DNA of 64,000 bases from Cylicocyclus nassatus (Eukaryota > Nematoda > Chromadorea > Rhabditida > Strongylidae), in contig CATQJL010000223.1 in assembly GCA_958299035.1 (NCBI GenBank), forward strand, positions 69,423,006-69,487,005. Reading direction: 5' to 3'. A model generated the notes under the pieces. The model was not told where the DNA came from. It saw only the letters and a program-made list of their open reading frames with translations, and did no database searches. A program made the position numbers and the translations under genes. Position 1 is the first letter of the stretch. Every line of letters starts with the position of its first letter. Of this stretch, positions 1-64,000 are shown piece by piece.

Positions 1-669
1 AATGACGAGCCAACTTGACGTCCTGTGTATGTAGAGAGACGTGTCGAATAATCCGGAATTTTTCAATGTGTATGTAACGAAGCTGTCGATGTTGCTCATT
101 CGTACGTGCAAATTGCTGTTCTTCTGTCTTTTCCTATTTTCTGCAAAGGACGTTGTTCTCATTCCCTTTTTTGTTTTTCATGAATATGCTCAATCGTCTG
201 TGCAAATTACCGTTCTTCTGCCCTCATAACTATGTACTTTGAAAAGGACATTGTTCTCATCCATCTTTGTTTTTCGCGATTAGTGTGTGTAACTGTCATT
301 TGCTATCATTGTAACTTTCATTACCACCCCAATATGTTGCTGCTCGTATTATGTTCAGTTCTTACTGCAGTTTTTGATGGCAGTGCTCAGAAATTTTGAT
401 AAATGTGAGAAGTGTCGCCCTAATCTCGCTAAGAAAGTGCTCGTTATTAGGAATTCGTTTTGTTACAGACTAGCTATGCTGTGTGAACGCTAACAATCAT
501 GGACCTGACGCTAACAGCCATGGACTTCCACGAAAAAAAGTGAGTGTCTTCGATAGTTTTCTGCTTTTGCTTTTATTGCACTTACATTTTTTTCATTTAC
601 ATATATGTTGCCACTTTTTTTACTTCTGTTTCCCTTCTCTTTTATATGTGCATCTCTTCTCTTCCCCGT
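1..669. other. No supported gene; 3' flank of transposase gene
   Basis: This stretch is T-rich on the plus strand. It lies downstream of the minus-strand transposase gene that ends at 670. The short plus-strand open frames here are low-complexity runs of Phe, Leu and Ser from pyrimidine tracts and look like chance. I saw no terminal inverted repeat for the neighbouring transposon. Confidence 0.5.
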
Positions 670-3474
670 CTACTCTGGTGTCTCATCCGCCGGGTCAGTC
701 TCTTCAGGATCTCTCCCCTTGCGTGAACGGCGAGTGACGAACGAGATAAAGATTTCTTTTCTCCATAAATGTTCCACAGGGGTTTTGTGCCGGAGCTCAG
801 TGTCATACTCGTTGAACTTCCGACGGATTCTGTCGCGCCTTTCAACTACCCTTTCCCCTTTCAACTCTGCCTCTGTCAACGCGTTTAGATGCATAGTCGA
901 CATCGACACATAGAGGTAGTAGGTTTGCGGCGGTCTGAAAAGTAGGTTGAATCGGTGCTACTTGTTATCATAAAAACAATACAGGCCTCCTTACAGGAAA
1001 AGATTTTTTGGGCAGTATAATCTGTCCAAAGCGTTCTTGGTCTCGCACTGGCTAGTTCCACTCAGAGAACTTTCACTCGATATCCTTTTGGAAGACCCGG
1101 TTGAGTAGAATCTCGCGCAGTTTTTCGTGGGCTGGGCTTCCCAAGGGTATTATGGGCTTCCTACCTTCTCCATCAACTTCAAGCGCGTCGTGGGAACATC
1201 TCCTAATGGGCCCGGTGATGTCAGCCTATAATAAATTTTTATGCGGTGTTAGATGACGTATAGTGTTACCTCATCCCATTCGTGTTTGTCGGCCACGTGA
1301 TTTAGGCAACTATTGAACAAGTACTTTGCGTAGTTGCCATCACCGGCAAGCGCTCCTTGTTCAACGGCATAATATAAGTGTTTTTTATGGCTCTTATCCA
1401 GTCCTTGATCACCATGTAGACCCTTCTCTTCGCAACCTTGATTCGAATGATTGGTTTTTGTCGACAGATCCCGGTTGCTTACCGCGTGAAGATTTTTGTC
1501 GAGGTATCTGGCCAGATGCCACCTATCCAGCTTCCACTCGATGGTCTCCCCATATTCATTCTTGTACGACTTGATCTCCTTCCCAAACACTGCGCTGCGG
1601 TCGGTTGCTACCGAACGGATGGGTATTTCCCTTGACTTGAACCACCGCAGCATTCTGCGGAAGCCCTCCTTTTCCATTCTTTGACTGATGTTATCTGCAA
1701 AAGAAAACTCGGGAATGATTGTGTCGGCTTTTCTACCTACCTGTCTCTGAGCGTTCTAGGACTTCCGTGTGTATGCAGAGTTTGGTCCTGAGATCCACAG
1801 CCAGTACCTTGCAAAGCTCTGCACTGTGGCCTCTCGAGTCATACGCGCCGTCTACGGCAATATCCCACGGATCGTTCTGAGTTAGTTTCAAAAGATTTCA
1901 GTTATTTTTCTTGTTGTTTTTACACCTGGTAGACCGCCCTTATCTCATCAATGATGCGGTTCGGGTGCCTTTCGTAGACGGCCGCGATGCACGGCGTTAC
2001 TTCTTCAAACCGATCTTTGTACGTGGACATAGATGATAGGACTAGCCCCATTTCTGAAGCCCACTGCCGCAACTTCTGAAATTTTTGTTTAGAGTTGAGG
2101 CGACCGGGAAATGATATCTTTTTTTACATTCATGCGGACTCCCGTAGTTGTAGCCGCGATACACGCCAACGCGTTGCCGGTGTAGAGCTTGTCGATACGA
2201 CCTGGGCTGATCTTTTCCTGCCCTTCCCATCTCTTGATTTGTGGCTTTATGCCCTTGGTGACGTATTGAATGATGGGAGTGGAACCGTTTATCGACAGGC
2301 GAACCCCGGTTTCACTAATCTCACAGTCGCATCGAGTGAGGAAAAACAGCTCTAGGAGCTTCCTTCCTTGCACCACGAAGTACTTATCCAGTAGCTCCAA
2401 ATCGGTTTCTTTGAGAAGCTGATCTTCACTCTCGTATCCGGACAGTTTTTGTGGTGTGTAACAGGAGCCGCTCTGAAACACCAATCTACTCATTTCTTCC
2501 ATGTTGGCCTGTGAACGAGACGATCTTGGGTTTATTTGCGCTAACCGATGCTTTTTGAGGAGATGTGGAAGTTGTCTGTTTGGACGGTGTGTTGTAGCCT
2601 TCACCAGCGATGGGCGCTGTATTGGTATCCATTTGCATATTCTCAACTACTGCACTGCTTCTTGGCTCCACCGCTCTCTAAACATTTATTTATCTGCTTG
2701 TCGTCTTATTTGACGGGACGCTTTGTGTAGCTGCTTTTTCATTTTTCCTCTATAATTTCGTGCTAATTTTCGCCTGACTTTTCATCAGCATGAAAATTAG
2801 CATTTTTGGGCTTTGCTACTTCGAAAGTGTGCATCACACAAAGCGCGCTCGAGTGGTGGCGGTTGCATATGTTGCATTTACCCACTTGCACTTCGGTCTG
2901 CTCTTCGTCTGCTTCGAATCCTTGCAGGTTGTTCCACCTACCCTCCTTGCTATAGTATCTTTTCATGTAGAAATTTACATACTTTCCTACATCCGGGGCG
3001 GCAATAGTGATGTTATCCTGGCAATTTTCATATGAACAACTGGAAACATGAACGATTTCAAGACTAACTTCTCTTGCAATTGTTCTGATTGCGGTGTTCA
3101 AGCTGCTTGGAATCTGCGCAGGAATGTCTCCGTCATTGACGTAAGCGATACCTTCGGCCGTTTTTGACAAACCTCCACCGCTTACAACAATCTCTGCTAA
3201 GAGATATTGTGCCTACATGATAGAGAATTAGTTTGTCACTGATTTGCGGAGCTGCACTCACAGTATTAAGGAAGTGACTGATGCATACATATCTTCCTTT
3301 GATGTCAAAACCTTCATAACAGTTCCTCAGTACTTCTTGCGTGGTCGATGTGAAAAGCTTGAGGAGAGAAAGGAAAATTCTGTTATGCACTTTGACATGT
3401 GACGTGCGTGTCGCAAAACAGGTCTTGATTCTGCTTCCACAAAGGAAGCAAAGACACGTATTCGCCTTTACCAT
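670..3474 (-). CDS. DDE-type transposase-like gene with N-terminal THAP-like zinc finger; one apparent frameshift
   Basis: Likely a cut-and-paste DNA transposase or a gene derived from one; superfamily uncertain (Kolobok- or P-like by the THAP association only). The chosen start is the ATG at 3474-3472, which follows a CTTCAG acceptor. The first exon encodes CFLCG...YVCISHF, a C-x2-C...C-x2-H THAP-like finger. Introns with GT..AG ends fit at 3261-3213, 2127-2076, 1925-1877, 1740-1695, 1269-1226 and 994-935 (44 to 60 bp). The central exons join into DGAYDSRGHSAELC, then VATDRSAVFG and LDRWHLARYLDKNL, which supply candidate catalytic Asp residues, then CLNHVADKHEW and RRCSHDAL. The C-terminus has LSGTSQCETKNAL and STMHLNALTEAE. 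A +1 or -2 shift near 1083, just after FQKDI, is needed to join the last two blocks, so the gene may be dead or contain a sequence error. The joins between exons in the 2820-2480 stretch are unclear. Confidence 0.72.
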
Positions 3475-4740
3475 AGTTGAAACTTGTAGCCTGAAGTTTC
3501 TTACATTCTCAGCTTGTACAACTTTTCTATTTCGAAATATCACGCCAAAGTCTGGAAATCATCACCATACAATTAATAAATTTGAAGTATTTATATATTT
3601 TTATTTCTGCTGTGATTGGTTTGGAGATGTAATTTATCTATCTCGCTTGTTTTCAGAAGGCTTCCGATCTTGGAGAGGTTGGCGTCAGCTGTAGAACGTT
3701 CCCTGGAATGCGGTCCTCATTGTTTTCATCGTTTTCGTCATGTCAGTCTCAATCATTGTTGCTATCCATTTCCCGCAAGCAATTCGACCCTATAGTTTTT
3801 CGTAACCCGAAAGTCATATTTTATTCCACACGCTGTTTCAAGACTTGGCTGTTGACTTATCATGTTGTGCTACGTTTACAATGTTCATCCCACGTGTAAT
3901 TCGCATTTGACAACTACGGTAAATGAGCCCCGGTGCACCGGGCATGTTGTTATCTTTTGTCTTTGTCTTTGATAAACACATAATTGGCAATCAGTTTATT
4001 TTGTAATCTTAAATTTTCCACAACAACAGTGAAAAAAGTTCGTAGCAACTGCGAATCTTGGGGATGCCATGACATGCACAATTATTTTTGATTCAACTGG
4101 CCGCATCAAAAAACATGGCGAAGTAAATGAGATTGCTGAGCATCAAAAGAAACGGTCGAATAAATAGAAGCAACAACGTAGAAGAGAACTTTGAAGGCAT
4201 GCCAAGCAGAAAACAGAAATGTAGTAAGCAATAGAACATGCGTATCAACCAAATATTTGAGCGATCCATATATAAGGCGATCGATTCGGATAAGCAGCAA
4301 TGGGTTCCGACTGTTATTTCTACTTGCGAGGAAATCCTAAAAACAAAATCTAAGGGCTTATTAAACCCGAGCGAACACTGATGTGATAACTTACTGTCAA
4401 AAATTTGAGCGAAAGGTCTGCCAACAAGAGTTCATGTGACTGTGAACAAGAAAGAGCCCTTTTTCTCTTTTTAGCATAATGTGAACATCTAAAAACAAAA
4501 AATCTAAGCCTTTGGTGGATTCTAGTTGGTGTGAGAGTATTAGCAGACAAATGTGAAATAGACTAACTGTGTCCAGGCCTGTAATTTCCACCTTATTCCT
4601 CCTTATTCGAACTTCAGGCCTCTTGCGGGGAAGCGACAACATTGACGAACTTGCAATAGCAACAATAACCTGAAACATTCATTATAATTACATTCGTGGT
4701 TTACAATTGAGTACCTCGTATTCACTTAATTCAACAAACA
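3475..4740. other. No supported feature
   Basis: Upstream of the transposase gene. A+T-rich sequence with scattered short open frames on both strands and no recognised motif, repeat or terminal inverted repeat. Confidence 0.4.
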
Positions 4741-4824
4741 CAAACGAACAAACAAACAAACAAACACATACAGACACACACACGCACACATACACATACA
4801 AATACACATACACTACACAAACAC

Positions 4825-4855
<31 letters not shown>

Positions 4856-4907
4856 TACCATACACATACACAAACACATACACATACACATACACAAACA
4901 CATGCAC

Positions 4908-4944
<37 letters not shown>

Positions 4945-4975
4945 AACACATACACATACACACACAAATTAGATT
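4741..4975. repeat. (ACACAT)n / (ACAA)n microsatellite
   Basis: About 235 bp of tandem ACACAT hexamers interrupted by ACAA units. The alternating purine-pyrimidine tract produces long spurious open frames of Cys/Met/Val or His/Ile/Thr on the two strands; these are not genes. Confidence 0.97.
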
Positions 4976-5922
4976 ATAAATGCTTACTATAGATGAACAC
5001 AATCTCACATTAGAACATACAGCAACATAAAATAGAAAACCACACACATAATGACTGAAAACAACCTATACTACAATAGAAGTAAGGCGAAACAGCCATA
5101 ATGCACCCATCATATCACTACTAACTATTTATTACCTTGTGAATATTGCACGAAGGAACACGATTTACATATGTGCGAGTGAGCAGGGAGAGGGGGTCCA
5201 TACAAACACAAGCAGGACGAGAACACTAAATACAAATAAGCTAAGGTTTCAGAGATCCTCACTAGAACGGAGAAAACAGCAAGAGGACGACGCTAATGTA
5301 TTCAAGTGGAAGAACTTGCCTTGTAGTAGTGCCAGAGCTACTATTCAAGTGAGCAACACTGGAAACAAGGCCGTTACGCATCTGTTGTACAATGAGAACA
5401 CCTGAAAATACAAAAAAATCTTCAAATACTGTCGAAAAACATGAAATCTCTGCAAATATTTCACCAAGCACCGTTATTGATTGGGTGCCTACGAAGCTCC
5501 ACGTTACGCGCGCTCTTCGTATGCCGTTCAATTGCGCACTTTGGGGAAATCAGTGAAGGGGCGTGCCAGGTGGAGTGGGTGTTTTAGGTGGACTTTTCGG
5601 ACGTGCTTTCTTGTGTTAGTGTGCGTATTCGCGAATGGGGGGTGGACTTGCGGGCTTCTTAGGGGGACTACTATCGGACGCCATCTCATTGAAATATATA
5701 TTGAAATATATTGAAATCTCATGAAGGCTCATTTTGCCTGTCCACTGCCTTTAATTGCGTTTAACTCTCGAACTTACCAATGCTAATTCATGACAAAGGC
5801 ACCTCTATTAAGAGAAAGGTTTCCTCTTTCATACAAAAATAATTTTGAGAAAAATCGTTGAGAAGAAAGGGAGTTATGATTTTTAATCTGGCGCAAGAAC
5901 TTTTGCACCCACCTAATATATA
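4976..5922. other. No supported feature
   Basis: Unremarkable A+T-rich sequence between the microsatellite and an inverted repeat. A short stretch at 5690-5720 repeats TTGAAATATA two to three times. Confidence 0.4.
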
Positions 5923-6340
5923 AATGAAGGAGATAGAAGCTCAAAACCAAAATCACTCAAAATTTGAATTTTTCGTATAGGAAAAAAATCGGGAACTTGC
6001 AACAAAAATCGGGGCAGTCAGTATCGTAAGTTCTTCCACAAGCTCTTTCTAACAGTGCAAAGTTTGTGCTGATTGACCGTTTCTGTGAAAAGTTATGAAT
6101 TCCCTGAAAAATGCCATAATAAATCAAATTTGCCCTTTTGTATTGCTTGCTCGAAAATCATAACTTTTCATAGAGACGCTCAATCGACGCAAACTTTGCA
6201 CTGTTGGAAAGAGCTAGTAAAAGAACCTACAATACCGACTGCTCCGATTTTTGTTGCAGGTTTCCGATTTTTTATGACCCTACACGAAAATTCAAATTTT
6301 GAGTGATTTTTGGTTTTGAGCTTTTATCTCCTTCATTTGT
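5923..6340. repeat. Inverted repeat (fold-back), about 418 bp
   Basis: The outer ends read AATGAAGGAGATAGAAGCTC at 5923 and the complement ending in CTCCTTCATT near 6338. The arms continue inward, through GTCAGTATCGTAAGTTCTT on the left and its partner near 6215, to TGAAAAGTTATGA / TCATAACTTTTCA at 6086-6098 and 6158-6170. The loop is about 60 bp. Probably a MITE-like fold-back. The Ty3/gypsy LTR begins four bases beyond its right end. Confidence 0.8.
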
Positions 6341-6343
6341 ATA

Positions 6344-6606
6344 TGTTGTGTCATCAACTTCGGACACTTCGACTTTTCGTCCTGGAGGGCACAGAAGGAA
6401 GCAAATAGATTTATTAGACAAATAATAGAGAAGAATAAGTATGAGGCGAATGATGAAAATTGAACTGAACTGTAGAACTGACTGAGGCTATGAGTGAGCG
6501 CCTTGTATGGCGCTCATTTCCCGCACACTCTGAGGCTAAGATCGAATGCGCGAGGGCAGATCACTACGAGGAAAACAGCTGATCATTGAGAATCACTGAC
6601 ATAACA
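6344..6606 (-). repeat. 3' LTR of the Ty3/gypsy element
   Basis: On the minus strand this begins TGTTATGTCA and ends TGACACAACA, a TG..CA unit with imperfect short inverted ends. It lies immediately downstream of a purine tract, the expected priming site. Length 263 bp. An AATAAA-type signal lies inside it on the minus strand (CTAATAAATC). Confidence 0.82.
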
Positions 6607-6614
6607 CCTCCCCC
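6607..6614 (-). other. Polypurine tract
   Basis: GGGGGAGG on the minus strand, abutting the first base of the LTR. This is the position of the plus-strand DNA primer in LTR retroelements. Confidence 0.75.
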
Positions 6615-6745
6615 AGTAGGGTAGTTAAAGCAAAACTAGCCTACGACAAAAGCTTGAACTACAAATATGAACAGTTAAGAAATAGGTCATACATAGACGT
6701 CACTATCATTTAAACAACAAAAAAAACCAAACATACAATAACATA

Positions 6746-7997
6746 CTATGAATTAGGTTGGAACCGCTGTACAGGTCTTCTCGTTCTGCTCGATCTTCGA
6801 AGCGTTGTCGGCGGCGTGGACGGCTCGTGGCTTGATGTCGACGTCGATGTCGCTGAATCCATGGGTGCTGACGCATCGCTCGCGATCGCTTGCTCGGAAT
6901 TCTCATCAGCTGCACTGCCATTCCTCTGTAGAGTGTCGTCTTCTGTCAAAACATCTAAGAGTATCTTCAATGCTTCGGACTGTTGTTGGAGTTGCTGGTG
7001 TACGGCGAGCTGTTCACTGTCGCTTCGATGTCGTAGCTGATTTGCGTGCTTCTTGCAGATTTCATTGCCAACCATTACTTCGTAGTTGACAGGTCCTATA
7101 CGTTTCAACACGGTTCCCTTCATTCAGTGAAAGTGGGGTGGCTTCCGCTGCTTAGCGTACACTAAGTCGCCAACTTCGAAGTGTTTCCAAACGACTCCAT
7201 GTTTCGTATCAAATTTTTCTTCCATGCGTTCTCTTCTTCTTCGTGCGACTGGATCTTCGGCATCTTCTGACATTGGTAGTAACAGGCTTAGTCTTGTACG
7301 CAAGTTTCTGCCCAAAAACAATTCTGCTGGTGTCTTGTCGTTCAAGTTCGTGTTTGGTGTTGTCGTATACGCTTGTAATACCACATTTATAGTCTCTTCT
7401 GTTGGCCTCTCCTCCCCCTCTAGTTTCTTGATCCCGCGTTTGTATCAACGAAACGCTCTGCCTGTCCGTTCGAGAGGGTGGTATAGAGCAGTCCTTATGT
7501 GTATGATTCCATCTTCGTCACACATCTTCTTGAACAAGTCCGACGTGAACTGAGTACCGTTGTCGCGCCTTCACCGTTTTCGAAGCCGAGATATTGCTCA
7601 TCTCAATCATTTCAGGCCATTTGCTGCAGGCATCTACCACGCCCAAGTAGAAAACTCCTTGCATAGGTCCAGCGAAGTCGATGTGTATCCTCTGCCACAC
7701 TCGAGTCGCGGATGGCTATGCTTCTAATAGTACTTTCGTCGGATTTTTGGCTAATTCCTGATAATTCGTACATTTTCGTACCAAGTCTTCGCAATCTTTG
7801 TTAATATTCGGCCAGTAGACGTAACTTCGAGCTAATTTCTTCATCCTTACAATCCCTGGATGACCACTATACAGTTCTCTTAGAACATTTTTTCGAAGCT
7901 CCTTGGGTATCACAACCTTTTCGGCTGACATCAGACATTGCTCCACGACTGACAATGTGTCTCTTCGATTTCGAAAATGTGCCAACTCCCCATCCAC
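6746..7997 (-). pseudogene. Integrase region of the Ty3/gypsy element
   Basis: Integrase inserts the cDNA into the genome. Fragments in different minus-strand frames give SGHPGIVRMKKLARSYVYWP with downstream Cys from the HHCC zinc-binding domain (7716-7997). The next fragment has RIHIDFAGP and VVDACSKWPEM, containing the first catalytic Asp (7518-7700). Near 7440-7560, in another frame, lies an NGQAERF block containing the catalytic Glu. C-terminal pieces follow at 7124-7384 (TRLSLLLP, VWKHFEVGDLVYAK) and 6746-7123 (KGTVLKRIGPVNYEV, an SH3-like tail motif). The second Cys pair of the zinc domain appears altered, and at least three frame changes are needed to read through. Confidence 0.85.
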
Positions 7998-8361
7998 GTC
8001 TGATCATTCTCCTTTCTTCTGTCAGTATTCTTCTTAGCACTGGATCCTACTTCGTATAGGACTGCACATCTGATACCGTCACTGGCAATTTCCTTATGCA
8101 GTTCTTCAATATGAAGTTCACGTCGTTCTCAACGGCAGCTATCACGACGTCTTCTTCGTTATTCTGACTCTTCTTCATCAACCGTGACAAGCCATCTGCT
8201 TGTCCAAACTTCGTAGTCTTGACATACTCTATGTCAAATCATATCCAAGCAGTATTGTAGCCCATCTCATAAGTCGGTTAGCGGAGTAGACTGGAACTCC
8301 TTTCTTATCACCGAAGATGGCTAGCAATGGTTGATGGTCCGTCAGAAGTAAAAACTTTCGT
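7998..8361 (-). pseudogene. Degraded RNase H / connection segment of the Ty3/gypsy element
   Basis: This part links the RNase H remnant to the integrase. I read short matches in shifting frames (for example a KQHMDGELAHF-like junction near 8000) but no continuous frame. It is best treated as decayed internal pol sequence. Confidence 0.55.
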
Positions 8362-9090
8362 TCAAATATGTACTTCAGGAATTTCTTGATTGCCTCCATC
8401 GGCATACCTTTGCGATATCACACAACCGATACCATAGCCACTAGCGTCCGCTGCCACGACTATCTTCTGCCTTGGATCATAGTGAGCAAAGTTTAGCTCA
8501 CTCGACAAAGTCTCCTTGAGCTTTTCGAACGCTTCTTGATGTGTTCGTGTCCATTCCCACTTCGCATCTTTCTTGAGCATTGCGCCCAATGGCCCACGAA
8601 GATCCTTAATCTTTGGCATGAACGCCGCATAGTACGTTATCATGTCAAGAAAAGCTCTCATTTGGTTCGCATTCTTCGCTCATCCATATTCTTCGGTTCG
8701 TCCATATTCTTGATTGCTTCAATCTTCTCTGAGTTCGGTCTTCTGCCGTTTCGATTTACTATAAAGGCAAGATATCCTTTCTCTGGCTTAGCGAAAGAAC
8801 ACTTCTCTAGACGAATCCTGAATCCATATTCGGCTATCCTTGCAAAAACAGCAAGTAGATTCTCCACCTTTCTTCTTCGGTTCTTCCACAGACCAAGATG
8901 TCGTCTAGGTAGGTTGCTACCCCTCGCAGACCATTCACCATCTTGTTCATGATTTGCTGGAAGATCTCTGATGCTGTCTTTATTCCAAAAGACAGTCTAT
9001 TGTATTGGTACAATCCTCCATGCGTGTTTATCACAACCATTTTCTTCGCTTCTTCTGACAACTCGATCTGCAGATAGGCGTCCTACAGAT
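8362..9090 (-). pseudogene. Reverse transcriptase and RNase H of the Ty3/gypsy element
   Basis: The 8834-9061 frame holds the polymerase palm with ATYLDDILV (YLDD catalytic box), preceded by YNRLSFGIKTASEIFQQIM. 8658-8867 continues with RLEKCSFAKPEKGYLAFIV. 8362-8661 gives the connection and RNase H start (MITYYAAFMPKIKDL, then KIVVAADASGYGIGCVIS with the RNase H Asp). The three frames are adjacent and collinear but shifted against each other, with a short tandem duplication encoding an NMDE-type repeat near 8690. Non-functional. Confidence 0.88.
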
Positions 9091-9939
9091 CTATCTGCGA
9101 AAACACTGTACCTCCGTTGAAAGATGCGAATATATCCTCCGGCAATGGCAACGGGTAATCATACGACTCCAGCGCTTTGTTGAGTCCAGTGAGAAGTCAG
9201 CACACACTTTTAACTTCCCATTCGCTTTCCTGACACATACGATGGGAGCTGCCCATTCGCTATGCGTCACTGGACTTATGACCTTCAGTTCCCATAGCCT
9301 GTCGAGCTCCTTTTCGACAGCTTCGACCGCAGCATAGCGGACAGGCCTGCAAGGCTTGAACACTGGGCGAACGTCCTCGTCAACTATGTGTGCTTTCTCC
9401 TTCGTGCACAATCCCAATCCTTCTTTGCAGACCTCCGGGTAAGCTTCTTTCAGCTTCTGAGCGATAACTTCGTGTTGTCCCAACTTTACTTCAGCAGCCA
9501 TCCTGCTCAAGTGATACGACATTTCTTCGTTTTTCTGAATCCATTCCAGTCCTAGCAATGAGTTGTGGGGCGTCACATATGCGTAGCCTTCGCTCCTAGA
9601 ATTTTTGATCTCGTAATTGCACCATAGCTTTCCATGAACCTTCATGTAGCCTCCACTGGCATTCTTGACGACCACGTTCGTGTTCTCTAGCCGAGGAGCA
9701 CCCATGCTCCTCCATATTGATTCGTTTAACAGTGTGACGTCTGATCCAGTATCCAACAGAAGGCTAACTAAATGATTATTCACTTTTGCTTCGATATACA
9801 TACTTGTCGAGTTGACATCCACCATCGCATTCGCAATCTTCGCTATGCCGTGCACATGACGTTTTGGTTTCGTCCAACTTGTGTTCTTACTGGTGTCGCT
9901 GCTTTCTGTGGATTCTTCGTTTTGAATCTTGCTGAACAA
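9091..9939 (-). pseudogene. Protease and N-terminal reverse transcriptase of the Ty3/gypsy element
   Basis: A 282-codon minus-strand frame, the longest in the window. It contains LLLDTGSDVTLL, the retroviral-type aspartic protease active site, then a linker. The N-terminal reverse-transcriptase fingers follow: VISPVTHSEWAAPIVCVRKANG and KLKVCADFS. The frame is lost right after ADFS, where the palm should continue. Confidence 0.88.
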
Positions 9940-10864
9940 GTGCTTTCTTCTCCGCCACTTGTTCGCAATACTTCTCCTTGTGACCTGTCTTCTTGCACTT
10001 CTTACAAAACCACTGCTTCACCTTGCATTCCCTGGCAAAGTGAGCTTTACCACAGTTCCAGCACTCCAGCTTCGTGGGTTCCTCCTTGCTTGTTGCTACG
10101 ACAATCTTCGCGAAACCAGCTACAGTCTCGCTGTCTTTCTTGAGACTGAGGAAGTTTTCGCACTCCAAGTACAATTGGTGTAGCGACATTTTTCGTCCAG
10201 CTTTGTATTCCTTGTCCAGCACGGCGATGAGTCGCTGCTTGATTTCAGCTTCTTTTTGGCTTTTCAGGCCAAATATCTATAGCAAGCATTTGATCCCATC
10301 GCTATCGAGTTGTGGAATCTTCGCTTTCTCGCACAATTCGTTTACTCTTCCAGTGTACATGAGGTAATCTTCGGCGTCGTTCTTTTGCAGCTTTAAGCAC
10401 TGGTACCTCATTGTAAATTTGGAGATCTTTACGTCGAATAATTGCTTTAATGTTTCGACGGTTTTTTCGAACTTTATCGTAGTCACTTCTTTCGGTAGCA
10501 TATGTCTCTGATATTTTTCGAAACATTCCTTCTCGAGCTTTTCGCAAAGAAGCCTCACTCTGGCACCCTCTGGCAGCTGCTTCGCATCTTCGACAAAGAC
10601 TTCCTTGTAGCGCGTGAACCATTTACTGAAGCATTCGTCCGCTTCTGGATCGAAGTAGAATTTTTCGATCCGGTTGCTCAGCGCGGACATCATGTTCGGA
10701 ACTTCCGACGACGTACTGGGCTGTCCAGTACCTGCGGTATGCTTCAGAAACGTCTCCATCATTTCTTGCCTCTCTTCTCCCATCATTTTCCTGAGGCTCT
10801 TCTGGTTTTCTCTGATTAGTTCCTTGAACACAATCATTAACTCCTCTGTGCCTATTTTCGCCAT
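9887..10864 (-). pseudogene. Gag with CCHC zinc knuckles
   Basis: The capsid part is 10,277-10,864, 195 codons starting MAKIGTEELMIVFKELIREN, with a coiled-coil-prone N-terminus and the FEKYQRHMLPKE / TVETLKQLFDVKISKF capsid-like helices. A stop near 10,277 separates it from 9887-10,222, which carries two knuckles: C-x2-C-x3-H-x4-C (CWNCGKAHFAREC, one residue short in the middle) and C-x2-C-x4-H-x4-C (CKKCKKTGHKEKYC). Gag packages the element RNA. The 9887-9939 end overlaps the protease frame, as is usual for gag-pol junctions. Confidence 0.87.
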
Positions 10865-10920
10865 TTGTAAACACTCCAGCTTTCAAGATTTCGTCTCCCT
10901 GCAGCTCCATCTGACTGCTA

Positions 10921-11240
10921 TTAAAGCTTCTCCCAAAGTTAAAAATGAAAATTATGAAAATTTGTCCAATTTGGACGTGGTAGAAACATGGGTTCGAAAT
11001 TTCGGCGATTCATTGATCACAAGAGTAAGCTACATACGAATATGACTGCTAGAAAGAGGAAGAAAAGCTGAATCGGATAGTGCTTGAAGCGTTTCTCTAT
11101 CTTTGCTGCAATTGCTTTTATGATAGGCTGAAAAAACGGCAAGAACTTGAAAAATGAAAAATGAAATTGAAAAATGAAAAATTGAAAAATGTGGGTTTTT
11201 AGTTTGTGCATTAACAAGGACATACACAACAATTTTTGTT
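10921..11240. other. Junction between Ty3/gypsy and Penelope-like elements
   Basis: No gene. 11,150-11,200 has a short degenerate GAAAAAT repeat. This is where the missing 5' LTR should be; no LTR-like sequence was found. Confidence 0.5.
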
Positions 11241-11257
11241 CTCAATTTGAACACCAT

Positions 11258-11331
11258 CCGGTTTCGGGGCTAAGAACTATACCGGTAGTGCAGCTTCCTT
11301 GGTGCCCCTCATCAGTAGTTCCCAAGGAAGC
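11258..11331 (-). ncRNA. Hammerhead-ribozyme core in non-standard strand order
   Basis: Read 5' to 3' on the minus strand: stem I 5' GAACUA (11,321-11,316), CUGAUGA (11,315-11,309), stem II 5' GGGGC (11,308-11,304), linker, stem III 3' CCGGU (11,285-11,281), A17 (11,280), stem I 3' UAGUUC (11,279-11,274), UUA, stem II 3' GCCCC (11,270-11,266), GAA (11,265-11,263), stem III 5' ACCGG (11,262-11,258). All consensus positions are met: C3-A9, G10.1-C11.1, G12-A14, A15.1-U16.1, C15.2-G16.2 and H17=A. A 10-bp helix GCTTCCTTGG / CCAAGGAAGC (11,331-11,322 with 11,302-11,293) brackets the first segment. The order is I-II, III-I, II-III, not any of types I to III. It sits about 170 bp downstream of the Penelope-like frame. 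Such elements are known to carry hammerheads. Activity is not shown. Confidence 0.6.
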
Positions 11332-11499
11332 CTCAAAACTTTGACTAAAGAGGTAACTTACAGAATTTGAATCAAACAAAAACAAGAGAGCATGAAGGTA
11401 AATGGAGATGAAAGGACTACATAACACTGACACGAACATCGAGTGACCTGGCAATTGATTGCAACCTCATATTCGAATAAGTATTATCCCGCCATAACC

Positions 11500-11761
11500 T
11501 CAGAGCGCGCTAGCTGTATCCCAAGTATTTCGCAATTTGTATATAAGTGGTAAGTGTATAACTGTGGCGAATCCATATTTACGCATTATATATGGCCTAT
11601 CAAGAAATACATGGTGAAGTTTGCTCACAAAAATATTATATTCCCATCCATTATTCTTCGTCGTCGTAGCTAGTTCTATGATTCCTTCTTTAAATTTTGT
11701 ATAATCTGAGCAATTTCTATATATTCTGAGTATTTCCGTAGTACAAGTATTGAACAATATA
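11500..11761 (-). pseudogene. Reverse transcriptase thumb / C-terminus
   Basis: Beyond MITE A the minus strand continues with TCTTEILRIYRNCSDY and FKEGIIELATTTKNNGWEYN, matching the thumb region of Penelope-type polymerases. It ends near 11,500. No GIY-YIG domain follows within the next kilobase, consistent with an N-terminal or missing nuclease. Confidence 0.75.
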
Positions 11762-12444
11762 CAGGGTGTCCGTAAAGTATGTATACACTGTTTGATCGTT
11801 AATATCTCTCTTCCCAAGAAATCTTTTGCCTTGCTTCAGGGACCATTTTGTAGAGCTGGCTTCAACTTAAATTTGCAGTATAGAGCGAATCGTCCATCTT
11901 TCTCCTTTATTGTAGGATTACGGTGGAAACTTCAAAGAGGGTTTTGGGCCATGAAAGGCCATTTTTTGCCCCAGAAAATAAAAAAAAAAGCAGCCTGAAA
12001 ACTTGTACACTAGGCTGATTAGAGTTGCTGATTCTAACTGTAAAGTTCCCAGCTTATTGCGATGCTTCATCGAAGAGTTATGCCAAGTAAAAGGTAGCGG
12101 CCATTCTTTCAATGTTCCTAAAAAGTGCTTTTGCACCGTTTAGAAAGCTTCGCAATCTTGTGAATAGTTGAGTATTGAACTCAGCGTTTATAAAAACCCT
12201 ATTACACAAGTTTTCACATTATTTTGAAAAATTTTGAAACGGCAGCTTTTTTCACATTGACACCATATGTTTCAAGTTTCTACCGTAATCCTACAGTAAT
12301 AAAGAGAGATGGGTGATTCGTTCTATATTGCAAAACTAAGTTGAAGCCAGCTCTGCAAAACGGTACCTGAAGCAAGGCAAAAGACTTCTTGGGAAAAGAG
12401 ATATTAACGATCAAGCAGTGTATACATACTTTACGGACACCCTG
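11762..12444. mobile_element. Mariner-type MITE A (683 bp)
   Basis: Flanked by TA at 11,760-11,761 and 12,445-12,446. Ends are CAGGGTGTCCGTAAAGTATG and its complement, and the inverted homology continues inward for hundreds of bases. It shares TTAATATCTCTCTTCCCAA with the other two copies. No transposase frame, so non-autonomous. Inserted in the thumb region of the Penelope-like element. Confidence 0.92.
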
Positions 12445-12889
12445 TATATCTCGGTATATTAGATCTTCATTGTGGGTATCTAGTGAGCTTGAAATTATAC
12501 GCATCTGTCTTATTATACATATTAAATTTGATCATGTTCTCGCAAACTATCATGTTCAAGTCAAGAAAATTCGTTTCGTTCAGACTAGCGTTGGTCTTAT
12601 CTATTTCTAAAGTTGAAGGATATGTTTCTTTTAAACTTCTTTCGAACTCTGATGCATTATTAGAGACGTGCAGTATGTTATCTATGTATCTATAGGTGAA
12701 ATTATATAAGGTAATGTTATGGCCTAGCGTTCTTGTTAGCCTCTTCATGAATTCGTATTCCATATATGCTAATGTAAGGTCTGCCATTTGAGGACTGCAC
12801 GAAGCACCTTGAGGTATTTCCTTTATCTGTCTGTAAATAACACCACCAAAAAATAAGTAGCTGGACTCTAATAGAGAATCGACCATATA
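12445..12889 (-). pseudogene. Reverse transcriptase palm, second part
   Basis: Between the two MITEs. It contains GVIYRQIKEIPQGASCSPQM (motif with PQG), then NFTYRYIDNILHVSN, where the catalytic Y-x-D-D box reads Y-I-D-N, a change expected to weaken or abolish metal binding, and FLDLNMIV further on. A frame change follows FKLTRYPQ. Confidence 0.85.
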
Positions 12890-13566
12890 CAGGGTGTCCC
12901 AAAAGTAAGTACACACTTTTCAATCGTTGATATCTCTCTTCCCATTGGGTCTTTTTCCACCGTTCAAGTACCATTTTGTAGAGGAGGCTTCAACTTAGAT
13001 TTACGGTAAAGAGCGAATCACCGATCCTTCAAATTACTGTAGGATTACGATAAGAACTTCCAGCATGTGGAACCATTGTGGAATATGCCATCCGACAAAA
13101 TTTTCTCAAAAAATCTGAAAAATCGTGTACTAGGGTTTTCGCGCACGCCGATTCCGTTACAAAACTTTTTATGAGTGTTTTTAGCTTTTCTGACAGTGTA
13201 ATTACAGTTTCGACAAATGCTGGTAACTCGGTTATTACGGTTTACCTGGGATAACTTAAAAAAGAAACATCAGAGTCAAGTGGAAGTTTCATTTTCGAAA
13301 TCAGCGGCTTCCACTACCATAGTATAAGAATTTTTGGCTTGTTTGGTTTTGTTCCGAGGCAGAATATGGCTTGCAACGGCCTAAAATCCTTGTCGAAGTT
13401 CCTACAGTAATCCTACGGTGACGAAGAGCGATCGGTGATTTGCTCGATATTGTAAATCTAAGTTGTAGCCTCCTCTACAGGATGACATTTAAACGGCTGG
13501 AAGAGACCCATTGGGAAAAGAGATATTAACGATTGAAAAGTGTGTACTTACTTTTGGGACACCCTG
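12890..13566. mobile_element. Mariner-type MITE B (677 bp)
   Basis: TA duplication at 12,888-12,889 and 13,567-13,568. Termini CAGGGTGTCCCAAAAGTAAG and complement, with long inverted arms and a unique centre. It interrupts the reverse transcriptase palm. The sequence is related to MITE A but clearly diverged, so the two insertions are separate events. Confidence 0.92.
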
Positions 13567-14012
13567 TATATTACATCTTCAACTTGATAATAATGACCTT
13601 GTGTTAAGTTTGAGCTAGCATATGTGTCTTTATTGCCATGCACTTTAATGTATTTATAACCTTTCATACATAAGCTTATAAGCTTTTTAAGGTTTGTTCT
13701 TACAATATTATGTGGCAAACTTGTAAAAAGACTAGAGAAGTCGGCCGAGTACACTTCTAGGCTACCTCGAGCTGTCGCCAGTTCCTTCAACACTTGGCTA
13801 CTATTTTCTATAGCCCAAAAATGTTTTATTTTGGATCTTTGCCAAATAACTTTGCAGTAAATGTAGAAATGCCTTCTTATATGGGCAAGTATCAGCTGTA
13901 GTAATTTACTTAAGGGTTTCAACGTACTTCTTTTAGCGCCAGTGATGAATCTAAACTTAATCGGTGTTTTGTGCATTTTTGGAATGCCATAAATTCTAGG
14001 GATTAAACTACA
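13567..14012 (-). pseudogene. Reverse transcriptase fingers/palm, first part
   Basis: Reads IPKMHKTPIKFRFITG, the Penelope-type motif (PK.HK.P.K.R.I), then SLEVYSADFSSLFTSLPH. The latter holds the first catalytic Asp of the palm, in the context usual for Penelope reverse transcriptases (D-F-S-S-L-F). The frame runs into the mariner-type MITE B, whose sequence makes up the last residues of the open frame. Confidence 0.82.
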
Positions 14013-14917
14013 TTAATCTAAAAAATTATTGTTTAAACTATTAAGAATTCTTTTGTGTTTCAAAAGGACATCGTTCTCACTAAGTCTAGTTGATACGTAA
14101 GTATATTCACTCAAAGCCGACTGTTTCATTTCTTTCTTCATCATATGTAAATAGAATTTCTTGCACGTGAAACTATAATTTGAAGTGGCTTTATCTATTG
14201 GAGTTATGATAAAATGTCTTTGTAGCTTTCTTAGAACTTCTACGTCATATTTGTCATAGTCAATCTGTTCTGGATCATACATGTTGAACAATTTCGTTTC
14301 AATTTCTTTCTTGATATATTCACATAATTCATTTGTAAGTTGGACTCTAACGGAAGAGCTAGCTTTGTATTTTCGAACGTACTTGACTGCTAATTGTAAA
14401 CTCAAATCGTTTGTCACTTTTTTAATGTCGCCTTTAGTAATCACCGTATGTGTTCTGTACTTCGTTCCTCTCTTGAAAATAGATTTCAGTTTTTCGTTCT
14501 GTATAAAATCCAGATTTCCTGTGCAAACATGTTTGTGGTAATTATCAACAAAATCGTTGTATTTTTTACACTCACATTCTTGTTCCTCTATGATTTTCAT
14601 TGTAGAATCATTAAGATTTCTGAGAAAGCTGTTATAATTGAACATTTCCAGACCTACTGGCTTTCTCAAATTGTATCGTATCGATACCTTAATATTGTTC
14701 AGTTTATCTGCGTCTTGCATATTAATAGTTTCTTTAACCTTCTTTTAATTCTTGTACTATTACATACCTTGCGCAGTTCGAGCTTATCCAATATTTCACC
14801 TAGGTAAGGTATGGTTATTACTATTTCTTCTTGTTTAACTTTCAGTTTATCCTTTCTTTCCCAAAATGGTGTAGCAAGCAATGCATAAATCTTATACTTA
14901 TGTTCAAACGATAACAT
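14013..14917 (-). pseudogene. N-terminal region of the Penelope-like reverse transcriptase
   Basis: 14,917-14,699 includes ITIPYLGEILDKLELRKV, a helix-turn motif often found beside GIY-YIG modules in these elements. 14,720-14,013 (235 codons) has ECECKKYNDFVDNYHKHVCTG, TKGDIKKV and then HFIITPIDKATSNYSFTCKKF. The D-K-A/G segment is a Penelope family hallmark. The frame ends at a stop just before the polymerase fingers. Confidence 0.75.
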
Positions 14918-14949
14918 TGTAAAATTAGGAGTGAAAGTTTAATCTATCA

Positions 14950-15394
14950 GCCTCTATCAGCCTTGAAATATCTTGCTTGCTTAGTTTTCGAAAATAAACA
15001 AAAAGATTGTTACCCTGTAAAGTATTTATTGCAGTCAAAACTTCTTCTCTGTCAGGACATTCACTTTTTTTTAGACATGTTATCATATAGATCACATTTT
15101 TCGGATCGCAGTTTGAAGTTGCTGTCTTGTTTGTTTTGAAGTAGTAATTCGTTGTTGAGCTTTTAACAAGACTAGTGAAGTTGATTTTTCACATTAATGG
15201 CACTTCTTTCTTTGACATTTACTGCCCGTGTAGCTATTCGATTCTGGATTATTCACAATCCTAAGCCGGTGTCCTCTATAATTATTTGCAGACGCGGACA
15301 ACACGGAACATTCATTCAAATGACTTGTCTGAATTTTGTTGTTGGACCTTAGATCCGTCGAGTTCGAGGCGATCCTTCCTAAACTCTTATGCAA
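14950..15394 (-). pseudogene. GIY-YIG-like endonuclease remnant, N-terminal
   Basis: The frame 15,394-15,194 ends GSKCQRKKCH. After a shift of frame the sequence continues through NCDPKNVIYMITC (about 15,113-15,072). The Cys cluster followed by N-V-I-Y-x-I-T-C is the start of the GIY-YIG domain of Penelope-like elements. I could not see the following YVGxT or the downstream R..H motif, so the nuclease is incomplete here. Its place upstream of the reverse transcriptase on the same strand is what suggests a permuted element; a chimeric join of two copies is the alternative. Confidence 0.55.
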
Positions 15395-15409
15395 TTTCCT
15401 TTAGGAGGA

Positions 15410-15530
15410 GTATTTTCCTCCAGGGCTAGAGCAAGCCTTTTCATCGCTGGGGAGCGTTACCCGTGATGCAAACTGCATCGGATAATCCGCGCCCAACACC
15501 ACGCCAGGGTTCTCCCGAACTATCTTGTGT
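15410..15530. other. Hairpin-rich block at the 5' end of the Penelope-like element
   Basis: Several short perfect stems lie in a row: GGAGGA..TCCTCC (about 15,401-15,421), GGCT..AGCC, GATGCA-AAC-TGCATC (15,463-15,477) and GGATAATCC. The block is GC-rich in an A+T-rich setting and lies just before the first coding remnant, where a structured 5' leader would be. It lacks the hammerhead core. An HDV-like fold was considered but not established. Confidence 0.4.
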
Positions 15531-15879
15531 ATTATTCTCTTATTTATTACCTTAGCACAGCGATAAGTTAATAAATGCTAGTTTCCCCTTCTAAGATGTA
15601 CGATTAATTTATGTGATCGCTTCAAGTATGATTCTTAGTGTTGAAACTATGGTTCTTAAATTCTTATTATCTTTTAACAATATGTTTACATATGTTATAA
15701 TTTAGTTACCGCTAATTTATCTATCAATTACTTCTTTAGAAAAGTTAACTATCTATAATCTAATGTCCTTAAATTAATGTAACATGGACCATCTGCATAT
15801 GTACAGGTCAACGAGTTTCCGGTTGTCATAACGTGCAGGTAGCCACAAATTATTGATATTTTTCACGCCAAAACCGCAT

Positions 15880-16130
15880 GAAGACCTTATGTCTCCTCTT
15901 ACTCTTAATGCAAGAGGGTGGCTGGCAGATAATGTCCTGAAATGTAGTGGAGAAAGTTCAATAAAATATTTGCGGTTTACTTACCACCTGTTAAACCTTA
16001 CGTCTCTTCCTGCTCTTAATGCAAGAAGAGTGACCGCTATAAATCTCCACACAGGGGAAATATGAATCTAATTTTATAATCTCTCCATCTACTGCCTTAT
16101 GTCTCCTCCTACTCTTAATGTAAGGGGGAT
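15880..16130. repeat. Three hairpin-forming repeats with a shared loop
   Basis: Three copies begin CCTTAYGTCTCYTC near 15,889, 15,998 and 16,093, spaced about 95 to 110 bp. Each has a conserved CTCTTAATG centre flanked by complementary arms whose sequence differs between copies (CCTCTT/AAGAGG in the first, CTCTTC/GAAGAG in the second, CCTCC.../...GGGGG in the third). Pairing is largely kept while sequence changes. Confidence 0.5.
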
Positions 16131-16661
16131 GGAGGGCTAATTAAAGTTCGTGACTACTCACAGTTACGAGACCAACTTTGTTGAATATTTAGCTCTTAGT
16201 ATTTATTTGTAGTTATTTTTCACAGTTACCAAGCTAGCCCTCCCAGGCACACATACATTTTACTCCTGTGTCCACACCTACTCTAAATGAAAATTTGTAA
16301 TAGTATTTAATTAGTGTCCTTATATAACTACTAAGCTGTCGTAGTTCTGTAGTGAAAAGTTCAAAAGGCTGTAATTAAGATCTACGTATTAAATTTATAT
16401 CCTTCTAAGAGGAAATAGACAAGGAGCCGGAAATGGGTATCTCTGAGGTGGCCACCTCCGTAAGTAAAGTTAATAGATACTTGCAAAATAAGTAAATTAA
16501 CATATTATGTGAACGATTGAGCCTACTTAATCTTTTGGTTGGAGCCACTAAGTGAAAATAAATAGTGTAAAAAAAAACGCAGTATTTTAATCGATTTTAC
16601 AACTTTTCAAAGATTGAACTAAGTCATGGGATTTTTGGGATTTTGAAGGTCAACGGCAAAA

Positions 16662-16745
16662 TTTATCTCTTAGTCTAGGAATCAATCCCAGGTCTGGCAG
16701 TTAAGAGGCGCGTTCTCTACGCATTAGGCTATGAATCACACGCAT
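16662..16745 (-). repeat. tRNA-like sequence 1
   Basis: On the minus strand, TAGCCTAATGCG resembles an A box and GGGATTGATTCC a B box, about 45 bases apart, with CTCTTAA in the anticodon-loop position. The arms do not pair well enough for a working tRNA. It shares CTGCCAGAC with copy 2. Probably tRNA-derived, as in SINE heads. Confidence 0.45.
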
Positions 16746-16917
16746 GGTTGAGATTTCACGCAGCGTATGCTACATTTACTTGCTAAATTTACTTTGTTCT
16801 ATACTATATAGCAAAATAGTTATGTACTATGTTGCACAATATGCATATTAATAACAAATCCTACTTTGCTCAAGTAATGGACCAATTAACGAAGTTTAAC
16901 TCAAGTAACGCTGTACA

Positions 16918-16998
16918 TGTTTTGCGGCCTTGGTGGAGAACGAACCTGAGTCTGGCAGCTAGGAGTCAATTCCTCTAACCACTAGACTACTAAGCCAC
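16918..16998 (-). repeat. tRNA-like sequence 2
   Basis: TAGTCTAGTGGTTAGAG (good A-box match) and GGTTCGTTCTCC (B-box-like) on the minus strand, with CTGCCAGAC between. The T arm does not pair, so not a functional tRNA. About 250 bp from copy 1 and in the same orientation. Confidence 0.5.
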
Positions 16999-17123
16999 TG
17001 ATTGACTTATTGAGAAACTGTGTTGATGTTACTTTATTTATTTTATATCTGAGCATACGTAAGAATCTAATGGCTATTGCAGTGCTTAATACGCTACCAG
17101 CTAACAATCATACTTGGATGTAA

Positions 17124-17142
17124 TCTTATATAAAAAGCTGAA

Positions 17143-17173
<31 letters not shown>

Positions 17174-17444
17174 ATGTCTGTATGTCTGTATGTGTGTACG
17201 TATGTTCCGAGTAGAAAATTCCATTTCTGAACCGATCGGGACCAAAATTGGCACACATACACTTCGGGCCCCGGCGGGTGTCATAGGCTACTTTTCGTCA
17301 TCGATCGATATCGGATCGATAACAAAAAGTGGACTGTGACACCCGCCGGGGCCCGAAGTGTATGTGTGCCAAGTTTGGTCCGAATCGGTTGAGAAATGGA
17401 ATTTTCTATTCGGAACATACGGCGGAGCCGGGTAAGCCAGCTAG
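17124..17444 (+). mobile_element. Non-autonomous Helitron-like element (321 bp)
   Basis: Starts TCTTATATAAAAAGCTG after an A and ends CCAGCTAG before a T, the A|TC...CTAG|T pattern of Helitron insertion. GGCGGAGCC near the end can form a small hairpin. Inside are (CTGT)n near the 5' end and a long internal inverted repeat (CACTTCGGGCCCCGGCGGGTG / complement) around a CGATCGATATCGGATCG centre. No replicase. A related fragment lies at 29,368-29,525. Confidence 0.72.
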
Positions 17445-18560
17445 TTACCATATAAGCACGTAATTCTACCGAATGCATATAACAGTAGAAGCGGAAAGAC
17501 CTAACGCAGGAATTGAACCAAGGTCTAATTGCCCAGAGTCTCAATCGCAAACCACTTGACTACGCAGGGGAACGAGACGTCAAAAGATTACATGTATTGT
17601 CGTTAGGCTTTCTTATTATTATCGTTTACGTTTTCATGCTTATAAAAAGTGCTAATCAATGCCAGTGTCACTCAACTCTTCCCTCCCGCTTGACTTCCTT
17701 AGATGGCATACTGTGCTGTGAAAGCCATAAATCGCTGAATCCAGCAAAATTTAGTTTGTTCAAAATTGTTCATTTTGAAAGAACATGTAAGATTTTAGGT
17801 CAAAAAATCGCAAATCGGACAGAACTTCTGAAACAACCTAGTACATATAGCTGTGGAAAGGCTGTGTTAAGTTCTGACCATTTCCTCGTAAGATGAAATT
17901 TTTCGCATCTTACAGTACTTCGAGTGTGTGTAAGTGTGTCGAAACTTATTTGAAGCAGGAAGTAAAGTTAAGCGGATTTGATGATTGTATTAGGAGAGCC
18001 GTTATCAAAAATACATATCTAAAGTACCCATTTTTGGGTGTCTTGAACGGAGACGCCCAAATGGTAGGAGAGGGGGGGGGGGTACGTTTTGTTCAATTTC
18101 AAATGTGCAAAGGGATTACCAGTGAACAGATTCCTGTCTCTTTGATGCATACGAGTTTGGAACTACCACATTCATTTATTCCTTTCTCTTCTTTGTCATA
18201 TTTTATTCTACTGAACACAAGCAAGAATTTTTCCTTCTTTGAGTTACATTATTCTTTCAGAGCGGTTGTCTGCTGGCCTCTTTGAATCAGAAATTTTCAG
18301 TGACCTACGTAGCATACGAATATACCACTACATGGATACAAAGAGGTTGTCTTGAAACTAGTTGCAGTACTATGGCGAGATGGCGTTGAGATGGCAAACA
18401 TTGAAAGTTGCTAAAGCCAGTGTCCAGGATAAATCTGACTCTTCCGATTAGGATCGATCCTGAATGCAGGCTCCACGAGAGGGGCATCTGCGTTGATCCG
18501 GTCTTCTAATGTTGTTCCTGAATGGAAATAAGGGCCTGGAACAGCCAAAGTGCTATCAGA
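17445..18560. other. No supported gene; tRNA-like copy 3 lies inside
   Basis: Two plus-strand frames of 127 and 130 codons (17,513-17,896 and 17,893-18,285) overlap by one codon end to start. Neither has a recognised motif, and the second contains a G-run-encoded Gly stretch. I do not accept them as genes. Confidence 0.35.
17507..17577 (-). repeat. tRNA-like sequence 3
   Basis: GCGTAGTCAAGTGGTTTGCG (A box) and TTGGTTCAATTCC (B box) on the minus strand. Third member of a series within 1 kb, all on one strand. Stems are degenerate. Confidence 0.5.
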
Positions 18561-18565
18561 CCCCG

Positions 18566-18568
18566 TGT

Positions 18569-18598
<30 letters not shown>
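18566..18598. repeat. T-run followed by G-run
   Basis: A T homopolymer passes directly into about 23 G (minus strand C then A). Low complexity; a likely site of sequencing or assembly error. Confidence 0.9.
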
Positions 18599-18600
<2 letters not shown>

Positions 18601-19002
18601 TGGAAAATTTGAACTTTAAAACCGTAATCAGGGCCACAGAAGGGCCTCGGAAAGGCAAAAACATGGGAGGCAATATTTTGGGTGGACGCTGCCTTTGAGG
18701 TGCTTTCATGCCGCGGCAGCACAAGCCAACTAGCGGTCTGTAGCCGCCGCTTTTGTTGTCATTAAAGCGCGGAGTTGTCAGGTTTTTAGTATATTGCGTG
18801 CCTCCGCCTATGTTGCCAATGATCTTTTTTCACGTAACACATTCTACAAAACCTGAAAGATGAAACGCATATGCTTAGCACGCAGCGTATGGATTACTTT
18901 CTGGCGCATAGTATTGATATAATTACTATCGCTGTTCACAAAAGTATCTTAGCAGAGCAAAGGGTGGTTGGGGAAGGACACAGCAAAGGAACTGGTGATT
19001 GA

Positions 19003-19270
19003 TTAGCACCCATCGCGAAATTTACACCACGCTTGGGTTCGCGAACCAAGCGCTTGAACCCACATCAACTGAGTGACTTGATTTGTGAATAGCGGTAAGC
19101 TCGACTTTTGGGTTAGCGAACCCACTGGCTTCGATCCAATACCAAACAAGTGACTTGTTGTTTGTTCTAGAACCCACTGAGTAGGCTCAACCCATTGGAT
19201 TCCGGAACCCACTAGTTTCAAATACCGATATCGTAGGTTGAGTCTACCATGGGTTTCGAATATCACCGGG
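19003..19270. repeat. Degenerate tandem repeats around GAACCCACT
   Basis: Irregular copies of (C/G)GAACCCACT(G/A)AGT recur about every 20 to 60 bases (near 19,045, 19,109, 19,169, 19,204), with inverted copies (GTGGGTTC) mixed in. A minus-strand frame of 114 codons covers it but has no recognised motif. Confidence 0.5.
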
Positions 19271-20560
19271 TTTGTTGATGAATAGGGATACAGGGTGTAG
19301 GCCATTCGCACAGCCGCAATATTGACTACCATCGCGCGACTCTCCATGCGGCGGTTCTTGCCTGGGCAAAGCAGGAGGAAAAGATTATACGCTTGTATAA
19401 CGTGTTGAGACGAGTCAACAGAGTGGCTATTGGAAATTGCCGTGCAAAAAGGCCGTGTCCTAGATGACCAATTATTGCTAGGTGCCCATTGTGCGGTGTC
19501 TTCCTAGTCAAGCTAATGTACTCTGATTGTTGATGGAAAATTATTACAATCATCGATATAACGGTAGCGCAGGGAGTTCTTTTATCTCATTTATAAAGCA
19601 GAAGCAACTAGGAATAGTGATGCAGATAACGAAGTCCAAAAGTTTCCAGACTTGCAATGCAAGTGAAGGAGATTTGCGAGAATTGTAAAGCATCGCTGTA
19701 AACATTTGGTGTTCAGTGATACACATACAAATGCCTCTAAAAAGCGATTTTGGCGAAATTCTAAGCAAGCGAGGCTTTATCCCTAGCCAAATTTGTTTGT
19801 GCATTTCGGGTGTAACTCCTACATCATACATATCGAACTCATTGTGATGTACGTTTTATGCCGTTGCATAATGTTCACAGACTGTACGATAAAGCAATAA
19901 ACTTTTGTTGCATTACGCCTACCTTCATGACTTGTACATCCCAGATTGTAAAGATAGAGAAAATGATAGCGGTAGAGATAATAAGAAAATAGCATAACTC
20001 GCCTGAAATTAAAATGATTTTTTTACTACTTGCAGAATTGCTTTATAGGAAAAATATCAAAGACTGACTAAGCTCAAGCAGTCTAACCATGCGAGAAAGA
20101 GCGGCCGTAGAAGTGCCAGAATGTTTTTCCCTTATTTGAATAGAAGCGCGGAATAAATAAAGCATGTTTTGTAAAGACAACATTTTTGTAATCAGTTGCA
20201 TCTTTTGATAAGGTCTCGTTTTTCATGGCTGTTTACAAATCCGTACTCAAAAGAAGTTGAAAACCCGGAAACCTACATTGTGAGCAATGATGTTGATTAA
20301 GAAAAGCCATTCATGTTCTGATCTGTGCAGTTCGTATTTGCCTTGCCCGTGCGTTGATCTTTCTTTTTAAACTGCTCAATTTCTACACCCTGTTATGGAG
20401 AGACCACGCATGTTGTATTAGCTTATCTTATACATTTCAATTTCAAAATTCTCGTAATAAGTCATACACTTCTCAATTTTGATTAGGGTATAAGGTACCA
20501 TTTAATAGAACGATCTATAAAGGGCAGAGTTACATCACGAGAATTCATCGCCGCGTTTTT
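19271..20560. other. No supported feature
   Basis: A+T-rich sequence; short open frames only. Confidence 0.35.
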
Positions 20561-20566
20561 TGGGTC

Positions 20567-20608
20567 GTCGCGATTTGTCGCAACTAGCGACGAAATCGCG
20601 ACGACTAA
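20567..20608. repeat. Near-perfect 18-bp hairpin
   Basis: GTCGTCGCGATTTGTCGC, five bases, then its near-perfect complement. GC-rich in an A+T-rich setting. Similar TCGCGA-rich words end the MITE at 31,297-31,499, so this may be a relic of the same family. Confidence 0.75.
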
Positions 20609-21012
20609 ATCGCTAGTCGCTCGTTCATGGCACTTCTGCAGCGATTCATGCATCCTCCCACTTGAGCACCTAGTTTCCCTTCTCAAACTAGTTATAGGTA
20701 ATTGTTTTACATTTGGCTTGATTGTTTCATTTGCATTTTTGTTTTGTAGTCCAGAATCAACTTCAACTGCAGGATCACATTAAAATTTGACTTTATCTCA
20801 GTATCTGGGCCTCACTGTTTCGAAGTTGCAGTGTTTGCTCAAATTCGGTTCAAAGGGGTTATTCGATCCACTGATGCCAATTATCATAATCATTGTGCTT
20901 GGTTAAACGACATTCTCTGAGGTCACGGCAGGAACACGTAAGGGGACAAAATTATAAATTTGGCTGGAATTCCGTCTAGAGAAGTTGTTCAACAAACTGA
21001 TCACAAAAGTCA

Positions 21013-21243
21013 TAATATCTGCTCCAAGACGAAGGGGGTCGCCCAAATAGGTTGAAAGCATGCGAGGCTGCAGCGAGCGGGCAATTGTCAAGAACAGGGC
21101 GCGCGCACGCTCGGTCAGCGGTCGCTCACGTGAGCGTACGCGCGACCCATGGTTGACAATTGCCCGCGCGCCGCATGCGCGTTAGCCTTGTATGCTTTCA
21201 ACCTATTTGGGCGACCGCCTTCGTCATGGAGCAGATATTATTC
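21013..21243. repeat. Inverted repeat (MITE-like), 231 bp
   Basis: Arms of about 80 bp start CATAATATCTGCTCC and end GGAGCAGATATTATT, and include GCCCAAATAGGTTGAAAGCAT and its complement. The centre is GC-rich with GTCGCTCACGTGAGCG. No coding capacity. Confidence 0.8.
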
Positions 21244-21344
21244 ACATCGCGCTTTGGGACATACATGCAGAGTTGCGGTGAGTATATGGTAGTTGAGAAG
21301 GCATAGACTTGCCTGAGTCTTGGCGCAGTGTATATACTTGGGTA

Positions 21345-21560
21345 AATTCGAAATTTTTCATCGAATGAATGAATATCGAATAAATTCGAAAATAAAAAAT
21401 TTCGAATAAACGAATATCGAATGAATTCGGGGTTCAAAAATTCTCGAATGCATGAATTCCATAAATTCGGAAAATCAAAAATATCGAATGAATGAATATC
21501 GAATATATCCGAACATTGGAAATCGAATTTCGAATAAATATTCGAATGATTTATCGAAAA
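21345..21560. repeat. TTCGAA/ATATCGAATA low-complexity tract, left
   Basis: Irregular repeats of CGAATGAAT, ATATCGAATAAATTCG and similar. The inverted partner is at 23,840-24,160. Confidence 0.85.
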
Positions 21561-21599
21561 ACTAGAGCAACCCTATCTCAAACTTGCCGACATATCTGG

Positions 21600-21865
21600 C
21601 TGAAGATCCAATCATAATCAGCACCCTCGTATTCCCTATGCCGACTCCTAGCTCAAAATTTCCCAAAAATCGCTGAAATCGATAAAATAAATTTTGGTCT
21701 CAATCGGCATCCTCATTTACCCCCCCCCCCTGTACCAACTCCACCTCGTAGCTCAAGATTTTCCAAAAATCGATAAAATCGATGAAGTAAATTTTTATCC
21801 ATAATCAGCGCCCCCACTTACCCCCTGTACCGACTCCCAGCCCCGTAGCTCGAAGGCAGCTAGCT
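21600..21865. repeat. About 2.5 tandem units of a 110-120-bp repeat
   Basis: Units contain ATAATCAGC, TTACCCCCTGTACC, GACTCC, CCCGTAGCTC and AAAATCGATAAAATCGAT. The same word order appears in the 118-bp units at 29,015-29,367, so this is a dispersed copy of that satellite. A C-homopolymer marks 21,721-21,730. Confidence 0.65.
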
Positions 21866-22516
21866 ACGAAGGCGAAGGTAGCTACGAAGGCATGTGGTTT
21901 ATTCCACGAAGCGAGCACGAATGCCCTTATAGCTCCGGGCATATTGCAGGCATTTCAGTGGCGACGTCTTTTGGCAGTAGTCAAATTCTCCAAAACTTGT
22001 AAAAGTACAGAATGCAGGGCATTTATATTTTTAGTAAGTTGTACACGCTAAGCATTTGTGGTAAGCTGGCGTTACATTTGAAGACATCTCGTAACTGGCA
22101 AATCGCGTATGGCGATCTAAACCATCTAGTCTTCCACTATACCTGCGATGTCCTTTACTCAAAATACACCAATTCGCAAAAAATCTCTAAGGTAACGATA
22201 GAGGCAGTTGTGCAATATAACTTATGCGAGCAAGAGTGCTCACTAGTGTGGGCATTGCATACCGCAAGCATGAGCGATGCAAAGAAAGAAGAACAGGCAT
22301 TGCAAAACACTTTCAATAAATAAACTCGGAACATACTTGAGTATACTTACAAGCTTGAATTTGATAGCTTCTTTGCTGATTTGCTGCCAATAACAGTGCG
22401 TATAATCGAAAAAGATCATTGATCGAAAAAGCATCAATTAAAATTCACATATGATTTTTTTACTATCGCAAGCAGTCGGAAGAATGCGATTCCCCATACA
22501 GTTTAAAGGTTATAAC

Positions 22517-23738
22517 CAGGGCCCGGCACGAGGTGGGCAAACGGGGTTTTCCAAAACGAATTCTCCTTTGGTCCCAATAGTTTTTACGAACACCCCCCTT
22601 GAGCCCAAAAATGACGCTTTGTGCTTGTGCAACGAGAGCACCGGCCACACTTCTCCTAAAAGCACTCAAAAGCGTCCGAAATGCTCAAATTCCTCTAAAT
22701 ACTCCTCACCTGTATCAAGATAGAAAACAGGAAGAAGAATGAGCAAGAAAAATGATGAAGGAATGAAAAAATATCAAAGTAATGCAGTCATAGGACTGAG
22801 AGACGCCGTTCCCGCGCGTATCGATTGACTGGGGCGCGCTTTCCATCTTAGAAAGCTAGGCTGCTGATGTGATTTTGGCTCTAACAAAGACAAGAGGAAG
22901 AGTTTCGGAACCAAAATCTCACGTTATAGTAAACTTAGGTGCACAACAGATTTAAGTAAAAATTTTGAAAAGATTATGTGAATTGGAAGTTTTGCCCACC
23001 TCAGGTGGGCATTGCTATTCGTTCACATAAGTTTTTCATGATTTTACATACTTTGTTCCCTAGTCCTACTGCGCGTATACACAGCGAATGTCGCGGGATT
23101 TCGTCATCTCTGCGTTGCAAACGAGCCATTTTTCCATTTTCCTGATATTAGGAAATTTTCAGAAAAAAGCTTGCCACAACCTTCAGTCACATAATCTTTC
23201 ACTGTTAAGCCCTGCGGGCCCGTGTTCATGTACCTACCGAGTTTCATACCGTATGGTCATCTGTGCGCTGCAAACGAGCCATTTGAATTCACATCTTCAT
23301 TTACCAGTTTTGCAAATTTTTTGGAAAAAATGCTTATTACTCCTCCCATTCGCATAAGGTTTTCATAATATTTCATGCTTTGTTTTTACTAGCCTCTCTT
23401 CGTTCGCTTTCGTAATTTGGTGCTATATCGTTACGCCTGCATTGAAAACTGATCATGTAATCATGCTGTTCAACGGCATCGCTCATGCGACGTCGCTCAC
23501 GCGGCAATTAGCGGCGGCGCGGCGTAGCGCGCGCGAACTCTGCTGTGCGTTGAGGTTTATGAAAACCATTTCCCAATGAATTAGATGTATAAGGTAAGCA
23601 TGATTCGACCTTTTTTTGTTTGCACTTGGGATCTTCTTCTAGGGCTCCGCCGCGGATCCCGCAAAAACGATATCCCCTTTGCTTTTGGCCCCAAAACGAT
23701 TTCCAGCTTGTCATTTGTCCACCTCGTGCCGGGCCCTG
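22517..23738. mobile_element. Non-autonomous hAT element (1,222 bp), nested
   Basis: Termini CAGGGCCCGGCACGAGGTGG and complement, with a perfect 8-bp target duplication GTTATAAC at 22,509-22,516 and 23,739-23,746. CAGGG ends plus an 8-bp duplication are diagnostic of hAT. No transposase frame inside. Confidence 0.92.
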
Positions 23739-23839
23739 GTTATAACGGTTGCAAAAGATGCGTTACCGAGTTTTGCGAAAAAAACGCAGGCGAAGAGCTT
23801 GATACTCAGCACTTGGCTCTGCAACAAAGTCGAATAATC

Positions 23840-24160
23840 TGAATACGGAGTTCATTCGAATACGAATTCGGATAAACATCCGAATAAAACATTCGAATAA
23901 AATCTATTCGAAACCCTTTTTGATTATTCGAGTTTTCGAATAATATTCGAATCCTCGCTTTTTGATTATTTGAGTTTTTAAAATTTATTCGGAATCCTGT
24001 GTTTGATTATTCGAGTTTCGAATTTTAGTCGAAACCAATTTTCTCAATTATTCGAGTTTCGAATATTATTCGAAAATGGAAGAACTCCGAATACCGAATT
24101 TCTAATACGAATATATTCCGATGTTTTATTCGAATGATCGAATTTCTTTTCGATTCGGAC
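23840..24160. repeat. ATTCGAATA low-complexity tract, right
   Basis: Dense TATTCGAAT, GATTATTCGAGTTTCGAA repeats, inverted relative to 21,345-21,560. The two tracts form the subterminal inverted repeats of the outer element. Confidence 0.85.
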
Positions 24161-24177
24161 CCAAGTATAGCAGTGAA

Positions 24178-25003
24178 GCTTGATGTTCTGATCACGAATA
24201 TTGTAATTATTTCGCCTTTGATGCCTTTTTCGCAATTTTGATGAAGCCTTTACTAGACTTTTTTGTATCCAAATTAACTCAAGAAAAATGTTAATTTTTG
24301 TTGTGGTTGACACAGGTTGCAAAAAAAATGGCGCTTTCCTGAATTATCATCATGATTATCATGTTCAGCGCTCCAAGGAACTCCCTCCTTCACAACAAAT
24401 TTAGAGCGACTCCATTTTGATTCGCTATCGTATACCCACGGTGGCCCCAGAAAATGGCGCTACCACACAAAAACCATGATTGTCGGCACCAGCGGGTCGA
24501 CTAGCCCTTTTACGACTGTGCAGTTTTGAGTCACGGAGAGCTAAAAATGGATACAAGAGGATCGATTTACGGGGAAGCAACGCACTCTGGCAAAATAGAA
24601 CTATTTTTGAAATAGTAGACAAGAAAACAGCTCAAAAGCCAGGAAATGCAGAGCTTTCAAAAAAGGAGGCCTCAGCGATTAGGTCGTTTCGGTGTTTGTA
24701 GTCAGCGAAGCGATATCGCTGATCGGACAATTCGCAACGATTTCAGTGAAGGAAGTACGCCCGGAGAAAAAAATGATCAGCGACTAATCGCGCCGAATAA
24801 CTATCACAACCGAATGGCAAAATAATCAGCATGCAATGGACTCTAACAGTTGTCTTGCCGGGAGAATCGCGAAGCGATGAAATCGCGTGATGTATGCCCT
24901 TCAGATGGCTTCGAGTGCTCGCAACATTTTCAGTACACCTAGAGATAGAAGTCGTGAATCTAAAAAACTTCGGATGCTCAAAATCAAAAAGAGTCTTATC
25001 TAA
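24178..25003. other. No supported gene
   Basis: A+T-rich sequence. 24,690-24,890 has TCGCGA-rich words and CGAAGCGAT words like those of the hairpin at 20,567, perhaps a decayed MITE. Confidence 0.35.
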
Positions 25004-25740
25004 GGCTCGTATGCACGTACATCCTCGCTGAGGAGGGAAGGAGATCTCGGAAGAGATGCGTCATATCTCGCTACTCTAGATATCTTTCTCCGTTCTCCTC
25101 TATCTTGCTTATGAAGTTTCTCATACCTTTGTAACTGCGCATAATGCCAGGTGTTAGGTTACTTCTACAAGATTGGCTTCTTGCCATTTTGTGTGATCTT
25201 CTGGGCATCCCCTGGGGTTTACTTCTCTTTTTCAAAGTCATTTATTTTCCTGAGAAGTCAGTGAAAATGCTGCGAAATTGTACTGAGGATGTACTACGGC
25301 ACTGCTAAACATGTTTATAATAAAAATAATTGAAATAGGATATCAAAAACTTCGATGAATCACTGCTCGCGAAATAGGGATTATCAAAAAATTCACAGAG
25401 ACTTCAAATTTCATTTCTTCTCGAAAACATGTTTAACAGTGCCTTAGTAAATCCTCAGTACAATTTTGTAGCTATTTCATGACTTCTCAGGAAGATATGA
25501 CTTTGAAAATGAGAGGTGATTTTCTGAGAATAACCAGGGGATCACACGATATGGCAAAAAATCAAACTTGTACTGCAGTAACCTGGCATCCATTATGCGC
25601 AGTTATAAGGGTATGAGAACTTTCATAAGCAAGATAGAGAAGGAAGAAGAAATACATCTAGAGTAGCGATATATAGCGTCTCCGTCATCCCCTTTCAGAT
25701 CCCCTCCCCTCTCCAGCGGGGATGTACGTGCATACGGGTA
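25004..25740. repeat. Fold-back element, about 737 bp
   Basis: Left end CGTATGCACGTACATCCTCG (25,008), right end GATGTACGTGCATACG (25,721-25,736). Arms continue inward through CTCTATCTTGCTTATGAAG and complement, then GAAATGTCTTCTC-type words, to about 25,370. Nearly the whole element is inverted repeat. No coding capacity. Confidence 0.82.
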
Positions 25741-25861
25741 TGAAAAAAAACTTACCGGATACTTTGTTGGCTCACCACGTACATTTCACAAGAGACATCA
25801 GATTCTGTCGCTGTTGTTGCCGTATCTCCTTCTGGGCTAAAAACGAAAAATAAAATTGAAT

Positions 25862-28800
25862 TTTCAAAAAAATGTTACCTCCAAAAAACACGATTTTTTT
25901 GCAGAGTTCACCTACGGGGCTGGGAGTTTGCATAGGGGGTAATCGAGCATGGGGATTCCGAGTACAGTATTAGTTTTCAGGATTATAGGTTACTTTCATC
26001 AATTTTATCGATTTTTTTGCAAAGTTTGAGCTACGGGGTGGGAGTTTGCTAGGGGGGTAATCGAGCATGGGGATTCCGAATACAATATTAGTTTTCAGAA
26101 TTATCGATTATTATTTTGGTTGAATTCAGTGTGCTGATAACAGTATTACCATCGATCTGTCGCTGATGACACATAGACAGTATACTATAGGAGTATGGTA
26201 GAGAGCCACTCTGATCGAATTTGTTCTAAGATTTGCTCAAGATCACAATACCGCGCACAGAATGTCAAAATTTCCGTGAACTTCGCGGAGTTCGGGGATT
26301 TCCGCCAAAGTGAGCGATAATCCGGGAAGTTCGCGACATTTCAGGATCCGCGAAACCATGCGAATCACGCAGAGTACGCAACGCCATAACTTTCTTCGAA
26401 ATAATATATTCCGAATCCAGAAGCAGCATTGTGTTCAGATCGTCGAGGCAAATATTTTGTTATACAGTATGCTCTCGATATTCCATTTCCAGTTTTTCGA
26501 ATTTTTTCTGTGGAGGTCTTTTCGCAAGGATGTAACGCAGCGTTTGTGTAACACAAAAGATTCCAGTAAGCACTGTTCGATAGTACTGTCCTTGTAGGTT
26601 ATCGTGCGTTCAAGAGTAGCTGCAAACTATCTCCCAAAAGAGATAGAAGCGTTGGTGAATTTTGGAAAAATCACGCGTTTCTGAATTCTACTCGCCGTAA
26701 CTTCCTTCGGAATGTACATATTCTGAATCCGAAAAAAGCTTTGTGCTCAGTTCATCAAGGCAAGTCTTTCGATGTACAGCATATCCTTGATATTCCGATT
26801 TCAATAATCTCTAATCTTTCTGTAGACGTCTTTTCCTGAAGGTGTAAAGCAGCGCGCATTGCCCCTAGTAGACTCCAGCAAGGATCTTTCGATAGTACTT
26901 TTTCCGTAGATTACGTAGCGCTAAAAAGTTGTCATAGGCATCTTTCCATAGGAGTTAGAAGGGCTGGTGAATTCTAGAAAAATCATGTCGTTCTAAATTT
27001 TTCTCAACGTAACTCTAAAATATGAAGCTCTCTTGCTAAGCAGGTGTGATTTTCGTAATCAGCAAGTCGGATAACCCTTATAAGCAAGTTTTCCAAGATG
27101 TTCGAGTAATCTCATTTTTTCTCATATTACGCTCTGAAGCTGGTCGATGGATTTTGGTCAAAATGTTCATGCTCTTAAATTGTAAGGAAACTTCGCTTAT
27201 AGAAATTTTCGAACACGCTCTTTACGAAAATCGTGGTCTTTGAGGATTACAGGGTCTTTTTGGAGAGATACGGTGAGGTGGCTGTAACTGCATCACGAAG
27301 GCTCGTAACTTCGCCTCCACCTCTCATGTGTCTGTCAAAGAACCTGCCTGCTTGCTTTACTAGTCAAAGTTACTAGGAGATGTGCTATCGAATGGCGCAA
27401 GACTCAGGCTCCAGTCTATAAAATTCGCCGAGTTACGAGTTTACGAAAACACGTTCTCATGAATTTTGCTCAGAATGTAAAGATAGCAAATTTCTCGAAA
27501 ATCCACCGTGAGTGCTTGTATGACACTCGCATTGCGGATATTATGTTCGCGTTCAATAACTCCACTGTATTGAATATGGTGCTTGCGTGTGCTTCAGCAA
27601 TTGAATATCAAAGCTGTTTTGTGGCTAGAGCTCAAATCACCAAATTCTCACAATAGGATCCATTAAGAATGTGAAAAGATTTGATCAGCGTGTTGTACAA
27701 GCACTCATGGTGGAATTTCGACCAAATTTGCAATCTTTACATTTTGAGCAAAATTCATGAGAACGTGTTTTCATAGGCTCGTAACTCGGCGAGTTTTATA
27801 GATTGGAGCCTGAGTCTTGCGCCACTCGATAGCACATCTCCTACTAATTTTGACTGGTAAAGCAAGCAGGCAGGTTCTTTGATAGACACGTGGGAGGTGG
27901 AGGCGAAGTTACGAGCTTTCGTGATGCAGTTACAGTCACCTCACCGTATCTCTCCAAGAAGACCCTGTAATCTTCAAAGACCACGATTTTCGTAAAGAGC
28001 GTGTTCGAAAACCTCTATAAGCGAAGTTTCCTTACAATTTAAGAGCATGAACATTTTGACCAAAATCCATCGGCCAGCTTCAGAGCGTAAAATGAGAAAA
28101 AATGAGATTACTCGAACATCGAACAGAAAAATTTAGAACGACATGATTTTTCCTGAATTCACCAGCCCTTCTAACTCCTATGGAAAGATGCCTATGACAA
28201 CTTTTTAGCGCTACGTAATCTACGGAAAAAGTACTATCGAAAAGTCCTTGCTGGATTCTACTAGGGGCAATGCGCGCTGCTTTACACCTTCACGAAAAGA
28301 CGTCTACAGAAAGATTAGAGAATATTGAAATCGGAATATCAAGGATATCGAAAGACTTGCCTTGATGAACTGAGCACAAAGCTTTCTTCGGATTCAGAAT
28401 ATGTTCATTCCGAAGGAAGTTACGACGAGTAGAATTCAGAAACGCGTGATTTTTTCAAAATTCACCAACGCTTCTATCTCTTTTGGGAGATAGTTTGCAG
28501 CTACTCTTAAACGCACGATAACCTACAAGGACAGTACTATCGAACAGTGCTTACTGGAATCTTTTATGTTACACAAACGCTGCGTTACATCCTTGCGAAA
28601 AGACCTCCACAGAAAAAATTCGAAAAACTGGAAATGGAATATCGAGAGCATACTGTATAACAAAATATTTGCCTCGACGATCTGAACACAATGCTGCTTC
28701 TGGATTCGGAATATATTCATTTCGAAGGAAGTTATGGCGTTGCGTACTCTGCGTGATTCGCATGGTTTCGCGGATCCTGGAATGTCGCGAACTTCCCGGA

Positions 28801-29235
28801 TTATCGCGCACTTTGGCGGAAATCCCCGAATTCCGCGAAGTTCACGGAAATTTTGACATTCTGTGCGCGGTATTGTGATCTTGAGCAAATCTTAGAACAA
28901 ATTTGATCAGAGTGGCTCTCTACCATACTCCTATAGTATACTGTCTATGTGTCATCAGCGACAGATCGATGGTAATACTGTTATCAGCACACTGAATTCA
29001 ACCAAAATAATAATCGATAATTCTGAAAACTAATATTGTATTCGGAATCCCCATGCTCGATTACCCCCCTGTGCAAACTCCCACCCCGTAGCTCAAACTT
29101 TGCAAAAAAATCGATAAAATCGATAAAAGTAACCGATAATCCTGAAAACTAATACTGTATTCGGAATCCCCATGCTCGATTACCCCCTATGCAAACTCCC
29201 AGCCCCGTAGGTGAACTCTGCAAAAAAATCGATAA
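25862..29235. repeat. Large fold-back (about 3.4 kb, arms about 1.6 kb)
   Basis: Inverted arms run 25,890-27,520 and 27,697-29,235 around a spacer of about 180 bp. For example, the plus-strand frame 26,310-26,597 and the minus-strand frame 28,811-28,523 translate almost alike. A 97-bp stretch near 27,030-27,110 is missing from the right arm. Outer parts of both arms consist of the 118-bp satellite. The 95-codon frames inside are arm copies of one another and show no known domain. Confidence 0.88.
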
Positions 29236-29367
29236 AATCGATAAAAGTAACCGATAATCCTGAAAACTAATACTGTATTCGGAATCCCCATGCTCGATTA
29301 CCCCCTATGCAAACTCCCAGCCCCGTAGGTGAACTCTGCAAAAAAATCGATAAAAATCGATAAAATC
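29015..29367. repeat. Three tandem 118-bp units
   Basis: The word CCGATAATCCTGAAAACTAA recurs at 29,133 and 29,251, with a diverged first copy near 29,015. Each unit ends with AAAATCGATAAAATCGATAA. Two inverted units lie at the left end of the same fold-back (25,870-26,100). Confidence 0.9.
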
Positions 29368-29525
29368 GATATCGATCGATGACGAAAAGTAGCCTATGAC
29401 ACCCGTCGGGGCCCGAAGTGTATGTGTGCCGAGTTTGGTCCCGATCGGTTCAAAAAATGGATTTTTCTATTCGGAACATACGTATAGACAAACAGACAAA
29501 CAGACCTTCAGCTTCATATATAAGA
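29368..29525 (-). mobile_element. Helitron-like 5' end fragment
   Basis: The minus strand reads TCTTATATATGAAGCTG from 29,525 after an A, then GTCTGTTTGTCTG and CACTTCGGGCCCCGACGGGTG, matching the 5' half of the element at 17,124. It merges at 29,368 into the satellite through CGATATCGATCG. The 3' CTAG end is absent. Confidence 0.7.
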
Positions 29526-29607
29526 TGATGCGTCTCGTCGAGCTGAATCGAAAGGTGTCCTCGGATTCAGAATTCGTCCATTCTGAAGCGAGATATGGCT
29601 AAATTGA

Positions 29608-29704
29608 CGGTCATTCCGGCGCACTCTGCCGCACTCCGGCGCACTCCGCCACACTCCGGCGCACTGTGGCGGAGTGTGGCGGAGTGCGCCGCAGTCCGGC
29701 GACT
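29608..29704. repeat. GC-rich minisatellite with inverted half
   Basis: Units of about 11 bases (GGCGCACTCC, CCGCACTCCG) run rightwards for about 50 bp and then continue as their own complement (GGCGGAGTGT), so the array folds on itself. Strong local GC contrast. Confidence 0.9.
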
Positions 29705-31293
29705 TTTTTGACGAATTATGAGCGGTATTGTATACTGTTGTATATTAGAAGCACCAGTCTTTGAGAAATATTGAGCACAGCTCTTTTTTACCACGGTTTT
29801 CTATGTTAAAATCGACATTTCGAGAAGTAGCACTTTTAGGAAGCGTACATTTACTTGTGCCAAAACGGCACAAAATCGCTTTTTCAAAAGCTCGAATATT
29901 CTGGTTTCGGTTTTTAGCCTAGTACAAATACATCGACGGCATATAAATGTCTTATGTGTAGTGTATCGTAAGCGCGTGGGTGTTTTTAATCTTCCTTAGA
30001 CAAAGATGTGAATTCTTTTCAAGTCTTCGGTCATCCTGAAAAATTTAGATTTCGGCTTATAAGTTGAGATAAGTGAAGCTATTGGGAATTTTTTTCATGT
30101 CGCCTTATAGAGCTTGTTTTGCTGTATCAAAAGGTACCTTTCATTTGAAATCAAGAAATGTATGACTTATTCCATTGAAAATAGGAAAAACTTGTATGAT
30201 GAGATGTCCACAACACATGTTTATTAGTTGTTCTTTGCAGAGTACAAAGCTGTGACCAAAAAAGGAATAAGCTTAACCCGGAATTTTGCTTAGTCTTCTC
30301 AAATTTTCTGGCTTTCAGAGCACATAAGACTAGGTATTTTGGTTGTGATACAATAGTTTACTAGTGCTATTATGAAGGAAAATCCGGCACAGAATTTTCT
30401 TGACAAAAACTTTTGGCATCAAGCTGCAAGTATTGAGTCTTCGCACTTGAAAACATGCAGTTGCACTTTACTTTTGAGTCTTCTCTTTTTTTGCATGAAA
30501 GCAAAATCCTTAAGCACCTTAGGTATTGCTTCGAAATGTACTGCTCACCTTCTGATTTTGGTGATTCAAGCGGCAAACTCAAGATCGTGGTCGGCTGCGA
30601 AGAGTGACTAAAGGCAACGCCCGGACAGAACTAAGCTTTCTTGGCTGCTTTTTGGTGTGAACTAAGTGTCTTGTTGATTGGTGTTGAACATATTTATCCA
30701 CAAGGCGAATAATCCGGCGTTGAATCGGGGAGCAGCCTATAATACAGTCGGGGGCTCCTTATGTAGGTAGTAAGGCGGAGCTGACCCGTGCACAATCAAG
30801 CTGTGTAGGAAATATACACGAATGAAAGGAGGCGCGGCCCCTGGTAGATGGGTGCACTCACCAGTGACTGATATGGCACTTGAATATAAGCGGTTAGGGA
30901 ATATAGCTTAAGGGAAAAACCGTAAGCTATTTAGATGATAGAGTTGTTGAGGTTGATAATACATAATTCATCAACACTTCTATGAATGATAGGACCTCGA
31001 ACTAGAACTATCGCGCAAACCACCACCAAAACTGCCTTTAAAGGGAATAATCGAAGCTACTAGAGCTGTGCAATGCCCACCCGCTTTCGTGCGGTGCCAA
31101 GCCCTTTGGGAGGAAGCACTCCAAACTTTGACGCACCTTCACACGGCGATCACAATTAAATACAGTCAAAGGGTTTGTGCTTCTTTCTACATGACTAACG
31201 TTTGGTTCACTCTTCCAAGCTCTTGAAAGATGGCTTTGAAAACAGATTTTTAAAGAGATTTCTTGCTTTTTAGCTTCCTAATCAATATCATCT
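29705..31293. other. No supported feature
   Basis: No motif, repeat or convincing exon seen. Open frames of 70 to 79 codons on opposite strands at 30,370-30,611 overlap and look like chance. Confidence 0.35.
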
Positions 31294-31296
31294 TTA

Positions 31297-31499
31297 GGCC
31301 CCGGACAGACTTCACGCGACTTAATCGTCGCGATCTAATCGCCAAGATTTCCATTCATTTTCATTTCACATTTAAAAATTTCGGGCTGGAAAAGTACCAC
31401 AACCGAAATGCAAGCTAGCCGGCATGCAATGAACTCGTATCAGTTGTCTCGTGGCGATTCAGTCGCGACGATCAGATCGCGTGAAGTCTGCCCGGGGCC
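31297..31499. mobile_element. PIF/Harbinger-type MITE (203 bp)
   Basis: Ends GGCCCCGGACAGACTTCACG and a complement with one mismatch, TTA duplications at 31,294-31,296 and 31,500-31,502. A 3-bp TTA/TAA duplication with short GGSCC-type ends is typical of PIF/Harbinger. No coding capacity. Confidence 0.82.
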
Positions 31500-31502
31500 T
31501 TA

Positions 31503-34500
31503 TGTAAAGGCATGAATAAGGCACAAATTAAGCTGGAAATCTGGGCTAACATTGCTTCCAAGAATGGAACTTTGTAAGCTTGACAGCATCACTTTCTCAT
31601 TACGCAAATAAGAGTGCATGCATAGTATGAAGAGTGCGTTAAGCCCGAGTTTTTTCGAAATTCAAAGGAAATTTTTTTAGAGATTGCAGCAAATGCGGAA
31701 AAGCGGAAGAAATGAGGTTTTTCTCAACTCTTTTATTAGTGGTTGAATCGTCCAGTTTTTGCATCAAAAATTTAAACAATTGGCTACAACTACAATTCAT
31801 CCAAATTAAACCAAGTGCGAAAGAACCACTTTGATAAAAGCTGTTAAGAATTTAGGCTTATAGAACTCAATGCTCATATGTTTGGCTTCAACAAAATGAA
31901 AGTACAAGTCATTCAAAGTTGATAGTAAAGTTTATCAAGCTCAACATTTTCGCTCAAGGACAACATTCTCCCAGTGCAGTATTGTATTTTTTTTTGAGAA
32001 AACGATTGATGCACACTTTTGACACGAACGCGCTTCGTACTTCCCATCTAATGGCAAATGTCTATGCTATCTGTTGTAAACATACATATTCTGATGAATA
32101 CCAAGAGCTTATCATGTTACAAGACACCAGTTATTTGACATAATCGTGAAGGGAGTATTTGGTTTTTTGCAGTGCCTCAAAGCATGAAACTGTATCATTC
32201 TTTCAACGTGTCGACGTGCAGGTTTCTCTCCGCAAGAGAGCTTGCAAACATCTCCGAAATCAGAAAGCGGGAGTTATGTTTGAAAAATTGCTCAGAGTGT
32301 CAAAGCATCTGGTTAATCTCTTCAAAAATCATCTCATAAGCTAGGAGAAGCTTTCTTAAGAACGACACCATTTTCACCCAATTTTTTCAAGTTTGTGGCA
32401 TTAAACATAGGCTCAACGCAAGGATCATACTTTTGGGTGATGTTAGGCATAGGTGCGATAAAGGGAGGGGGGTCCCTTCCAGGTAAAGGGGGTTTCGGCT
32501 ATTTCCTACCTAGAAAAGTGAAGGGGTAACTGAGCCTTGAGGTGAGTGCCGTTGGACTGGGATGTGCAAAGAGAGAAAATAATTGGTACAGAGGTTATAT
32601 GACAAATTTCTCAATTTTTTGTTTTGAACGGTCACAAAGGCTTTTTTGGATCAGGACAGCTTTATGTCTCATCAATCGACAGACTATTCGAAAGGTGGAA
32701 CATGTATGTAGAGTAAACGCAGACCGTCTCTTTCGCTCTCTTGTACACTCACATATAAAATTTTTTATCTGCTGCAGCACCAGCTATTCTTATGTGCTTG
32801 ACAAAAACACGCATGTTTTTAATTAAAATGCCATGTATTTCTGAGTAGAGGGGAGCTAGAAAAAAAGGTCTACGCCGTATCTCCGTTTCGTGAGCTTTCT
32901 AAAGGTAGGCTTGTAGGTTTTGTCCAGTGAAAAAACCGTGACTTTTCAAAAATGAGGTGGAGATACCAGCTTGCCCCCCGCACCCTCAATGGCTTGGCTT
33001 TATGGGTCACCGGCAGGGCTTTTTTGGTCTGGGAAAGCTTTGCACCAAGGCTTGTATTATTCGATAGCTAAGAAAACGGGAAGTCGAAGTAAACCGACTT
33101 TTTTTTCCTAAATTTTCTGTAAAAGTAGATTTGAGCAGTTCTACCTAGCTAAATATTAGCCAATCATGGGTAATTATTCAATTATCATTCTCGGAACCAA
33201 GAAGGTCTTTTCGAAGTTTCAGATATGATTCGAAAGCTTGAGGAACGAATAATCTGATTGCTCGTTCACTTGCATTAATCCCTTTAGTGGAAGGAGTAGG
33301 TTCGATTCTTGTCAGTAAACATGCATCCATCACTAGCCAGTCCAGATTTCCTACTCTTGCTCAACTATTTCTTGCACAGTGTGTATTCGTTGATACAGTG
33401 TTAATCACCCAACAAATCAGATTTCCTTTCAAATTTTGATGTTTCGTTAGCAACGCCACTTTGAGCGCGCGGAAGATCTCAAGCATGTTCAACAAAAATG
33501 CTATCGCTTCGATGCTTTCTTGCAGTCCTGATGCGTGAGGAAAAGAGCAGCTGGCGTTTCCTTCCAAACAGACGGTACCATTGTTGTAGCTGTCTTAGTT
33601 CTTAGTCTGTATGCCTTAATTTTAGTCTCAACTTCAGGTGAAAGGGGTCAGCTGCCGGCTCAAAATGAAGGAGGGTCAAATCTCTCCATCTCGCATCTAT
33701 GATGTTAGGTATACAGTAGGGACGTGACTTAGCGTACGCCAAGCCACGTCCTTTACTATATTTAGCAGTGGTTGGACAACAATACTCTTAGTTGTTAGAG
33801 CAACTCTTACTAGCTCGTTCCGTGACTCTGTGATCTGCAAATTCTTTGAAATAAAGGCTGAAAATCCGCAGGAGGTGTGTCATTTGAGACCTGTTGCACA
33901 CCCGTTCAACTGAACCATAAAGAAGGCGTCCTGAGAGGGGGTTGTAAAAGCGCATGGGATCAAAAGATTTGAGCTTAGTCAGCAAAAGAAAACCCAGTAG
34001 CATTTGCGAGCACACAGATTCTCACGAGTTTATGCGAAAAAAAACTTTTCAAAGATAATATTTTGCATTAATATGATAGAGTCATTATTTAGTCTGATTC
34101 CATCATGCGAATCATAAATATGATGCCTCGAAAGTTAACCACTTCGATCTCCCTTTTGACGCTGCAGAATACAGAGGAATTGAGATAGATAAGAAGTAAA
34201 AAAGTTTATTCCTTCCAGATATGGAAGAACAACTCATCGTAACCCAACTACATTTCGCCGCTAGAAGGCAAATTTTGCTGTACCTTGCATATTTTTACCG
34301 ATTTTTTCCCTCCAGACGCCATGGACTCCGTTCTAAGCGGGCAAACATGAATCCGAGAATAAATTTCTACCCAGCTCGGTGCATCCTTTGTGCAAGTGAA
34401 GCGTGTCCTGACGTGGCAAGCATATTCGCTACACAGTGTACGGTGCATTCCTCAAAATCGTTCCCCATACGAACCATTAACATGTGTCTTTCATCACTTT

Positions 34501-35002
34501 AACATTTCAACTTCGGATAAGCGCCTTAAATTTGCTGAACTTGTTAAAACGATAGAAAGGCAGCCACGTTGATGGCTCATATGGGAACAATACTGGGGGA
34601 TGTAGTTTGGGGCACTACTGTCTTTCTGCTTCCATTACACCTGCAAGCAACCTTTCGCGGCGCACAGTTCGGACAGGGACTTGATGGGGAGGCCTACTCT
34701 GTAGCATGTTGTTGCCCGAAGATCGAATGTATTTTGCCTCCTCTTTCGGCCTGTGGTAGTGAAAGATGAGCTTCGGAGAGGTTGAAATATTGAAGTTTGA
34801 ATCTCCGTTGTAAACAAGGTAGTACCCTAACGTTCAGAGACTTTTTGGCTCTTTTTGAAGTAAACTTAAATTTTTTAGTCGCTTCGAAAGGTGTTTGCGT
34901 CCTCGGTGTCATTGCGCATGAGTTGGGAATAACGGCAAGTAAGCGCAGCCTTCATCACTCATCATTGCTAAGTCGAAGTGGTCGAAAATCCAGGCCAAAA
35001 AT
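31503..35002. other. No confirmed gene in 3.5 kb; possible isolated exons
   Basis: Mostly A+T-rich, non-repetitive by eye. Two weak exon-like pieces are noted. On the plus strand a TTTTTTGCAG acceptor near 32,170 opens a basic frame to a stop at 32,344. On the minus strand an exon-like frame with CACTACCACAG before and GTGTAA after (about 34,757-34,648) reads RKRR..TTCYRVGLPIKSLSELC. Neither could be linked to a start codon. Confidence 0.3.
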
Positions 35003-35890
35003 GTTGCCAACGAACAACATTATTTTCCAAACTCTTATTTCGGAAAGCATTCAATTCCTTGTACTATATAATTCAGGCGCCTTTTCTCACTGTAGTAGTT
35101 GCGTATTAGACTACTGTACCACCATCTCTCACAAACCTTCAAACAGGCTCAAACTCTGCTATTAATGCGGCACGTACCCGCGTAAATTCACTTTTCCCAA
35201 TATATCAGAAGATGCTCCGCGCCGAGCTGACTCAGATCGCGTCTTTGGATACAGAATTTGTCCATTCTAAAGTTAGATATGGCCACGCAACGGTGATGCC
35301 ACATGAATCAGGCAAGCGTCCATATCTCACGAGACCATCCTCCGACTCATGCGTCCTCGCGATAGAAATCTACAACACCGCTCGTATTTTCTGAAAAAAA
35401 AGAAGCAAATCGAAGAACCACACGATTTGCGTCTCCCTTTTTTCAAAAAATACGAGCGGTGTTGTAGGTCGAAAAATGGCAGCAGCGGTATGCAGCACTT
35501 TTCGACGGCTTAAGAGCTAAGGAGCAATGTTTCACTACAGAATTCGTCAAGGCTGTTATAGAAAAATCCATGATGATTAGGAACAACGGGGCGGACGCTG
35601 TTGCTAACAAGTCGAACTCTATTTCAAAGCGTTTTAATTTTCACCACGACGCTTTTCCCTCCGTCTTATCGGTGATCATCCAGCTGGATGCGCGCATAGC
35701 ATTGATAGCAGAGTTTGAGCCTGTTTGAAGGTTTGTGAGAGACGGTGGTACAGTAGCTTGATATCCAACCACTACAATGACAAAAAGCGCCTGTATAATA
35801 CTGTACAAGAAAATGCCTTCTGAAATGAGAACTCTGGAGATAATGTTGCTTACAGATAAGCAGGAATAGAATGCTGTATGGTCGGCCAGT
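35003..35890. repeat. Composite inverted repeat with inner hairpin
   Basis: Outer arms 35,003-35,170 and 35,690-35,880 (for example ACAAACCTTCAAACAGGCTC at 35,131 and its complement at 35,717) enclose an inner hairpin 35,370-35,392 / 35,446-35,469 (CTACAACACCGCTCGTATTT). Between the two levels the sequences do not pair. A block at 35,225-35,285 resembles 29,533-29,600 (GATAYAGAATTYGTCCATTC). Confidence 0.75.
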
Positions 35891-36119
35891 GGTCCAATGG
35901 TTAGTAACAAGAAAAACCAACGAAAAAAAACTCGTAGACTAATCCAACGTTAGTACTGCCATCATAAAAAAACGCTCCGTCATAAATGTCATGTTTGAAA
36001 GGACAGACGAGCAAAACACAACGATTCTTAGAGAAGAAATGAACAAAAAAGGAAAAACAGTTGCAGTAGTTATGAAAATTTTTGACTTGCAACAGATCGA
36101 CTTGCGCTATTTTACGTTT

Positions 36120-36660
36120 GAAGGTAGCTGAATTTCCAGATAACAGTGCAGTATGCGGCAATCTGCCATGCCACCCAGTGTTCTGTTAAATAGAGTACTA
36201 AAGTTCGTAAAAAACGTTTCCTGTAAATACGTGGATAGTGTTTATTAAACCCACCCATCCTATTACTAGGCCTGAAAATCCAGTACTTACTTGCGGTGAG
36301 TTTGATTTCTTTACGAAAAAGACGAAAAGTGAAAATGAGGTCTAAATTTGTTCTTCCAGATTCCAGGCTTGTCATTTGCCAAAGACTTGAGGCAATTTTC
36401 ATAACTGGACATCTCTTCAAAAGCTAATGCTCTGCGACACCTTAGGAATAGAATGCGAGTAAATGTTTCTTGGAGTTTTCTAGTTTTAGGATGTCTTTCT
36501 TTGCAAAAAGATTCCATATGACCGAACAGTAATCGAGGTGCGGAAGTACGTACGCTCTATAGAGACGCTTTAGTAGTATGGGACTGTCAGTATGAACAGA
36601 TCGGAGAATTTCAAATAAAACTGAGTACGCACTGTTTACCACATTATCAATGTGATGCGA
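36120..36660 (-). pseudogene. CR1/Jockey-type LINE, 3' end of reverse transcriptase ORF (left arm)
   Basis: Minus-strand frames, shifted against each other, read SAYSVLFEILRSVHT, LYRAYVLPHLDYCSVIWN, FTRILFLRCR and LDLIFTFRLF. YVLP.L.Y.S..W.P followed by F.R is the conserved C-terminal part of LINE reverse transcriptases, after the palm. The 5' part is missing, as is usual for truncated LINE insertions. The mirror copy is at 63,660-64,000. Confidence 0.75.
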
Positions 36661-38640
36661 AAATTCCTGATTAATGCTAAATTTTCAAAGTCTTCCCAAA
36701 AATCTTGGAAAGGTATTATTCCAATCAAAGCTTGATAAATCGTCAAAGTTCATCCGAAAGTGAAATTGTCCCCTTTCACTGAGTACATCGATACATGAAA
36801 AAAAATGAGACCAATTTTGTGTTTATCGAAAAAGTCATGTAGGAATTCCTATTAATTAAGAAAGATTGGAATGGGAAGCATTGTTTTGAATGCCTGCAGT
36901 GAATGGACTTTACACTAGCGAGTTCATCGCCAAGCCATGTCAGTGTTTTGGTGCGTATCTTACAATGTCAATTCCTAATTCAAGAATGAATATTTACATG
37001 ATTTTTTCGATAACACGAATTTATTGGTCTCATCTTTTCATATCGATGTACTCGGTGAAAGGCGACAGTTTCGGTCTCAGATAAACTTTGATGATCTATC
37101 GAACATTCAACGGTATTTCGAGGCGTATAAAAGCGGAAATGCTGAGCAGCTTCATCCTTTGTGCATACGGTACTTCTTCATTTACTTTATAATTTCAGCA
37201 AAGCTTTTACCAAAATTTTGAGTTCTAATAACAATGCGTATTACCACTTGACATTCTGGCATCCGATGCTCTTCGCTTTCACAAACTCATTTCGCAACGC
37301 AATACACGCACATCTTAACGTTCAAGAAAAATTTTAAAAAATGAATAATAGTTGCCGGGTTTTGTTCTGTTTTTCTGCAAAAGTCACTGATTCAATAATC
37401 TATCATTTTTTTGCACAAGCGCGATAAAGAAGAACAGCCGTGAGCAAGATTTTTTTGGTCCTAAATCTTTTTTCTGTCTGTTGCAAGTGCCATTCGCCAT
37501 GGCTTCGATTCGTTTTACAAGTTTTAGCAAATTCTTGTATCATAGAGATTCTCAAGGGCATGTCGCGGCTCGAAACGCGAAAATCTGCATAATCAAAGTA
37601 TTCACTTTGGAGTTCACATAGCCTAAGCGCCTTCACATTTCGTTTAAATCTCGTGAGCGTAATTTGAAGGAGTTATGTCTGTAGAAAACATTTTTTACAC
37701 GACACACGAATTTTTGGCGAAATTCTTCACATAACTAAAATTGTCATAAATTTACGTATACCTACAGCAATATGTAATTCCACTGACCATCCCTTTCTTA
37801 AAGAATGGAATCAAGCCTCAGTTCTAGAAGTGAGCTCAATATTCTCGGCTGCAGGAAGAAACTCGAAATGCTCGTTGAATCGCTTCGCACTATGGTAAAA
37901 ATGTACCCCTTATTGTGAAGCAAAATAAGTCACTAAAGGCGGGCGATTTTTGCAATGTTGCCACAAAGGCTCTTCTGCTCACTCATCCTTGTTGAACACC
38001 TAACAAACATAGGCTTATCAAGCTGGCTGATTAGCTGCAAAAAATGTGTTTTCAAGATTATTATGTACCGCTCATAAGAAATAAGTGATGAGTCATATCA
38101 GTAGTTTTTCCTTCGCCACTTGAGAACCGATTCATATAATTGCTCAACAAATTTTGAAATATACAATATTCATACAATCGATATAAGTTTAATGACCTGG
38201 TTACTGAACGATTGAAACTTGTGCTGATCTGACGTCTTTATAGAGATTCATTCTTGCTAAGGAAATGAAAAAAGCTCGATTTCTTGTCTTCTACTGCTTG
38301 TCTAGAAATGATTTTGAATAGCACTAACATTGCTCATCCAGAATGAGCAGATAGAACTTATACTACTAATTGTGCCGAAGGTATTTTTGGAGAGAAAACT
38401 AAAAAACGATAAATCTTTTTACTGCTTCCATCTATTTTATAAGTACATACTCTTAGATGGTATGATAAAATATGTAGCTTTCTTCGTCTAAGATAATCAG
38501 TGGGTCACATGAGACAGCAAGAAATTGTGGAATTTTGATTGCGCGACGAAACTTCTGGCCAGCCTAGTATCAAAAACAATTCAGTTGACTTCGCTAAAGT
38601 TCTGTGAATGTTTGCTTATTAAACTAAGAATACACTATAA
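36661..38640. other. Left-arm sequence without supported gene
   Basis: Nothing recognised apart from palindrome membership. A minus-strand frame (37,636-37,403, 77 codons) is conserved in the other arm with one change, but so is all the surrounding sequence. Confidence 0.4.
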
Positions 38641-38657
38641 TATCAATTTTCTTCAGT

Positions 38658-39039
38658 ATGATACTCATTCCGGCACTCTTTCTCACTGCGCTTTTGGCGT
38701 GTTTTCAAAAGGGAGAAGCGATGGACGAATCCAGCCAGTGGGCCGAGGAAGGGCAAGAAAGGCAACTGAGTGTGAGTGTCTCTTGTTTTCTCAAATGTCT
38801 TTGTCGAGCTTGTTCTTTCGTAGTGCGAATCAACATGTCCAACACAATGTAGCCGTCATGACTGGTTCATCGACCTAGTACAGCTCTTAGAAAAAGGACA
38901 ACCAAGAGAAGCTGTGCAAAGAGCATTGGGAAGGGTGACAAGAAAAAATGAAATCCGGGGGTTGGAGGAGGTCCGTGATGCAAGAAGAGCTTGCGTAGCA
39001 ACAAGAAAAGGAATCTGGAGGTGTATCTGTAGTAAATGA
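38658..39039 (+). CDS. Small secreted cysteine-containing protein, two exons, intact copy
   Basis: A 109-residue protein. Exon 1 (38,658-38,771, 38 codons) starts MILIPALFLTALLACFQKGEA, a clear signal peptide with a hydrophobic core, then an acidic stretch. A 52-bp intron (38,772-38,823) begins GTGAGT and ends TTCTTTCGTAG. Exon 2 (38,824-39,039) has no ATG; it opens CESTCPTQCSRHDWF and ends with a basic helix-rich tail and RRACVATRKGIWRCICSK. Six Cys outside the signal: C-x3-C-x3-C, then about 45 residues, C-x8-C-x-C. The ATG lies one base after TTTTCTTCAG (acceptor at 38,655-38,656), as expected for trans-splicing or a 5' UTR intron. AATAAA lies at 39,070-39,075. Function unknown; no family recognised. 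The C-x3-C and C-x-C spacings recall CSalpha-beta peptides, but the long gap does not fit. Confidence 0.78.
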
Positions 39040-39069
39040 ACAGAACGTAGTGTTTCGGAGTCACTCTCC

Positions 39070-39075
39070 AATAAA
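39070..39075 (+). terminator. Polyadenylation signal AATAAA
   Basis: 31 bases after the stop codon of the secreted-protein gene, in the same orientation. The mirrored copy (TTTATT on the plus strand) is at 60,531-60,536. Confidence 0.65.
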
Positions 39076-41722
39076 CTGTTGCCTAATTGAGCGTTGCTGC
39101 ATACATTAGACTTCAACATATTTGATCTGGTACAAAACTTCATGTGATCAGTATGCGTTTCTTTATTTGAGTTGCATATGCTGTCTGTGCAATGGTTTTG
39201 AGGAAGCGCGAGATGGCGCATAGAATTTGCGGATGTAAGTGAGATCGGATCAGAAAAGTAGCGGCATTACCTTCAGGGATGGCTCCAGCTAATAATATTT
39301 TCACCCTGACCCTAAAAACGTCGCTGTTCATGGCTGCTTCTCAAAAATACTGTAGCAATACTGTATATAATGAACTTCGTAATTTTAGTCAAAAATTCTC
39401 AACTTCTTCGCAAAAGATTGTCCCACAAGGCAGACAGTTTAAAATGGGTGTTGAATCTGCAAACTGTATTCCACTGATAGCCAAAAGCTAATTTGTTGGT
39501 GCTTACGGAAACAAGGCGGGGGGGGGAAGGGGCAACGCTACAAAGGTATACTAGCAATTTGTCTTTAAGCAGATGCCCAATGCCATATGGACCGCATAAA
39601 CCTACGCATGTCATTCGAAGTTGGTTCTAAACAATTTTTCTACTGATATTTGGGAATCACACATTCGTTGCTGTACTGTTTAATCATGCACAATAACAGA
39701 CATTTGAGTTAGACGCTTCACAAAAAAACTCTGACACTTTCCTGCATACTGTGAATTTTTGAAAGAGGAACAGGAAGAATATATTATGTAAACATCCGCG
39801 GTTAGTTGTATATATTGGCACATTATGCGTTCAAAATGGCTTCAACAGCAATGCTTGTAGCTCACTATAGAGAATGGTGACCTTCTTCATCGCACAGTTC
39901 TGTCCCAGACTTTTTTATTTGCATTAGAAGTGCTCTACTAAGGGTTAAGCAGCTGTATTTCTGAATTTTAGTGAGTTCATGGGTCGTCAGCAAACTTTTG
40001 GAACCACCGACTATAAGGATTGCTAATCTTGGGTGCTCACATCTTTTCTGTTAGTAATATTTGTCAGGTGAATTTTGAATTATTTTAGCTCAAAAATCTA
40101 GCAGCGCCTTGGCGCATACAGAAGGATAAGAAATGCCTTTATCGAATATTATGGAGCCTGACAGGGCAGGTTTTAGCAAAGAAATGGTTCAAATTACAAT
40201 ATCCTTTGATTTGGTATTTGATTGCTTCATGGAGATTAACTTATGATATTTGTTGCACTAGGCTGCTCATTGTTCGTACATTAGAAAGTGCTTTTTTAGA
40301 TCTTTCCACACATCAAATTCAATTCATCGTTATAAGATGCCATCAATTCTCATAAGGGAGCATTGCCATGTGAAAAAAGACAGGTTTTGAAAAAGAACGC
40401 TGTAAAGCTTTCGAGTGCTTGCGTCTTCCTAAACATGGTTTCTCGCAAAACTCATTACTGTCTAATAGCAAAGGAATTGCAACACCTAGAAACTAAGATC
40501 ATGGAAAAAGGTCGACAATGAAATTTATGACATTTTTAACTCGTAAATCCAAAGCGGACAAAACTTATGCAGCAGCCTGATATAGGCATCGTACATGTTA
40601 ATCAACTCGAAGGCAATGTTGCTGTACGACTTTTGACTGTATGGATAATTGCAAAAAGTCTTATATCATGGTCTGCATTTAGCAAACCAAATTATTGGGT
40701 CGTCCTCAAAATTTGTGCCTTTTCTCAACCTAATTGACAGGCAATATACACGGACGATGAGCTAGTTGAATGACATTAACATTTCAGCTCCATGCTTTTT
40801 TGGCCCTTCAGTCTGCTTTTTCTAGAAAGATAAAAAAAATTTTGTCAAGTCCACTTCTCTGAGAATGTAAGATGTGTGATACATTGAATGCGAGAGTCCT
40901 TGATGCAATTAGGATTTCAGATTCCAAAACTTATTTTATACACACGTAAAACTGTTGTGTTGGTTTTACTTGCAAAGCTCTGACGGCCCAGAAAGCAAAA
41001 TAGCTCTGGTGCAGCTTAAAGTAAACTGCTTCGATAGTTGAAGCTCGAGAATTGATGTTCTACATACAAGATCCAACCTAGCCAAATAAAGAATTTGTTG
41101 TTAATCTTTTAGCAGATTTAGAAATTACTCATCAGGAATAAAAACTTCTGCATCAAAATGTTCGGTCTATCTGTCTTATCATAAATTTTTCAAAAGTCAG
41201 TATTAGATAAAAATAGATAATATGGACATGGCAAAACGGTGAGTTCAAACTTTGGCGATTATTTGAGTTACAAGCAAGCATTGATTGGGAGCGCAGCACC
41301 TGAATTGAGAAAGAAAAGCTATTTTGATAATCGCCAAAACTATGGATTTTGATCTGAAACGACTTATATTTTTGCCTAAGTAAAAATCTCGCATTAGAAG
41401 AATAAGAAATATCTAGCATTTCTCCTTTTTATCCTTTGTATTATAGCACGAGTGCATTTTCTCCGCTAGAATATTTCAGTGTTCTAGATTTTTTCTGACT
41501 TGGAACCCAAATATGAACGAGGTTATGCTAGATTACAGGTTTTCTTGCATGCATTAGAAATTAAGTTCGATGTAGAAACGAACGATGCAAGGAAACTTAT
41601 GTTGCATTCGGAATAATCAATAATGATCAATATATACCAATAATAATAATAATTAATCAATCTACGGCTGATTCCGCACTTAGTGGTGACTCTGTTAAAT
41701 CGACTCTAGCTTTCAGGACTTA
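39076..41722. other. Left-arm sequence without supported gene
   Basis: Apparently non-repetitive apart from the palindrome. A G-run lies at 39,518-39,524. Frames found here are mirrored in the right arm because the DNA is, not through separate coding constraint. Confidence 0.4.
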
Positions 41723-41938
41723 CCCTATTTTCAGGTGTATAAGCCGCACTTTTTCAAATATTCGCCCGGGCTGCTCAGCCGCTTCATTGTGTTTCGAGAA
41801 GCGATCCTTATACCGCACGATACTTTCAGGCAATACGCAGCGCACTATAGGGTCCTTTAGATGCGAGGTCCATTGATGTGTTCGGGCTGCTCGATGTAAG
41901 CTAGGACCACCCCGCGGCTTATACACCTGAAAATAGGG
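41723..41938. mobile_element. TA-flanked MITE, pogo/Tigger-like ends (216 bp), left arm
   Basis: Ends CCCTATTTTCAGGTGTATAA and complement, TA at 41,721-41,722 and 41,939-41,940. The GTGTATAAGCCGC word resembles Tigger/pogo-type terminal repeats. Present at the same place in the right arm (57,313-57,528), so it inserted before the arms duplicated. Confidence 0.85.
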
Positions 41939-42278
41939 TACATGGAATTGGTTGTATAGATGTTTCAATAAAGTTATTGAGCGAGGAAGGTTTCATGAAA
42001 CGTTACCATCCCAGCTGTCTGCTCCACCGAATCTGCGAATCGGCGATAGTGTCACGAAAAAAATAAAGATTATTTTTTGAAGTAGCACTTTTGTGATGCT
42101 TCGTACATGTTTCTTCGAAAAAATTTGTTAAGGGCTAGATTCAGTTTTTTTCAATGGATTACTTCAAACTGTGTAGAATAGTAATGAAAAAGTTTCAATA
42201 CCTTTCATTTCACCAAACTTTGTTTGATGTGACATACATCAAAGGGTACAAAAGGAATTTTAAGGAAATATTAAGGAC

Positions 42279-42680
42279 CCATTCTCGGGGGGGGGGGGGG
42301 GCCCTCCCCCCCTCGGACAGCCACTGGTGGCTTGAAACTTTCCCACGGAAAAATCAGATAAAAATCTATTACGTTTAGTATGAAGCTTTGAATTTGGATG
42401 TCAGAACGAACTTATTTATTAGCCATCCCAGTAGATTATAAAAATTAGCGCAAACAAATCGGATCAAACTATCCTTAAAATTTCCTTGAAATTCCTTTTG
42501 TACCCAAATGAATTTGAATCTTAAGGAAATTTTGAGGATAGTTTGATCCGATTTGTTTGCGTTAATTATAATCTACTGGGATGGCTAATAAATAAGTTCG
42601 TTCTGACATCCAAATTCAAAGCTTCATACTAAACGTAGTAGATTTTTATCTGATTTTTCCGTGAGAAAGTTTCAAGCCAC
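42279..42680. repeat. Internal palindrome with G/C homopolymers, left arm
   Basis: Centre near 42,503. CCACTGGTGGCTTGAAAC at 42,321 mirrors GTTTCAAGCCACCAGTGG ending at 42,686. The left half ends in GGACAGCCACTG, a copy of the end of the neighbouring hAT element, plus the complement of its target site. So the inverted copy includes both transposon end and flank. G runs of 14 or so flank it. Confidence 0.82.
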
Positions 42681-43067
42681 CAGTGGCGGTCCGGGGGGGG
42701 GGAGGCGGGGGGAGGGGGGGGCGGGGGACGCCCCCCCCCCCTTCCAGAGAATGGGTCGCGAAATTTTTGAAACTTACCTATATGGATTATAAAAATGTGC
42801 AAACGACTTGTTTATTTTTGTAAATAATTAACGTAATTTTTAAAATTTCTTAAAAATTCAAATTAGCCTTATAAAAAAATTTTTTTCGTCGGAGGCGTGG
42901 CTGACGCCACGCCCCCTTTTTCCAGATTTTAGGGGTTGGGGACCCGCAAAAATTTTGAGAAGTGCTCTTAAAAATTTTTCGGAGTGAGTGGCTAACGCCA
43001 CGCACCTTCATTTGGAAAAAAAATTTCCGCGCCCCCCCCCCGGTCCGAAATCCTGGGACCGCCACTG
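42681..43067. mobile_element. Non-autonomous hAT element (387 bp), left arm
   Basis: Starts CAGTGGCGGTCC, ends GGACCGCCACTG, perfect 8-bp duplication CAAGCCAC at 42,673-42,680 and 43,068-43,075. Contains long G/C runs. Mirrored at 56,186-56,572. Confidence 0.92.
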
Positions 43068-43075
43068 CAAGCCAC

Positions 43076-46000
43076 TACTCTCAAACATCAAGTCAAGATT
43101 TTTCGTCGCCAAAAAATGGCAGCTATGCCCTTGTTCAGACTTCCGAAGTATATCTTGCTTTTTTTTCTAGCTTTCATTCTCAGCCAGTGTTGAATACACA
43201 GGCGAGTAACTTGGTGTCTCGATATATACAGCCTTTGGCTAAATGGCAAACCATTAACGAAGTTGTGCTCTGCTGTTTGTAAAGTTCGGCAACCGAAAAG
43301 CTGAAAAATTCCATGCATTCGCGCGTGGAAGTCATTCTGAGCAATTCAGATCACTCGAATTTGACCGTCTGTGTCCAAGCAAATGGTTAAAATTCAACAA
43401 TTTGTTGTGTGAGTACCAAATGGTTTCAGAGTGACTTCAATCAGAGCCTGATTTTTCGAAAATTTGAGGATAAAATCTGTAGATTAAACTTTCCTGCTGC
43501 ATTCAATAACAGAAACTTTTTTTTTTGAGAAAACAGAGTTAACCATTCAATTTTACTTGATTTTCTCTTTCCAGTACTACCTTATGTACACACAAAAACT
43601 GATTTGTGACATTTTTACACAAAACTAAACTTTTTAAGACTCAAAAAAACTTAAATACGACACAACTTATTTCCTAGCCAACCTAATAAAATTGAAAAAC
43701 AATAGATATTATTACTTGAACTCTTTGAGTAGAAGCGAATGCAACCTACCTACCCTGTACGATTTTCCAGAATCGAAGTTAAATAACGAAAGACATTCTA
43801 AGCTAGTTTGGTAACCTCTTTCCCAGTTTACAAAAGATACTATTATTTACCAAAATGCCGCACAATTTGATTTTTTACCGTTTTCACTTACTCCCGCAAC
43901 AACTCATGCTCCTCGTTTCTCAAATAAGATTTGCTCTATCAATCGACAAGCTCTACAAAATACATCCAGAAATTCGCTCAAAATTTGTTTTCTATAAAGT
44001 TTAGAGCCGAATTTTCAAAAGAATTGAATACCCGAAAAGTTGAGAAAAAAGTATCTCCGAATAAAAAACTTCTACGGAATTTCTACTGGCTCAAACATGT
44101 ACTACCCATATCCACGATTTATGTATACTTTTGCTCATCTTTTCTGTGGCTAGAAAAAGAGAAAATAATTTTTATATTTTTGCCAAAGCCGCACTGGGTT
44201 AGTACCACTTTGTTAATTCTATATTATCTTTCGGGAGTATATGTATGACTTTTGCCTTTTAACAACTACGAATTTTTGCCTCAACATTATTGCTCAAGCT
44301 TGCCTTTTACATGCGATGTATTTGAAGAGTAATGTTAAATTTAGCGCGAAAAATCGGGAACGAGACTTTTAAGAACCCGTAGAACTTTAGACGGAATAAT
44401 TTCCTCTTAACTTCGGACATCTAAACTTCCTAGATTTTCGCTACGATTATGTAGAACAAACCTTGAGCAAACATTTGGGAGCTGTCTAGAGTTTGCTTTG
44501 CTCTGACTAATGCTACCGAAAACTTGTTTGAGAAACAAAAAGGGTATAGTTATTGCGAAAGTAAAAACGGTAAAAAATTGTGAGACTAACACCGCATATC
44601 AAGGTTCGTTCATAAAAATCTATTTTGTCTTGCACGATGCAGAATGACACAATTTTCCAGCTGTACGAAATCGTAAATATCTTTTGGAGGAATCGAACAA
44701 ATCAATCTTAAAATATAGCAACACCTCGGCAATGGATGTTCTAGAGGCATCCATGTATGCATGTTAATCCAGTGCCACAGTCACAGTTGCGGAGTTATTT
44801 CTGAGTTAAGCTGTGAGCGGACAAGAAACTTATAAACGAGAGTTTTTATGTGAAGATGTCAAGTTCCAGACCGCGTCTGAAATGCCTGTATGAAAAAATT
44901 ATCAATTACTTGAAACCAGCTTAATGAAAAAAGCTACTTATTTTTACGTAAAATGACAAGTTTTTTATATCTTCGGCTATATTATTAGGTCATTCCGAAC
45001 GTAATTTCGCATTTTTCAGACGGATGCCACATACGATGGAACAAAGATTTCTAAGAGCTCTTGGTAGCATTCGATGCAGAATTTTATTCTCTTTCTAACG
45101 GTTCGGAATTGTTGCAAAACAGTCAATGAGCTTTCAGAAAATAACCAAAATTTGCGACCCGTGCTTTTTGAGATGGTCAAGTTTCACGACTTTTTAAAAC
45201 TTTCATATCAATCTTCAGAAGGAGTTCAAGTAACGATTCGATAGAGTAAACCCTATAGAATACAGAACTGCTTTTTTCTTCTTTCCATAGCTTGTCATAC
45301 ATATTTAACAGAATTTTAACTGATGCTACCGATTTTCATATTTGGGCAGCTAAATCCTCGTAGAACATCAAGAGAAGAGCAGCTCGCGCACTATTCGATG
45401 CAGCATTTTCTCCTCTTTCTGAAAGGTGTTTTTTGTTTCCGATTCGTTTAGTTTCCGGAGACGAAATCATCATAACTCATTTCTTCAGCGAGCCCCAGGC
45501 TGTTACCGAAAAACTCGAAATTTGATATTTCGAACCCGTAAACCCTCACATGCTTTGTAAAATTTATGCTATCTCATAGTACTATTTTGGTAGTCTCAAA
45601 TTCCGAAAAATTATGATGTTTGATGCGATTGTGGCTGAGGTGGGCCTGCCAAAATCCGATGGTTCTATTAAAAAATCTTTTAAAAAATTACGGCGAGATA
45701 CAAGGAAGAGAAAAAAGTAGTACTGTATTCTATAAGGTTTACTCTATCGAATCGTTACTTGCGATCCTTCTGAGGATTGATATGAAAATTTTAAAAAATC
45801 ATAAAATTTAACCATCTCAAAAAGCATGGATTGCAGGTTTTGGTCATTTTCTGAAAGTTCATTGACTGTTTTGCAAAAATTCCGTAACCTTTAGAAAGAG
45901 AATGAAATTCTGCATCGAATGCTACCAAGATTTCTCAGTAATCTTTGTTCCATCGTATGTGGCGTCCGTTTGAAAAAAGCGAAATTACTTTCGGAATGAC

Positions 46001-46702
46001 CTAATATGAACCTCGATAAACTTGCAAAAACATTTTTTATACCTGCAATGAGCTTTTCCAGCAACTTATCAATCCATTGGAAATAAATATTGGGATATTG
46101 AAGTTTTATCCGTTTTTTGATCGATTGATTTTTGATCTGAGGATTTTTGTCCAAAACTTATAGAACGCTGAAGATGAACGATGTTACCGGCAGAGTTTAG
46201 CAGTTTAAAAGTGACGAAACGACGTCAATTGTCCTAGATTAGCAAATATTTTATCCTATCATTTTCAAAAGGTCCTGCTCAAGTAAAAATCTCTTTGGCT
46301 ACATTACACTTACTTCAGATTATATAGATCAAGCTTTCAGAGTCTGCAGTAGTTGTTTGTTCGGGAGAAACCCGTACTTTTTGGAAATTTGCAGCGCGTA
46401 GAATTACTGAAAATTCCATCGCTGATTCTTCAGAGCAATCGTCAATTTGCAAAATGGTATTCCATAACAATAGCTTCAACTCGTAGGAACATCTAAAGCT
46501 TCCATTTTTTGCTGCAGTTGAATGTTAACTGACCTTATCGAAAGACAATCTTTTCCAAATGATTATCCAAACCTCCAAGAAGCAGATCAGAGGAATTCAA
46601 GAGCACTATTATAAAAATTGAAAATTTCTCCATTTGTATTATAATTACTTCTTTCCGGAACTCAAAAAATCCTGACGTCAGCCGAAATTTGAAAAAAAAT
46701 GA
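43076..46702. other. Inner left arm, no supported gene
   Basis: Two short direct or inverted copies of an internal sequence exist: TTCTCTTTCTAAMGGTT and flanking bases occur both at 45,080-45,330 and, inverted, at 45,700-46,010. That is a smaller palindrome inside the arm (centre near 45,510). No coding gene recognised. Confidence 0.5.
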
Positions 46703-46764
46703 ACTGGTGTGAGATTCTTTAGGTGTTTGATCCTGTCTGACCCGGCTGCTCTACATTGACATGA
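46703..46764 (-). repeat. Inverted fragment of the RTE LINE at the palindrome centre
   Basis: The segment from TGGTGTGAGATTCTTTAGG to ACATTGACATGA is the complement of 48,312-48,378, apart from a small deletion. It places a piece of the RTE element, reversed, on the other side of the Tc1-like element. Confidence 0.85.
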
Positions 46765-46766
46765 TA

Positions 46767-48309
46767 CAGTGCTGGCCAAAATTATAGGTCCACTCTAAAA
46801 AATGCCATAACTCACTCTGTTATGAATGAAATTTTCCAAAATTTGTTACAGACGTGTGTTTACCAGCCTACTATCAGTCTTCAAAACGGTTCTCGTTTTC
46901 GTTTGATTATTCAAAAAAATTAGAAATTTTGAAAAAAGGCTTGAAGGCTGGCCAAAATTATAGGTCCATCTGGAGTTTTTACTGATTAAAGCACTTCTTA
47001 GCTCCCAAATTTTTTTAGGTAGGCACACATCTAAAAACGTTAAACAGCTGCTTTAATCAAGCTGTGTCATACCTCCACAAAGGACGGATTATCTGCTTTT
47101 TTGCCTTGATGATGCTCTCATATGTATTTCGCTCCACAAACCTGCGTTGAGTAAGAAATTTTGCAGTTTCTCAGTTGAATTGGAAGGGATAGGGTTTCGT
47201 CTATCTTCTGGATGCTTTTTGACGTGAGCATTGAGGAAAAACTCCGACTTTTTGCTGCTGAAGCAAATCTGACATTGACATACTGCAATCCTGAGCTCAA
47301 ATTTCTGCCTTCAAACTTCTTTTACAATGTTCTCAGAAGCATTGAGTAAAGTAAAGGCATTGTTTCTATAAGGAGTCCGCATACCATAGTTACAACTTTC
47401 TAGAGATCCTAGCATTCGAGTATAATTACTGAAATCACTCTGCAGAAACTGATTACGACAAGCACCAAAGCTACTTGTGGCTCCGACCCAAATTTTCAGA
47501 AGAATCATGTGCTAACATACACTACAAGCTGTATCCACTATCTGATAAACAATTACTGTCAAAAATCTAAATGAGGTAGCGATTGGGAAGCTATTTTGGA
47601 TCGCGTAACACCATTATTACGTTGCACACACAACTCACGTTTCGAAAAAGAAGCAGGCAGCTTTGTGGACACTTGCGAGTATGACGAACAGCTTTATTCT
47701 TGTGTAAAAAATGCTTCTACAATATCTTGAGGTTATAATGACAATGCATAAAGGGTTTTAGGGCAGAAAGTGAGGCTTACTCTGCCGATTAAGCCGATGT
47801 CAGATTTGCTTCAGCAGCAAAAAGTCGATTTTTTCCTCAATGCTCACGTCAAAAAGCATCCAGAAGATAGATGAAACCCCGTCCCTTCCGATCCAGCTGA
47901 GAAACTGCAGAACTTCTTACTCAACGCAGGTTTGTGGAGCGAAATACATGTGAGTGCATCTTCAAGGCAAAAAAGCAGATAATCAGTTCTTTTTGGAGGT
48001 ATGACACAGCTTGACCAATGCAGCTGTTTAACGTTTTTGGATGTGTGCCTACCTAAAAAAATTCGGGAGCTAAGAAGTGCTTTAATCAGTAAAAACTCCA
48101 GATGGACCTATAATTTTGGCCAGCCTTCAAGCCTGCTTTTTTCAAAATTTCTAATTTTTTCTTGAATAATCAAACGAAAACGAGAACCGTCTTAAAGACT
48201 GATAGTAAGCTGGTAAACACACGTCTGTACCAAATTTTGGAAAATTTCATTCATAACAGAGTGAGTTATGGCATTTTTTAGAGTGGACCTATAATTTTGG
48301 CCAGCACTG
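46767..48309. mobile_element. Tc1-like long-inverted-repeat element A (1,543 bp)
   Basis: Begins CAGTGCTGGCCAAAATTATA and ends with its complement, flanked by TA (46,765-46,766 and 48,310-48,311). CAGTGCTGGCCAAA is the start of Tc1-family terminal repeats in nematodes. Arms of about 520 bp are near-perfect inverted copies; the centre (about 47,290-47,790) is unique and non-coding. The terminal motif GGCCAAAATTATAGGTCCA recurs about 180 bp inside each arm, as in IR/DR-type elements with two transposase-binding sites per end. Confidence 0.92.
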
Positions 48310-48311
48310 TA

Positions 48312-49760
48312 TCATGTCAATGTAGAGCAGCCGGGTCAGACAGGATCAAACCGCAACACCTAAAGAATCTCACACCAGTTCTTATCAAAACTCTGGCGAG
48401 GCTCTTCGCGCGGTACCTGACGAAGGGCACAATTCCAAGTCAATGGAAGACCAGCATAACGTGTTGCTGTATAAGAAGGGAGACCTCCGCGACATTGGAA
48501 GTTATCGCCCTAACTGCTTATTATCTACAGTCTACAAACTCTTTACACGAGTACTTCTTAACAGGATCGAAAGAGAATTAGACGAAAGGCAACCATGCGA
48601 GCAAGCTGGGTTCCGGAAAGGATTTAGCACTATGGACACCACATAAACACGATAACAAGATTCATCGAAGTATCGCGAGAGTACAGGATGCCGCTCTGTC
48701 TCACCTTCATCAACTTGAAGAAAGCATTTGATTCGCTTGAGACTGTGGCTGTCATCGGTGCCTTGAGCAGTCAAGCCAACTCAGTACATAAGATGATTCG
48801 CGAGCTGCACAACGACTTCACAACCAAGATCACACCACTCTACGGTGAAATCACCATCGATCGAATAGAGGAGTAGGGCAAGGCGATACAATATCGCCGT
48901 AACCTTTCAACTCTGCTCTCGAAAACGTCGTGAGGACACTAAAGGGGGATGACATGGGTGTAAAAGTCAACGGCCGGCAACTACACCCTTTCGCTTCGCT
49001 AATGACATAGTTCTAACTACACCGAACATCACGCAAGCGGAACGAATGCTGGCCCAGTTTGACGAAGATGGTTCTGGATGTTCGTGAAAAACGGATGAGT
49101 TTTCGATGCTCCTTTTCGCTAAATGGAATGACGATCGTCGAATGCTTTAGCTACGTCTTCCTAAGCCGGGAAGTCAATATAATGAACGATTTAGCCCCGG
49201 AGCTGAGCAGGAGGAAACGAGCAGCATGGGGAGCATACAGGGCAATTGAGGACGTAGTGAAGAAGACCAAGAACATCCGGCTCCGCGCCCATCTCTTCAA
49301 CACGACAGTTCCGCCTGCTTTGACGTGCAGTTCGGAAACGTGGACTATGAGGAAGACGAACATGCGGTGAGCGTCATTGAACGCGCTGTTGAGAGAGCGA
49401 TATTAGAAGTGCCTCGACTCGCGCAAGTGAGGGAAGAAATACGCTCCACCCTACATCAACGATCGAAAATCAGGGATGCTGCCGCAAAAAAAAACAATCG
49501 GTGAACCAGAGCTGTAAGAGATTGGACACTGCTGGATCTCAAACGCGGAACAGGAAAACCGCCAACTCGATCTTTGGATTTGTTCACGCAGTCCCTTGAA
49601 GCAGTCATTCAGAGCGTTCCACGTACCTAGTGTAATGAGAAGACATTGGTCAACGATCGCTCGCGACAGGGACGAATGGAAGCGTCACTGGATCCCGCTC
49701 GTGTCAAGCGACAATCAACGGGGATACAGGTGATACAGGTGATCAAGGTGTACCTGAATT
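48312..49760 (+). pseudogene. RTE-clade LINE reverse transcriptase, degenerate
   Basis: Plus-strand pieces in shifting frames run collinearly. They give GSDRIKPQHLKNL, then GSYRPNCLLSTVYKLFTRVL, QAGFRKGFSTMDTT, LCLTFINLKKAFDS (first palm Asp region changed to Asn), QGDTISP, a catalytic box reading FAND in place of F-A-D-D, and C-terminal RDRDEWK..WIPLV. This order and wording match RTE-clade elements of nematodes. The 3' end has a short GTGATACAG repeat near 49,727-49,745. Many stops; not functional. The 5' end is cut by the Tc1-like element. Confidence 0.88.
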
Positions 49761-49972
49761 GACACATTACCGTAACTCAGCTGTACATCTTCTTGATTTT
49801 TGTAGCACACTTTAGAGCGTTATGAATAAAAATAAAAATATAATAAAACAAGAATGTGCTGCTACAAAGTATACTTGCTAAAGGAAGTCGGGAGTCTTCT
49901 CCCATAAGCCATAGAAGATCGAACTACTTCAAATTTTCTCCAGTGTGTTAACAATCTGGGATCATGTGCTTA
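49761..49972. other. Short spacer between RTE LINE and Tc1-like element B
   Basis: AT-rich, with AATAAAAATAAAAATATAATAAAA near 49,824, possibly the LINE tail. No gene. Confidence 0.4.
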
Positions 49973-49974
49973 TA

Positions 49975-51489
49975 AAGTGCTGGCCAAAACTATACGTCCA
50001 TGCTGAAAACTGCCGTAGCTCATCTAGACTTTTTAACGAATTGATCTGAAATTTGGTATAGTTGTGTGTTTAACAGGCTACCATCAGTGACTAAAACGGA
50101 TCCCGTTTTTGTTTGATTATTCAGGAAAAAATCGAAAATTTCGAGAAAAGCAGGCTTGAAGGTTGGCCAAAACTATAACCTTACCTAAGGTTTCTGTCCA
50201 CTAAAGTAATTTTCGGCTTCCAAAGTTTTCTGTGCATATACATAATCAAAAGTCAAAATAGTCGCTTTACTTCTGTATCATATCTTTATAAGAAACGCTT
50301 ATCTGCTTTTTTTTCGCTCAAAAAATACTCTCATGGGTATTTCGTTCTAGGGAATGTGTTTTTTTGGGTGATTCCGCAGTTTTTTTTGACTGGTTTAGAA
50401 GCGGTAGGGTCCATCTATCTTATAGATGCTTTGCGAAGTGAGAACTAGAAAAAAGTTTGAGTTTTTATATTTAAAGCGCACCCGGCATAGACCTGACAGC
50501 AAGCCTGCGGTCAAATTTTTGCCTTTTAGAAATTGGTTTATATTGTTTTTGTTAGTTCAAAAGATGTAGAAGCATTATTTACATAAAAAGAAATTTGCAC
50601 ACTATACTTACGATTGTTCGCCAAGTCACATTTTGCTTCGTTTTCAAAGCTCAAATCTTCGCGGTTCAATGATATATTCAAGCAATCCCAAAGCACTTAC
50701 TAAGTGGTATCTTTTCTGATTTTTTGCCACAATTTAGCTGCTAGATAGTGAAAACACCCTGTATTGTTTGTTACCTTGTGGCTCACGTGAGCATTACGGT
50801 CAGAACCAAAAATAAGTTCAAGGCTTTTTGCCATTCAGTTTTTGCAGGTTGAATTTCTCAATTAGCCTGCATGCTAGGACCTGAAGAAATCTGCGACCAC
50901 TGCATCCGGACTCTCATACGTACAACAATGTTTTTACTCTACTTTACGCTTATGAAAACATTGCAGAAAGAGTTTGAGGGCATAAATTTGAGCGCAGGCT
51001 TGCTGTTAGGTCTATGTCGGGTGCGTTTAAATATGAAAACTCAAACTTTTTTCTAGTTTTCACTTCGCTAAACATCTATAAGATAGATGAAGCCCTATCG
51101 CTTCCCAGTCAAAAAACTGCGGAGTCACCCATAAAAACACATTCCCTGGAACAAAATACCCATGAGAGTATTTTAAGCGAAAAAAAAGCAGATAAGCGTT
51201 TCTTATAAAGATATGATACAGAAGTAAAGCGACTATTTTGACTTTTGATTATGTATATGCACAGAAAACTTTGGAAGCCGAAAATTACTTTAGTGGACAG
51301 AAACCTTAGGTTAGGTTATAGTTTTGGCCAACCTTCAAGCCTGCTTTTTTTGAAATTTTCGATTTTCCGTTCTAGTTACTGACGGTAGCCTGTTAAACAC
51401 ACAACTATACCAAACTTCAGATCAATTTGTTGAGAAGCAGATGAGCTACGGCAGTTTTCAGAGTGGACGTATAGTTTTGGCCAGCACTG
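49975..51489. mobile_element. Tc1-like long-inverted-repeat element B (1,515 bp)
   Basis: Ends AAGTGCTGGCCAAAACTATA (first base changed) and a complement ending CCAGCACTG, with TA on both sides (49,973-49,974; 51,490-51,491). Arms pair for several hundred bases. An internal GTTGGCCAAAACTATAACC about 180 bp from the left end repeats the terminal motif. Diverged from element A throughout, so an independent member of the same family, without transposase. Confidence 0.9.
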
Positions 51490-51491
51490 TA

Positions 51492-52552
51492 TGTGTGTTG
51501 TTAACAAAATTTTCGCAACAAAATAGCAAAAGTGCCATTGATGGTCGATGCACAATTAGGTTAACAATGAACTAATAAATAGACAGAATCTATGGGTTTC
51601 GAAAACTTAATGCCATTTAAATAGGTTTCGCGTACACTAACATTTCTATGTGATTTTTCTAAGTTATCAGGTTGATCAAAGCAACAGCGAGCACAAGTAA
51701 CCAACAAACATGTTTCGGTTATCTATGTCCGCAGGCCGGAAAGGATGCGGCACAGCCCTCTTACACTACCATTTGAGACAAACTTTTATTGATTATGTAG
51801 TCTACAGGATGGATAAATGAAAATTACAAAATTGCCAAAACTTTTGTGCAGTGTTTCTACGACTGGGCAACAAAATGATCTCGTCTCATATTGAAAATTG
51901 TGCTTTGCATCACTTTTTGCCGCAGAAGGATACATACTTGACCGGGAAATTATGCTAAGCTATCATTCGATGGTTGGGATTTGACACAGTGAAAATCCAG
52001 TGATCCGATTGCTTGTTAGTACACAAGAATTTTGATTTCAATCAAACGCTTGAAGAAAAAAATCAAATCTGCTAATTATAATTGTGTGCTTGAACTACTA
52101 CATGTAGATGTGTACGTTGAGGGTAAGCTTATCAATAGAGTGATATTGGGAGTGATATTGGATGCCATGCCAAAAGCAACATCTTTTCCTTCAACGTTAT
52201 CGAATCACTAACAACTATTACAACACTATGGCTGCGACATATCTCTAAATTTAATGTTCTGCAAATTCTTTGTCGATTTTTTAACGGGAGGAGGAGAAAG
52301 ATGCTAATTTAAAAATTTTTTTACTCACTAAACTTTGGATGAATTATGTCGTATTTGAAGATGGATTACCGAATACACAATACAAGGCTGTCCCCAAAGT
52401 TTTTTTCGAGTTTGAACGACTATAAAGTTTCGCGCATTGAGACCTAAATGCTTTCGAACATCTATTTAGTGCAGTTTTCCTTTCTCTCTCTGATGGTTAC
52501 TTTTTCATACCGAAATCTCTTGATTGCTTTTAAACAACTGCTAATTCATCCG
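51492..52552. other. Unique central sequence of the palindrome
   Basis: About 1.06 kb not repeated in the left half. No gene or repeat recognised. Confidence 0.5.
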
Positions 52553-55500
52553 CATTTTTTTTCAAATTTCGGCTGACGTCAGGATTTTTTGAGTTCCGGA
52601 AAGAAGTAATTATAATACAAATGGAGAAATTTTCAATTTTTATAATAGTGCTCTTGAATTCCTCTGATCTGCTTCTTGGAGGTTTGGATAATCATTTGGA
52701 AAAGATTGTCTTTCGATAAGGTCAGTTAACATTCAACTGCAGCGAAAAATGGAAGCTTTAGATGTTCCTACGAGTTGAAGCTATTGTTATGGAATACCAT
52801 TTTGCAAATTGACGATTGCTCTGAAGAATCAGCGATGGAATTTTCAGTAATTCTACGCGCTGCAAATTTCCAAAAAGTACGGGTTTCTCCCGAACAAACA
52901 ACTACTGCAGACTCTGAAAGCTTGATCTATATAATCTGAAGTAAGTGTAATGTAGCCAAAGAGATTTTTACTTGAGCAGGACCTTTTGAAAATGATAGGA
53001 TAAAATATTTGCTAATCTAGGACAATTGACGTCGTTTCGTCACTTTTAAACTGCTAAACTCTGCCGGTAACATCGTTCATCTTCAGCGTTCTATAAGTTT
53101 TGGACAAAAATCCTCAGATCAAAAATCAATCGATCAAAAAACGGATAAAACTTCAATATCCCAATATTTATTTCCAATGGATTGATAAGTTGCTGGAAAA
53201 GCTCATTGCAGGTATAAAAAATGTTTTTGCAAGTTTATCGAGGTTCATATTAGGTCATTCCGAAAGTAATTTCGCTTTTTTCAAACGGACGCCACATACG
53301 ATGGAACAAAGATTACTGAGAAATCTTGGTAGCATTCGATGCAGAATTTCATTCTCTTTCTAAAGGTTACGGAATTTTTGCAAAACAGTCAATGAACTTT
53401 CAGAAAATGACCAAAACCTGCAATCCATGCTTTTTGAGATGGTTAAATTTTATGATTTTTTAAAATTTTCATATCAATCCTCAGAAGGATCGCAAGTAAC
53501 GATTCGATAGAGTAAACCTTATAGAATACAGTACTACTTTTTTCTCTTCCTTGTATCTCGCCGTAATTTTTTAAAAGATTTTTTAATAGAACCATCGGAT
53601 TTTGGCAGGCCCACCTCAGCCACAATCGCATCAAACATCATAATTTTTCGGAATTTGAGACTACCAAAATAGTACTATGAGATAGCATAAATTTTACAAA
53701 GCATGTGAGGGTTTACGGGTTCGAAATATCAAATTTCGAGTTTTTCGGTAACAGCCTGGGGCTCGCTGAAGAAATGAGTTATGATGATTTCGTCTCCGGA
53801 AACTAAACGAATCGGAAACAAAAAACACCTTTCAGAAAGAGGAGAAAATGCTGCATCGAATAGTGCGCGAGCTGCTCTTCTCTTGATGTTCTACGAGGAT
53901 TTAGCTGCCCAAATATGAAAATCGGTAGCATCAGTTAAAATTCTGTTAAATATGTATGACAAGCTATGGAAAGAAGAAAAAAGCAGTTCTGTATTCTATA
54001 AGGTTTACTCTATCGAATCGTTACTTGAACTCCTTCTGAAGATTGATATGAAAGTTTTAAAAAGTCGTGAAACTTGACCATCTCAAAAAGCACGGGTCGC
54101 AAATTTTGGTTATTTTCTGAAAGCTCATTGACTGTTTTGCAACAATTCCGAACCGTTAGAAAGAGAATAAAATTCTGCATCGAATGCTACCAAGAGCTCT
54201 TAGAAATCTTTGTTCCATCGTATGTGGCATCCGTCTGAAAAATGCGAAATTACGTTCGGAATGACCTAATAATATAGCCGAAGATATAAAAAACTTGTCA
54301 TTTTACGTAAAAATAAGTAGCTTTTTTCATTAAGCTGGTTTCAAGTAATTGATAATTTTTTCATACAGGCATTTCAGACGCGGTCTGGAACTTGACATCT
54401 TCACATAAAAACTCTCGTTTATAAGTTTCTTGTCCGCTCACAGCTTAACTCAGAAATAACTCCGCAACTGTGACTGTGGCACTGGATTAACATGCATACA
54501 TGGATGCCTCTAGAACATCCATTGCCGAGGTGTTGCTATATTTTAAGATTGATTTGTTCGATTCCTCCAAAAGATATTTACGATTTCGTACAGCTGGAAA
54601 ATTGTGTCATTCTGCATCGTGCAAGACAAAATAGATTTTTATGAACGAACCTTGATATGCGGTGTTAGTCTCACAATTTTTTACCGTTTTTACTTTCGCA
54701 ATAACTATACCCTTTTTGTTTCTCAAACAAGTTTTCGGTAGCATTAGTCAGAGCAAAGCAAACTCTAGACAGCTCCCAAATGTTTGCTCAAGGTTTGTTC
54801 TACATAATCGTAGCGAAAATCTAGGAAGTTTAGATGTCCGAAGTTAAGAGGAAATTATTCCGTCTAAAGTTCTACGGGTTCTTAAAAGTCTCGTTCCCGA
54901 TTTTTCGCGCTAAATTTAACATTACTCTTCAAATACATCGCATGTAAAAGGCAAGCTTGAGCAATAATGTTGAGGCAAAAATTCGTAGTTGTTAAAAGGC
55001 AAAAGTCATACATATACTCCCGAAAGATAATATAGAATTAACAAAGTGGTACTAACCCAGTGCGGCTTTGGCAAAAATATAAAAATTATTTTCTCTTTTT
55101 CTAGCCACAGAAAAGATGAGCAAAAGTATACATAAATCGTGGATATGGGTAGTACATGTTTGAGCCAGTAGAAATTCCGTAGAAGTTTTTTATTCGGAGA
55201 TACTTTTTTCTCAACTTTTCGGGTATTCAATTCTTTTGAAAATTCGGCTCTAAACTTTATAGAAAACAAATTTTGAGCGAATTTCTGGATGTATTTTGTA
55301 GAGCTTGTCGATTGATAGAGCAAATCTTATTTGAGAAACGAGGAGCATGAGTTGTTGCGGGAGTAAGTGAAAACGGTAAAAAATCAAATTGTGCGGCATT
55401 TTGGTAAATAATAGTATCTTTTGTAAACTGGGAAAGAGGTTACCAAACTAGCTTAGAATGTCTTTCGTTATTTAACTTCGATTCTGGAAAATCGTACAGG

Positions 55501-56185
55501 GTAGGTAGGTTGCATTCGCTTCTACTCAAAGAGTTCAAGTAATAATATCTATTGTTTTTCAATTTTATTAGGTTGGCTAGGAAATAAGTTGTGTCGTATT
55601 TAAGTTTTTTTGAGTCTTAAAAAGTTTAGTTTTGTGTAAAAATGTCACAAATCAGTTTTTGTGTGTACATAAGGTAGTACTGGAAAGAGAAAATCAAGTA
55701 AAATTGAATGGTTAACTCTGTTTTCTCAAAAAAAAAGTTTCTGTTATTGAATGCAGCAGGAAAGTTTAATCTACAGATTTTATCCTCAAATTTTCGAAAA
55801 ATCAGGCTCTGATTGAAGTCACTCTGAAACCATTTGGTACTCACACAACAAATTGTTGAATTTTAACCATTTGCTTGGACACAGACGGTCAAATTCGAGT
55901 GATCTGAATTGCTCAGAATGACTTCCACGCGCGAATGCATGGAATTTTTCAGCTTTTCGGTTGCCGAACTTTACAAACAGCAGAGCACAACTTCGTTAAT
56001 GGTTTGCCATTTAGCCAAAGGCTGTATATATCGAGACACCAAGTTACTCGCCTGTGTATTCAACACTGGCTGAGAATGAAAGCTAGAAAAAAAAGCAAGA
56101 TATACTTCGGAAGTCTGAACAAGGGCATAGCTGCCATTTTTTGGCGACGAAAAATCTTGACTTGATGTTTGAGAGTAGTGGCTTG

Positions 56186-56572
56186 CAGTGGCGGTCCCAG
56201 GATTTCGGACCGGGGGGGGACGCGGAAATTTTTTTTTCCAAATGAAGGTGCGTGGCGTTAGCCACTCACTCCGAAAAATTTTTAAGAGCACTTCTCAAAA
56301 TTTTTGCGGGTCCCCAACCCCTAAAATCTGGAAAAAGGGGGCGTGGCGTCAGCCACGCCTCCGACGAAAAAAATTTTTTTATAAGGCTAATTTGAATTTT
56401 TAAGAAATTTTAAAAATTACGTTAATTATTTACAAAAATAAACAAGTCGTTTGCACATTTTTATAATCCATATAGGTAAGTTTCAAAAATTTCGCGACCC
56501 ATTCTCTGGAAGGGGGGGGGGGCGTCCCCCGCCCCCCCCCCTCCCCCCGCCCCCCCCCCCGGACCGCCACTG
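56186..56572. mobile_element. Non-autonomous hAT element (387 bp), right arm
   Basis: Mirror copy of 42,681-43,067, same length, with GTGGCTTG (complement of the target duplication) on both sides. Small differences lie in the G runs. The inverted partial copy beside it is mirrored at about 56,573-56,975. Confidence 0.9.
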
Positions 56573-57312
56573 GTGGCTTGAAACTTTCTCACGGAAAAAT
56601 CAGATAAAAATCTACTACGTTTAGTATGAAGCTTTGAATTTGGATGTCAGAACGAACTTATTTATTAGCCATCCCAGTAGATTATAATTAACGCAAACAA
56701 ATCGGATCAAACTATCCTCAAAATTTCCTTAAGATTCAAATTCATTTGGGTACAAAAGGAATTTCAAGGAAATTTTAAGGATAGTTTGATCCGATTTGTT
56801 TGCGCTAATTTTTATAATCTACTGGGATGGCTAATAAATAAGTTCGTTCTGACATCCAAATTCAAAGCTTCATACTAAACGTAATAGATTTTTATCTGAT
56901 TTTTCCGTGGGAAAGTTTCAAGCCACCAGTGGCTGTCCGAGGGGGGGAGGGCCCCCCCCCCCCCGAGAATGGGTCCTTAATATTTCCTTAAAATTCCTTT
57001 TGTACCCTTTAATGTATGTCACATCAAACAAAGTTTGGTGAAATGAAAGGTATTGAAACTTTTTCATTACTATTCTACACAGTTTGAAGTAATCCATTGA
57101 AAAAAACTGAATCTAGCCCTTAACAAATTTTTTCGAAGAAACATGTACGAAGCATCACAAAAGTGCTACTTCAAAAAATAATCTTTATTTTTTTCGTGAC
57201 ACTATCGCCGATTCGCAGATTCGGTGGAGCAGACAGCTGGGATGGTAACGTTTCATGAAACCTTCCTCGCTCAATAACTTTATTGAAACATCTATACAAC
57301 CAATTCCATGTA

Positions 57313-57528
57313 CCCTATTTTCAGGTGTATAAGCCGCGGGGTGGTCCTAGCTTACATCGAGCAGCCCGAACACATCAATGGACCTCGCATCTAAAGGACC
57401 CTATAGTGCGCTGCGTATTGCCTGAAAGTATCGTGCGGTATAAGGATCGCTTCTCGAAACACAATGAAGCGGCTGAGCAGCCCGGGCGAATATTTGAAAA
57501 AGTGCGGCTTATACACCTGAAAATAGGG
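57313..57528. mobile_element. TA-flanked MITE, pogo/Tigger-like ends, right arm
   Basis: Mirror copy of 41,723-41,938 with TA at 57,311-57,312 and 57,529-57,530. Confidence 0.85.
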
Positions 57529-59946
57529 TAAGTCCTGAAAGCTAGAGTCGATTTAACAGAGTCACCACTAAGTGCGGAATCAGCCGTAGATTGATTAATT
57601 ATTATTATTATTGGTATATATTGATCATTATTGATTATTCCGAATGCAACATAAGTTTCCTTGCATCGTTCGTTTCTACATCGAACTTAATTTCTAATGC
57701 ATGCAAGAAAACCTGTAATCTAGCATAACCTCGTTCATATTTGGGTTCCAAGTCAGAAAAATCTAGAACACTGAAATATTCTAGCGGAGAAAATGCACTC
57801 GTGCTATAATACAAAGGATAAAAAGGAGAAATGCTAGATATTTCTTATTCTTCTAATGCGAGATTTTTACTTAGGCAAAAATATAAGTCGTTTCAGATCA
57901 AAATCCATAGTTTTGGCGATTATCAAAATAGCTTTTCTTTCTCAATTCAGGTGCTGCGCTCCCAATCAATGCTTGCTTGTAACTCAAATAATCGCCAAAG
58001 TTTGAACTCACCGTTTTGCCATGTCCATATTATCTATTTTTATCTAATACTGACTTTTGAAAAATTTATGATAAGACAGATAGACCGAACATTTTGATGC
58101 AGAAGTTTTTATTCCTGATGAGTAATTTCTAAATCTGCTAAAAGATTAACAACAAATTCTTTATTTGGCTAGGTTGGATCTTGTATGTAGAACATCAATT
58201 CTCGAGCTTCAACTATCGAAGCAGTTTACTTTAAGCTGCACCAGAGCTATTTTGCTTTCTGGGCCGTCAGAGCTTTGCAAGTAAAACCAACACAACAGTT
58301 TTACGTGTGTATAAAATAAGTTTTGGAATCTGAAATCCTAATTGCATCAAGGACTCTCGCATTCAATGTATCACACATCTTACATTCTCAGAGAAGTGGA
58401 CTTGACAAAATTTTTTTTATCTTTCTAGAAAAAGCAGACTGAAGGGCCAAAAAAGCATGGAGCTGAAATGTTAATGTCATTCAACTAGCTCATCGTCCGT
58501 GTATATTGCCTGTCAATTAGGTTGAGAAAAGGCACAAATTTTGAGGACGACCCAATAATTTGGTTTGCTAAATGCAGACCATGATATAAGACTTTTTGCA
58601 ATTATCCATACAGTCAAAAGTCGTACAGCAACATTGCCTTCGAGTTGATTAACATGTACGATGCCTATATCAGGCTGCTGCATAAGTTTTGTCCGCTTTG
58701 GATTTACGAGTTAAAAATGTCATAAATTTCATTGTCGACCTTTTTCCATGATCTTAGTTTCTAGGTGTTGCAATTCCTTTGCTATTAGACAGTAATGAGT
58801 TTTGCGAGAAACCATGTTTAGGAAGACGCAAGCACTCGAAAGCTTTACAGCGTTCTTTTTCAAAACCTGTCTTTTTTCACATGGCAATGCTCCCTTATGA
58901 GAATTGATGGCATCTTATAACGATGAATTGAATTTGATGTGTGGAAAGATCTAAAAAAGCACTTTCTAATGCACGAACAATGAGCAGCCTAGTGCAACAA
59001 ATATCATAAGTTAATCTCCATGAAGCAATCAAATACCAAATCAAAGGATATTGTAATTTGAACCATTTCTTTGCTAAAACCTGCCCTGTCAGGCTCCATA
59101 ATATTCGATAAAGGCATTTCTTATCCTTCTGTATGCGCCAAGGCGCTGCTAGATTTTTGAGCTAAAATAATTCAAAATTCACCTGACAAATATTACTAAC
59201 AGAAAAGATGTGAGCACCCAAGATTAGCAATCCTTATAGTCGGTGGTTCCAAAAGTTTGCTGACGACCCATGAACTCACTAAAATTCAGAAATACAGCTG
59301 CTTAACCCTTAGTAGAGCACTTCTAATGCAAATAAAAAAGTCTGGGACAGAACTGTGCGATGAAGAAGGTCACCATTCTCTATAGTGAGCTACAAGCATT
59401 GCTGTTGAAGCCATTTTGAACGCATAATGTGCCAATATATACAACTAACCGCGGATGTTTACATAATATATTCTTCCTGTTCCTCTTTCAAAAATTCACA
59501 GTATGCAGGAAAGTGTCAGAGTTTTTTTGTGAAGCGTCTAACTCAAATGTCTGTTATTGTGCATGATTAAACAGTACAGCAACGAATGTGTGATTCCCAA
59601 ATATCAGTAGAAAAATTGTTTAGAACCAACTTCGAATGACATGCGTAGGTTTATGCGGTCCATATGGCATTGGGCATCTGCTTGAAGACAAATTGCTAGT
59701 ATACCTTTGTAGCGTTGCCCCTTCCCCCCCCCCCCGCCTTGTTTCCGTAAGCACCAACAAATTAGCTTTTGGCTATCAGTGGAATACAGTTTGCAGATTC
59801 AACACCCATTTTAAACTGTCTGCCTTGTGGGACAATCTTTTGCGAAGAAGTTGAGAATTTTTGACTAAAATTACGAAGTTCATTATATACAGTATTGCTA
59901 CAGTATTTTTGAGAAGCAGCCATGAACAGCGACGTTTTTAGGGTCA

Positions 59947-60300
59947 GCGTAAACGAGAAATTCTGAAACGAACTTGCTTTGAAATGATAGTAATTTTGAC
60001 ACAGTCCAAGTCACATTGTCCCACGTGGCAGTTATTGCATGCCCACAAGTGGGTCATCTTGCCAGCAATGTGTTAACTACAACGACTTGAATCTGTCCCA
60101 ATCTGTTCCCTGAATTGGTCTTGTAGTGATCCATGGGGTAGTGTATGTGAGAAAATTGTTGATCAGAATTTGCACGTGTTTCTTCCTCGTTCGACAGTAG
60201 CTCGTACTCTTTTTCGTACTCATTGAGTAGAAAATACTTTGTTTGACGTAAAAAAGACCTCATTCAGTTCTGGCTTTTCGGCGTCAGGAAGACGTTAGCT
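59947..60300. other. Right-arm-specific insertion (about 354 bp) with an open frame
   Basis: The left arm reads straight through GGGTCAGGGTGAAAATATT; here about 354 bp separate GGGTCAG from TGAAAATATT. On the minus strand 60,263-60,054 is a 69-codon frame (NEYEKEYELLSNEEETRANS, then LGQIQVVVVNTLLAR), followed in another frame by WACNNCHVGQCDLDC. Composition looks more coding than the surroundings, but no family was recognised and no terminal repeats or target duplication were seen. It may be a captured gene fragment. Confidence 0.55.
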
Positions 60301-60567
60301 TGAAAATATTATTAGCTGGAGCCATCCCTGAAGGTAATGCCGCTACTTTTCTGATCCGATCTCACTTACATCCGCAAATTCTATGCGCCATCTCGCGCTT
60401 CCTCAAAACCATTGCACAGACAGCATATGCAACTCAAATAAAGAAACGCATACTGATCACATGAAGTTTTGTACCAGATCAAATATGTTGAAGTCTCTGA
60501 TGTATGCAGCAACGCTCAATTAGGCAACAGTTTATTGGAGGTGACTCCGAAACACTACGTTTTGTTC

Positions 60568-60956
60568 ATTTACACTACAGATACACCTCCAGATTTTTCT
60601 TCTTGTTGCTACGCAAGCTCTTCTTGCATCACCGACCTCCTCCACCCCCCGCCTTTTGTCCTTCATCTTTCCTTTTCACCCTTCCCAATGCTCTTTGCAC
60701 AGCTTCTCTTGGTTGTCCTTTTTCTAAGAGCTGTACTAGGTCGATGAACCAGTCATGACGGCTACATTGTGTTGGACATGTTGATTCGCACTACGAAAGA
60801 ACAAGCTCGACAAAGACATTTGAGAAAACAAGAGACACTCACACTCAGTTGCCTTTCTTGCCCTTCCTCGGCCCACTGGCTGGATTCGTCCATCGCTTCT
60901 CCCTTTTGAAAACACGCCAAAAGCGCAGTGAGAAAGAGTGCCGGAATGAGTATCAT
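60568..60956 (-). pseudogene. Frameshifted copy of the secreted cysteine-containing protein gene
   Basis: Mirror of 38,658-39,039. Exon 1 (60,956-60,843) and the intron (60,842-60,791) match the left copy. In exon 2, after LGRV, a 7-base excess and many substitutions (60,640-60,680, with a G-rich run) shift the frame to a stop at 60,631-60,629. The downstream Cys-coding sequence (RRACVATR, IWRCICS) survives out of frame, and its stop is also changed. Differences are far denser here than in the flanking arm. Either a dead duplicate or local sequence error. Confidence 0.7.
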
Positions 60957-61472
60957 ACTGAAGAAAATTGATATTATAGTGTATTCTTAGTTTAATAAGC
61001 AAACATTCACAGAACTTTAGCGAAGTCAACTGAATTGTTTTTGATACTAGGCTGGCCAGAAGTTTCGTCGCGCAATCAAAATTCCACAATTTCTTGCTGT
61101 CTCATGTGACCCACTGATTATCTTAGACGAAGAAAGCTACATATATTATCAAAACATCTAAGAGTATGTACTTATCAAATAGCTGGAAGCGGTAAGAAGA
61201 CTTATCGATTTTTAGTTTTGTCGCCAAAAATACCTTCGGCACAGCTAGTAGTATGAGTTCTATCTGCTCGTTCTGGATGAGCAATATTAGTGCTGTTTGA
61301 AATCATTTCTAAACAAGCAGTAGAAGACAAGAAATTCGAGTTTTTTCATTTCCTTAGCAAGAATGAATCTCTATAAAGACGTCAGATCAGCGCAAATTCC
61401 AGTCGTTCAGAAGGTCATTATACTTATATCGACTGTATGAATATTGTATACTTCATTTGTTGAGCAAATATA

Positions 61473-62150
61473 CAGGGTGTCCCAAAAAAATGTATCGAAC
61501 GTTTGATCGTTAATATCTCTCTTCCCAATAAGTCTTTTGCCTTGCTTCAGGTACCGTTCTGTAGAGCTGGCTTCAACTTAGATTTGCATTACAAAACGAA
61601 TCACCCATCTCTTTTGATTACTGTAGAATTACGGTAGGAACTTCAAAGAGGGTTTTGAGCAATGAAAGGCCAAATTTTGCCTCAGAAAAGAAACAAAGCA
61701 GGCTGAAAGCTTTCACACAAGGCTAATTCAAGTTTTGATTCTAACTGCAAAGTTCCCAACTTATTATGATGCTTCATTGAAGATTTATGCCAGGTAAGAG
61801 GTAGCGGCCTTTTTTCAATGTTTTCAAAAAGTGCGCTTACACCGTTCACAAAGCTTCGTAATCTTGTGAGTAGTTGAGTATTGAACTCAGCGTTCATAAA
61901 AACCCTATTACACAAGTTTTCACAATTTTTTGAAAAATTTTGAAACGGCAGCTTTTTCCGCATTGACACCATATGTTTCAAGTTTCTACCGTAATAATAC
62001 AGTAATGAAGAGAGATGGCTGAAACGTTCTATACTGCAAATCTAAGTTGAAGCCAGCTCTACAAAACGGTACCTGAAGCAAGGCAAAAGACTTCTTGGGA
62101 AGAGAGATATCAACAACCAAACGTTCGATACATTTTTTTGGGACACCCTG
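61473..62150. mobile_element. Mariner-type MITE C (678 bp), right arm only
   Basis: TA at 61,471-61,472 and 62,151-62,152. Ends CAGGGTGTCCCAAAAAAATG and complement, same family as MITEs A and B. The left arm is uninterrupted at the matching site (near 38,140), so the insertion came after the arms formed. Confidence 0.93.
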
Positions 62151-63659
62151 TATATATATCGTTTCTCAAGTGGCAAAGGAGAAATTACTGTTATGACTCA
62201 TCACTTATTTCTAATTATGAGCGGTACATAATAATCTTAGAAACACATTTTTTGTAGCTATTCAGCCAGCTTGATAAGCTTATGTTTGTTAGATATTCAA
62301 CAAGGATGAGTGAGCAGAAGAGCCTTTGTGACAACATTACAATTAACGCCGCTTTTAATGACTTATTTTGCTTTACAGTAAAGGGTACATTTTTACCATA
62401 GTGCGAAGCGATTTGACGAGCATTTCGAGTTTCTTTTTGCAGCTGAGAATATTGAGGTTACTTCTAGAACTAAGGCTTGATTCCTTTCTCTAAGAAAGCA
62501 ATGGTCAGTGGAATTACATGTCGCTGTAGGTATACTTAAATTTATGACAATTTTAGTTATGTGAAGAATTTCGCCAAAAATTCGTGTGTCGTGTAAAAAA
62601 TGTTTTCTACAGACATAACTCCTTCAAATTACGCTCACGAGATTTAAACGAAATGTGAAGGCGCTTAGGCTATGTGAACTCCAAAGTGAATACTTTGATT
62701 ATGCAGATTTTCGCGTTTCGAGCCGCGACATGCCCTTGAGAATCTCTATGATACAAGAATTTGCTAAAACTTGTAAAACGAATCGAAGCCATGGCGAATG
62801 GCACTTGCAACAGACAGAAAAAAGATTTAGGACCAAAAAAATTATTCTCACGGCTGTTCTTCTATATCGCGCTTGTGCAAAAAAATGATAGATTATTGAG
62901 TCAATGACTTTTGCAGAAAAACAGGACAAAATCCGGCAACTATTATTCAATTTTTAAAATTTTTCAGCGTTTAAGATGTGCGTGTATTGCTTTGCGAAAT
63001 GAGTTTGTGTAGGCGAAGAGCATCGGATGCCAGATTGTCAACTCAAATGGTAATTCGTCTTGTAATATGACCTCAGAATTTTGGTAAAAGCTTTGCTGAA
63101 ATTATCAAGTAAATGAAGAAGTGCCGTATGCACAAAGGATAAAGTTGCTTAGCATTTCCGCTTTTATACGCCTCGATCTACCGTTCAAAGTTCGATAGAT
63201 CATCAAAATTCATTGAGACCGAAACTGTCGCCTTTCACTGAGTACATCGATATGAAAAGATGAGACCAATAAATTTGTGTTATCGAAAAAATCATGTAAG
63301 GATTCATTCTTAAATTAAAAATCGACATTGTAAGATACGTACCAAAACACTGACATGGTTTGGCGATGAACTCGTTAGTGTAAAGTACATTCACTGCAGG
63401 CATTCAAAACAATGTCATCTTCCCATTCCAATCTTTCTTAATTAATAGGAATTCCTACATGACTTTTTCGATAAACACAAACTTATTGGTCTCATTCTTG
63501 TATCGATGTACTCAGTGAAAGGGACAATTTTACTCTCAAATGAACTTTGACGATTTTTCAAACTTTGATTGGGATAATATCTCTCGCTCCAAGATTTTTG
63601 GAAAAACTTTGAAAATTTAGCATTAATTAATTTTTGAATTTTCGAATCACATTGATAAT

Positions 63660-64000
63660 GAATTTTCGCATCACATTGATAATGTGGTAGACAGTGCGTA
63701 CTCAGTCTTATTTGAAATTCTCCGATCTGTTCATACTGACAATCCCATACTACTGAAACGTCTCTGTAAAGCGTACGTACTTCCGCACCTCGAATACTGT
63801 TCGGTCATATGGAATCCTTTTGCAAGGAAAGACATCCTAAAACTAGAAAACTCCAAGAAACATCTACTCGCATTCTATTCCTAAGGTGTCGCAGAGCATT
63901 AGCTTTTGATGAGATGTCCAGTTATGAGAACCGCCTCAAGTTTTTGGCAAATGAAAAGCTTGGAATCTGGAAGGACAAATCTAGACCTCATTTTCGCTTT
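63660..64000 (+). pseudogene. CR1/Jockey-type LINE fragment (right arm), continues past window
   Basis: Mirror of 36,660-36,326: SAYSVLFEILRSVHTDN, AYVLPHLEYCSVIWNPF, then in another frame FTRILFLRCRRALAF. Just before it, AATTTTCGAATCACATTGATAATG is partly duplicated in this arm. Both arms share the same 5' truncation point and flank, so the LINE inserted once and was then copied in the palindrome. Confidence 0.78.

Follow-up and report, generated by a model that had tools for sequence, protein, structure and literature searches.

The 80-nt block at 11331-11252 on the minus strand of the window, the 64,000-nt stretch of Cylicocyclus nassatus DNA analysed here, is very probably a hammerhead ribozyme of type CSG that belongs to a family of Penelope-like retrotransposons (PLEs). 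Six orders of the hammerhead blocks C, G, and S were named by Eckert, Friedrich, C.E. Weinberg, and Z. Weinberg in 2023 (PMC10085705, cited throughout from part of its text). Types I, II, and III of the older naming correspond to CGS, GSC, and SCG, respectively, and SGC, CSG, and GCS are crossing orders (PMC10085705). Type CSG was described from two similar sequences obtained by pattern search, CSG-1 and CSG-2, which cleave in vitro at the expected site at rates of 0.004 and 0.026 per min (PMC10085705). The evidence for natural type-CSG ribozymes was graded as weaker by the same authors because few covariation events were seen (PMC10085705). An earlier note on the window had taken the layout found here to be undescribed; that claim does not stand, as the layout had been named type CSG in 2023 and its cleavage in vitro had been shown (PMC10085705).

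Arrangement of the probable ribozyme block

Read along the minus strand, the block starts with GCUUCCUUGG (11322..11331), the 5' strand of a clamp helix by which stems I and II interact and which is paired in the minimum free energy (MFE) fold. This is followed by the 5' strand of stem I, GAACUA (11316..11321), assigned from the sequence and the alignment of copies, by block C, CUGAUGA (11309..11315, with N7 at 11311), and by the 5' strand of stem II, GGGGC (11304..11308). A single A joins GGGGC to the 3' strand of the clamp, CCAAGGAAGC (11293..11302), which forms a 10-bp helix with GCUUCCUUGG, and UG joins CCAAGGAAGC to CACUA (11286..11290), the 5' side of an extension of stem III. Block S (11274..11285) consists of the 3' strand of stem III (CCGGU, 11285-11281), A17 (11280), and the 3' strand of stem I (UAGUUC, 11279-11274). 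The linker UUA (11271..11273) joins stems I and II and leads into block G (11258..11270), which is made up of the 3' strand of stem II (GCCCC, 11270-11266), GAA (11265-11263), and the 5' strand of stem III (ACCGG, 11262-11258). After a bulged A at 11257, the block ends with the 3' side of the stem III extension (11252..11256), which reads UGGUG in the window and UAGUG in the consensus.

The block order in the window is C, S, G, and every block is uninterrupted. Both CUGANGA and GAAA with the A15.1-U16.1 pair were present in the window and in the subfamily consensuses. The earlier note had placed every hammerhead part at these minus-strand positions and had described crossing stems in a pseudoknotted layout. 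Both statements were confirmed, with the block order being C-S-G and the clamp helix being present.

Specificity of the match

A descriptor that demanded 5 bp in stem I, 4 bp in stem II, 4 bp in stem III, and a complete core, allowing all six block orders, gave exactly one match in the window, which was the present site with type CSG; the descriptor thresholds were chosen after the finding had been seen. The same descriptor gave no match on either strand of 1500 first-order Markov windows, and a relaxed six-order form of it gave no further match elsewhere in loci L001-L065. The Rfam hammerhead models gave no match at the gathering threshold in the window or in seven long loci, and no Rfam hammerhead family appeared up to E 10 within 11100-11500.

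A Selenomonas genome matched a 19-base pattern, but the descriptor found no hammerhead there and the match was taken as chance. Viral contigs gave no match to a 22-base pattern. A peptide pattern derived from the reverse transcriptase (RT) alignment matched 53 stretches in the viral contigs, none of which was confirmed.

Copies of the block in the host genome

A 274-base query compared with the 515-Mb host genome yielded 554 first-look candidates, of which the best 40 were scored. Because these best 40 were chosen for their resemblance to the window copy, the conservation counts are biased upward, and families with diverged ribozymes would be missed. The 40 copies comprise the window copy, its near-identical duplicate (L047), and 38 others, and longer stretches were taken around 17 of these 38 (the long loci). 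Counts given out of 39 exclude the window copy and counts given out of 40 include it.

The core and stems I-III were intact in 19 of the 40 copies, namely the window, the duplicate, 10 of the 17 copies with upstream similarity to PLE coding sequence, and 7 of the 21 without such similarity. Of the 40 copies, 21 had a mismatch in stems I-III or a defect in the core, and 8 had a core defect or G at H17. C3 was changed to U in three copies (L009, L035, and L037). Over 39 copies, N7 was T in 30, C in 6, A in 2, and a gap in 1, and the other six positions of CUGANGA had the consensus letter in 36-39 copies. The place of H17 was occupied by A in 36, C in 2, and G in 1 of the 39, and both copies with C17 have C7. 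The linker bases U, U, and A were kept in 38, 37, and 38 of 39 copies, respectively.

Fold and covariation

The nested MFE fold of the window block contains the clamp hairpin and the extended stem III (z -2.49), and 1 of 200 shuffles folded as well or better. Stem III had been given 5 bp in the earlier note. Those pairs are present, but the real length of the stem is 10 bp, with CACUA and UAGUG pairing past the bulged A. For the consensus strands of stem III, the energy was -12.7 kcal/mol with 10 bp as compared with -6.6 kcal/mol for the 5-bp part. An outer UUUGA/UCAAA closure is also seen in the window, but it was not counted as part of the block because it is not fully kept in subfamilies A and B.

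Pairing across copies was evaluated with alignment A2, which holds 27 of the 40 copies in 26 distinct rows. In these rows, 98.0% of the cells of stem I, 95.4% of stem II, 96.9% of stem III, and 94.2% of the clamp were paired, and 95.5% of 800 cells were paired overall; these figures are raised by the omission of near-duplicates and some broken copies. Two-sided changes were observed in 3 of 31 pairs (in the clamp, stem III, and the stem III extension). Stems I and II had none in the 26 rows, so that the compensatory changes in all three stems for which the earlier note had asked were absent from these two. As many as 3 two-sided changes were reached in 22 of 500 shuffles, and a structure slid by one column also gave 3, but it paired only 42% of the cells. 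Covariation is weak and was not counted in favour of the ribozyme; the pattern across copies is near-invariance.

The host Penelope-like element

The block lies in a broken Penelope-like element at 11181..17096 on the minus strand, the ends of which were inferred from where other copies cease matching. The 3' end of the element is ~70 nt past the block. The element is interrupted by insertions at 11761-12445 and 12889-13561 and has lost most of the GIY-YIG region near 15072/15073. A fragment of the RT remains at 12467..12919 (minus strand), whose match to RVT_1 has an E value of 9.6e-6 and a score of 25.9 bits, short of the curated threshold of 29.6. Two reading frames at 13548..14744 (minus strand) hold N-terminal and RT-proximal coding fragments, in which no Pfam family scores above the cut-off. 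The position just downstream of Penelope-like coding sequence, as the earlier note had described it, was borne out.

In locus L050, a GIY-YIG frame (2557-3435, E 5.4e-8) stands immediately upstream of an RT frame (3436-5289), which matches RVT_1 above the curated cut-off (E 1.6e-7), and the ribozyme block then follows at 5630-5722. The GIY-YIG and RT coding regions share one reading frame and are separated by a single stop codon at 3433-3435. RT pieces were detected upstream of the block in 14 of the 17 long loci; L054 and L061 had no PLE protein match, and L062 matched only an unrelated inserted repeat. PLE protein similarity was found upstream, on the same strand and within ~1.1 kb, in 17 of the 38 copies and downstream in none, and it mostly stopped 160-200 nt before the block. 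In 21 of the 38 copies, no PLE coding sequence was present in the ~1 kb upstream of the block.

The element has 26 protein relatives, Pristionchus names among them. Nine of the 26 were scanned, and an N-terminal GIY-YIG domain was found in seven, three of which have RVT_1 downstream of it. No solved structure matches the RT of the element by sequence. Judged from its domains, the element is most probably Penelope-like with RT and GIY-YIG upstream. PLEs of the Naiad/Chlamys type reportedly have GIY-YIG before RT, as Craig et al. are said to have described in 2021. The present element resembles them in domain order, with GIY-YIG lying upstream of RT in L050 and in the protein relatives.

Each of the 17 long loci has one ribozyme block; a second one in a pLTR or at the 5' end was looked for and not found. 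In L050 and L052, no repeat of at least 25 nt joins both ends, and the copies may be 5' truncated.

Several other features were observed in the neighbourhood. The region ~6700-10900 of the window (minus strand), directly downstream of the PLE, contains coding fragments like those of an LTR retrotransposon (DUF7083 gag-like, aspartyl protease, RNase H, and integrase zinc-binding domain). The stretch 9658-11591 is repeated ~25.7 kb away on the same contig with 99.9% identity (L002, L047), so that the duplication took in both the ribozyme and the beginning of the adjacent LTR-like element. Five loci (L024, L025, L026, L029, and L044) share flanks outside the PLE, all with stem mismatches or deletions, and appear to represent a PLE tail carried inside another repeat. 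In L050, three copies of a double-hairpin module, CCYYCTTRCATTAAGAGYARGARGRGACATAAGGTCY, lie at 1820-2070 with spacings of 101 and 113 nt; a TATA-like TATATATAAG follows them closely, and the GIY-YIG frame lies downstream. Compensatory stem changes were seen by eye in the CCYYCTTRCATTAAGAGYARGARGRGACATAAGGTCY module, one copy of which is located near 15893 of the window (minus strand).

Conservation of the block across subfamilies

Twelve of the 17 long loci were sorted into subfamilies A (L050, L051, L059, and L060), B (L052, L058, L063, and L064), and C (L053, L055, L056, and L057), with L049, L054, L061, L062, and L065 being left out. The three consensuses (n=4 each) are the same over the 80-nt block except for N7, which is T, T, and C, respectively. 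Mean identity between groups was 92-94% in a 93-nt block, whereas it was 39-52% in the preceding 80 nt and 42-48% in the following 57 nt. Farther upstream, identity between groups was 67-75% at 165 to 80 nt before the block and 71-83% in the coding slices at 700 to 165 nt. It was 53-62% in the slice at 900 to 700 nt, which has insertions in several copies. Within groups, identity was 93-97% in the block and 71-90% in the immediate flanks.

The substitution rate per site over the 40 copies was 0.20 at N7, 0.075 at H17, and 0.00-0.06 in the other classes. The CUGANGA-plus-GAA core without N7 had a rate of 0.022, which is not below that of stem I (0.019), and our confidence in the ribozyme reading was slightly reduced because of this. 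The stem sequences are more strongly conserved than hammerhead pairing needs, suggesting that they have a further role, for example in binding the enzyme of the element. Recombination that moves one ribozyme module among the subfamilies would also give the apparent conservation of the block.

Proposed mechanism and alternative explanations

In the mechanism that we propose, two hairpins would form first. Hairpin A would consist of the 10-bp clamp with I5'-CUGAUGA-II5' as its loop, and hairpin B of the extended stem III with A17-I3'-UUA-II3'-GAA as its loop. The two loops would then pair via stems I and II to give the predicted pseudoknot, and the hammerhead core would arise at the contact. The RNA would cut itself between A17 (11280) and U (11279), a site that is predicted because CSG-1 and CSG-2 cleave at the corresponding predicted site. 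The genomic copies run ~100 nt beyond this site, and therefore the template RNA was uncut there, or cut only in part of the pool. Cleavage is probably partial or controlled. It is our guess, with perhaps an even chance of being right, that the element's own RT recognises the 3' end of the element RNA by this fold and that cleavage takes part of the transcripts out of use. For a PLE from a lizard, insertion in vitro did not require hammerhead cleavage, according to the part of PMC11167929 consulted.

As an alternative, the earlier note offered a type I hammerhead (GAA-ACC-GGAU-GGU) that has decayed and whose loop II holds a second, spare cleavage strand. The window copy itself has ACC-GGAU-GGU, and AUAGUGUUC downstream in other copies looks like a cleavage strand. 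Among the 37 readable copies of the 40, however, the place of H17 in the type I order (C, G, S) is G in 34, and the closing triplet reads AGU in 28 copies and GGU in only 5, both of which contradict this alternative. Moreover, in the usual form, GGAUAGUG, pairing with CACUA, by which stem III is lengthened, accounts for UAGUG. The decayed type I hammerhead was rejected, as the family consensus has G at the H17 place, and we regard it as extremely improbable.

Two other explanations accept the parts of the block but differ in how they act. The pair of kissing hairpins may be a recognition site of the RT only, with an inherited core whose catalysis is no longer, or never was, relevant. The conservation of stem sequences beyond the hammerhead requirement, the near-terminal position of the block ~70 nt from the end of the element, and the reach of the genomic copies past the cleavage site would all fit such a site. 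Pairing alone, however, leaves unexplained why the core outside N7 and H17 is nearly invariant and why the subfamily consensuses differ by N7 alone, and we consider a purely recognitional role unlikely. Alternatively, the pieces may act between molecules or tandem copies, with C and G of one copy meeting S of the next, so that the ordinary order is restored as in dimeric PLE hammerheads. Minimal PLE hammerheads can reportedly act as dimers, to go by the title of a report by Lunse et al. in 2017, and ACCGGU is a palindrome. PLEs are also frequently tandem (PMC11167929, in the part consulted). Nevertheless, the single block in each of the 17 long loci argues against action between copies, inspection by eye of the 130 nt after the block showed no second start of an element, and the clamp and the extended stem III favour self-folding of one molecule. 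We consider such action very unlikely.

For the type-CSG ribozyme itself, a wider interpretation is offered tentatively. The CSG hammerhead may be the resident ribozyme of an animal PLE lineage with an upstream endonuclease, maintained by selection as one 80-nt unit close to the 3' end that serves as a self-cleaving switch and an RT recognition structure, in contrast to ribozymes paired in pLTRs that release RNA of unit length. We hold this interpretation to be plausible, although somewhat short of probable.

Relation to known hammerheads

The present block is like type CSG as described in the consulted part of PMC10085705 in its block order, the presence of all core bases, the crossing of stems I-III, and the helix joining stems I and II. 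The likeness described here is one of layout, and in contrast to CSG-1 and CSG-2, which are two sequences (PMC10085705), the present block forms a genomic repeat family in a retrotransposon. The cleavage products are similar in size, being 48-49 and 29 nt with flanks for CSG-1 and CSG-2 (PMC10085705) and expected to be 52 and 28 nt for the present 80-nt block. CSG-1 and CSG-2 may themselves derive from such elements. In the main text of PMC10085705, the word 'nematode' does not occur, and 'penelope' and 'retrotransposon' occur once each, in the reference to Lunse et al. The block also shares with type SGC (the HRIMA-1 motif) a non-circular permutation, a helix between stems I and II, a linker that is typically three nt long, and a perfectly conserved stem I, whereas the order there is S-G-C and the sequences came from searches of metatranscriptomes, metagenomes, and RefSeq (PMC10085705).

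Listings of open-licence papers on permuted hammerheads, PLE hammerheads, and nematode-retrotransposon hammerheads showed none that reports the present family. PLE hammerheads are said to be usually minimal, a description attributed to Cervera and de la Pena in 2014. In common with the known PLE hammerheads, as described in the consulted parts of PMC6155905 and PMC11167929, the present block is a hammerhead in a PLE and lies by an untranslated part. The known ones have the ordinary order and are located in pLTRs (PMC6155905, PMC11167929), whereas the present one is permuted, occurs once per locus, and lies near the 3' end.

The setting seems new, being a type-CSG repeat close to the 3' end of a Penelope-like element whose GIY-YIG domain lies upstream. 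That the block is far better kept than its flanks across subfamilies provides a different kind of evolutionary evidence for the CSG layout, and the family supplies many natural variants, both intact and broken. It places a permuted ribozyme in a large animal-like genome and in a class of retrotransposons whose ribozymes have no settled role.
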